DNA from: Pseudomonadota bacterium
GTDB lineage: Bacteria; Planctomycetota; UBA8108; UBA1146
Reading direction: 5' to 3'
Length of the DNA stretch: 37,909 bases
Assembly: GCA_017859655.1 (NCBI GenBank)
Contig: JAFMMO010000009.1
Location: 1-37,909, forward strand
Position 1 is the stretch's first letter; every line of letters begins with the position of its first letter. A model generated the notes under the pieces. The model was not told the origin of the DNA. It ran no database searches and saw nothing but the letters and a program-made list of their open reading frames with translations. Both the position numbers and the translations under genes were made by a program. This document shows positions 1 to 37,909 of this stretch, piece after piece.

Positions 1-357
1 AGCTCATGATCAAGTTCGGTGACCGGATTCCTGTTTGACCCCATGGTCAGTTACACAGAAATCAGGACAGTCCTGGACCACTCGGAACAGAGCGACCTTG
101 CTCCCGTACATGTCAGCCATTGCGATAGCCCGAGCGTGTTGTTCCTTGAGAACTGTGATCCAGGCGTCTTTCTCCTCTTGGGAAGGACGCTGCAGCGACT
201 GACCTGCCCCCCTCAACCCGGTCCAGAGACCATGATAGGCTCTGGCTGGATGTGCGGATGTGCCCCGGGATGTGCCCGGGGTGTGCCGGATGTGCCGGGA
301 CCAGCCTGCGCTGGAAGGGTTGTCGGGCATGCCCTCGGAAGCACCTGAGAGAGAGCC
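1..357. other. Edge region without a confident gene
   Basis: This stretch lies downstream of the FISUMP/dockerin gene, whose stop is at 358-360. The first 180 bases have about 53 percent GC by hand count, clearly below the rest of the window. A minus-strand frame stays open from an ATG at 330 to a TGA at 10 (106 codons). Its C-terminal half has a balanced, protein-like composition, but its N-terminal half is translated from a low-complexity repeat and its start lacks a clear ribosome binding site. I do not recognise the product, so no coding call is made. Confidence 0.4.
247..301. repeat. Imperfect short tandem repeat (GGATGTGCC-like)
   Basis: About five imperfect copies of a roughly 10-12 base unit centred on GGATGTGCC follow each other here, with variants such as GGGTGTGCC. 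The copies differ in the number of C and G residues between the core words. No coding gene is called over it, and the function is unknown. Confidence 0.5.
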
Positions 358-1377
358 CTACTCCATGATCAGTCGGAGCCCCGTGCCGAGCAGGATCGAT
401 TGGTCGGCGAACAGGAACGATCCCTCCGATGGGAGGAGATTGACGGTCGTCCTCGTTTGCATCGTGGGCTGGACATCCGCCGTGCACCATACGCAGATCG
501 CGCCGGCCCCGGTCGCGGTGCCCAAGTTCGTGGTGTAACCCCCGGCGAGTGCGTTGAAACCGTAGAGGTCGAGTCCGTTGGCACCGCCGCTCCAGCCGCT
601 CGTCGAGCGGAGCACGGTCGCCTCTGCTCCTGGATGCCCGTCCCCGGCGAGAAAACTCTCGAGCTCGGCGAAGTCGGCTACGGTCGGGATTCGCCAACCG
701 GGAGGAGCGAGCTGACCGGACGCGATGGCTGCCTCGTTGTAGGCCGCTCCGAAGAAGTCGAAGGGAAGGGGTGAGTCGTACAGATCGTTGAGGTCCGAAG
801 TGTCCAGCCAACGGTAGAGCGGTACGTTTCCGACTCCTCCTTCGTTCCAGTTCCCACCCGGGACGAATTCGGCGATGGGCGTGCCGTCGTTGAACTTCGT
901 GGTCTTCAGGTTCTGGACGGTCCAAGTTTGTTGGCCGAGGACGATCGTCGTGTAGACATTCCCATCGGCGTCGACGACGGTCAAATCGGGCGAACAAGTC
1001 GAGACGTCGCAGGAGAGCGAGCCAGCCCCGGTCGGGTCGACTCCGCAGTCGGGGTAGGGTTGCGGCGGTGGGGATCCGCTCGAGAACAAGAACGCGAGGA
1101 GGGCGATCGAGTCCGCAATGTCGACCAGAGAGTCATCGTTCGAGTCGCACGCCGACTCACACGGCGCGATCTGGTTCGAGAACAGAAGGCCCAAGGTGTG
1201 GATCGCATCCCCGAGGTCGACGGTCTCATCGCCATTGCAGTCGCCCCGCGTGAAGTCCATCGCGTGTGCCGGGGGGACGAGGCTGCTCGGAAGAAGCGAG
1301 CCGAAGAGAAGCAACAGGCAGCCCGCCATGACGGGGCGGATCGCGAGATTCGCCGAAACCGTATTCTCTGAGCGCAT
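358..1377 (-). CDS. Secreted protein with dockerin-like repeats and a FISUMP domain
   Basis: Protein of 339 residues. Residues 1-39 form a signal peptide ending AHA. Residues about 44-100 hold two EF-hand-like loops of the dockerin type (GDCNGDETVDLGDAI and DSNDDSLVDIADSI), each followed by a hydrophobic LLF/FLF helix end, and then a Cys-containing linker. Residues about 133-338 match the Fibrobacter succinogenes major paralogous (FISUMP) domain: G-Q-x-W near 149-152, N-L-x-T, and the PPGWRIPT motif. The function of FISUMP is unknown; it occurs in secreted or surface proteins. The start is the ATG at 1377, preceded by GGAAAGGAG; the frame stays open further upstream but without a better start. 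The protein is probably exported and calcium-binding. The VOC gene lies 59 bases upstream on the same strand. Placing the dockerin-like pair N-terminal to the partner domain is less usual than at the C terminus. Confidence 0.85.
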   Translation of the reverse strand: MRSENTVSANLAIRPVMAGCLLLLFGSLLPSSLVPPAHAMDFTRGDCNGDETVDLGDAIHTLGLLFSNQIAPCESACDSNDDSLVDIADSIALLAFLFSSGSPPPQPYPDCGVDPTGAGSLSCDVSTCSPDLTVVDADGNVYTTIVLGQQTWTVQNLKTTKFNDGTPIAEFVPGGNWNEGGVGNVPLYRWLDTSDLNDLYDSPLPFDFFGAAYNEAAIASGQLAPPGWRIPTVADFAELESFLAGDGHPGAEATVLRSTSGWSGGANGLDLYGFNALAGGYTTNLGTATGAGAICVWCTADVQPTMQTRTTVNLLPSEGSFLFADQSILLGTGLRLIME

Positions 1378-1436
1378 TTCCCACTCCTTTCCTGGCTGGG
1401 CTCCCCTTCTTCTTCCTTCGGGCCGCTCGAGCCTCC

Positions 1437-1781
1437 TCACTTCTGCCAGAGCCCCTGCTGCGCCCCGCCGAGGAAGTAGATCGCGAAGGTCCCCTGCCCC
1501 GGGATCTCCAGGGGGGGATGCGCCACTTCCGCGCCAGACGCCACGGCTGTGGCGAGCGCCGCCTCGATGTCGTCGACGAGCCAGTAGGGCCGGACGACCG
1601 GCTTCTCCGACTCGTGCATCGGGGCACGGACTCCGACCCGCCCGCCCCCGGCGAGCTCCGCCACTCGGGCGTTCCCCAGGTCGGGGATCGGATCGGTGAA
1701 CGCGACTCCCTGCTCCGCGGCTCGCGCGGCGCAGACGGCATCCACCGCCTCGGTCACGATCTCGAGGTACTCGACTCTCAT
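1437..1781 (-). CDS. VOC-family (glyoxalase/bleomycin-resistance fold) protein
   Basis: A 114-residue protein with the size and pattern of a single-chain VOC protein: a short first beta-alpha half, then V-R-P-Y-W-L-V-D-D-I-E-A, a helix rich in Ala, and G-A-E-V-A-H-P-P-x-E-I-P-G-Q-G-T-F-A, which is the typical second half leading into the final strand. Members act as metal-dependent lyases, isomerases or dioxygenases, or as drug-binding proteins; the substrate cannot be read from the sequence. The start at 1781 has GAGGAGAGGAGGAG immediately upstream, so the longer upstream frame is rejected. A TACGCT box about 38 bases upstream may be its -10 element. Confidence 0.8.
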   Translation of the reverse strand: MRVEYLEIVTEAVDAVCAARAAEQGVAFTDPIPDLGNARVAELAGGGRVGVRAPMHESEKPVVRPYWLVDDIEAALATAVASGAEVAHPPLEIPGQGTFAIYFLGGAQQGLWQK

Positions 1782-1819
1782 CGGCTCCTCCTCTCCTCGA
1801 TCTAGTCCGGTTGTCGACA

Positions 1820-1827
1820 AGCGTAGC
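1820..1827 (-). promoter_or_regulatory. Putative -10 element (gcTACGCT)
   Basis: On the minus strand this reads GCTACGCT, ending 38 bases before the ATG of the VOC gene. It matches the gcTAnnCT pattern seen before several other starts in this window. No convincing -35 box is visible, so the call rests on the recurring pattern and position. Confidence 0.35.
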
Positions 1828-1894
1828 GAGAGGAAGAGGCGCCGGGAACCCCTCACTCGCCGCGGCTGGGGCGAAGGAGAACCGGGATGCAAAC

Positions 1895-1926
1895 GAGCCT
1901 CGCCCCCCCGGGGGGGGGCGAGGCTC
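1895..1926 (-). terminator. GC-rich hairpin terminator after the methyltransferase gene
   Basis: GAGCCTCGCCCCCCC (1895-1909) and GGGGGGGCGAGGCTC (1912-1926) are perfect reverse complements, giving a stem of up to 15 pairs with a minimal loop. It lies 40 bases past the stop of the minus-strand methyltransferase gene and is followed, in that direction, by CGTTTG. The lack of a long U run is common in GC-rich genomes. Confidence 0.7.
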
Positions 1927-1965
1927 AGCGCGCTCAGGGATTCTCGGATTCCGGTGAGGAGCTCC

Positions 1966-2958
1966 TTACAGCCCCCGGCGGTACACCCCGAAGATCCACG
2001 AGGTGCGGATGTTCTCGCCGTCGAACTGGCCGCGGCGGGCCAGCTCTTCGAGGGAGCGGTCCATGAACTCGGCGATGAGGGCGCGGCGCTCGGCGGTGTC
2101 CTGCACCGCGCCGGCGATGCCGGTGAGGCGCTCCACCTGAATGAAGTCGAGGGCGTCCTGCTTCGCCTTGTCGATGACGCGGAACTCGCGGTGCTCCTCC
2201 TGGAATCCCGCTTCCGCGAGGGCTTCGCCGAGGAAGGAGCAGGAGAAGGGGGCAGGGAAGACCTGATGCCCCTTCACCACGCGGGAGTGGGCGTCCGGGT
2301 CGCGCTCGGCGAGCTCGCCGAGGATCGCCTGGTAACGGGAGTCCTCGTGCAGGAGGTCGCGGGCGATGCGGTAGACGTCATGGAGGAGCGCGGCCCTCGA
2401 GTCGAGGCGACCGGGGTGGTCGACATCTCCCGTGTTGAAGATGAGAGCCCCGCCCGGACGGAGAAGGCTGTGGAGGTCCTGGAAGACCGCCGTGAGCTTC
2501 TTCGGCGGGAGGAGATGGATGGTGCTCGCGGAGACGATGAAGTCGAAGCGGGCCTCCCCGAAGGTGTCGTGAAGGGGACGCGGCTTCTTCAGATCGAGGA
2601 GGAAGAAGTGCGTCCCGGGGTGCTCGTGCAGAAGGGTATGGGCAGTGAAGAACCAGGAGGGCATCACATCCGTGAGGGCGAGCTCGATGTTCAGCTCCCG
2701 CGCCGCGCAGTCCTCGAGGAGGGGGAGGGCGGAGCCTCCGGTCCCGGTCGCGTAGTCGAGCCCGACCGCGCCCGCGTGAAGAAACGGTCGGGTGAGCTCG
2801 AGCAAATGCGCGACATTGTCGTGATGCCAGCCCCGCGGACGGGAGAGGTCTCCGTCGTGGAAGAGGACCTGATGGTACTCGCGGCCGTCCTCGACCGAGG
2901 CGAGGGGGAGATCAGCGGGCGGGACCCACTCCTGGGGCCAGGGGTTCGAGACGACCAT
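1966..2958 (-). CDS. Class I SAM-dependent methyltransferase
   Basis: A 330-residue protein. The Rossmann methyltransferase core starts around residue 64 with GLDYATGTGGSALPLL, where D68 and the G-x-G-x-x region form SAM-binding motif I. D97 in LALTDVMP is the likely acidic ribose contact. A motif IV-like segment (FDFIVSASTIHLL, near 143-155) and the L-R-P-G-G-A-L-I-F strand follow. The substrate is not identifiable, although the aromatic-rich N-terminal part and the long C-terminal helical part suggest a small-molecule or lipid acceptor. The start chosen is the ATG at 2958, with GGAAGGAA upstream; a GTG immediately before it is an alternative. A strong hairpin ends the transcript. Confidence 0.85.
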   Translation of the reverse strand: MVVSNPWPQEWVPPADLPLASVEDGREYHQVLFHDGDLSRPRGWHHDNVAHLLELTRPFLHAGAVGLDYATGTGGSALPLLEDCAARELNIELALTDVMPSWFFTAHTLLHEHPGTHFFLLDLKKPRPLHDTFGEARFDFIVSASTIHLLPPKKLTAVFQDLHSLLRPGGALIFNTGDVDHPGRLDSRAALLHDVYRIARDLLHEDSRYQAILGELAERDPDAHSRVVKGHQVFPAPFSCSFLGEALAEAGFQEEHREFRVIDKAKQDALDFIQVERLTGIAGAVQDTAERRALIAEFMDRSLEELARRGQFDGENIRTSWIFGVYRRGL

Positions 2959-3274
2959 CACGCGTTCCTTCCCGATGCGACAGGGCGGTGCAGAGTGGGC
3001 CCGCGAGCCGGGGATCCCGGGTCCCCACGAACGGACCGAACTCGCGCGATCGATCAGAAGCTGGACACTTCTTCGACCACCTCGATCCACCCGCGGGTCC
3101 CGGGAGAGCGCCGAAGCGCTCCCCCCGGCCGACGCGGAGCCACGTACTCCCTCGTTTTCGGCAAGGAGCGGGCCTGAAAATGAGGGGATGGCCGAGATCG
3201 GCCGAAGGAGGGCTCCGAGGGTCGACCCCGCCCGCCCGGAGCCGGGTCCCCTCCCGCTCCGGGCCCTTCCCCGC

Positions 3275-3280
3275 TACCCT
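3275..3280 (+). promoter_or_regulatory. Putative -10 element of a leaderless gene (gcTACCCT)
   Basis: TACCCT ends six bases before the ATG at 3287. A transcript starting the usual 6-7 bases after a -10 box would begin at the start codon itself. No ribosome binding site precedes this ATG, which fits a leaderless message. Confidence 0.35.
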
Positions 3281-3286
3281 GCCCCC

Positions 3287-3613
3287 ATGAGCATCATCTG
3301 CCCCCACTGCGGTTCCCCCCTCCGGCGCGACGCGGTCGCCTGCCGGGAGTGCGGGAGCGACTTCGAGACCGGCTGGTCCGAGGACATCAACTACCACTCG
3401 ATCGAGCTCCCCGAGGATGAGGAGGAGCGCGTCGATCGTGGAGGGCAGAAGACGATCGCCATCATCTGCGTGGTCCTCCTCCTCGCCAGCAGCGGGGTGA
3501 CCTTCGCGCTCGGGATCCGCAATCTGGCCCTCCTCCTCGTGGTCCTCGGGCTCCTGCTGCCGATCGTCTTCGGGAAGCACCCGGGGGGCCCCAACGACCC
3601 CGGGCTGCGCTGA
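3287..3613 (+). CDS. Small zinc-ribbon membrane protein of unknown function
   Basis: A 108-residue protein. It begins with a zinc ribbon, C5-P-H-C8 and C19-R-E-C22, followed by an acidic linker (LPEDEEERVD near 41-50). Two hydrophobic segments follow, about 56-75 and 80-96, probably a membrane hairpin, and then a short hydrophilic tail. This zinc_ribbon plus two-helix layout is common among unstudied bacterial membrane proteins; no function can be assigned. There is no ribosome binding site: the bases before the ATG are all C/T/A, and a TACCCT box ends six bases upstream. The divergent neighbour is the methyltransferase gene. Confidence 0.75.
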   Translation: MSIICPHCGSPLRRDAVACRECGSDFETGWSEDINYHSIELPEDEEERVDRGGQKTIAIICVVLLLASSGVTFALGIRNLALLLVVLGLLLPIVFGKHPGGPNDPGLR

Positions 3614-3680
3614 CCCTCCCGGCCCGCCTCGCGATTCCCCGAGTTCGACGAACCCCGGACTCTCCTCGCCCCGGTTCCGT

Positions 3681-3689
3681 TGCTATACT
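3681..3689 (+). promoter_or_regulatory. Extended -10 promoter (TGcTATACT)
   Basis: TGCTATACT carries an extended TGn and a five-of-six match to TATAAT. It is 72 bases upstream of the carboxyspermidine dehydrogenase start and is the best sigma70-type element seen in the window. There is no clear -35 box, as expected for extended -10 promoters. Confidence 0.5.
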
Positions 3690-3761
3690 TCCGCCTCGCT
3701 GGACTCCCGAGCCCCCTCGGCGGGGGCGGGGCCGGCGGTTCCCGCGGTGGAGGAAGACCCC

Positions 3762-4967
3762 ATGGCGAAGGTCCTCATCATCGGCGCCGGCGGCGTCGGC
3801 AATGTCGTCGTTCACAAGTGCGCGGCTCTCCCCGAGGTCTTCGGGGAGATCGTGCTCGCGTCCCGCACCCACGCGAAGTGCCAGGAGATCGCCGCCGCGG
3901 TCGAGCGACGCACCGGGCGCACCATCGAGACCGCGCAGGTCGATGCGGACGATGTGCCGCAGATGGTCGCGCTGATCCGAGCCGTGCAGCCGGACCTCGT
4001 CATCAACGTCGCCCTCCCCTACCAGGACCTGCCGATCATGGACGCCTGCCTCGAGACCGGGGTCGACTACCTCGACACCGCGAACTACGAGCCGATCGAC
4101 GAGGCGAAGTTCGAGTACCACTGGCAGTGGGCCTACCGCGAGCGCTACCGTGAGGCGGGGATCACCGCGCTCCTCGGGAGCGGCTTCGACCCCGGCGTGA
4201 CCAACGTCTTCTGCGCGTGGGCGGCGAAGCACCACTTCGACACCATCGACACCATCGACATCGTCGACTGCAACGGCGGCGACCACGGCAAGGCGTTCGC
4301 CACGAACTTCAACCCCGAGATCAACATCCGCGAGGTGACCCAGCGCGGGAAGTACTGGGAGGGGGAGTGGCGGGAGATCGACCCGATGTCGGTCAGCCGG
4401 GACTTCGACTTCCCGGGGGTCGGGACGCGCCGCATGTACCTCCTCTACCACGAGGAGCTCGAGTCCCTCGTCGAGAACCTCGCCCACAAGGGGCTGAAGC
4501 GGATCCGCTTCTGGATGACCTTCGGCGAGGAGTACATCACCCACCTGCGGGTGCTGCAGAACGTCGGTATGACGCGGATCGACCCGGTCGAGTTCGAGGG
4601 AACCTCCATCGTCCCGATCCAGTTCCTCAAGGCGCTCCTCCCCGACCCGGGCTCCCTCGGCGAGGGATACGAGGGGAAGACCTCCATCGGCTGCGTCATC
4701 GCCGGCACCAAGGACGGCCAGCCGGTGCGGAAGTTCATCCACAACATCTGCGACCACGCCGAGACCTTCCGCGAGGTCGGCGCCCAGGCGGTGAGCTACA
4801 CCACCGGGGTCCCCACCATGATCGGGGCGAAGATGCTCCTCACGAAGGAGTGGACCGGACCTGGGGTGTTCAACATGGAGGAGTTCGATCCGGACCCGTT
4901 CATGGAGGATCTGAACCGCTACGGGCTCCCCTGGCATGTCGTCGACTGCGACCAGCCGATCGACTGA
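3762..4967 (+). CDS. Carboxynorspermidine/carboxyspermidine dehydrogenase (saccharopine dehydrogenase family)
   Basis: A 401-residue cytoplasmic oxidoreductase. The N-terminal dinucleotide fold shows V-L-I-I-G-A-G-G-V-G-N-V at residues 4-15. The saccharopine dehydrogenase-family features LVINVALPYQDLPIMDACL, VDYLDTANYE and GSGFDPGVTNVFCAW follow. Enzymes of this type condense L-aspartate beta-semialdehyde with a diamine (diaminopropane or putrescine) and reduce the imine with NADPH, giving carboxynorspermidine or carboxyspermidine. The identity is strengthened by the next gene, the matching decarboxylase, which overlaps or nearly abuts it. The start at 3762 has GGAGGA 8-13 bases upstream; an in-frame GTG at 3747 lies on top of that site and is less likely. 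Diamine specificity is not decided by the sequence. Confidence 0.9.
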   Translation: MAKVLIIGAGGVGNVVVHKCAALPEVFGEIVLASRTHAKCQEIAAAVERRTGRTIETAQVDADDVPQMVALIRAVQPDLVINVALPYQDLPIMDACLETGVDYLDTANYEPIDEAKFEYHWQWAYRERYREAGITALLGSGFDPGVTNVFCAWAAKHHFDTIDTIDIVDCNGGDHGKAFATNFNPEINIREVTQRGKYWEGEWREIDPMSVSRDFDFPGVGTRRMYLLYHEELESLVENLAHKGLKRIRFWMTFGEEYITHLRVLQNVGMTRIDPVEFEGTSIVPIQFLKALLPDPGSLGEGYEGKTSIGCVIAGTKDGQPVRKFIHNICDHAETFREVGAQAVSYTTGVPTMIGAKMLLTKEWTGPGVFNMEEFDPDPFMEDLNRYGLPWHVVDCDQPID

Positions 4968-6171
4968 TCCGTTGAGCGCCCCGACCGACCTGCCGATCGA
5001 GATCGCCATTCCCGGGGCGCTGCTCCGGGACCTGCCGAGCCCGTGCTTCGTCATCGACGAGGCCCGGATCGAGGAGAACTGCCGCGCCCTCGCCCGGGTC
5101 CGCCGGGAGAGCGGGGCCGAGGTCCTCCTCGCCCTCAAGGGGTTCGCCAACTGGGCGCTCTTCCCGACGATCGCCCGCCACCTCGACGGGTGCACCTGCA
5201 GCGGTCTGCACGAGGCGCTCCTGTCGCGCGAGGAGTTCGGGGGGAGGACTTGCGTCTACTCCCCCGCCTACACCGACGCGGATCTGGAGCGGATCCTCCC
5301 CATCGCCGATGACGTGATCTTCAACTCCCTTGGGCAATGGGAGCGCTTCGCCAGGCACTGGCAAGACGGGCGCCCCGGCCCCAGCCGCGGCCTGCGGATC
5401 AATCCGGAGCACCGGGAGGTCGCGGTCGAGCTCTACGACCCCTGCGCGGCCGGCTCACGGCTCGGGGTGACGGCAGATCAGCTCGGGGAGGCTCTCCCCC
5501 CCGGCTGCGATGGACTGCACTTCCACACCCTCTGTCAGCTCGGGGCGGATGCCCTGGCGCGCACTCTCGCCGCGGTCGAGAGCCGCTTCGCGACCGTCCT
5601 CCGCGATCCCGGCCTCCGCTGGGTGAACTTCGGCGGCGGCCATCACATCACGCGACCGGGGTACGACATCGACCTCCTGATCGGGCTGATCCGCGACTTC
5701 CGGGAGCGACATGGCGTCTCGGTGATCCTCGAGCCGGGCGAGGCGGTCGCCCTGAACGCGGGGGTCCTCGTGGCGACGGTCCTCGATGTCGTCTCCAGCG
5801 GGGGGATCCGGACCGCGATCCTCGACGCCAGCGCCACCGCCCACATGCCGGACGTCCTCGAGATGCCCTACCGCCCCGTGATCGAGGGGGGCTTCGACCC
5901 CGGAGAGCGCTCGCACACCTACCGCCTCGGCGGACCGACCTGTCTGGCGGGGGACGTCCTCGGGGATTGGAGCTTCGACGAGCCGCTCGAGCCCGGCCGC
6001 CGCCTGGTCCTCGGCGACATGGCCCACTACACGATGGTGAAGACGACCACCTTCAACGGGGTCCCTCATCCATCGATCGCCGTGAGACTCGCGAGTCCGG
6101 CGGATGGATCCGCAAGGAACCAGGTGGTCCGCACCTTCGGCTACGAGGACTACCGCAACCGCCTCGGCTGA
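4936..6171 (+). CDS. nspC: Carboxynorspermidine/carboxyspermidine decarboxylase
   Basis: A 411-residue, fold III, PLP-dependent decarboxylase that removes the carboxyl group from carboxy(nor)spermidine to give (nor)spermidine. K68 in LLALKGFANW is the Schiff-base lysine. The FHTLCQLGAD segment, FGGGHHITRPGYD, the phosphate-binding LEPGEAVALNAG and GPTCLAGDVLGDW are hallmarks that separate this subfamily from ornithine and diaminopimelate decarboxylases. The start is uncertain. The ATG at 4936 lies inside the dehydrogenase gene (32-base overlap) without a visible ribosome binding site; an in-frame TTG at 4972, after the upstream stop, is the alternative. Either way the two genes are probably translationally coupled. 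The 399-411 residue length suits the family. Confidence 0.92.
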   Translation: MSSTATSRSTDPLSAPTDLPIEIAIPGALLRDLPSPCFVIDEARIEENCRALARVRRESGAEVLLALKGFANWALFPTIARHLDGCTCSGLHEALLSREEFGGRTCVYSPAYTDADLERILPIADDVIFNSLGQWERFARHWQDGRPGPSRGLRINPEHREVAVELYDPCAAGSRLGVTADQLGEALPPGCDGLHFHTLCQLGADALARTLAAVESRFATVLRDPGLRWVNFGGGHHITRPGYDIDLLIGLIRDFRERHGVSVILEPGEAVALNAGVLVATVLDVVSSGGIRTAILDASATAHMPDVLEMPYRPVIEGGFDPGERSHTYRLGGPTCLAGDVLGDWSFDEPLEPGRRLVLGDMAHYTMVKTTTFNGVPHPSIAVRLASPADGSARNQVVRTFGYEDYRNRLG

Positions 6172-6246
6172 ACCGCCCCGCGAACCCCCGCATCTCCTCC
6201 ACGCCGACGCGGAATCGACGGAATCCGGAGACGGGAAGGAACGCTC

Positions 6247-9200
6247 ATGAGCCGACGTGCCTTCGTCCTGATCCTCGGGGCGCTCATCGCCCTGCTGGTC
6301 TTCCTCGACGGTGACTCGACGCGGCGGGGGGGGACCCCGTCGCCTCCTCCCGGGGAGTCCGGGGACCGGACGTCGTCGGCATCGAAGCTCTCCGACGAAT
6401 CGGTCACTTCCCCAAGAACGATCCGGGGCCGGGTGCTGCTTCCGGACGGGAGCGCGGCCCCCCGGTCCACGGTGCGACTGCTCTCGGTCGACTGGCCCTC
6501 CCGACTCCCTCTCACCGGGGCACTCTCCGCCGAGCTTGTCCGGAAGGACGGCGGCTCGGGGAGCGACGACACTCTCGCAGCGGATCTGACCGACAGCTGG
6601 CGCCCGGTCGCCGAAGTCTCCACTGATGAGGATGGTCGCTTCCGCTTCGAGGCGGTGGCCACGGGCACATGGCTGGTCTGCGCGGCCACACCCGACTCGA
6701 TCTGGTCGACGGACGGCGCGCTGATCCCATTCAGCGGGGACGGCGATCTCTCCGTGACCACGACCCTGTCGCTCCGACCGCCGCACGAGCTCCAGCTCCT
6801 CGTGACGCAGGACGGACTCCCCGCCGAGGGGGTGCGCATCTCCCTGCTGGGCCTCCTCGACGAGGGCCCGCTCTCCCCCGCCACCCTGTGGGAGCGCATC
6901 CTCAACCCGTCCCCCCCGGAGCTGCGGACGGACGGCCGCGGCTTCGCCGAGGCTCGCCGGCTCCCCCCGCTCGACTTCCGGGTCCGGGCGGAGTCCGCGG
7001 AGGCGAGGCCCGTCGAGAACACCTACTCGGTGTGGGAGCCCGGGGTGAACTGCGAGAGGAGCGAGAGCGGTGAGCTCATTCGGATCCCCACCCGCCCGAT
7101 GCGGATCCGCCTGATCGGCGGGATCACGGTGGAGGGCGTGGTCCGCGACGCGGCGGGCTCCCCCATCGAAGCGGCCAGGGTGGAGCTCTTCCGAGAGCCG
7201 GGGCTCTCTCGCGAGCCGCCGGCGGGAGCCCCCCCGATGGATCTCATCACGACCGATGCCGAGGGTCGCTACCGATTCGAGCGGGTCCAGCCGGGGGTCT
7301 GCACGATCCGGGTGAACGCGGAGGGTTTCGCGCCCCAGAGCCGCAGCGACCTCTACACCGAGGCGATCGTCGGGACCTCGGTCGACTTCGAACTCGTCCC
7401 CGCCACGATCCTGCGAGGAGTGGTCCGGGATGAGAAGGGAGCCCCGCTGGCCGATGTCCGCATCCAGAGCCTGCGAGAGCTCGGAAACTTCGTCCATTCC
7501 GATCGGGAGGGCCGCTTCGAGATCCGGGCGAAGGATGACCGGGGCGAGCTCACCTATGTCCTCAAGGCCTGCTACTCATCCCCCGGCTGGCATTTCCTGC
7601 GCGCCGATCAATTCAATGAGATCACTCTGCAGACGCTCGATGCGTTCCGAGGCAGAGTTCTGGATCCGGAAGGTCAGCCGATCGAGGGCGCCGTCATCGA
7701 GGCCACCCGCGGGGGGAAACGCAGCGGCTCCTTCGATCCGAACAGCGGTGCGATCCTGAGCAGCGGGCCGGACGATGTCTTCGAGCCGAAGCCGATCCGC
7801 ACCGACGCGTCCGGGGTGTTCACCGGTTGCCCCACCGGCGCGGGGCCGACCGTGGATGTCCTTCAGATCCACGCCGTCGGGTACGAGCACCTCCTGATCC
7901 CCGTCGGGGAAGGCCGCAACGGCGACTTCGGAGATCTCGTGCTGCAACGGCTCTCCACCCTGGAGGGGACCGTCTTCGACCCCGCGGGAGCTCCCCGGTC
8001 CGGGGCGAAGGTGCGCGTCGAGGGCGGAGGCTGGAACATCGAAACCAACACCGGAGAGAGCGGGCGGTATCGCCTGCCGATTCCGCGGGCGGGAGAGGCC
8101 TTCTCGGCGCGAGCGGACCATCCTCGATTCCGCCCCAGCGAGAAGACACCGCTGCCGGTGACCCGCAGCGGAGACTCCCTGAGCCTGGACCTGTTTCTGA
8201 GTCCCGGAGCGGGGGTGGAGTTCCGGATTCTCCTCGATGGCGTGCCCCCTCCTCCATCCTCCGTCGAGCTCGCGACCCGGTCCGAGGCCTCTCTCCTCGG
8301 CGCCGGCACCATCGGGATCAGCGATGACGAGGGAGTGGTTCGCCTCGAGGGCCTGCTCCCGGGGACCTACCGATACTTGCTGGAGTGCCCCGGGGCGGGA
8401 TCACGGCGGGGAGAGGTCACGCTGGTGACGGGGGAGGTCCTCGTCGTCCCCACGAACCTGACCACCACCGAGACTCTTCAGATCGTGGTCACCGATCCGG
8501 CGGGACGCGTCCCGGAGGGGACCACCGTGGTCGTCAACTCCGCCGGATACCAGCTCGAAGGCACGCAGGAGAGTGACGGCTCCTTCAGCGTGGTGGGACA
8601 CTCCCCCGGGGCGGTGCTGGTGAAAGCCACCGCCCCCGGGCACACCCGGGCGAAGACCGGCTGGATCGACCCGCAGGGGGAGCCGATTCGCATCCTCCTG
8701 GAGCGGTCGACGGAGCTGACGATCCAGATCATCGATGCTCTCGACGGTCGGCCCCTGCCGGAGGCGAGCGTGTGGGACTTCAAGACTCGGGAGTTCCAGA
8801 GCGTCGACGTGAACGGGACCGCCCTCATCCGTCATCTCCCGCCGGGGGAGCACCGATTCGCGATTGGACTGCAGAACTACCAGCTCCAGTTCCCCGTCGT
8901 CTCCATCGGGGCGTTCCCCGAGCTCCTCACGGTCTCTCTCGATCGGGGCCGGGAGATCGAAGTGGAGGTCGTCGACCCGCGGGGGAACCCGCTCGGCGGC
9001 GTCGAGCTTCGCCTCGATCCGGGGAGGGTCAAGGGTGAGGGGGCGGGCTCCTGGCGCTGGGAGACCGACGACTCCGGGCGCGCTCGGATCGGAGGGCTGA
9101 CCTTCGGCGACCACTTCCTCGTGGCGACGAGGGAGAATCACCGCTCCCGCCGGGTCGATTTCCAGCTCCGCGACGGTGGAGGGGCTCTCACCGTCTCCGT

Positions 9201-9462
9201 CGTTCTCGAACCGATCGCGATGGTCTCGGGGAGAGTCCTCGATGCGAACGGGAGGCCGGTTCGCGGTGCGGTGGTCTCCCTCCAGAGAGCAGGGGAAGCT
9301 GTGCTCGAGAGCCGGGAGAGCGGCTACTCCGATGGTCGCTTCCGCTTCCCCGAGGTGCTGCCGGGGCGGTATCGCATCGTGGCCCGATCAGACGATCGGG
9401 AGGCGAGCGTCGAGATCGAAGTGACGGGGACCGAGGCGGAGGAGGTCGAACTCCAGTTCTGA
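6247..9462 (+). CDS. Large exported protein of tandem carboxypeptidase-regulatory-like domains
   Basis: A 1071-residue protein. Residues 6-20 (FVLILGALIALLVFL) form a signal peptide or N-terminal anchor; no lipobox follows. Most of the rest consists of about ten beta-sandwich repeats with the pattern V-x-G-x-V-x-D-x-x-G-x-P-x-x-x-A-x-V followed by D-x-x-G-R-F-x-F and L-x-P-G-x-Y. Clear copies begin near residues 58, 296, 387, 465, 567 and 984 (VEGVVRDAAGSPIEAARVEL, LRGVVRDEKGAPLADVRI, FRGRVLDPEGQPIEGAVI, LEGTVFDPAGAPRSGAKV, VSGRVLDANGRPVRGAVV). Such repeats act as spacers or binding modules in periplasmic and surface proteins; I see no catalytic domain. The ribosome binding site is GGGAAGGAA before the ATG at 6247. 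A location in the cell envelope is inferred. Confidence 0.85.
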   Translation: MSRRAFVLILGALIALLVFLDGDSTRRGGTPSPPPGESGDRTSSASKLSDESVTSPRTIRGRVLLPDGSAAPRSTVRLLSVDWPSRLPLTGALSAELVRKDGGSGSDDTLAADLTDSWRPVAEVSTDEDGRFRFEAVATGTWLVCAATPDSIWSTDGALIPFSGDGDLSVTTTLSLRPPHELQLLVTQDGLPAEGVRISLLGLLDEGPLSPATLWERILNPSPPELRTDGRGFAEARRLPPLDFRVRAESAEARPVENTYSVWEPGVNCERSESGELIRIPTRPMRIRLIGGITVEGVVRDAAGSPIEAARVELFREPGLSREPPAGAPPMDLITTDAEGRYRFERVQPGVCTIRVNAEGFAPQSRSDLYTEAIVGTSVDFELVPATILRGVVRDEKGAPLADVRIQSLRELGNFVHSDREGRFEIRAKDDRGELTYVLKACYSSPGWHFLRADQFNEITLQTLDAFRGRVLDPEGQPIEGAVIEATRGGKRSGSFDPNSGAILSSGPDDVFEPKPIRTDASGVFTGCPTGAGPTVDVLQIHAVGYEHLLIPVGEGRNGDFGDLVLQRLSTLEGTVFDPAGAPRSGAKVRVEGGGWNIETNTGESGRYRLPIPRAGEAFSARADHPRFRPSEKTPLPVTRSGDSLSLDLFLSPGAGVEFRILLDGVPPPPSSVELATRSEASLLGAGTIGISDDEGVVRLEGLLPGTYRYLLECPGAGSRRGEVTLVTGEVLVVPTNLTTTETLQIVVTDPAGRVPEGTTVVVNSAGYQLEGTQESDGSFSVVGHSPGAVLVKATAPGHTRAKTGWIDPQGEPIRILLERSTELTIQIIDALDGRPLPEASVWDFKTREFQSVDVNGTALIRHLPPGEHRFAIGLQNYQLQFPVVSIGAFPELLTVSLDRGREIEVEVVDPRGNPLGGVELRLDPGRVKGEGAGSWRWETDDSGRARIGGLTFGDHFLVATRENHRSRRVDFQLRDGGGALTVSVVLEPIAMVSGRVLDANGRPVRGAVVSLQRAGEAVLESRESGYSDGRFRFPEVLPGRYRIVARSDDREASVEIEVTGTEAEEVELQF

Positions 9463-9740
9463 GTCCCGGCCGCCCTGCGCTCTCTTTCATCTCGCCAGCC
9501 GGGCCTCCTCCTGTCGGCGTGCGCGACCGCGATCGGGATCCCCCCGCCCGGCTCCATGGCGGGGCCACTGCTCCACACCGGATCCGTCGCCTGCGACACA
9601 ACGGTGAAGACGACCCCCGAGCATGACGCTCCGGGCCGACGATCACGACCCGCCCCCTTCCGCCGGCGGCGACCCCGGCCTTTCCGCCCACGATCCGGGC
9701 GGACCGGACTCGCCCCGGCTCCACCTCCCGAAGGAGGACC

Positions 9741-10265
9741 ATGCTCCCCCTCGACGACCCCCTCTGGGAAGAGCTGACCCACGCCCACGGAAGCGCGGCG
9801 GAGATCCCGCGCCTCCTCCAGCAGGTGACGGAGAGCCCCGGCCCGAAGGTCAGCTACCGCGACGAGCCCTGGTTCACCCTCTGGAGCTCCCTCTGCCATC
9901 ACGGAGAGGCGAACGAGGTGTCGTTCGTGGCGGTGCCCCATCTCGTCGCGGCGCTCGAGGGGGCCCTCCATGAGGAGCGGGGACCGGTGGCGTGGGACTT
10001 CTTCCAGCTGCCTGCCTCGATCGAGATCGCCCGCGCGCGGGGTCGAGGGGAGCTGCCGGAGGAGTGTGCTCTCGACTACACCCGGGCCCTGGACCGTCTC
10101 CCCGCCCTCGCGATCTCCCTCCATCAGCCCTGGGAGCACGAGGGGGCGCAGGCGGTCTGCGCCACCCTCGCCGCCGTGCGCGGAGAGATCGACCTCGCCG
10201 AGGCGATCCTCGAGCTCGGCCGCGACGCGACCGACCGCTTCCTCCGACGGGAAGGGCTGCGCTGA
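9741..10265 (+). CDS. Conserved protein of unknown function
   Basis: A 174-residue, soluble, helix-rich protein without a signal peptide. It shows a pattern I have seen in unnamed conserved bacterial proteins: W-E-E-L-x-H-A-x-G-S-A-x-E-I-P near residues 9-23, W-F-T-L-W-S-S-L-C-H-H-G near 44-55, and S-F-V-A-V-P-H-L-V-A-A-L near 61-72. No enzymatic motif is recognised. The start is well supported by AAGGAGGACC directly before the ATG. It is followed after 47 bases by a secreted-protein gene that appears to have its own promoter box, so co-transcription is uncertain. The roughly 280 bases upstream hold nothing recognisable. Confidence 0.75.
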   Translation: MLPLDDPLWEELTHAHGSAAEIPRLLQQVTESPGPKVSYRDEPWFTLWSSLCHHGEANEVSFVAVPHLVAALEGALHEERGPVAWDFFQLPASIEIARARGRGELPEECALDYTRALDRLPALAISLHQPWEHEGAQAVCATLAAVRGEIDLAEAILELGRDATDRFLRREGLR

Positions 10266-10280
10266 CGCTCCCGAAGTCGC

Positions 10281-10286
10281 TATTCT
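10281..10286 (+). promoter_or_regulatory. Putative -10 element (gcTATTCT)
   Basis: TATTCT, preceded by GC, ends 26 bases before the ATG at 10313 and downstream of the previous stop. It would give a leader of about 20 bases that contains the ribosome binding site GGAAGG. The match to TATAAT is four of six. Confidence 0.4.
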
Positions 10287-10312
10287 GCCTTCCTCACCGG
10301 GAAGGATGTCCG

Positions 10313-12004
10313 ATGCGACCTGCTGCTCTCCCCGCCACGCTCCTGCTCGTCCTGCTCCTCCTCTGCCTCTCTCTCCCGAGCTCCGGGCTCGAAGCCCAGC
10401 AGCCCCCGCTGCCGGAAGGAGTGACCGCCCACGGCCGGGGGCTCCACGGCTACCTCGGCTTCGGCGCGGGACGCCCCGCCGAGAAGTCGGAGTTCTCGGC
10501 GGGCATGGGCTTCTACGCGGCGGTGTGGCCTCTCATCGACGAGCCGATCGGTCACTTCCAGATCGGCCTGCCGAGCGCCTGGATCACCCCGGACAACTCC
10601 GACAACCGCGACACTCCCCTCGCACCGGAAGGGACCCTCGCGCGCACATGGAAGGAACGCGGCCCCACCTGGGACAGCGTCTTCCAGACGGTGGAGGGGG
10701 GCCTCGGCTACTGGGCGCGGAACCACTTCCGCTACCCGTCACCGAAGTTCAGCATGAACGCCACTCCGCAGTGCTACGACTACGAGGTCGGCTCGCCGGG
10801 GTGGTCCTTCTTCTACGAGGACGAGGCGCTCCCCGACGATCGGCTCGGCATCGCCCAGCTGAGCAACCGCCTCCTCATCCCGCCCGATGCCCTTCCCTTC
10901 GAAGGGGAGCCGAACGGGGAGTTCCTCGGCTACACCTACATGGCGCTCCCCTTCACCGATCCGGTCGAGGGGAAGTGGCCCACCGGGGACCAGGCGTGGA
11001 CCTGCTTCCTCAGCGCCGCCAACTTCAAGGGACCGATCGCCTACTACATCCCCGAGACGTGGAGCAAGATCGCCGAGCTCTTCGAGGTTCCGTTCCTCAA
11101 CGGCCGCGGGCTCGACGCCCGGGCGGGGAACATGGGCGGGGGGGCGATGGAGATCAACACGGTCCCCCGCCTCGAGGGGCGCGACGCGAACGGGGTCGTC
11201 TACTCGAAGATCCCCGCCCTCCGCTTCCCCCTGAACGCCGAGGGGCGCAGCCTCCTCGTGCAGGACGTGACCTACTACTCCTCCGCGGCGCTCGCGGACG
11301 GCTTCCGGGCCTGGCGCGATGGCGGAGCGGAGTGCAGCGGTCGCTTCGCGGAGGAGGGAGCCTGGCGGCCCGCGCTGCAGCCGCGGCGCACCCGCTACAA
11401 CCAGGGGGGGAGCCCCATCGTCGGGGTCGATCGGTTCTTCGAGAACCGCGTCTTCGACGGCAACGTGTGGGGACTCCGCTGGCGCGAGGACTCCCCCGCG
11501 CCGGAGGGGGCCTTCCCGCGGTACGTGAAGCATGTCGGAGAAGAGCGGATCGTCGTGGCGGAGGACGAGGTCCCGGTGGAGACGGGGCTCCGAGAGGCGC
11601 GCTTCGCCCTCGCCGAGCGGGGACCGGCCTACACCTCCCCCGGTCGAGGCGCCTGGGCGAAGCCGGGACCGAGCGGGGAGACCTTCAGCGTCGATCTCGC
11701 CGATGGCTCCCGGGTCACCTACGCCTGGTACCGCTTCATCGATCAGCCATCCTTCCAGCAGTACGCCTGGAGCGAGGAGAAGCGCGAGCGGCTGCAGGCC
11801 TTCATCGAGAGGATCCACGCGAGCTGGCCGATCGACCGCGACTACATGGCGCCTCCCGGCGTGGGCACGCTCGTCCGCCTCGACCCCGCGCTCCTCGTCT
11901 CTCCTCCGGAGGGGATGGAGGTGGGATACGTGCCCATCGTCATTCGGCAGGTCGATGCGGAATCGGAGAGCGAGAAGGCGAAGGGCTCGGCCGGCTCTCC
12001 CTGA
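10313..12004 (+). CDS. Secreted protein of unknown function
   Basis: A 563-residue protein with a signal peptide (hydrophobic stretch LLLVLLLLCLSL near residues 10-21, likely cleavage after LEAQ around residue 28). The mature part is rich in aromatic residues, acidic and without membrane segments. Recurrent W, Y and F positions (GFYAAVWPLIDEPIGHFQIG, SPGWSFFYEDE, VTYYSSAAL) suggest an all-beta secreted domain. I recognise no catalytic motif or named family. GGGAAGGA is the ribosome binding site, 7 bases before the ATG. The gene is followed by a hairpin and faces the convergent cyclase gene. Whether it acts in polymer binding or degradation cannot be said. Confidence 0.75.
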   Translation: MRPAALPATLLLVLLLLCLSLPSSGLEAQQPPLPEGVTAHGRGLHGYLGFGAGRPAEKSEFSAGMGFYAAVWPLIDEPIGHFQIGLPSAWITPDNSDNRDTPLAPEGTLARTWKERGPTWDSVFQTVEGGLGYWARNHFRYPSPKFSMNATPQCYDYEVGSPGWSFFYEDEALPDDRLGIAQLSNRLLIPPDALPFEGEPNGEFLGYTYMALPFTDPVEGKWPTGDQAWTCFLSAANFKGPIAYYIPETWSKIAELFEVPFLNGRGLDARAGNMGGGAMEINTVPRLEGRDANGVVYSKIPALRFPLNAEGRSLLVQDVTYYSSAALADGFRAWRDGGAECSGRFAEEGAWRPALQPRRTRYNQGGSPIVGVDRFFENRVFDGNVWGLRWREDSPAPEGAFPRYVKHVGEERIVVAEDEVPVETGLREARFALAERGPAYTSPGRGAWAKPGPSGETFSVDLADGSRVTYAWYRFIDQPSFQQYAWSEEKRERLQAFIERIHASWPIDRDYMAPPGVGTLVRLDPALLVSPPEGMEVGYVPIVIRQVDAESESEKAKGSAGSP

Positions 12005-12027
12005 TCCGGGCGGGCGCGATGCCCGGA
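12005..12027 (+). terminator. Possible hairpin terminator between convergent genes
   Basis: TCCGGGC (12005-12011) and GCCCGGA (12021-12027) can pair with a nine-base loop directly after the TGA of the secreted-protein gene. There is no U run, so termination is only suggested by the position between convergent genes. Confidence 0.4.
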
Positions 12028-12079
12028 CCACCGGTCGATCGCCGGGGTCACGGGCGCCGCGGGCGCGCAGCGGGAACGA

Positions 12080-13162
12080 TCACACGCTCGTCGTGACGCG
12101 CTCCGTCACGCGGTGGATGCCCACCGCTTCCGCGCGGCCGCGCAGCTCCGCCTCGCCGATCTCCTCGATCTCGAGGTGCTCGGGGACGCCCTTGAGCTGG
12201 GCGCGCAGGGTCTCCGAGATGAGCAGCTTCTCTCCGTGGGTGTTGCACTGCCCCTGAATCCGGGCCGCCGTGTTGAGGACATCCCCGAGGTAGGAGATCT
12301 CCCGCTTGATCTCGCCCACCTCCAGCACCGTCGCGACGCCGACGTTGATCCCCGCCTTGAACTCGGGGAAGAGGCCGTAGGTCGACTGATAGTGCTCACG
12401 CCGCTCCTCGAGGCGGCGCTGGAACGCGAAGTAGGCCTGGAGGCAGCTCCCCCCCGCGGTCCCCCTGTCCACGTCCCAGAGGAGAATCGCCTCGTCCCCC
12501 ACGTACTGATAGAACTGGGCGTCGAAGCGGGTCACCACCGACATGTCGATGAAGCAGTCCTGGATCAGGCTCCCGAACTTCAGGTGACCGAGCCGCTCCG
12601 CGAAGGTGGTCGAGTCCTTGAGATCGAGGAACATCACGATGAGCTCGATCTCGCGCGGGTGATAGAAGGTCCCGGCGACGACCTTCCTCAGGTTGCCCGG
12701 CCCGAACTTGCGGTCGATCTCCCGGAAGATGAAGTAGGAGAAGGTGACGAGGGAGAAGTAGAGGAGCAGCACGAGGAAGTTGACGCTCATCAGCCTCGAG
12801 CGGAAGGCCTCCACCGTGAGCGCTTCGCCCGCCGAGAGGAGCTCCACGAGACGCAGCCCCATCAGGACGAAGAGGACCGAGGCGACGTTGCAGAGAAAGT
12901 GGAGGAGGATCAGGACCCCGTAGGGACGACGCCGGATCACCGGGGAGTCGAGGCCCCGACTGACGAAGAAGAAGATCGTCCCGACGAGGCCGCCGGATAC
13001 GACCGCCCGCTTCAGGAGCGCGCCGTGGTCCAGGCTCTCGTAGTCGAATTCGGCGAAGGCGGGGACGGAGTCGAGCCCGACGAAGCGGAACAGGATCCAC
13101 AGGACCCCCGCGAAGCCGAAGTAGAGGACGCAGGGCAGGAAGCTGCGGACGAAGACCTTCAC
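12080..13162 (-). CDS. Membrane-anchored class III adenylate/guanylate cyclase
   Basis: A 360-residue protein. Four membrane segments lie at about 10-30, 53-70, 81-108 and 124-146. The cyclase catalytic domain covers about 170-355: metal-binding D180 in FLDLKDST, D223 in YVGDEAILLWD, and the transition-state pair N297 and R301 in LGDVLNTAARIQ. It should make a cyclic nucleotide, most likely cAMP, on the cytoplasmic side of the membrane; nucleotide choice is not certain. The start is a GTG at 13162 preceded by GAGGAAGGA; the frame is open far upstream into the pump gene, but that part is antisense-like filler. It lies 122 bases downstream of the RND pump on the same strand and could be read from the same transcript. 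Confidence 0.88.
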   Translation of the reverse strand: MKVFVRSFLPCVLYFGFAGVLWILFRFVGLDSVPAFAEFDYESLDHGALLKRAVVSGGLVGTIFFFVSRGLDSPVIRRRPYGVLILLHFLCNVASVLFVLMGLRLVELLSAGEALTVEAFRSRLMSVNFLVLLLYFSLVTFSYFIFREIDRKFGPGNLRKVVAGTFYHPREIELIVMFLDLKDSTTFAERLGHLKFGSLIQDCFIDMSVVTRFDAQFYQYVGDEAILLWDVDRGTAGGSCLQAYFAFQRRLEERREHYQSTYGLFPEFKAGINVGVATVLEVGEIKREISYLGDVLNTAARIQGQCNTHGEKLLISETLRAQLKGVPEHLEIEEIGEAELRGRAEAVGIHRVTERVTTSV

Positions 13163-13284
13163 CTCGTGTCCTTCCTCGGATCGCCGAGCCGAGCCGGCGC
13201 GCGATCCCGCCACGAACCGACTCCGCCTCCCCTTCCCTCTCTCTCGAGGGAGAGTTCGGTCGGCACCCTCCCGGTCTCCCTCGC

Positions 13285-16200
13285 CTAGGTCGCGTCCCCC
13301 GGACGCGCCCGGAAGATGATCGAGTAGATCACCGGCAGCACGACCATCGTCAGCACGGAGGCGACCATCAGCCCGAAGATGACGGTCACCGCCATCGACA
13401 CGAAGAACGCGTCGAAGAGCAGGGGCAGCATCCCGAGCACGGTGGTCGAGGCGGCCATGCCGACCGGGCGAAGTCGACTCACTCCGGAGTCGACGATGGC
13501 GTCGATGAGCGGTTTGCCGGAGCCGACCTCCAGATTGATCTGATCGATGAGGACGATCGCGTTCTTGATGAGCATCCCGATGAGGCTGAGCCCGCCGAGC
13601 AGCGCCATGAAGCCGAAGGGCTGAGAGGTCAGGAGCAGGCCGCCCGTGACGCCGACGAGGGCGAGGGGCACGCACAGCCAGATCACGAGCGGCTGGCGGA
13701 GCGAGTTGAAGAGCAGGATCGTCACCAGGACCATCATCGCGATGAAGGTCGGGATGCTCGCGGCGAGCGCCGCCTTCGCGTTCCCCGAGTCCTCATACTC
13801 CCCACCCCACTCGAGGGTGACCCCGGCGGGCAGTTCGAGTGCCTCGATCTGCGGCCGAAGCTCCCCGAAGAGGACGCTCGCATCCCCCTCCCGCGGATCG
13901 CAGAAGACGGTCAGGGTGCGCTTCCGATCCTTGCGGATGATGATCTCGTCCTCGTAGGTGGTCCGGAAGCCGGAGACGACCTGACGCAGGGGGATGTGAT
14001 CCCTCGCCACGCCGCTCCAGACCTGGAGATTGCGGATGCTGGAGACATCCATGCGCTCCGGAGCCGGGGAGCGGAGCCGGATCGGAAGCAGGAGGTCATC
14101 CTCGCGATAGACGCCGATCGTCGAGCCTTCGAAGCCACGCTGGATGGCATCGGAGATCGCCGAGCGGCGGATCCCGCTGAGGTTCGCCTGCACGTCGAGG
14201 ATCTGCGGCTCCATCGTCTTCACCCGCTGGCGCCAGTCGGTGCGGACCGCCTTCGAGTTCGGGTGGGCGTTCATGATCGCCAGCGTGCTCTCCGCCATGC
14301 GGCGCAGGTCTTCCGGATCGTCTCCGATGAAGCGCGCCTGCACCTTGCCGGTGGACCCCGGACCCAGCTGGAAGAGGGAGCCGTAGGCCTGTGCATCCGG
14401 GTACTCGCGCAGGAGGTCGGCCTCGATCGTGGCGATCAGACCGTTGATCCGGGTCGGGTCCTCGACATCCACGAGGAACTGCGCGTAGGCCGGGTTCGTG
14501 CGCTCGGAGGCGTAGGTCAGGAGGAAGCGCAGGGAGCCCTTCGCCACGGTCGAGGTCACGTGAGTGACCCCCTCCAGACCCTCGAGGTAGCCCTCCACCT
14601 CGGCGACCTGCGCGATCGTCGTGTCGATGTGGGTTCCCTGCGGGAGCCAGAAGTCGACCATGAACTGGGCGCGGGTCGACGGCGGGAAGAAGCTCTGTCG
14701 CACCTTCCCGAAGCCGACCACGCTCGCGAGGAAGACCACGATGATGACGAGCAGGGACGCCCACCGCAGGCGAATGCACTTGCGGAGCACGCCGCGGTAG
14801 AGGCGGTAGAACGCGCTGTCGTACGCGTCCTTCCCCTCCCCCGCGCTCTTCGGCGCCTTCAGGAACATCACGCCGAGAAGGGGGGTCACCGTCACCGCGG
14901 TGACCCAGCTGAGGAGCAGGGAGACGAGCACGACCTGGAAGAGACTGCGGCAGAACTCCCCGGTGCTGTCCTGAGAGGTCCCGATCGCGGCGAAGGCGAG
15001 GACCGCGATCACGGTCGCACCGAGGAGCGGGATCGCCGACTGCTTCACCACTCCGATGGCGCAGTCCCTGGCGTCCTTCCCCCGCTGGAGTCCCACGAGC
15101 ATCCCATCGACGACGACGATGGCGTTGTCGACGAGCATCCCGAGGGCGATGATCAGCGCTCCGAGCGAGATCCGCTCGAGGGCGACCCCCATCTGCTTCA
15201 GGAAGACGAACGAGCCGAGGATCGTCACCACGAGGACGAAGCCGATGAGGAACCCGCTGCGCGCGCCCATGAAGAAGAGCAGCACGACGATGACGATGGC
15301 CACCGCCTCGATCAGGGAGATCACGAAGCCGCTGATCGCCTGGGTCACCGCCTCCGACTGCAGCGACACCACCCCGAACTCGATCCCGAGGGGGATCTCG
15401 CTCTGGAGCTCTCGCATTCGCTCGTAGAGCGCCTCCCCCATGGTGACGACGTTCCCCCCCGACTGGGTGGAGATGCCCAGGGCGATCCCCGGGTTCCCGT
15501 CGTAGCGCACCTGGGCGGTCATCGGGTCGATGTACCCTCGCCGCACCGTGGCGATGTCGCGCAGGAAGATCTGCTCTCCCGCGCCGCCCCGGATGAGCAG
15601 CGTCTCGAACGCGGCGACCGACTCGAGGGTTCCGGTCGGTGAGATCGTGATGTTCTCCGGTCCGACCTTCACGCGGCCGGTGTCGGTCACGAGGTTCTTC
15701 TGGCGGAGCGCGGCGGCGATCGTCAGCTCGGGGATCCCGAGCTCGGCCATGCGATCGCGGTTCAGCTCGATGTCGATGCACTCCTGCCGCTCGCCGAACG
15801 GCTCGACCTTGGCGACATCGTCGACGAGAAGCAGCTCCCGCCGGATCAGGTCCGAGACCTTCTTCAGCTCGGCGTAGGTGTACTCGGAGCCGTGGATGAC
15901 GAAGAGCACGCCGTACACATCGCCGTAGTCGTCGACGACCATCGAGGTACCCGCGCCGGGCGGGAGGTGGCGCTGGGCATCCCCCACCTTGCGGCGCAGC
16001 TCGTCCCAGACCTGGGGGAGGGTCGCCTTGTCGTACTTGTCCTGGATGGTGACGGTGACGGTGGAGAGTCCGCGCTCGGAGCGGGACTGGATCTCCTTCA
16101 GCTGACCGAGCTTCTGGACCGCGATCTCGATCTCGTCGGTCACCTCCTGCTCGACCTCCAGCGCGGAGGCGCCGGGGTACGGGGTGATGACGAGGGCGTC

Positions 16201-16329
16201 CTTGATCGTGAACTCCGGATCCTCCAACCGCCCCATCGACTCGTAGGCGAGGATCCCCGCCCCGAGGAGCGCGAAGGTGAAGACGATCGTGACGACGCGG
16301 TTCTTGAGGCAGAAGGCCGCGGGATTCAT
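13285..16329 (-). CDS. RND-family efflux pump (inner-membrane permease)
   Basis: A 1014-residue transporter of the AcrB/HAE type. The N-terminal membrane helix covers about 11-29 (NRVVTIVFTFALLGAGIL), then the first periplasmic porter/docking domain, helices from about 331 onwards, a second periplasmic domain from about 560, and terminal helices including a G-G-L-S-L-I-G-M-L-I-K-N-A-I motif. The proton-relay helix reads LGMLVDNAIVVVD: D401 is kept, but the usual second Asp is N402, and D408 follows. Pumps of this kind export drugs, detergents or metals, driven by protons, through the adaptor and outer-membrane factor encoded just upstream. Its ATG overlaps the adaptor stop (ATGA), indicating translational coupling. 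A GTG at 16350 is a weaker alternative start. The substrate is not predictable. Confidence 0.93.
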   Translation of the reverse strand: MNPAAFCLKNRVVTIVFTFALLGAGILAYESMGRLEDPEFTIKDALVITPYPGASALEVEQEVTDEIEIAVQKLGQLKEIQSRSERGLSTVTVTIQDKYDKATLPQVWDELRRKVGDAQRHLPPGAGTSMVVDDYGDVYGVLFVIHGSEYTYAELKKVSDLIRRELLLVDDVAKVEPFGERQECIDIELNRDRMAELGIPELTIAAALRQKNLVTDTGRVKVGPENITISPTGTLESVAAFETLLIRGGAGEQIFLRDIATVRRGYIDPMTAQVRYDGNPGIALGISTQSGGNVVTMGEALYERMRELQSEIPLGIEFGVVSLQSEAVTQAISGFVISLIEAVAIVIVVLLFFMGARSGFLIGFVLVVTILGSFVFLKQMGVALERISLGALIIALGMLVDNAIVVVDGMLVGLQRGKDARDCAIGVVKQSAIPLLGATVIAVLAFAAIGTSQDSTGEFCRSLFQVVLVSLLLSWVTAVTVTPLLGVMFLKAPKSAGEGKDAYDSAFYRLYRGVLRKCIRLRWASLLVIIVVFLASVVGFGKVRQSFFPPSTRAQFMVDFWLPQGTHIDTTIAQVAEVEGYLEGLEGVTHVTSTVAKGSLRFLLTYASERTNPAYAQFLVDVEDPTRINGLIATIEADLLREYPDAQAYGSLFQLGPGSTGKVQARFIGDDPEDLRRMAESTLAIMNAHPNSKAVRTDWRQRVKTMEPQILDVQANLSGIRRSAISDAIQRGFEGSTIGVYREDDLLLPIRLRSPAPERMDVSSIRNLQVWSGVARDHIPLRQVVSGFRTTYEDEIIIRKDRKRTLTVFCDPREGDASVLFGELRPQIEALELPAGVTLEWGGEYEDSGNAKAALAASIPTFIAMMVLVTILLFNSLRQPLVIWLCVPLALVGVTGGLLLTSQPFGFMALLGGLSLIGMLIKNAIVLIDQINLEVGSGKPLIDAIVDSGVSRLRPVGMAASTTVLGMLPLLFDAFFVSMAVTVIFGLMVASVLTMVVLPVIYSIIFRARPGDAT

Positions 16330-17402
16330 GGCGTCGACTGCCCTTCCCACGGCGTGACCGAGAGTCCCTCACGGAGATGATGGACCCCGGAGGTCGCGAT
16401 CCTCTCCCCGACGACGAGTCCGTCGAGGATCTCGATCGACGAGCCCATCAGCTCTCCCGGCACGACCCCTCGCTTCGAGACCTTTCCGTCATCTCCGACG
16501 ATCCAGACGAAGGGTCCGGCGGTCTCCTCGGCCATCGCCTGCACGGGGACGAGGAGCGGGCTCCCCTCTCCGCTCCCCGGCTTCGGCTCGATCGAGGCGC
16601 GCGCGGTCATCCCCGGCAGCACGGAGATGTCCTCCGGCCGCGCGAAGATGAGGGTGACCTCGTAGGTGCGCGAGGCGGGGTTCGCGACGGTGGAGAACTC
16701 GGAGATGTTCGCGGGGAAGCTGCGCCCGGGCGCGGCGGAGGGGGCGATGGAGACCTGGAGGCGCGCGTTCCGCTCGGCGAGGGTCAGCCCGGGCTCGGCG
16801 AGCGCCACATCCGCCTCGGGGACCTGGATCCGGAGCTCCAGCCAGGAGGAGTCCTGGAGGGTGACGACCGGCTGCTTCGCCTGCAGGCTCTGGAAGTTCT
16901 CCACCAGAGTGTTCCCGACCACGGCGTCGAAGGGCGCCTTCAGTTCGGTGTCGCGGAGCGCCTTCTCCGCCGCCTCGAGGTCGGCGGAGGCGGTCGTGTA
17001 GTTCCGCTGCGCCGCGTCGACCGAGGCCTGGGAGGTGCCGCCGACCGCGACGAGTCCGTTCTCGCGGTCGAGCTCGATCTTCGCGTTCTCCCGACGGGCG
17101 AGCGCGGCATCGCGAGCCGCCTGATACTGAGTCGGCTCCAGCTTCCCGAGGGTCTGTCCCTGCTTCACCTCATCCGAGGCCTTGAGGGAGAACTCGATGA
17201 GCTGCCCCGGCACCTCGAAGCCGAGCTGCACCTGCTGGGCCGCGGCCACCTCGCCGGAGTACTCGCGGACGAGGTCCCCGCCGTGGCTGCCGACGACGAG
17301 CATCTTGATCGGTCGTCCCTCGAGCACGGGAGAGACCTTCGCCTCCTCCTCGCACCCGACCAGGGTCAGGAGGACGGTAAACGCGAGCCAGTGGAGTCTC
17401 AT
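16326..17402 (-). CDS. RND efflux periplasmic adaptor (membrane fusion) lipoprotein
   Basis: A 358-residue protein with a lipoprotein signal: hydrophobic residues 5-16 and lipobox L-V-G-C17. Residues about 59-90 form the first half of the lipoyl-like domain (VQLGFEVPGQLIEF, VKQGQTLGKLEP). An alpha-hairpin with long heptad-like helices spans about 92-150 (RRENAKIELDREN, YTTASADLEAAEKAL). The second lipoyl half (LKAPFDAVVGNTLVENFQ) and beta-barrel and membrane-proximal domains follow. It bridges the pump and the outer-membrane factor. The upstream gene stops 14 bases before the ATG, and its own stop overlaps the pump start. Its ribosome binding site is weak, as expected within a tight operon. 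Confidence 0.93.
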   Translation of the reverse strand: MRLHWLAFTVLLTLVGCEEEAKVSPVLEGRPIKMLVVGSHGGDLVREYSGEVAAAQQVQLGFEVPGQLIEFSLKASDEVKQGQTLGKLEPTQYQAARDAALARRENAKIELDRENGLVAVGGTSQASVDAAQRNYTTASADLEAAEKALRDTELKAPFDAVVGNTLVENFQSLQAKQPVVTLQDSSWLELRIQVPEADVALAEPGLTLAERNARLQVSIAPSAAPGRSFPANISEFSTVANPASRTYEVTLIFARPEDISVLPGMTARASIEPKPGSGEGSPLLVPVQAMAEETAGPFVWIVGDDGKVSKRGVVPGELMGSSIEILDGLVVGERIATSGVHHLREGLSVTPWEGQSTP

Positions 17403-17416
17403 GGCAGGGGGGTCCC

Positions 17417-18790
17417 TTACTCAGAAGTGGCCTCGGCGTTGCCGCCGAGACTCAGATGGAGATCGACGCGCTGCATCAGGCGGAGGCCTCGGATGCTGAT
17501 GCGGGCGACGCGGGCGTTCAGCACACGCGCCTGCACCTGCAGCTCCTGAATGCGATCAATCCGCCCGGCCTCGAGCTGGGCCTGGGCGACTTCGTAGGTC
17601 CGTTGGTTGCTGTCGAGGGTGACATCGAGGAACTGCTCCCGCTGGAGGAGGATGCCGTCGTTCTCCAGCCCGGTCTCGACCTCCGCGAAGGCCTGGAGCG
17701 CGGTGCTTCGGTACTCGGCGACCGCGGCCTCCTGCTGGGCGTTCGCGATCTCGACATCCGCATCGCGCCGACCCCCGTCGAAGATCGGGGCGAGGAGGTT
17801 CGCGGCCGAGTTCCAGGCGATGTTCGCCGGGTTCAGCAGGGAGGAGAAGTCGGATGACGCGGCCCCGCCATCCGCCGTAATCGCCACGCGGGGAAGCTTC
17901 GCCGCCTTCGCCATGTCGAGTCGCCCGTAGGAGGCGGCCACCTGTCGCTCCGCCGCGACGATGTCCATGCGACGCTCGAGCAGGTCGGAGGGAAGGCCCG
18001 CGGGGATCGCGGGGGGGACCGCGACGAAGTCGTCGGCCGCGGCGAGTTCACCGGACGGGTAGCGCCCCAGCAGGACCTCGAGACTCCGCTGGGCCTGATT
18101 GAACGCCCCCTGGACCGAGCGAAGCGCCTCGTTCGCCGAGGCGACGGCGGCGCGCGCGAGGTCGACCTGAGTCTGGGCGACCGCGCCCTGCTGGAGCTGC
18201 GCCTCGGTGATGGTGAGGATCTCCTGCTGGAGGTCGACCACCTGCTGCGCGAGCCGGCTCTGGAGCTGGATCTCGGTCAGCTGGAACCACCCCTTCGCCA
18301 CCTGCGCCGCGAGGGACTGCCGGGCGTACTGCTCGAGGAGGACGGCGGAGAGGTAGTCCTCCCGCGCGGCCTCGGCGCCGGCCGAGAGCCGCCCCCAGAC
18401 ATCGAGCTCCCAGTCGAAGGAGAGACCGACTCCACCCCCGGTGGGGCCGGAGGCCTCTCCGGTTCCCCCGCCGTAGGCTCCCGCTCCGAGGGAGACGGTC
18501 GGCTCCAGCAGGGCCCCGGCCTTCTTCGCGAAGCCCGCGGCCTGGTCGACCCGAGCGGCCGCAGCCGCGAGGTCGGGGTTGTTCGAGAGCGCCTCGATCA
18601 CGAGGCTCTCGAGGGTCTCGTCTCCGAAGCTGGCGATCCAGCCATCCTGCACCTGCTCGGGGGAGCCGATTCCGAAGGAGTCGGGGACCGGAAGCTCGGG
18701 GCGATCTCTCTCCGGGATGTAGGAAGGACCTCCGCCGCATCCGAGGAGAGGAGCCAGCAGCAGCGGGATGAGCAGACGCGGACCCAGCAT
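17417..18790 (-). CDS. TolC-like outer-membrane efflux lipoprotein (OprM/NodT type)
   Basis: A 457-residue protein with lipobox L-L-G-C18, so it is predicted to be lipid-anchored. The OEP repeat pattern is present twice: N-P-D-L-A-A-A-A-A-R-V-D-Q near residue 70, long Ala/Gln-rich coiled coils, R-R-M-D-I-V-A-A-E-R-Q-V-A near 267, and the second-half equivalents. The G-G-x-x-L-D-W-x-L-D-V-W-G-type strand appears as LSFDWELDVWGRL near 135. It forms the outer-membrane channel for the adaptor and pump encoded next. It is the first gene of the operon; the ATG at 18790 has a GAGG site 9 bases upstream, whereas the longer upstream frame lacks a leader peptide. Confidence 0.92.
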   Translation of the reverse strand: MLGPRLLIPLLLAPLLGCGGGPSYIPERDRPELPVPDSFGIGSPEQVQDGWIASFGDETLESLVIEALSNNPDLAAAAARVDQAAGFAKKAGALLEPTVSLGAGAYGGGTGEASGPTGGGVGLSFDWELDVWGRLSAGAEAAREDYLSAVLLEQYARQSLAAQVAKGWFQLTEIQLQSRLAQQVVDLQQEILTITEAQLQQGAVAQTQVDLARAAVASANEALRSVQGAFNQAQRSLEVLLGRYPSGELAAADDFVAVPPAIPAGLPSDLLERRMDIVAAERQVAASYGRLDMAKAAKLPRVAITADGGAASSDFSSLLNPANIAWNSAANLLAPIFDGGRRDADVEIANAQQEAAVAEYRSTALQAFAEVETGLENDGILLQREQFLDVTLDSNQRTYEVAQAQLEAGRIDRIQELQVQARVLNARVARISIRGLRLMQRVDLHLSLGGNAEATSE

Positions 18791-18880
18791 GGGCGAACCT
18801 CGTTCCAGATCTCTCGGGGGCTGTCGGAGGATCCTGAAGGAACCTCGACCATGGTTCAACACGGTCACACCGCCATTGCG

Positions 18881-19531
18881 TCAGGAAATCCCGCCCGAGG
18901 CGCGACGTGGACGATAGGCGGACACCAGGCGCGCGACGAGCACGGCGAGATAGAAGCTCCCGGTCGTCGCCTCCAACATGGCAAAGGAGCGGGCATGACT
19001 CGTGACCGGGGTCACATCGCCATAGCCCAGGGTCGTGAGGCTGACGAAGCTGAAGTAGATCAGGTCGCGCCACTCCGCGGGGCCCCCGTCCGGGGTCGAA
19101 AAGGAGCCGGGGCGCAGGTTCTCCTGCAGCGAGTAGAGGAGACTCCAGCAGATCCCGAGGAGCAGGTAGACGCAGAGCGCGGCGCAGAGCTTCTCTCCGG
19201 TGACCGACCCCGACCGAAGAACGAAGCCGAGGATCCGGGTGACGACATAGACGAGGAACCCGAGCTGCAGGGCGATCGCCACGATGACCCCTCCGCCGGC
19301 GCCGCCCTGGTAGATGAAGCTGAGGACCACGCCGGGCGCGGCGAGGAGCGCCGCCCGGAAGAGGGACCGTCGATCCTCGCTCACCGCGTAGAGCGCGCTG
19401 AGCAGGACGCTGAGCATCAGCAGGGTGAGGATCGCCCGCCCTGCCCTCACCTCCTCGAAGTGAGGATAGAGGATCAGCAGCCCGAAGAGACAGACGAGGA
19501 GAGCGGGGCCGCGGGTGGGGGGCAGCTTCAA
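18881..19531 (-). CDS. Potassium-channel-like ion channel (Ion_trans_2)
   Basis: About 216 residues. There are several hydrophobic helices, then a pore module near the C terminus: outer helix, pore loop with the selectivity filter T-T-L-G-Y-G-D-V-T-P near 166-175, and a final helix (FYLAVLVARLVSAY). It should form a tetrameric K+-selective channel; no cytoplasmic RCK or cyclic-nucleotide domain is attached. The start is uncertain: the frame is open to 19852, but the residues before the first helix look random. I chose the TTG at 19531 because GGGAAAGG lies just before it and it gives the usual length of this family; a GTG at 19594 is an alternative. The stop is 90 bases upstream of the efflux operon. 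Confidence 0.75.
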   Translation of the reverse strand: MKLPPTRGPALLVCLFGLLILYPHFEEVRAGRAILTLLMLSVLLSALYAVSEDRRSLFRAALLAAPGVVLSFIYQGGAGGGVIVAIALQLGFLVYVVTRILGFVLRSGSVTGEKLCAALCVYLLLGICWSLLYSLQENLRPGSFSTPDGGPAEWRDLIYFSFVSLTTLGYGDVTPVTSHARSFAMLEATTGSFYLAVLVARLVSAYRPRRASGGIS

Positions 19532-19826
19532 GGGGACCTTTCCCAGGGACTCCCCACCGAGAAGCCGGGGGAGGACCGTCCCGGAGGATGGCACGAACGC
19601 GGACCGGAGTCGAACCGTCTCGGGGAGGTGGACCGGGAATCCGTCCCGAAGAAACCGACCGCATCGCGCCGGTCCCCTTCTTCTCCGTCGCTCTTCGCTT
19701 CCTCTCCCATTCGCGGTGCCGCGGGGCGATCCCTCGTCCCTCCGCGCGGGCGGTGCGGCCACCGCCTTCCCGGCCGGGACGACCCCCGCTCCCGGAAAGG
19801 AGCGCCGAGGATCCGCGACCCCGGCC
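19532..19826. other. Intergenic stretch upstream of the channel gene
   Basis: The stretch lies between the chosen channel start and the end of the SDR gene, both on the minus strand. The channel frame stays open through it, but its translation is Arg/Pro/Gly-rich and unlike a protein N terminus. I see no promoter, RNA or repeat that I can defend. Confidence 0.4.
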
Positions 19827-20624
19827 TCACCAGGTGTACGCGCAGAACCCACCGTCCACCGTGAGGGTGGTGCCCGTGACGAAGGACGCGGCCGGCAGCG
19901 CGAGGAAGACGCCGGCCCGGGCGACCTCCTCCGGCTCGGCGATCCTCCCCAGCGGCGTTCGCGCCACGATCGCCTCGTGCACCTCGGGATCGGCGAGGAG
20001 CTCCGCGACGAGCGGGGTCCGCGTGTACCAGGGAGCCAGCGCGTTGACGCGGATCCCCGCCGGTCCCCACTCTCCGGCGAGGACCCTGGCGAGCTGGTGG
20101 AGAGCGGCCTTCGTCATGGCGTAGGGAGCGCCGGTGCGGATCCCCTGTATCCCCGCGACCGATCCGATGAGGACGACCGAAGGACTCCGCCCCCGGGAGA
20201 GGTGCGGGTGGAGGGCGCGGAGGAGGTCGAGGGTCCCCCGCTGGTTCGTCGCGAAGAGGGCGTCGAGCTCGGTCTCCGTGAACTCGACGAGAGGCTTCCG
20301 CACGTTGGTGCCGACATTCAGGAAGGCGACGTCGAGCGACCCTGCGTCCTCTCCCGGGGTGGCGTCGCTCCCCGCCTCCAATGCCGCGATGATCGTCGCC
20401 CTCCCGGCGGCGGTCGTCGCGTCGGCGCGGACCGCCCGGGCGGAGCCGCGCCCCGTCGCGGTGCGGATCGCCTCTCCGAGGGTCTCCTCCTCGCGGGCGA
20501 CGGCGATGACCTCCGCGCCGAGCCGGACGCACTCCTCGAGGAGCGCCCGGCCGATCCCCCGGCTCGCGCCCGTGATGAGCACGCGCCGACCATCGAACTC
20601 CCAGGGGCTCCGCTCCCTCGCCAT
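19827..20624 (-). CDS. Short-chain dehydrogenase/reductase (tropinone-reductase/gluconate-dehydrogenase-like)
   Basis: A 265-residue classical SDR. The nucleotide-binding T18-G-A-S-R-G-I-G25, the N-V-G-T-N stretch near 103-107, catalytic S155, Y168 and K172 (SVAGIQ, PYAMTKAAL), and the C-terminal FVTGTTLTVDGGF are all present. It should interconvert an alcohol and a ketone with NAD(P)H in the cytoplasm. The W-x-F-D-G-R-R start and NVGTN resemble tropinone-reductase-like and 5-keto-gluconate-type members, but the substrate cannot be read off. The ATG at 20624 has GGGGAGGG five bases upstream. It is divergent from the 2-hydroxyacid dehydrogenase operon, 120 bases away, so a shared regulatory region and related substrate are plausible. 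Confidence 0.88.
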   Translation of the reverse strand: MARERSPWEFDGRRVLITGASRGIGRALLEECVRLGAEVIAVAREEETLGEAIRTATGRGSARAVRADATTAAGRATIIAALEAGSDATPGEDAGSLDVAFLNVGTNVRKPLVEFTETELDALFATNQRGTLDLLRALHPHLSRGRSPSVVLIGSVAGIQGIRTGAPYAMTKAALHQLARVLAGEWGPAGIRVNALAPWYTRTPLVAELLADPEVHEAIVARTPLGRIAEPEEVARAGVFLALPAASFVTGTTLTVDGGFCAYTW

Positions 20625-20710
20625 CCCGACCCTCCCCTCGCTGGACCGCCGATCCGCCTCTACGAGAGTCGATCCGAAGCGGACGGAGGCATCCAGCCCC
20701 CTGCTTCCGT

Positions 20711-20716
20711 TAGACT
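20711..20716 (+). promoter_or_regulatory. Putative -10 element (gtTAGACT)
   Basis: TAGACT ends 28 bases before the ATG of the 2-hydroxyacid dehydrogenase gene, within the 120-base divergent region. It matches TATAAT at four positions if TAnnnT plus A is counted loosely. No -35 box is evident. Confidence 0.35.
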
Positions 20717-20744
20717 CCCCCGGGCGAGAGCGAGGAGGGTCGGA

Positions 20745-21725
20745 ATGACGGTGATCGTCCGGGCGGACCCGGAGGGGGAGTTCGCGGAGGCGATCCGCGG
20801 AGAGTGCGCAGCGCGCGGCTTCGAGCCCCCTCGGATCGCGGCGGAGCCCACCGGGGGCGCGGGGATCGAGGTCCTCGTCTCCGGCCGCCCCCCCGCGTCC
20901 CTCCTCGACGCCTGCCCCGATCTTCAGTGGATCGTGGTCCCCTTCGCGGGCCTTCCGGCCGAGACGGTCGCCGCACTCCGCGCTCGACCGCGACTCTCGG
21001 TGACGAACCTCCATCACAACGCCGCCGCGACGACGGAGACCGCCCTCGCCCTCCTCCTCGCCGCCGCGAAGCGGATCATCCCTGCCGATGGCGCGCTGCG
21101 CCGCGGGGACTGGTCGATGCGCCACGCTCCGGACCCGAGCCCGATCCTCGCCGGCAAGCGCGCGCTCGTGCTCGGGGTCGGCGCGATCGGCTCCCGGGTC
21201 GCCCGCGCGCTGCAGGCGCTCGATGTCTCGGTGCGGGGCATCGTGCGGGAGCCGGAGAGGTCCGATCGGCTCGCACCCGCGGGCGTCCCGCTCCTCCCCC
21301 TGGCCGCCCTCGACGATGAGCTCCCCGCCGCGGACCTCCTCATCGTCACCCTCCCCGCCACCCCGCAGACCGATGGGCTCCTCGGATCGTCTCGGCTCAA
21401 GCTCCTCCCGGCCGGATCGGTCCTCGTGAACGTGGGGCGCGCCTCGATCATCGACGAGGAAGCGCTCCACAAGGCCCTGGTCGAAGGCTCGCTCGGGGCA
21501 GCCGGAATCGATGTCTGGTGGCGGATGCCCGCGACCGAGGATGAGCGGACCGCGTGCCCTCCCTCCTCCCTCCCCTTCGCAGAGCTGCCGAACTGCGTCC
21601 TCAGCCCCCACCGGGCGGGACACGGCGCGGAGATCGAGGCGCTGCGGGCGCGGCACCTCCTCGAGCGGCTGGCGGAGATCGAGCGCGGAGACGCGAGGGC
21701 CCTCGATCTCGAGCGCGGCTACTGA
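20745..21725 (+). CDS. D-isomer-specific 2-hydroxyacid dehydrogenase family protein
   Basis: A 326-residue NAD(P)-dependent oxidoreductase. The substrate-binding half covers about 1-105 and 300-326, and the nucleotide-binding domain carries G144-V-G-A-I-G149. The family active-site Arg is R232 in LVNVGRASIIDEEAL, and the catalytic His is H289 in LSPHRAGHG. The usual E-P-L segment after the D-V strand is replaced by a longer, less typical loop (IDVWWRMPATEDE). Members reduce 2-oxoacids such as glyoxylate, hydroxypyruvate or pyruvate. AGGAGGGT lies before the ATG. The next gene follows after 68 bases, suggesting a three-gene catabolic operon. The exact substrate is unknown. Confidence 0.87.
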   Translation: MTVIVRADPEGEFAEAIRGECAARGFEPPRIAAEPTGGAGIEVLVSGRPPASLLDACPDLQWIVVPFAGLPAETVAALRARPRLSVTNLHHNAAATTETALALLLAAAKRIIPADGALRRGDWSMRHAPDPSPILAGKRALVLGVGAIGSRVARALQALDVSVRGIVREPERSDRLAPAGVPLLPLAALDDELPAADLLIVTLPATPQTDGLLGSSRLKLLPAGSVLVNVGRASIIDEEALHKALVEGSLGAAGIDVWWRMPATEDERTACPPSSLPFAELPNCVLSPHRAGHGAEIEALRARHLLERLAEIERGDARALDLERGY

Positions 21726-21793
21726 GCGGGCGCCCCGTGAACTCCTTGCCCTCGAGGGAGTGCGATGCGAGAACGCACCCTGAGGAGGTCCCC

Positions 21794-22768
21794 GTGTCCC
21801 CCACCCCCGCCGACGCCCGCTCCCTCCCGCGCCCCACCTGGCGCGGAGTGATGCCCGCGATCACCACTCCGTTCGACGCGCAGGGTCGCGTCGATGATGC
21901 CGCCGTCACCACTAGGATCGCCCGCGCCATCGACGCGGGCTGCAGCGCGATCATCCCCGCCGGCTCCCTCGGCGAGGGAAACACCCTCTCCGCCGGAGAG
22001 AAGCGCGCGCTCTTCGCCACCTCGGTCGAAGCGTGCGCCGGGCGCGTCCCCGTGATCGCCGCGATCGCCGCGGCCGGCACGGCTGAGGGGGTCGCCCTCG
22101 CGGAGGCGGCGCGAGAGGTCGGGTGCACCGGCCTGATGGTCCTCCCCCCCTATGTCCACTCGGGGGACACGAGGGAGGTCCTCACCCACATTGGGGCGCT
22201 CATCCGCGCGACTCCGCTCCCCTGCATGGTCTACAACAACCCCGGCGCGTACGGCGCGGACCTCCGCGCGGACGCGCTCTGCTCCCTCGCGGAGGCGCAC
22301 ACGAACCTCAAGGCGGTGAAGGAGTCCTCCGGCGACGCCCGACGGATCACCGCGATCATCGAGCGGGCTGGGGAGCGCCTCGCCGTGAGCGCGGGACTCG
22401 ACGATGTCGTCGTCGAGGGAGTTCGGGCCGGGGCGGTCGGCTGGGTGGCGGGGCTCGTGAACGCCTTCCCGGTCGAGTCGGTGCGTCTCTTCGAGGCCGC
22501 GCGGGACGGCGATCCGGAGGCGGATGCGCTCTATCGCTGGTTCCTCCCCCTCCTCCGCCTCGATGTGGTCCCCGACTTCGTCCAGCGGATCAAGCTCGTC
22601 GAGGAGCTCCTCGGTCAAGGGAGCGCGCGGGTCCGTCCCCCCCGGCTCCCGCTCCCGGAGGAGGATGCCACCGCGGTTCAGCGGATCCTGGAGACCGCCC
22701 TCGCCGCCGCGCCTCCGGGGAGCGCGCGGGCGGGAGCGGGCTCCGCCGGAGAGGAGGCGGGGGCATGA
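21794..22768 (+). CDS. DapA-family (beta/alpha)8 lyase/deaminase, candidate 1-pyrroline-4-hydroxy-2-carboxylate deaminase
   Basis: A 324-residue aldolase-fold protein. The Schiff-base lysine is K176 (LKAVKESSGD) and the catalytic Tyr is Y147 (MVYNNPGAYG). The substrate loop reads A-G-S-L-G-E, not the G-T-T-G-E of true dihydrodipicolinate synthase. The C-terminal part (GAVGWVAGLVNAFP, RWFLPLLRLD, SARVRPPRLPL) resembles, from my memory of the family, deaminases of the hydroxyproline pathway. The next gene, coupled by an ATGA overlap, makes 2-oxoglutarate from its semialdehyde, so this enzyme very probably produces 2-oxoglutarate semialdehyde. Sugar-acid dehydratases of the same fold (keto-deoxyarabonate or keto-deoxyglucarate) are the alternatives. 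The start is GTG at 21794, with GAGGAGGT upstream. Confidence 0.85.
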   Translation: MSPTPADARSLPRPTWRGVMPAITTPFDAQGRVDDAAVTTRIARAIDAGCSAIIPAGSLGEGNTLSAGEKRALFATSVEACAGRVPVIAAIAAAGTAEGVALAEAAREVGCTGLMVLPPYVHSGDTREVLTHIGALIRATPLPCMVYNNPGAYGADLRADALCSLAEAHTNLKAVKESSGDARRITAIIERAGERLAVSAGLDDVVVEGVRAGAVGWVAGLVNAFPVESVRLFEAARDGDPEADALYRWFLPLLRLDVVPDFVQRIKLVEELLGQGSARVRPPRLPLPEEDATAVQRILETALAAAPPGSARAGAGSAGEEAGA

Positions 22769-24267
22769 GCATCGAGACAGGGCACTGGATCGCGGGTGAG
22801 CTCTCCCGGGAGGGGAACGAGAGCTTCCACGCCATCGACCCCTCGACCGGGGACTCGCTCGAGGGCGCGTTCTGCGAGGCGACGCCGGTCGAGATCGATC
22901 GCGCGGTGCGCTCCGCCGAGGAGGCGGCGCGCGCCCTTCGTCACGCCTCTCCGATGGTGCGGGCGGACCTCCTCGATCGCATCGCGGATGGGATCGAGGC
23001 GCTCGGAGACGAGCTGCTCGAGCGGAGCCACCTGGAGACCGCCCTCCCCCTCCCCCGCCTCACGATGGAGAGGGGTCGCACCTGCGGTCAGCTGCGGGCG
23101 TTCGCGACCGAGCTCCGCGATGGCGATCGATTCGCCCCGCTCCACATCCCCGCCGATCCCGCCCGGGAGCCCCTGCCGAGACCGGACCTGACCCGGCGCG
23201 CGCTGCCGATCGGACCGGTCGCCGTCTTCGGCGCGTCGAACTTCCCCCTCGCGTTCTCGGTGGCAGGGGGCGACACGGCGAGCGCCCTCGCCGCGGGCTG
23301 CCCCGTCATCGTGAAGGGGCACCCTCTCCACCCCGGAACCTCCGCCCTCGTGGCGGGAGCGATCGTCGAGGCGATCGCCGCCCTCTCCCTTCCCACGGGG
23401 GTCTTCTCGCTCCTCCACGGCCGCCACCATGAGGTCGGCGCGGCCCTCGTCGATCACCCCTCGCTGCGAGCCGTCGCCTTCACCGGGAGCTGCGCGGGAG
23501 GGACCGCGCTCTTCCGACGCGCCGGGGAGCGCACCATCCCGATCCCGGTCTTCGCGGAGATGGGGAGCGTGAACCCGGTCTTCGTCCTCCCGAGCGCGCT
23601 CGCCGATCGTCACCGGGAGATCGCGGACCTCCTCGCCGGGTCGGTGCTCCTCGGGGTCGGCCAGTTCTGCACCAATCCCGGGCTCATCGCGTGGATCGAC
23701 GGGGAGGGCTCGGACCTCCTCCTCGCCGGGATCGCCGCGCGGATGCTCGACGGCCCCGCCGGTGTGATGCTGGGGACGGAGATCCGGGACCACTATGAGA
23801 GCGGCGTCACCCGGCGGGGCGCGATCGCCGGAGTGGAGGAGATGGCGCGCGGCCCGCGCGGCGGCGAGGCGTGCTCGGTCGGTGGTGTCCTCCACCGGGT
23901 CGACGCCCTGACGCTGCTGTCCGAGCCCGCCCTCACGGAGGAGCTGTTCGGGCCCGCAACGCTCGCGGTGATCGCGCGCGACGCGGAGGAGCTCCTGGAG
24001 ATCGCCCGCGTCCTCCCCGGGCAGCTGACCGCGACGATCCAGGCGGAGCCCCGCGACGTGACCCTCCGCGAGGCGCTGCGGCCGATCCTCGAGGAGCGCT
24101 GCGGGCGGCTCCTCCTCGGCGGCGCCCCGACCGGGGTCGAGGTCTCGCCGGCGATGCAGCACGGGGGGCCGTGGCCGGCGACGACCGATGCCCGCTTCAC
24201 CTCGGTGGGGCTCGCCGCGATCGAGCGGTTCCTCCGCCCGGTCTGCTATCAGGGGTGGGAGGAGTAG
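22765..24267 (+). CDS. 2-oxoglutarate (2,5-dioxovalerate) semialdehyde dehydrogenase
   Basis: A 500-residue aldehyde dehydrogenase that oxidises alpha-ketoglutarate semialdehyde to 2-oxoglutarate with NAD(P)+. The subfamily signature FGASNFPLAFSVAGGDTASA (N159 is the oxyanion-hole Asn) is followed by K184 in VIVKGHPLHPGTS, general base E265 in FAEMGSVNPVF and nucleophile C302 in GQFCTNPGL. Its ATG overlaps the DapA-family stop by four bases, so the two are translationally coupled. The cofactor is not certain. The gene ends at a TAG inside a small hairpin and faces a convergent secreted-protein gene. Confidence 0.92.
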   Translation: MSIETGHWIAGELSREGNESFHAIDPSTGDSLEGAFCEATPVEIDRAVRSAEEAARALRHASPMVRADLLDRIADGIEALGDELLERSHLETALPLPRLTMERGRTCGQLRAFATELRDGDRFAPLHIPADPAREPLPRPDLTRRALPIGPVAVFGASNFPLAFSVAGGDTASALAAGCPVIVKGHPLHPGTSALVAGAIVEAIAALSLPTGVFSLLHGRHHEVGAALVDHPSLRAVAFTGSCAGGTALFRRAGERTIPIPVFAEMGSVNPVFVLPSALADRHREIADLLAGSVLLGVGQFCTNPGLIAWIDGEGSDLLLAGIAARMLDGPAGVMLGTEIRDHYESGVTRRGAIAGVEEMARGPRGGEACSVGGVLHRVDALTLLSEPALTEELFGPATLAVIARDAEELLEIARVLPGQLTATIQAEPRDVTLREALRPILEERCGRLLLGGAPTGVEVSPAMQHGGPWPATTDARFTSVGLAAIERFLRPVCYQGWEE

Positions 24268-24281
24268 CCCCCCGAGGGGCT
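24266..24281. terminator. Small hairpin between convergent genes
   Basis: AGCCCC (24266-24271) and GGGGCT (24276-24281) can pair around a four-base loop exactly between the stop codons of the convergent dehydrogenase and dockerin-protein genes. It overlaps both stops and has no U run, so it is a weak bidirectional terminator candidate. Confidence 0.35.
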
Positions 24282-25063
24282 CAGGGGCAGAACGCGCCGG
24301 TGGGACACTGGAGAGTCGGGTCCGCCTCGCAGTCGGGGAACGCTCCGCCGGGGGAAGGCCCCGACCCGAAGAGCCACGCGAGGAGCGTGACCGGATCGCT
24401 CACATCTGCGAGCCCGTCCGCGTTCGCGTCCACCGCCGCCTCGCAGTTGAGACCGCCGCCCTCGAAGAGGAACGCGAGGCCCGCGATCGCGTCGGTCAGG
24501 TCGACGGCGCCGCTCTGGTCCACATCTCCCCGGATGAAGTCGAGCGGCGGAGTGACCGTCCACTCCCCGCAGCTCAGGTCCATCGGGACGGAGCTGCCGC
24601 CGATCACGACGACCGAGGTGATCGGCGGCGAGCCGATCGGGCAGGGGCAGAGGGTCGTCGTTCCCTCCGCGAGGGCCGTGTAGCTCGCCGCCACGATCTC
24701 GAAGCTCCCGGGCGGGAGAACCGCCATGCCGAGGAAGCTGATGATCACCCCCACCGAGAACCCGAACGACTCCTGGTTGAAGGAGGCGAAGTCGGGGGTC
24801 CCGCCGCCGTTCACGACGAGGGCGTCCGCGCCGTGCCCGAAGTCCACGAGCTCGATCACCGCGGGGTCGTGGCAGATGGTCAGGGACCAGCCGCTCGCAT
24901 CCTGAGGGTTGTCGAGGAGCGCGCTGGTGGAGATCCCCGCGCCGACCCCGGCGGAGCCGCCGAGGGTGGTGAGGAGGGGAGCCTGGGCGAGGAGAGAACC
25001 CCCTGCGCCCCACGAGAGGGGCAGGAGGAGCAGGAGCAGACGGGCGGACGGAGCGTTCGACAT
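24281..25063 (-). CDS. Secreted protein with cohesin-like and dockerin-like modules
   Basis: A 260-residue protein. The signal peptide covers about 1-27 (ends LLAQ). Residues about 32-172 form a beta-rich domain with the look of a cohesin-like/Ig-type module (LLDNPQDASGWSLTICHDP, VNGGGTPDF, VGVIISFLG). Residues 177-232 hold two dockerin-like loops (GDVDQSGAVDLTDAI and DANADGLADVSDPV) with LAFLF and LLAWLF helix ends, followed by a Cys-rich tail (C245, C253, C259). The role is unknown; a surface or extracellular, calcium-binding, non-enzymatic part is likely. GGGAGGAAG precedes the ATG at 25063. It is the third gene after sulfatase and EamA transporter, 41 bases past the latter. Confidence 0.82.
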   Translation of the reverse strand: MSNAPSARLLLLLLPLSWGAGGSLLAQAPLLTTLGGSAGVGAGISTSALLDNPQDASGWSLTICHDPAVIELVDFGHGADALVVNGGGTPDFASFNQESFGFSVGVIISFLGMAVLPPGSFEIVAASYTALAEGTTTLCPCPIGSPPITSVVVIGGSSVPMDLSCGEWTVTPPLDFIRGDVDQSGAVDLTDAIAGLAFLFEGGGLNCEAAVDANADGLADVSDPVTLLAWLFGSGPSPGGAFPDCEADPTLQCPTGAFCP

Positions 25064-25104
25064 CGCTTCCTCCCGGGAGGAACGAGGTGCGCGGCGGCAG
25101 CACA

Positions 25105-26034
25105 CTACCGGGAACGGCCTCCGACGCCACCCCTCCTCGAGAGGGTCACGGCCAGAATGCCCGCGATGATCGCGCTCCCTCCGCCCCAGAACTCGTCCGG
25201 GGGCACCTCTCCGAGGAAGATCCAGACGAGGATCGAGGCGCCGACGACCTCGCCGAGGAACGCGGTTGAGACGACCGTGGCGGGGAAGTGACGGAGCGCC
25301 GCGTTCATCGGGGTGTGACCGAGCACGGTCGGAAAGAGGGCGAGGAGCAGGGCCACCCGCCACTCGACGCCGCTCTCCGGGATCCAGTCCCCCCCGTCCG
25401 CCCCGACGACGATCGCGAGGAGCAGGGCCGCGATGGCGTAGCTCCGCCGGGCGTAGAGCGCCCCCCCCAGCCGCGGCCCGGCCCGGCGACCGGCGAGCAG
25501 GTAGCCGACCATGCCGACCGCGCTGAGCACTCCGTAGGCGACCCCGATGATGTCTCCCCCTTCGCGCAGCCCTTCGCTCCGGGCGAGGTAGATCGCTCCC
25601 CCGAAGGCGACGAGCACCCCCCCGATCGCACGCGGGGTGGCGCGGATCGAGCCGCGGGCGCTCTCGATCAGCAGAAGGAGCACGGGATGCATGGAGACGA
25701 GGACGAGGGTGACCGCGACCGAGTCGAGGCGGGCGAGGGATGCGAAGTAGGCGCTGAAGTGCACCGCGAGGCAGGTGCCGCTGGCGAGGACCGCGACCCC
25801 CTCCGATCCCAGGGGCGGCGGGGGAGGCTCTCTCCGGACCAGCGCGGCGCGGACCCGGGAGAGGAGGATGAGGATCGGCACGGTGAGGGCGAGGCGGCGG
25901 AAGGCGAGCTCGACGCCGGAGGCCTCGGAGCCCCGAGCCCAGAGGCTCGCGGTCGAGATGCCGAGGATTCCCACCAGCAGGAGCAGCAGCGGTGCCCCTC
26001 CCGGACGGGGAGGCGCGCAGACATCACTCGCCAT
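25105..26034 (-). CDS. EamA-family (DMT superfamily) membrane transporter
   Basis: A 309-residue protein with about ten hydrophobic helices arranged as two EamA halves of five. Typical positions include G-I-S-T-A-S-L-W in helix 1, LARLDSVAVTLVLVSMHPVLLLL at the end of the first half, and TVVSTAFLGEVVGASILVWIFLGE near the end of the second half. Members export or import small metabolites; the substrate is unknown. The start is the ATG at 26034 (a GTG immediately before it is also possible), preceded by GGCGGAG. It overlaps the end of the sulfatase gene by about 11 bases, so the two are coupled. Confidence 0.88.
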   Translation of the reverse strand: MASDVCAPPRPGGAPLLLLLVGILGISTASLWARGSEASGVELAFRRLALTVPILILLSRVRAALVRREPPPPPLGSEGVAVLASGTCLAVHFSAYFASLARLDSVAVTLVLVSMHPVLLLLIESARGSIRATPRAIGGVLVAFGGAIYLARSEGLREGGDIIGVAYGVLSAVGMVGYLLAGRRAGPRLGGALYARRSYAIAALLLAIVVGADGGDWIPESGVEWRVALLLALFPTVLGHTPMNAALRHFPATVVSTAFLGEVVGASILVWIFLGEVPPDEFWGGGSAIIAGILAVTLSRRGGVGGRSR

Positions 26035-27568
26035 CACGCTCCGCCGGTGAGTGCAACGCGCGGGCGGAGACGAGCGGCCCCGGGATCGGCTCCCCCGACG
26101 CCTTGTCGATGCTGGTCAGGGCGCCGGCCTCACGGAGCCAGACCTCGAGTCGCTCCGCGAGGGCGAGGACGCGCTCCGGCCGGGCCGACGCGAGGTCTCG
26201 CAGCTCTCCCGGATCCTCCGCCAGATCGTAGAGCTCGAAGCGGGGACCCGCGTGGAAGTGGAGGAGCTTCTCACTCCCCAGCCGGATCGAGGTGAACGGC
26301 TCGATGCCGGGGCCCTTCGCCCCCCACTGATGCGGCTGGTGCCAGACGAGCGGGCGCGCCGGCCGCTCCCTCCCGGCGAGCACCGGACCGAGATCGACGC
26401 CATCGATGGTGTGCCCCTCCGGCGCCCGGACCCCCGCCGCGTTCAGCAGGGTGGGAAAGAGGTCGAAGGTGCTCCAGGGGTAGCTCGTGACCGCTCCGGG
26501 CCGGGTGACCCCGGGCCAGCGGATGATCCCGGGGACCCGGGTCCCCCCCTCGTAGGCGGAGCCCTTGCCGCTGCGCCACGGTGCGTTGTGCGTGTGGGGC
26601 GTGCCCCCTCGGGCATGAGCGGAGAGCCCGCCGTTGTCGGAGGTGAAGATCACGATCGTCGTCTCCGCGATGCCGAGGCGGTCGATCGCGTCGAGGATCG
26701 ACCCCACCGCATCATCCACCGACTCGATCATCGTCGCGTAGGCCGCCTCCCGGGGGTCGAGTCCCTCGTACTTCGCGAGCTTGTCCCGGTTCGCCTGAAT
26801 GGGCGTGTGCACCGCGTAGGGGTGGAAGTCGAGGAGCACCCGCTCGCCACGCCGCACCGCGACCTCGAAGGCGGCGACCGCCTCGATGGCGAGAGCCTCC
26901 GTGAGGTAGATGTCCTGCCCGTGGTACTTCTCGAGGCCCGGGACATCCCAGACCGAGGGCTCTCCCCCGAGCTTCCCCTGTCGGCCGCTCCGGGTGAAGC
27001 TCTCGAGGCCTCGGAAGCTCCCCGGAGCGCCGGAGGCGTGACCGGCGATGTTGATGTCGTAGCCCAGCGCCCGCGGATCCGCGCCGCTTGTCCCGTGCGC
27101 TCCGTAGTGCGCCTTGCCGGCGTGAATCGTCGTGTAGCCCGCTTTCTTCAGCAGCGCGGGGAGGACCACCTCCTCGGCGGTGAGTCCATCGGTCCGCCAG
27201 GCGGGAGGCGAGAGGGTGGGATGGCGGGCGGAGGTGTCCCGCCCGGCGTGGAGGGTCCAGTAGGTGATCCCATGCCGCGCGGGGGCCTGCCCGGTGAGGA
27301 GGCTCGCCCGGGTCGGCGTGCAGACCGGACCCGCCGCGTAGGCATCGGTGGCCCGCATCCCCTCTCGCGCGAGGCGCGCGATGTGCGGAGTCGGGGCGGG
27401 CCCCCGGAGCTCCTCCGCTCCCTCGACCGCGGGGAGGGAGACATCCGCCCCTCCGAGGTCATCGACGAGGATCACCACGATGTGAGGGGGCGGCTCCGGC
27501 GTCGGGGCCGGGCTGGAAGGGGACGGCAGGCAGAGCGCGAGGGCGAGCGCGGCGACGGGAGCGATCAT
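26024..27568 (-). CDS. Secreted sulfatase (arylsulfatase family)
   Basis: A 514-residue protein with a signal peptide (about 1-22). The active site is complete: metal ligands D36-D37 in VVILVDDLGGADV, and the sulfatase signature C83-T-P-T-R87-A-S-L-L-T-G, in which C83 becomes formylglycine. H-A-G-K-A-H-Y-G near 150, T-S-D-N-G-G near 310 and a later K-G-S-A-Y-E-G-G-T-R-V-P-G motif complete the family pattern. It hydrolyses sulfate esters, probably from polysaccharides, outside the cytoplasm; the substrate subfamily cannot be given. A formylglycine-generating enzyme is needed from elsewhere in the genome. GAGGAGGA precedes the ATG, and the EamA gene overlaps its end. Confidence 0.93.
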   Translation of the reverse strand: MIAPVAALALALCLPSPSSPAPTPEPPPHIVVILVDDLGGADVSLPAVEGAEELRGPAPTPHIARLAREGMRATDAYAAGPVCTPTRASLLTGQAPARHGITYWTLHAGRDTSARHPTLSPPAWRTDGLTAEEVVLPALLKKAGYTTIHAGKAHYGAHGTSGADPRALGYDINIAGHASGAPGSFRGLESFTRSGRQGKLGGEPSVWDVPGLEKYHGQDIYLTEALAIEAVAAFEVAVRRGERVLLDFHPYAVHTPIQANRDKLAKYEGLDPREAAYATMIESVDDAVGSILDAIDRLGIAETTIVIFTSDNGGLSAHARGGTPHTHNAPWRSGKGSAYEGGTRVPGIIRWPGVTRPGAVTSYPWSTFDLFPTLLNAAGVRAPEGHTIDGVDLGPVLAGRERPARPLVWHQPHQWGAKGPGIEPFTSIRLGSEKLLHFHAGPRFELYDLAEDPGELRDLASARPERVLALAERLEVWLREAGALTSIDKASGEPIPGPLVSARALHSPAERDGE

Positions 27569-27647
27569 GGGTCCTCCTCTCCGACAGCTTGCGGGACCGT
27601 GGAAGCGGCGGCAAGAGGAGCCGGATCAGCGGAGAGCTCCGGGATGA

Positions 27648-27686
27648 GGAAGCGGCCCCTCCGGCCGAGCCGGAGGGGCCGCTTCC
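27648..27686 (-). terminator. Strong 17-bp perfect hairpin terminator
   Basis: Bases 27648-27664 (GGAAGCGGCCCCTCCGG) pair perfectly with 27670-27686 around a five-base loop. The hairpin starts 18 bases past the stop of the peroxidase-dockerin gene and upstream of the sulfatase start, so it separates the two minus-strand units. It is the longest perfect stem I found in the window. Confidence 0.8.
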
Positions 27687-27704
27687 CGATCGAAGCCCGG
27701 GAGC

Positions 27705-29219
27705 TCAGCAGCCGAGCGGGTCGGGGGTCGGATCCGGTCCGGTGCTGCGATCGGACGGAGCCGGGAGCGGCGGATCCCCGGAGAAGAGGCGACCGAGGAT
27801 CGTGATCGCGTCCGCCACATTGAGCTGACCGTCGTCGTTGGCGTCCGCGGCGTCCTCGCAGTTCACCAGCTGACCCCCCGCGAAGAGGGTCTCGAGGAGC
27901 GCGATCGCATCGGAGATGTCCACCCCCTCGTCCCCGTTCGCATCGCCGCGCCGGAAGTAGGGGCGCAGAGTCGGGCGATCGAAGGGGGGCACACCCGCGG
28001 CGACACGCGGATCGGTGAGGACGGTGGCGAGGAAGTTCTCGAGGAGGTTCTGCTGGTTCGCGGTCAGACCCAGGGGATCGATCGCGGGGTTCGGGAAGTC
28101 TCCCCCGACATTGTAGAAGTCGATCACCTCGGCGAGGGTCGCCTTGCCCCCGTTGTGGAAGTAGGGGGCGCGCAGGGCGACGTTCCGCAGGCTCGGCACC
28201 TTGAAGCGGCCGTTGTCGACCGGCTGTCCGGTGATCGCGCCGCGCCCCAGGTCCTCCGGCGGCGGCCGCACTCCGATCCGCCGGAAGGTGTTGTCGGTCT
28301 GGAGGGGGCCGTTGTGGCAGGGGAAGCAGTTGGCCGCGAAGAGCTGGTTCCCGGCGTTCTGCTCCGGCGTCAGGGCGGTCGGTCCGAACTGCAGGAAGTC
28401 ATCGATGGGGGCATCGTTCGTGACGAGGGTCCGCTGGTAGGAGGCGAGCGCGAAGGCGATCCGGGCCGCGTTGATGTCGGGGGTGCCGAACGCCGCCTGG
28501 AAGAGCGCGGGATAGGTCGGGTTCGCCGCGAGCGCCACCGAGACATCGGCGGGGAGGTCGGTCGCGTGGAAGAGCGGGGTCGCGACCTGCAGCTTGCTCC
28601 GCACATCGTCCCAGGTGCGGCCAGGGTGGGACATCTCGACGGAGGAGAGGATCGGGACGAGCGCCTGGGACTCGAGGGCGCCCCCCACCGGGATGAGGAC
28701 CGCACCGGACTCGGGATCGATGAAGGTCCCGGTCGCGCGGCCATCCCAGAAGAGGAGCGGCGTGTAGGCCGAGTTGAGGATCGACTGGCTGCGACGGGAG
28801 GTGACCTGCCGATCCCAACCGTAGAGCGGATCGAGGAGCGGAGCGCCGCTGGCATCGAGGCGGGCGACTCCGAGGCTCCCGTGGACATCGTTCGCGTTCC
28901 CGAACACGAGATCCGGTCCCGGGTTCAGGGAGGTCGCACGAGGATCGGAGCCCCCGAAGTCGGGCATGTGGCAGGTCCCGCAGGCGACGGTGTCATCCGC
29001 GGAGAGCTGGGCGTCCCAGAAGAGGATCTTGCCGAGCACGCTCTTCTGCGCGGTCAGCGGATTCTCGGGCGGGACGGGCGGCGGCGGGAGGGGTCCTCCC
29101 GGCGGGGGAGGGGGCGGCGGGGGCGGAGGTCCCTGGGCACCGAGATCACTCGCGACGAGCGCGAGGAGGAGCGCGAGGAGGAGGCTCGGGATCCCTCGAG
29201 GGGAGATCGTGTGGATCAT
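27705..29219 (-). CDS. MauG/cytochrome c peroxidase family di-heme protein with C-terminal dockerin-like module
   Basis: A 504-residue exported protein. Signal peptide about 1-29, then a Pro-rich linker (30-52). The peroxidase domain has two heme c sites, C80-G-T-C-H84 and C298-F-P-C-H302, the conserved L-F-W-D-G-R (156-161) and the distal-pocket pair Q185 and E195. Residues 421-482 form two dockerin-like loops (GDANGDEGVDISDAI and DANDDGQLNVADAI), followed by a Pro/Asp-rich tail ending in Cys. It should reduce peroxide or oxidise a substrate in the periplasm or at the surface. The dockerin-like module suggests binding to a partner. The ATG at 29219 is preceded by a CGGAG site; a longer frame upstream runs through a 14-bp tandem repeat and is rejected. 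Confidence 0.9.
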   Translation of the reverse strand: MIHTISPRGIPSLLLALLLALVASDLGAQGPPPPPPPPPPGGPLPPPPVPPENPLTAQKSVLGKILFWDAQLSADDTVACGTCHMPDFGGSDPRATSLNPGPDLVFGNANDVHGSLGVARLDASGAPLLDPLYGWDRQVTSRRSQSILNSAYTPLLFWDGRATGTFIDPESGAVLIPVGGALESQALVPILSSVEMSHPGRTWDDVRSKLQVATPLFHATDLPADVSVALAANPTYPALFQAAFGTPDINAARIAFALASYQRTLVTNDAPIDDFLQFGPTALTPEQNAGNQLFAANCFPCHNGPLQTDNTFRRIGVRPPPEDLGRGAITGQPVDNGRFKVPSLRNVALRAPYFHNGGKATLAEVIDFYNVGGDFPNPAIDPLGLTANQQNLLENFLATVLTDPRVAAGVPPFDRPTLRPYFRRGDANGDEGVDISDAIALLETLFAGGQLVNCEDAADANDDGQLNVADAITILGRLFSGDPPLPAPSDRSTGPDPTPDPLGC

Positions 29220-29266
29220 GCTGGCTCCGGGGTTCCGCCGCAGGGAACGCGGCGTCGGTTTGCGCG

Positions 29267-29319
29267 CACCGGACTGGGCGCACCGGACTGGGCGCACCGG
29301 ACTGGGTGCACCGGACTGG
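29267..29319. repeat. 14-bp tandem repeat, 3.8 copies
   Basis: The unit CACCGGACTGGGCG occurs twice exactly (29267-29280, 29281-29294), once with one change (29295-29308), and a fourth time for its first 11 bases (29309-29319). It lies between mutM and the peroxidase-dockerin start, 48 to 100 bases upstream of that ATG. The period is not a multiple of three, so it is non-coding. It could be a regulator-binding array or a simple minisatellite. Confidence 0.85.
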
Positions 29320-29471
29320 CGTCTCAGGTCGCACCCGCGGATCGGGCGTCCGCCGCCGATCCGGGGCCGGGCGCGACCTCACGGGGGGAACCCCGCGACG
29401 CACGCCGGGTTTCGGATCCTCCGATCCTAACGCAGATCCGGGATCGGGAGCAGACCCCGGGGCGACAGATC

Positions 29472-30299
29472 TCAGCCACGCTGGCAGCTGGGGCAGTAGT
29501 AGAGCGACCGCGCCTGGCGCACCTTCCGCACGATGATCCCTCCGCAGCGATCGCAGGGCTCCCCCGCCCGGCCGTAGACGGCGCACCGCTCGCCGAACTC
29601 CCCGGCTCGACCATCCGGAGAGGCGTAGTCCCGCAAGGTGGTCCCGCCGCGTGAGACCGACTCGTCGAGGACCCCCCGGAGCGCGGCGGCGAGCCGCCGA
29701 TAGCGAGGTCCGGAAATGCGACCCGCTGCGATCGTCGGACGGATCCCCGCCCGATGAGCCGCTTCGCTCGCGTAGATGTTGCCGACCCCTGCGAGCACCC
29801 GACCGTCGAGGAGGAAGTCACGGAGGGGGATCCGACGCCCGCGCGCCATCTCGTGGAGATGACGGGCAATGGCCTCATCGTCCGGCCCGCCCCAGGGCTC
29901 AGGACCGATCCCCACGAGACGGGGATGCTCCCCCGGATCATCCCCTCCCCACAGGAGGGCTCCGAAGCGCCGGGGGTCGTGATAGCGGGCGGTGACGCCT
30001 CCCGCGAAGTGGAGGTCGACATGATCGTGAGCGAGGACCGGGGCTTCGGGCTCGACGACACTCCAGCGACCGGACATTCCGAGGTGGGAGATGATCGCCC
30101 CCACGGGGGTCCGAAGGATGAGGTACTTCGCCCGCCGTTCGACCCGCTCGAGGCGGGTCCCGGGGAGCCGACGGTCGATCGTGCGCGGGATCGGCCAACG
30201 GAGATCGCGGCGGCGCACGACGACCGCCCGGATCCGTCGGCCGGCGAGCCGCTCGTGGAGAAGCCGTCGCGTCGTCTCGACCTCGGGGAGCTCGGGCAC
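29472..30299 (-). CDS. mutM: Formamidopyrimidine-DNA glycosylase (MutM/Fpg)
   Basis: A 275-residue DNA repair enzyme that removes 8-oxoguanine and related oxidised purines and nicks the abasic site. The N terminus M-P2-E3-L-P-E-V-E-T carries the catalytic proline (P2, after Met removal) and E3. K in ERRAKYLIL near 58, S-H-L-G-M-S-G-R-W near 70-78, D-P-R-R-F-G, and G-V-G-N-I-Y-A-S-E near 170 are family features. The C-terminal zinc finger C-D-R-C ... Y-Y-C-P-S-C is complete. The start is a GTG at 30299 with GGAGGA just upstream. It lies 24 bases after msrA in the same direction, forming an oxidative-damage repair pair. Confidence 0.96.
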   Translation of the reverse strand: MPELPEVETTRRLLHERLAGRRIRAVVVRRRDLRWPIPRTIDRRLPGTRLERVERRAKYLILRTPVGAIISHLGMSGRWSVVEPEAPVLAHDHVDLHFAGGVTARYHDPRRFGALLWGGDDPGEHPRLVGIGPEPWGGPDDEAIARHLHEMARGRRIPLRDFLLDGRVLAGVGNIYASEAAHRAGIRPTIAAGRISGPRYRRLAAALRGVLDESVSRGGTTLRDYASPDGRAGEFGERCAVYGRAGEPCDRCGGIIVRKVRQARSLYYCPSCQRG

Positions 30300-30323
30300 G
30301 GGTCCTCCGCGGGTGGAGCGTCC

Positions 30324-31007
30324 TCAGGGGGCGTCGATGGGAATCGGGGTCCACTCCCGCAGGAAGTGGCAGGTGTAGCCCCCCGGGTTCTTGATGAGGT
30401 AGTCCTGATGGTAGCCCTCGCCCGGGCTCCAGTTCCGGACGGGCTCGACCGTAGTGACGATCGGACCCGGCCAGCGGGCGGCGGCGTCGACGACGCGGAT
30501 CGCCCGCTCCGCCGCGGCCATCTGCGCCTCGTCGAAGTAGAAGATCGTGCTCCGGTAGCTCGAGCCGCGGTCATTCCCCTGACGATCGACGGTCGTCGGG
30601 TCATGCATCCGGAAGAACCAGTTCACCAGGAGCTCGTCGAGGGAGATCCGCGCCGGGTCGAAGACGAGCCGGACCGCCTCGGCGTGACCCGGGTGAAACT
30701 CGTAGGTCGCGTTCGCGTTCTCCCCCCCGCAGTAGCCGACGTCGGTGTCGAGGACCCCATCGATCTTCCGGAGGAGGTCCTCCAGCCCCCAGAAGCACCC
30801 TCCGGCGAGGATGACGGTCTGCGACTCGGCCACGGGGCCCTCCTTCTCCTGCGATCCCATCTCTGCGCCCACGCCTCCCCCGACCCCGCTCGGGGAGGGG
30901 GTCGAGGCGCCCTCATCCCCGGCCCGGGTGCAGCCGGGCAGGAGGGAGAGGAGCAGGAGCGCCAGGAGTCGGCACCCGAGCGCGCCGAGGATCGACTCGT
31001 TTCTCAT
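30324..31007 (-). CDS. msrA: Peptide methionine-S-sulfoxide reductase, lipoprotein form (MsrA)
   Basis: A 227-residue protein. An N-terminal lipoprotein signal (LLALLLLSLLPGC26) and a Gly/Ser-rich linker precede the MsrA domain from about residue 63. C71 in AGGCFWGLED is the catalytic cysteine; YCGG, F-H-P-G-H-A-E, Y-R-S-T-I-F-Y and G-E-G-Y-H-Q-D-Y-L are conserved. It reduces S-methionine sulfoxide, here probably at the outer face of a membrane. The resolving Cys is not obvious; C in GGYTCHF near the C terminus is a candidate. AAGGAGGTG, a near-perfect ribosome binding site, precedes the ATG. The neighbour mutM also counters oxidative damage. Confidence 0.95.
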   Translation of the reverse strand: MRNESILGALGCRLLALLLLSLLPGCTRAGDEGASTPSPSGVGGGVGAEMGSQEKEGPVAESQTVILAGGCFWGLEDLLRKIDGVLDTDVGYCGGENANATYEFHPGHAEAVRLVFDPARISLDELLVNWFFRMHDPTTVDRQGNDRGSSYRSTIFYFDEAQMAAAERAIRVVDAAARWPGPIVTTVEPVRNWSPGEGYHQDYLIKNPGGYTCHFLREWTPIPIDAP

Positions 31008-31324
31008 CCGGCACCTCCTTCTCTTCCGCCGCTCCGCACTTCGAACCGGGGCTCGCACCGGATCCGCGGACGATACCCGGAGAGAATCCCCGGGGAATCC
31101 GCTTCAGTTCGAAAGGGCTCCGTCCGAAGGCGAAGGCAGGCCGAGAGTGGCTCCGTTCGGCGATTCTCGGGGCATCACGCTCACGAGGAGGACCGCCTCG
31201 CGCGAGGGAAATGCGAGCCTCGACCTGCTTCCGGGGGTTGCGCTCCCCCCGGAGGTGCGAGTAAAGCTGTCGGGCAACAGCTCCGGGAAGCGCACCCGAG
31301 AGCGGGAAGGAAACCCCTGCGAGC
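31008..31324. promoter_or_regulatory. Divergent promoter region between msrA and topA
   Basis: About 317 bases separate the two divergent starts. On the minus strand a TATCGT box at 31070-31075 is a possible msrA -10 element, about 62 bases before its ATG. On the plus side there is an inverted repeat 43 bases before topA (listed separately). No RNA gene or coding frame is convincing here. Confidence 0.4.
31265..31282 (+). promoter_or_regulatory. Inverted repeat upstream of topA
   Basis: AGCTGT (31265-31270) and ACAGCT (31277-31282) are perfect reverse complements with a six-base spacer, ending 42 bases before the topA ATG. It could be an operator or a small stem in the leader. Function is unproven. 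Confidence 0.35.
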
Positions 31325-34066
31325 ATGACCAAGCGCCTCGTGATCGTCGAGTCCCCCACCAAGGCGAAGACCCTCGGGAGATTCCTCGGGGAAGACTTCA
31401 TCGTGGAATCATCCGTCGGCCACATTCGGGACCTGCCGAACGGGGCGGAGGAGATCCCTGAGAAGCTCAAGGGCGAGGCCTGGACCCGCCTCGGCATCAA
31501 CATCGACGAGAACTTCGAGCCCCTCTACGTCGTCAACGGGGACAAGAAGAAGGTCATCACCGACCTCAAGAGGAAGCTGAAGTCGGTCGACGAGCTCCTG
31601 CTCGCGACCGATGAGGATCGCGAGGGCGAGGCGATCAGCTGGCACCTCCTCGAGGTCCTCCAGCCGAAGTGCCCGGTGAAGCGCATGGTGTTCCATGAGA
31701 TCACCAAGGAGGCGGTGACCCACGCCCTGGCCGAGACTCGCGAGCTCGACACCCACCTCGTGGAGGCCCAGGAGACGCGGCGCATCATCGACCGCCTCGT
31801 CGGCTATCAGGTGAGCCCGCTCCTCTGGAAGAAGATCAAGCCGAAGCTCTCCGCCGGGCGCGTCCAGTCGGTCGCCGTCCGCATCATCGTCGAGCGCGAG
31901 CTCGAGCGGATGCGCTTCCGCTCCGCGGAGTACTGGGACCTCTCCGCTCGATTCCTGGCCGGTTCCGACGGGAAGTTCGCGGCGAACCTCGTGGCCATCG
32001 ACGGGGATCGGCTCGCGAGCGGCAAGGACTTCGAGGCGGAGACCGGCGCGCTGAGGGAATCCGCGCGGGAGGTCCGCCATCTGCGGCGCGAGGAGGCCCT
32101 CGCCCTGCAGGAGTCGCTGAAGGGCGGTGAGTTCCAGGTCGTGAAGACCGAGGAGAAGCCGTTCCGGCAGCGCCCGCCCGCCCCGTTCACCACCTCGACC
32201 CTCCAGCAGGAGGCGGGACGCAAGCTCGGCTTCGATGCCCAGCGGACGATGCGCGCCGCCCAGCGCCTCTACGAGCTCGGCTTCATCACCTACATGCGGA
32301 CCGACTCGGTGAACCTCTCCAAGGAAGCGCTCAACGCCACGAGGAACGCGGTCACCGACCTCTACGGCCCGGAGTTCCTCCCGAAGGAGCCGCGGATCCA
32401 CAAGGGCCGGGTGAAGAACGCCCAGGAGGCGCACGAGGCGATCCGCCCCGCCGGCGAAGTCTTCCAGACCCCCGGCGAGATCGGCCGGAAGATCAGCGCG
32501 GACGAGGCGAAGGTCTACGACCTCATCTGGAAGCGCACGATGGCGTGTCAGATGGCCGAGGCGGTCGGGCGTCAGATGACGGTGACCATCGAGGGGAAGG
32601 CGGACGGGAAGACCTTCCGCTTCACCGCGAATGGCCGTGTCATCGACTTCCCCGGCTTCCTCCGCGCCTATGTCGAGGGGAGCGACGATCCCGACGCGGA
32701 CCTCGCGGACAAGGACAGGAACCTCCCCCCGATGAAGGCGGGCGACCCCCTGACCGCTCGCGAGATCAAGGCGGAGGAGCACCATACGAAGCCCCCCGCC
32801 CGCCTCACGGAGGCCTCCCTCGTGAAGAAGCTCGAGGAGTCCGGCGTCGGCCGCCCGAGCACCTACGCGAGCATCATCCGGACGATTCAGGCGCGGGAGT
32901 ACACCTTCAAGAAGGGGCAGGCCCTCGTCCCCACCTTCACCGCCTTCGCCGTGACCCAGCTGCTCACCCGGCACATGGGGAACCTGATCGACCTCGACTT
33001 CACCGCGAAGATGGAGGATCGCCTCGACACGATCTCCCGCGGCGAGCTCCAGTCCCTCCCCTACCTCAAGGAGTTCTACTTCGGAAACGGGGTGGTCGGC
33101 CTCAAGGGCCTCCTCGAGCAGAACCTCGAGGCGATCGACCCTCGCCAGGTCTGCTCGATCCCCCTTCCCCACGAGTGGGAGGGGAACCCGGTCGTCGTGC
33201 GGGTCGGTCGCTACGGCCCGTACCTCGAGGCGGGCGAGGGGAACCGGGCGAACCTGCCGGAGGACATCTGCCCCGACGAGCTGGGGCAGGAGGAGGTCCT
33301 CGAGCTCTTCCGGGTCGCCTCCGAAGGTCCGCGCTCGCTGGGGGCTCACCCCGAGAGCGGCGAGCCGATCTACCTGAAGGTCGGGCGCTTCGGACCCTAC
33401 GTCCAGCTGGGGGACCGGGACGAGGACGAGAAGACGAAGCCGAAGATGTCGAGCCTCCTTCCGGGCATGGAGCCGGAGACCCTCACCCTCGAGGAGGCGG
33501 TCCAGCTCCTCTCCCTCCCCCGCATCGTCGGCCAGACCGCGGAGGGGGAGGACATCACCGTCACCTACGGGCGCTACGGAGGCTACCTCCGCGCCGGGTC
33601 CGAGACCCGCTCTCTCACCGATGCGGATCATGTGCTCACCGTGACGAAGGAACGCTGCCTCGAGCTCCTCGCCCAGCCCCGCCAGCGCGGGCGGCGCACC
33701 GCCGAGCCGCTGAAGGTCTTCGAGAGCATCGAGGCGCTCGACGGCGCCCGGGTCCAGCTCCTGAAGGGTCGCTACGGTCCCTATGTGACCGATGGAGAGA
33801 CGAACGCCAGCCTGCCGAAGGACTACGCCGAGCCGACCGAGCTCACCGAGCAGGAGGCGACGCAGCTGATCCTCGATCGCCGGGCCCGCGTCGGGAAGAA
33901 GAAGACCAAGAAGAAGACGACGAAGAAGAAGACCACCAAGAAGAAGGCCACGAAGAAGAAGACTACGAAGAAGAAGACCGCCAAGAAGAAGGCCACGAAG
34001 ACGACGAAGGCTTCGAGCGAGGCCTCCGCGGGCGGTGACTTCGATTCGGACGTCCTGCCCTACTGA
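31325..34066 (+). CDS. topA: DNA topoisomerase I (type IA) with Lys/Thr-rich tail
   Basis: A 913-residue enzyme that relaxes negative supercoils. The TOPRIM domain carries E9 (VIVESPTKAKTL) and D96-x-D98-x-E100 (LLATDEDREGEA). The active-site tyrosine is Y323 in FITYMRTDSVNLS. Instead of zinc fingers, the C-terminal part has about four repeats of the G-R-Y/F-G-P-Y-V/L type (GRYGPYLE, GRFGPYVQLG, GRYGGYLRAG, GRYGPYVTDG), a replacement seen in several phyla. Residues about 858-900 are an almost uninterrupted run of KKKTT/KKKAT units, a likely DNA-binding tail. The ATG at 31325 has GGGAAGGAAA about 12 bases upstream, rather distant. The downstream region holds short GC-rich hairpins. Confidence 0.97.
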   Translation: MTKRLVIVESPTKAKTLGRFLGEDFIVESSVGHIRDLPNGAEEIPEKLKGEAWTRLGINIDENFEPLYVVNGDKKKVITDLKRKLKSVDELLLATDEDREGEAISWHLLEVLQPKCPVKRMVFHEITKEAVTHALAETRELDTHLVEAQETRRIIDRLVGYQVSPLLWKKIKPKLSAGRVQSVAVRIIVERELERMRFRSAEYWDLSARFLAGSDGKFAANLVAIDGDRLASGKDFEAETGALRESAREVRHLRREEALALQESLKGGEFQVVKTEEKPFRQRPPAPFTTSTLQQEAGRKLGFDAQRTMRAAQRLYELGFITYMRTDSVNLSKEALNATRNAVTDLYGPEFLPKEPRIHKGRVKNAQEAHEAIRPAGEVFQTPGEIGRKISADEAKVYDLIWKRTMACQMAEAVGRQMTVTIEGKADGKTFRFTANGRVIDFPGFLRAYVEGSDDPDADLADKDRNLPPMKAGDPLTAREIKAEEHHTKPPARLTEASLVKKLEESGVGRPSTYASIIRTIQAREYTFKKGQALVPTFTAFAVTQLLTRHMGNLIDLDFTAKMEDRLDTISRGELQSLPYLKEFYFGNGVVGLKGLLEQNLEAIDPRQVCSIPLPHEWEGNPVVVRVGRYGPYLEAGEGNRANLPEDICPDELGQEEVLELFRVASEGPRSLGAHPESGEPIYLKVGRFGPYVQLGDRDEDEKTKPKMSSLLPGMEPETLTLEEAVQLLSLPRIVGQTAEGEDITVTYGRYGGYLRAGSETRSLTDADHVLTVTKERCLELLAQPRQRGRRTAEPLKVFESIEALDGARVQLLKGRYGPYVTDGETNASLPKDYAEPTELTEQEATQLILDRRARVGKKKTKKKTTKKKTTKKKATKKKTTKKKTAKKKATKTTKASSEASAGGDFDSDVLPY

Positions 34067-34101
34067 GTTCGGTCCGAACCCCTCCTCGCGGGGGAGCCCC
34101 C

Positions 34102-34425
34102 TTGAGGGGCGACACCACACTCGCTTCCGGGACGGCGGCAGAGTTGAGCGACCACGAGACGCACGAGTCCGCTGCGGGCCGCGCGGAGCCTGCGCACTCT
34201 CTGGGGCGCATCCGCCTCGGGCTCCTCCTCCTCGCGATCGGCCTCGCCCTCACCACCATCTTCCAGAACACCGAGCCGACCACCGTGAAGGTGATCGGGG
34301 GCTCGCTCACCCTCCCTCGGTGGCTCCTCCTCGCCCTCTTCTTCGCCGCGGGGAACCTCTCCGGCTTCCTCATCCCGAAGTGGCATGCCCACCGGAAGCG
34401 AACCCGCCACCCCCACGCCGACTGA
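34102..34425 (+). CDS. LapA-domain (DUF1049-like) small membrane protein
   Basis: About 107 residues, with two membrane helices: LGLLLLAIGLALTTIF near 39-54 and WLLLALFFAAGNLSGFLI near 73-90, separated by a short loop (QNTEPTTVKVIGG). The F-Q-N-T-x-P/x-V-x-V pattern and the G-x-L-x-G in the second helix resemble the LapA domain of small envelope proteins. There is no ATG: a TTG at 34102 with GGGGGAG upstream is chosen; a TTG at 34144 would remove 14 residues. A hairpin-forming GCCCC/GGGGC overlaps the first TTG, which weakens that choice. Function is unknown; it may act in envelope assembly, as the family name suggests. Confidence 0.65.
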   Translation: MRGDTTLASGTAAELSDHETHESAAGRAEPAHSLGRIRLGLLLLAIGLALTTIFQNTEPTTVKVIGGSLTLPRWLLLALFFAAGNLSGFLIPKWHAHRKRTRHPHAD

Positions 34426-34480
34426 CCGCCGTCGGCGCGACCTCGCGGGGGATCGCTGGCATCCCGGGATCGGGGTCGGC

Positions 34481-34486
34481 TAGCAT
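34481..34486 (+). promoter_or_regulatory. Putative -10 element (gcTAGCAT)
   Basis: TAGCAT preceded by GC lies 51 bases upstream of the SDR start at 34538 and downstream of the LapA-like gene. It is a four-of-six match to TATAAT with no visible -35 box. Confidence 0.3.
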
Positions 34487-34537
34487 CGGGAACCCACGGA
34501 GCGGAGCCCGCTCCCCAACCGCCCCGCCGGAGGACCG

Positions 34538-35341
34538 ATGGCACTCTCCCCCCCCGACCTCTCCCTCGCCGGCCAGCACGCCCTCGTCCAGGGGGCCAGT
34601 CGCGGGATCGGACGCGCCTCGGCCGAGGCGCTCGCCGCCCTGGGGGCGCGGGTGTCCCTGGTCGCGCGGAACGAGAGCCGCCTCCGGGAGGCCGCGTCCT
34701 CCCTCCCCCCCGCCCCCGATGGGGAGCATCGCTTCCTCTCCCTCGACCTCGATGACACGCCGACGCTGCGAGCGCGGGTGCAGGATCATGTCGAGGCGCA
34801 CGGTCCGGTGACCATCGTCGTGAACAACTCGGGAGGGCCCCCGGCCGGGCCGATCCACAGCGCGCAGCCGGAGGAGTTCATCACGGCGATCGCGCGACAT
34901 GTGATCGCGAGTCAGGTGGTCGCCCAGCTCACCGTGCCGGGGATGAAGGAGGCGGGGTACGGTCGGATCGTGAACGTGATCTCCACCTCGGTCTACGAGC
35001 CGATCCCCAACCTCGGGGTCTCGAACACCACGCGCGGAGCCATGGCGAGCTGGGCGAAGACGCTCTCCAAGGAGCTCGGTCCCTTCGGCATCACCGTGAA
35101 CAGCGTTCTCCCCGGGTTCACCGACACCGAGCGACTCGGCTCGCTCATCGCGGGCCGGGCCGAGAAGGCGGAGAAGAGCCCCGAGGAGATCGCCGACGGG
35201 ATGCGCGGGCTCATTCCCCTCGGGCGCTTCGCCACTCCGCGGGAGATCGGGGATGTCGTCGCCTTCCTCGCCTCACCGGCCGCGAGCTACATCAGCGGCG
35301 TGAGCCTCCCCGTCGATGGCGGTCGCCTCAACTCGATCTGA
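34538..35341 (+). CDS. Atypical short-chain dehydrogenase/reductase lacking the YxxxK pair
   Basis: A 267-residue protein of SDR length. The dinucleotide site is near-normal (Q18-G-A-S-R-G-I-G25, where T is usual for Q) and N-N-S-G-G near 96-100, I-V-N-V-I-S-T-S and the C-terminal YISGVSLPVDGGRL are in place. The catalytic Y-x-x-x-K is replaced: by alignment with the normal motif the positions read S162-N-T-T-R166. A branch of SDRs annotated as 3-oxoacyl-ACP reductase-like has this replacement, so it is probably not damage. Activity is uncertain. The ATG has GGAGGA upstream. Its last 69 bases overlap the 3' end of the convergent peroxidase gene. Confidence 0.87.
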   Translation: MALSPPDLSLAGQHALVQGASRGIGRASAEALAALGARVSLVARNESRLREAASSLPPAPDGEHRFLSLDLDDTPTLRARVQDHVEAHGPVTIVVNNSGGPPAGPIHSAQPEEFITAIARHVIASQVVAQLTVPGMKEAGYGRIVNVISTSVYEPIPNLGVSNTTRGAMASWAKTLSKELGPFGITVNSVLPGFTDTERLGSLIAGRAEKAEKSPEEIADGMRGLIPLGRFATPREIGDVVAFLASPAASYISGVSLPVDGGRLNSI

Positions 35342-36142
35342 GTCGGGGGCGTCCGGCACGACCGTCTCCTCGGGGGAGAGGCTCCTCAGGAAGGCGACGA
35401 GCTCGCGCCGCTCCGTCTCCGAGAGCTCCCCGGGGAGAGGCCAGCGGGTGGGGTCCGACTCGGCCGGGCGCATCGACTCCGGAACCACCTCCACCAGGCC
35501 CCGCAGGGCTTCGCCTCCCCTCGACTGCTGCAGGGCATCGACCGGCGGCTCCTCCCGAGCGAGCGCACCGACCGCGATCAGCTCGCGGACATGCACCTCC
35601 AACGCCGCCTCGAGGGTCTCGACCGTCCCGTCCCCGAAGTAGGGCGCGGTCTGCGCGACATCCCAGAGGGTCGGCGTGGCGGTGAGGTTCGGGGGGAGCC
35701 CGCCGTAGCCCGCTCCAGCCCCGCCTCGGAAGCCGTTCACCAGAACCGGATCGGGAGTCTCGATCCCGGTCTGTGCCGCGGCTCCGGTCTCTCCCGCCCT
35801 CTCGGTGGGAGCGCGCCGGGGCGGCGCGCCGGGCGGGGAGACGACATGAACGCGCCCGTCCCGGAGGTCATTGCCCTCGTGGCAGGAGGCGCAGCCCGCG
35901 CGCCCGCGGAAGAGCTCGAGGCCACGCCGCGCCTCCGAGTCGAGGGCGCCCGGCTCTCCGGCGAGGAAGCGGGCGAACGGCGCGGTGGGCGGGCTCCCGA
36001 TCCCCCGGATGAAGGCGGCGAGGGCGAGGCCGACCCGCTCCCGGGTCACCCCCCCCTCTCCCGCGAAGAGGGCATCGAAGAGCGGACCCGCCCCGCTCCG
36101 CTCCCGGAAGAGCGCGATCGTCCCCTCGATGTCCCCTCCCAT
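35273..36142 (-). CDS. C-terminal part of a MauG/cytochrome c peroxidase family gene, after an in-frame UGA
   Basis: These 289 codons are in the same reading frame as the upstream part, separated from it by one UGA (36173-36175) and ten sense codons. The part contains E199 (gene-wide numbering) at the end of NPLEMGG just before its first Met, the second heme site C283-A-S-C-H287, and the family segments A-F-I-R-G-I-G-S and NLTATPTLWDVAQTAPYFGDG. The ATG at 36142 is only the first possible restart; no good ribosome binding site precedes it. Alone it lacks the signal peptide and first heme, so it cannot be a functional peroxidase. It overlaps the convergent SDR gene by 69 bases. Confidence 0.8.
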   Translation of the reverse strand: MGGDIEGTIALFRERSGAGPLFDALFAGEGGVTRERVGLALAAFIRGIGSPPTAPFARFLAGEPGALDSEARRGLELFRGRAGCASCHEGNDLRDGRVHVVSPPGAPPRRAPTERAGETGAAAQTGIETPDPVLVNGFRGGAGAGYGGLPPNLTATPTLWDVAQTAPYFGDGTVETLEAALEVHVRELIAVGALAREEPPVDALQQSRGGEALRGLVEVVPESMRPAESDPTRWPLPGELSETERRELVAFLRSLSPEETVVPDAPDSDRVEATAIDGEAHAADVARGR

Positions 36143-36175
36143 CTCGAGGGGGTTCCCGAGCGGAGAGAGAGATCA
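36133..36175 (-). other. In-frame UGA codon followed by a hairpin
   Basis: On the minus strand UGA (36175-36173) interrupts one continuous frame. After 21 bases comes CCCCTC, a seven-base loop GAGATGG, and GAGGGG (36151-36146 and 36138-36133), a perfect 6-bp stem. The UGA aligns with Q185 of the intact paralogue in the window, the distal-pocket Gln, ten residues before the catalytic Glu. A nonsense mutation is the simplest reading; selenocysteine insertion is a remote alternative, since bacterial SECIS stems lie at about this distance. Confidence 0.6.
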
Positions 36176-36739
36176 CTCGGCCAGAGAGATGGCGACCTCG
36201 AGGGAGCGGCGCTGACCGAAGTTCACACGCTCGCGCCCCGTCACCGCCGCCCGACGGTTGCTCAAGGGCTCCGCGCTCCGTCTCGCCTCGATCTCCGCCT
36301 CGATCTCCGCCTCAGTCTCCTCGTCGCTCCCCATCCCCGCGGAGTCGTTGAAGTGGATCGGGTTGCGAAGGTTGCCGAGGAAGTTCGGGAACGCGAGGGG
36401 GTCGATGAACCTCTCCACCTCGGAGAGACCGTGGATCGTCGGCGCGTTGCGCCCGACCGGCGCTCCCTGCTCGCCGACCGAGTGCATCACCCCATCGGTG
36501 AAGCTCCGCGCCGGGTCATGACAGCTCGCGCAGGAGATCGTCCCGGTCGAGGAGAGCCGGGGATCGAGGAAGAGCCGCTCCCCCAGCTCGGCGATGCTGG
36601 TGGGGGCCGGAGCTCCGAACGCGGGGAGAGCGGGCTCCTCCGCGCCGAGCCGATGGGAGAAGATGAGGAGCGGGAGGAGCGGAAGGGAGAGGACTCGTGG
36701 AGAGAAGCGGCGAGGGCGAGGCTGCGGTGAGGGCTGCAT
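36173..36739 (-). CDS. N-terminal part of a MauG/cytochrome c peroxidase family gene, ending at an in-frame UGA
   Basis: The 188 codons encode a signal peptide (about 1-33), the first heme site C70-A-S-C-H74 in GTISCASCHDPARSF, and R-N-A-P-T (97-101), all typical of the family. The expected F-W-D-G-R is not visible; the aligned stretch reads F-G-Q-R-R-S-L-E. The stop at 36173 falls inside the peroxidase domain; the frame continues without another stop to 35273. Joined across the UGA the product would be about 488 residues, near the 504 of the paralogue at 27705. GGAAGGAAC precedes the ATG at 36739. It may be a recent pseudogene, an error in the sequence or a recoded gene. Confidence 0.8.
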   Translation of the reverse strand: MQPSPQPRPRRFSPRVLSLPLLPLLIFSHRLGAEEPALPAFGAPAPTSIAELGERLFLDPRLSSTGTISCASCHDPARSFTDGVMHSVGEQGAPVGRNAPTIHGLSEVERFIDPLAFPNFLGNLRNPIHFNDSAGMGSDEETEAEIEAEIEARRSAEPLSNRRAAVTGRERVNFGQRRSLEVAISLAE

Positions 36740-36894
36740 CGGGTTCCTTCCGGGCGGTGGGGTCCTCGGTGGCCCGTAGGCCGGGGCGCGATCCCTGAAT
36801 TGTCGCCGCTCGGGGTGAGGCGGACGGTCACGGGCCTGCAACAGCCCGGGCGCGGCGGCGGACCGGATCACGGGAATCGTCGGGGGGGCCCGGG

Positions 36895-36900
36895 TACACT
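36895..36900 (+). promoter_or_regulatory. Putative -10 element (ggTACACT)
   Basis: TACACT ends 30 bases before the ATG at 36931, inside the 191-base divergent region between the split peroxidase and the aldehyde dehydrogenase. It fits the TAnnCT pattern of this window; no -35 box is clear. Confidence 0.4.
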
Positions 36901-36930
36901 GCGCCCCCTGCAGCGAACGGAGACGAAGCC

Positions 36931-37909
36931 ATGCGCACTCTGCGAAACTGGATCGGTGGAGCCGGACAGCCGGCGATCGGGGGCGCGACCCTCGAGACCG
37001 TCGATCCGGCGACGGGTGAGACGATCGGCGCTGTCCCCGCCTCCGGGGAGGCGGACATCGCCAGCGCGGTCGCGGCGGCGAAGGAGGCCTTCCCCGCCTG
37101 GTCGGGGAGGAGCGCGGCGGAGCGGAGCGAGCACCTGCACGCCCTCGCGGCGGGGATCGAGAGCCGCTTCGAGTCCTTCGTCGAGGCGGAGTCGAGCGAC
37201 AACGGGAAGCCCCTGGCCCTCGCCCGCGCCGTGGACATCCCCCGAGCGGTCTCGAACCTGCGCTTCTTCGCCGATGCCATCCTGCACGAGAGCTCGGAGT
37301 TCCATCGAGCCGGCACCTCCGATCCCGCGACCAACGCATGGCACACCACCCTGCGGCGCCCCGTCGGGGTGGTCGGGTGCATCTCGCCCTGGAACCTCCC
37401 CCTCTACCTCTTCACCTGGAAGATCGCGCCCGCCCTCGCCGCGGGCTGCACCGTCGTGGCCAAGCCGTCGGAGGTGACCCCCATCACGGCGGACCTCCTC
37501 GGCGAGCTCTCCACCGAGCTGCTCCCGCCCGGGGTCCTCAACATCGTCCATGGGCGGGGAGCCGAGTCCGGCGCCCCTCTCGTGACCCACCCCGACGTGA
37601 AGGCGATCAGCTTCACGGGGGGGACCGTCACCGGAGCCTCGATCGCCGGCGCCGCCGCGCCCCTCTTCAAGAAGCTCTCCCTCGAGCTCGGGGGGAAGAA
37701 CCCCAGCATCGTCTTCGCGGACGCAGACCTCGATGCCGCCCTCGCCGGCACCGTCCGCGCCGGGTTCACGAACCAGGGAGAGATCTGCCTCTGCGGCTCG
37801 CGGCTCCTCGTCGACGCGCGGATCATCGATGATTTCATCCCGCGCTTCGTCGATCGGGTCCGCGCGCTGGTGGTCGGGGATCCACGGGAGGCGGGGAGCG
37901 ACCTCGGCG
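36931..37909 (+). CDS. Aldehyde dehydrogenase, 2-aminomuconate/ALDH8-like (partial, cut by window end)
   Basis: The first 326 codons of an NAD(P)-dependent aldehyde dehydrogenase; the gene runs off the window. N in CISPWNLPLYLFTWKIAP, K in VVAKPSEVTP, the general-base E in LSLELGGKNPSIVF and the nucleophile C in NQGEICLCGSRLLV are all in place. The last motif closely resembles that of 2-aminomuconic and 2-hydroxymuconic semialdehyde dehydrogenases (ALDH8A1-like), so oxidation of a semialdehyde in aromatic or tryptophan breakdown is a reasonable guess, but substrate assignment needs the whole gene and its neighbours. The ATG at 36931 is preceded by a weak GGAGA site. Confidence 0.9.
   Translation, partial: MRTLRNWIGGAGQPAIGGATLETVDPATGETIGAVPASGEADIASAVAAAKEAFPAWSGRSAAERSEHLHALAAGIESRFESFVEAESSDNGKPLALARAVDIPRAVSNLRFFADAILHESSEFHRAGTSDPATNAWHTTLRRPVGVVGCISPWNLPLYLFTWKIAPALAAGCTVVAKPSEVTPITADLLGELSTELLPPGVLNIVHGRGAESGAPLVTHPDVKAISFTGGTVTGASIAGAAAPLFKKLSLELGGKNPSIVFADADLDAALAGTVRAGFTNQGEICLCGSRLLVDARIIDDFIPRFVDRVRALVVGDPREAGSDLG

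Follow-up and report, generated by a model that had tools for sequence, protein, structure and literature searches.

The hallmark of the cellulosome is a scaffoldin carrying many cohesins together with a cellulose-binding module, and cellulosomes also have adaptor and anchoring scaffoldins, a logic to which we liken the system described here. Cohesins are not confined to cellulosomes, as the non-cellulosomal cohesin of the archaeon Archaeoglobus fulgidus (PDB entry 2xdh) illustrates. Outside the Firmicutes, a cellulosome-like system has been proposed for Ca. Stygibacter that combines one 3,755-aa scaffoldin bearing tandem cohesins and CBMs with hydrolase and peptidase cargo (PMC8542988). The closest published idea that we found is the planctosome, proposed in 2019 for the Nemodlikiaceae of the Phycisphaerae as a cohesin-dockerin complex for peptide degradation; in that proposal (PMC6461901) the anchor is a protein of 2,210 aa bearing P-domains and a lamin-tail domain, the adaptor contains a hyaline repeat domain, and the cargo consists of peptidases.

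The window analyzed here, i.e., the whole 37,909-nt stretch of DNA, encodes on its minus strand a di-heme enzyme ending in a dockerin-like module (P0001) and a small cohesin-dockerin protein (P0002). We consider it likely that this exported MauG/MbnH-like enzyme is held at the cell surface by the cohesin-dockerin system of its Planctomycetota class. The system resembles the proposed planctosome (PMC6461901) in its planctomycete host, its apparently non-cellulose character, its TSP repeats, and its predicted use of an anchoring protein, a dockerin-cohesin adaptor, and docked enzymes. Where it departs from the planctosome, its putative anchors are four lipoproteins, its cohesin-dockerin ORFs number 44, and its cargo is varied and amounts to up to about 90 proteins, heme enzymes among them. 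With the system proposed for Ca. Stygibacter (PMC8542988) it shares a location outside the Firmicutes and enzymes with C-terminal dockerins, and in contrast to the archaeal case, 81 cohesin modules are present in one genome. The building blocks are known ones. Among the papers listed in the open-licence literature searched, none describes a dockerin on a di-heme enzyme, and we found there no account of this scale, of such lipoprotein anchors, of modules spread through a whole class, or of redox cargo. The features of the window and the four anchors are collected in Table 1.

Table 1. Features of the window and putative lipoprotein anchors elsewhere in the genome. Coordinates of the signal-peptide-like N-terminus of P0001 were computed from residue numbers.
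Feature	Position	Strand	Length (aa)	Basis or content
Third dockerin gene: signal peptide, N-terminal dockerin (1006-1254), Fib_succ_major domain	358..1377	-		Family search and Pfam
P0002, cohesin-dockerin adaptor gene	24281..25063	-	260	Open frame
P0002 cohesin module, residues 29-175	24539..24979	-		Fold comparison; belongs to 73-module family
P0002 dockerin module, residues 176-260	24284..24538	-		Family HMM, alignment A1
EamA-family transporter gene	25105..26037	-		Pfam EamA 3.4e-15
Sulfatase gene between P0001 and P0002	26024..27568	-		Pfam Sulfatase 1e-43
P0001, peroxidase-dockerin gene	27705..29219	-	504	Open frame without stop
P0001 signal-peptide-like N-terminus, residues 1-28, no lipobox	29136..29219	-		By eye
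P0001 Pro-rich linker, residues 30-53	29061..29132	-		Translation; Pro-rich in many orthologue rows
P0001 di-heme enzyme domain, residues 58-400	28020..29048	-		Pfam and PDB profile matches
P0001 first heme motif CGTCH, residue 80	28968..28982	-		C, C, H invariant among orthologues
P0001 second heme motif CFPCH, residue 298	28314..28328	-		C, C, H invariant among orthologues
P0001 Tyr369, candidate axial ligand of six-coordinate heme (MauG/MbnH type)	28113..28115	-		Invariant in 18 aligned rows
P0001 dockerin-like module with Cys tail, residues 422-504	27708..27956	-		Pfam, own-genome family, profile
Anchor C125_21344			493	Lipoprotein signal, cohesin without dockerin
Anchor C125_22615			2986	29 He_PIG stretches; signal seen by eye
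Anchor C133_7286			776	Lipoprotein signal, cohesin without dockerin
Anchor C133_9697			842	Calx-beta repeats

The initial annotation had described P0001 as a cytochrome c peroxidase with a Pro-rich N-terminal linker and a C-terminal dockerin-like pair of calcium loops. Its account of a di-heme enzyme behind such a linker holds: Pfam places CCP_MauG at residues 58-277 (E 3.5e-35), Cytochrom_C at residues 289-400, and Dockerin_1 at residues 425-472, two CxxCH motifs are present, and a Pro-rich stretch begins at residue 30. The CCP_MauG superfamily is defined by PF03150 together with two CxxCH hemes, and P0001 has both. The alignment of P0001 with 17 orthologues (A5; 18 rows, 52-67% identical, from loci found by a dockerin query) was compared as a profile with the PDB, and the matches were di-heme peroxidases, 6e1c, and MauG (1iqc at 2.9e-45, 6e1c at 1.2e-40); the 6e1c chain we take to be MbnH. 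In alignments, Tyr369 of P0001, which is Y340 of A5, pairs with a Tyr of 6e1c and with a Met of 3hq9. The best NCBIfam models for P0001 are MbnH at 150.7 bits (cut-off 362.85) and MauG at 133.5 bits (cut-off 443.85), scores far under the cut-offs that place P0001 in neither equivalog.

A six-coordinate heme ligated by tyrosine is found in MauG and BthA, according to PMC6405878. On that comparison, P0001 is like MbnH, MauG, and BthA in belonging to the CCP_MauG family, in its two CxxCH motifs, and in having, by alignment, a Tyr at the axial-ligand place; unlike MbnH and MauG, it falls well short of the equivalog scores and carries a dockerin. Because of Tyr369 and the MbnH and MauG model matches, we call P0001 MauG/MbnH-like, not a classical cytochrome c peroxidase, and we classify its product as a predicted secreted di-heme enzyme of the CCP_MauG superfamily. 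An AlphaFold model of P0001 built with 18 close orthologues was unusable (pLDDT 44, pTM 0.35), and nothing was concluded from it.

The C-terminal pair of calcium loops is likewise real, with an extent that had been drawn too short at residues 421-482: the module starts at F422, reaches the last residue of the protein, C504, and takes in a tail with a Cys that lies outside Dockerin_1. Its loops are DANGDEGVDISD and DANDDGQLNVAD. The Dockerin_1 (PF00404) score of P0001 is 19.2 bits in hmmscan, under the cut-off of 22.9, and 23.5 bits in the genome scan, and the hmmscan value could suggest that the peroxidase is soluble in the periplasm and that its EF-hand tail arose by chance and is decaying. 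We find that explanation scarcely credible. The match is not a chance one because the last 86 residues of P0001 match at least 142 places in its own genome at E ≤ 1 (best 150 of 155 candidates scored), i.e., the query itself, two more within the window, and the rest elsewhere, and because the orthologue profile matches solved dockerins (1daq, E 8.6e-6; 2mte, 9.1e-6). The calcium-loop residues are invariant in the 18 aligned rows, which come from dockerin-selected loci. Since those loci were found by their dockerin, the presence of the module in the 17 orthologues is partly a product of selection, and a class-wide search with the enzyme is the fairer test of fusion conservation; there, 25 of 31 matches run through residue 504, i.e., through the dockerin.

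Across the 3.5-Mb genome, the Dockerin_1 scan marks at least 53 places at E ≤ 1e-3. A family profile (A1), built from the fetched surroundings of the own-genome matches, extends the family to which the tail of P0001 belongs to 140 modules in 136 open frames of the fetched DNA, and as a sequence profile, not a fold, it matches the solved dockerin 2y3n_B at 8.5e-7. The calcium-loop Asp is found at column 16 in 139 of 139 modules and at column 49 in 140 of 140, and Cys33 in 131 of 140. The duplicated calcium loop and helix of a type I dockerin is present, with helices following both loops in the P0002 model, and the two repeats (columns 5-28 and 38-61) have a near-identical residue profile, position by position. 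Symmetric repeats of this kind are a property of dockerins able to bind in two orientations, and together with the cohesin fold and the dockerin profile match they liken this system to the cellulosomes of Clostridia and Ruminococcus. Read by the canonical dyad rule of dockerin recognition, the commonest residue pair in both repeats is I/L followed by A/S/G, which hints, no more than that, at a single specificity common to the family.

The family tail extends beyond the Pfam model, usually with a cysteine, and ends in a motif like DPT-D-L-C. In 124 of the 136 frames (at least three of which are cut by contig ends) the module lies no more than 25 aa from the end, a placement that favors the main rival explanation, namely that some other receptor or export machine reads the module as a C-terminal tag for sorting or attachment and that the cohesins are incidental. 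We regard this as unlikely. More than 100 aa follow the module in 11 of the 136 frames, and one frame has five modules in tandem, unlike a cleaved tag; moreover, cohesins occur class-wide and in the same ORFs as dockerins. A home-made signal-peptide rule was positive in 105 of the 136 dockerin ORFs versus 91 of 778 other ORFs with a length of 250 aa or more, which are for the most part probably non-coding. Many dockerin ORFs without a signal start at contig ends. The window itself holds three dockerin genes.

Docking would call for a cohesin, and the initial annotation had proposed the product of what is here P0002 as a cohesin-like partner. Neither Pfam nor NCBIfam gave any match to it. Modelled with AlphaFold (AF2) on the basis of 28 relatives, its residues 29-260 reached a mean pLDDT of 90; the best Foldseek match to the PDB had an E of 9.9e-10, and the best VIA-align match was to the cohesin 4uyp_A (Z 17.2, rmsd 1.9 over 133 residues), with the Archaeoglobus fulgidus cohesin at Z 16.2. 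The best 50 rows from each program were cohesin or scaffoldin entries. One row among the best fold matches, 2o4e, is titled only "protein-protein interaction module". These matches cover the cohesin part of P0002, which is the one cohesin modelled, the other modules being assigned by sequence. By predicted fold, residues 29-175 of P0002 are a cohesin, followed by the protein's own dockerin, and the earlier suggestion of a cohesin is borne out.

A genome-wide search for both modules had been set beforehand, with the lack of any cohesin-type partner named as the outcome that would count against docking; it returned the 140 dockerin modules and, with a profile of 73 cohesin modules (A2), 81 cohesin modules. 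Against 177,635 PDB sequences, the two best matches of this profile were ScaB and Scaffoldin C cohesins (1.9e-5 and 7.5e-5). The best, 3l8q, has two domains that singly score just 0.42 and 3. Matches 3 to 6, at about 0.005, were flagellar hook FlgE chains, which we took as noise. With the Pfam cohesin model (PF00963), three places in the genome were seen, none above the cut-off (best 22.6 bits, cut-off 24.1), so annotation relying on Pfam would miss the system.

Of the 136 dockerin frames, 44 carry cohesins, with one in 23, two in 14, and three in 7. No ORF among 45 has more than three, a point in which the system may differ from cellulosomes. In 36 of the 44 cohesin-dockerin ORFs, 14-23 residues separate the dockerin from the end of the last cohesin. 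This spacing, like the EF-hand-like loops and conserved Cys that would stabilize a C-terminus, would suit a calcium-stabilized structural cap in which the cohesin and dockerin of one protein pack together and nothing is docked. Such an arrangement is very improbable in our judgment: 92 of the 136 dockerin ORFs show no cohesin (some being cut by contig ends), there are lipoproteins that have a cohesin without a dockerin, and 14-23 residues is, in our opinion, too short for the usual cohesin-dockerin interface to form in cis.

Four ORFs of the genome combine a lipoprotein signal (three by a lipobox rule, one by eye) with a near-C-terminal cohesin and no dockerin. The other three dockerin-less cohesin frames are cut by contig ends, C47 lacking its 5' end and C77 and C214 their 3' ends. 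The lipobox rule alone, not supplemented by eye, finds a lipobox-like start in 2 of the 136 dockerin ORFs. Two of the anchors, C125_21344 and C125_22615, are consecutive with a cohesin-dockerin frame, C125_31593. This anchor-anchor-adaptor order is kept in 10 of 11 fetched relatives (L253-L262), which were chosen because they match an anchor, with frames of 481-551 aa, 1001-1564 aa, and, for the cohesin-dockerin protein, 459-506 aa. The remaining stretch, L263, holds the first anchor gene only. A further genome, G003, also matched and was left out of the fetch. The lipobox rule is positive in all the first genes and in 4 of 11 longer anchors, our own included, and the signals of the other seven were read by eye.

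Pfam matches in the four own anchors and four of their relatives were He_PIG, Calx-beta, HYR, and weak Ig or LapA matches. A lamin tail was detected in none of these eight, and the lamin-tail/P-domain anchor of the planctosome was likewise not found among them, whereas the cohesin-dockerin type of adaptor is represented by the 44 ORFs. We read the four as putative membrane anchors whose stalks, which vary in length, each present a cohesin, with an adaptor alongside. Assuming that lipoproteins are sorted to the outer membrane, the anchors would face outwards on it. Because lipoprotein-anchored cohesins exist, the cell-surface attachment device suggested in the initial annotation fits well. At E ≤ 1e-20, 13 of the 16 genomes in the same family gave anchor matches (G002, G010, and G016 having none), as did none of 13 class genomes of other families, and this restriction is one point in favor of a sorting tag read by some other receptor.

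The 92 dockerin ORFs without a visible cohesin are the candidate cargo. By pattern alone, CxxCH occurs in 7 of these 92 frames versus 0.7 expected by shuffling, and the larger Pfam batch found CCP_MauG in 3 of 69 cargo parts and DHOR in 2 of 69. The extracellular redox complex raised in the initial annotation is therefore supported in part: c-type heme motifs do occur among the cargo, but at 7 of 92 frames redox enzymes are a minority of it. Glycoside hydrolases are cellulosome cargo; none was present among the families listed (25 of 46 and 25 of 26) for the 87 of 92 cargo parts scanned, five ORFs being too short and those with a long sequence after the dockerin being scanned only in that part. 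The proposed display system, which appears to extend across the class, is apparently non-cellulolytic.

P0001, the sulfatase gene, the EamA transporter gene, and P0002 follow one another in this order on the minus strand of the window, with gaps of 136, -14 (an overlap), and 41 nt. With these gaps the genes may be co-transcribed, the enzyme and the cohesin adaptor included. A promoter and terminator scan gave nothing above expectation (no promoter, and one terminator-like site versus 0.9 expected), so the possible operon is read from the gaps.

Related loci were taken from the best 80 of at least 514 stretches matching a dockerin profile (A3), which gave 79 loci, 62 of them from Planctomycetota, Planctomycetes, or Planctomycetia by hand count, with 47 cohesin-dockerin ORFs among the 79. 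Sixteen of these loci, drawn from 12 genome records, contain the 17 orthologues of P0001. Ten of them (L140, L144-L147, L150-L152, L161, and L204), each from a different record, have a cohesin-dockerin adaptor as the next downstream gene, and eight inspected adaptors (five loci) have a cysteine-aspartate repeat, TSP3-like in look, between cohesin and dockerin. In L139 and L141-L143, the upstream gene encodes a dockerin protein with repeats that by eye are FG-GAP-like, and a homologue of this protein (E 9e-277 or below) adjoins the second peroxidase-dockerin gene of the window genome, on C208. L138 and L185 have neither the downstream adaptor nor the upstream FG-GAP-like neighbor. One match in genome G009 of the own family is identical with the stretch of L185 (UBA1146).

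Both modules were found in all 29 class genomes, with at least 60 to 151 copies of the dockerin and 12 to 131 of the cohesin. In a phylum sample of 246 genomes, the dockerin profile was positive in 16 of 16 class members and in 28 of 230 others (at least 1 to 19 modules each), and the cohesin profile in 16 of 16 and in 3 of 230 (at least one each). Going by these profile matches, cohesin and dockerin modules together are a hallmark of one class of Planctomycetota, and the putative anchors are seen in one family only. Nearly all of the 28 outside genomes with similar dockerins are without this cohesin family, and the existence of genomes with dockerins alone is again what a sorting tag with some other receptor would lead one to expect.

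At E ≤ 1e-40 the enzyme is present in 18 of the 29 class genomes and absent from 11, the absences weighing against the surface-docking reading, and an orthologue occurs in 38 of the 230 genomes outside the class. Among the matches listed outside the class, none reaches residue 504, and most stop at residues 418-433 though their frames continue. No dockerin was found in the 20 outside-class orthologues that were fetched (best E 0.8), all of which end in another C-terminal module, with 127-144 aa following the enzyme in 19 and 73 aa in one. Fifteen of these were aligned as A9 and the other five judged alike by eye; no Pfam family was found in the module in the five scanned. Searched against 18 genomes, a profile of A9 finds 3-58 copies each in eight, having been built from orthologues of six of those eight, and none in six class genomes and four others. 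The same enzyme carrying different C-terminal labels by lineage supports the dockerin as an address label. An unrelated multi-copy module in the same place is also as expected of address tags in general, and in this respect the swap lends some weight to a sorting tag with incidental cohesins.

We nevertheless prefer the reading in which the enzyme is docked through its dockerin to a cohesin at the cell surface. On this reading, cells of this uncultured group would probably dress their surface with enzymes as cellulosome bacteria do, though apparently for a purpose other than cellulose. Lipoproteins found in the own genome and family, their stalks built of Calx-beta or Ig-like (He_PIG) repeats, would each present one terminal cohesin. 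Adaptors with one to three cohesins, some with a TSP3-like rod, would plug in; because they end in a dockerin, they could extend or branch the assembly. The up to about 90 cargo proteins of the genome, including the P0001 enzyme, have a dockerin that is nearly always C-terminal and that would plug into free cohesins with calcium. These dockerins presumably bind these cohesins, and the cohesin that receives the dockerin of the enzyme could belong to an adaptor or sit on a lipoprotein stalk, in which case the attachment would be direct. At the surface, the enzyme may remove peroxide or carry out MauG-like oxidation of a co-docked protein.

A bolder version, which we think decidedly unlikely, would have the MauG-like enzyme do more than detoxify peroxide: docked next to the cohesin-rod-dockerin adaptors of the adjacent genes, it would oxidize or cross-link residues of neighboring surface proteins and so harden or mature a dockerin-assembled coat. 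Several multi-copy address systems would then be interchangeable on this enzyme, the dockerin in one planctomycete class and another C-terminal module in other lineages. Were this so, the cohesin-dockerin lattice would contain its own enzyme for post-translational modification.

If the docking of the enzyme at the cell surface is right, cohesin-dockerin docking would be a general way to dress a Gram-negative-type surface and not a cellulose-degrading speciality, and members of this class would run about a hundred or more secreted proteins through it. The system would also offer ready-made anchors, adaptors, and cargo, with new candidate cohesin-dockerin pairs for protein engineering, and the natural module swap, the same enzyme with two address modules, makes envelope attachment in planctomycetes directly testable.

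Cohesin-dockerin genes adjoin one another in clusters on four contigs of the window's own genome (G000:C80, C87, C181 and C204), with one to three cohesins per gene, an arrangement that resembles scaffoldin gene clusters. Closely spaced cohesin matches, several together, are also found in relatives, e.g., on G005:C49 and G006:C43. Among 69 parts of own-genome dockerin ORFs (cargo batch A7), one contains an animal-type heme peroxidase domain (2e-150), and two are di-haem oxidoreductases.

Two dockerin ORFs are of unusual architecture. Nearly the entire length of one consists of five dockerin-like modules in tandem, which are without the usual cysteine and yield the five top Dockerin_1 scores of the genome. 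The other is a mirror-image adaptor, with its dockerin N-terminal, its cohesin C-terminal, and ~1,170 residues between them. Additionally, an anti-sigma-factor-like protein on C53, which by eye is of the zf-HC2 kind, has a weak dockerin profile match at its C-terminus and is possibly a sensor tied to the cohesin-dockerin system; one member of batch A8 matched zf-HC2.

Features of the proposed cohesin-dockerin system, with a possible sensor (G000, own genome; C, contig; L, fetched DNA stretch)
Feature	Location	Strand	Remarks
Five-dockerin ORF	G000:C48:2879-4042	-	L060, 388 aa
Mirror-image adaptor	G000:C269:15892-20163	-	L217, 1424-aa ORF
zf-HC2 anti-sigma-factor-like protein	G000:C53:21022-21852	+	by eye
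Adaptor adjoining peroxidase, with repeat runs	L144:6419-8119		
Adaptor adjoining peroxidase, with repeat runs	L150:9155-11107		
Adaptor adjoining peroxidase, with repeat runs	L204:6379-8364		

The three tabulated adaptors adjoining the peroxidase contain runs of a repeat, DCDxDGxxDxCxIAxG, of TSP3-like appearance. The repeat of the L144 adaptor had no Pfam match; such runs are perhaps a calcium-stiffened rod.

We would like to note that the QNYK01 records (L139, L140, and L171) are titled Bacillota bacterium; this label is probably wrong, because their proteins closely match those of this Planctomycetota class.

Peroxidase orthologues outside the class (L264-L283) end in a module of ~127-144 aa with the closing motif QWFV-D...F (alignment A9). 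No Pfam family was assigned to it in the five proteins scanned, and no copy was found in the 6 class genomes searched. Several copies are present in other planctomycete lineages, with a maximum of 58 per genome, and the module is possibly a further domain for addressing or attachment.
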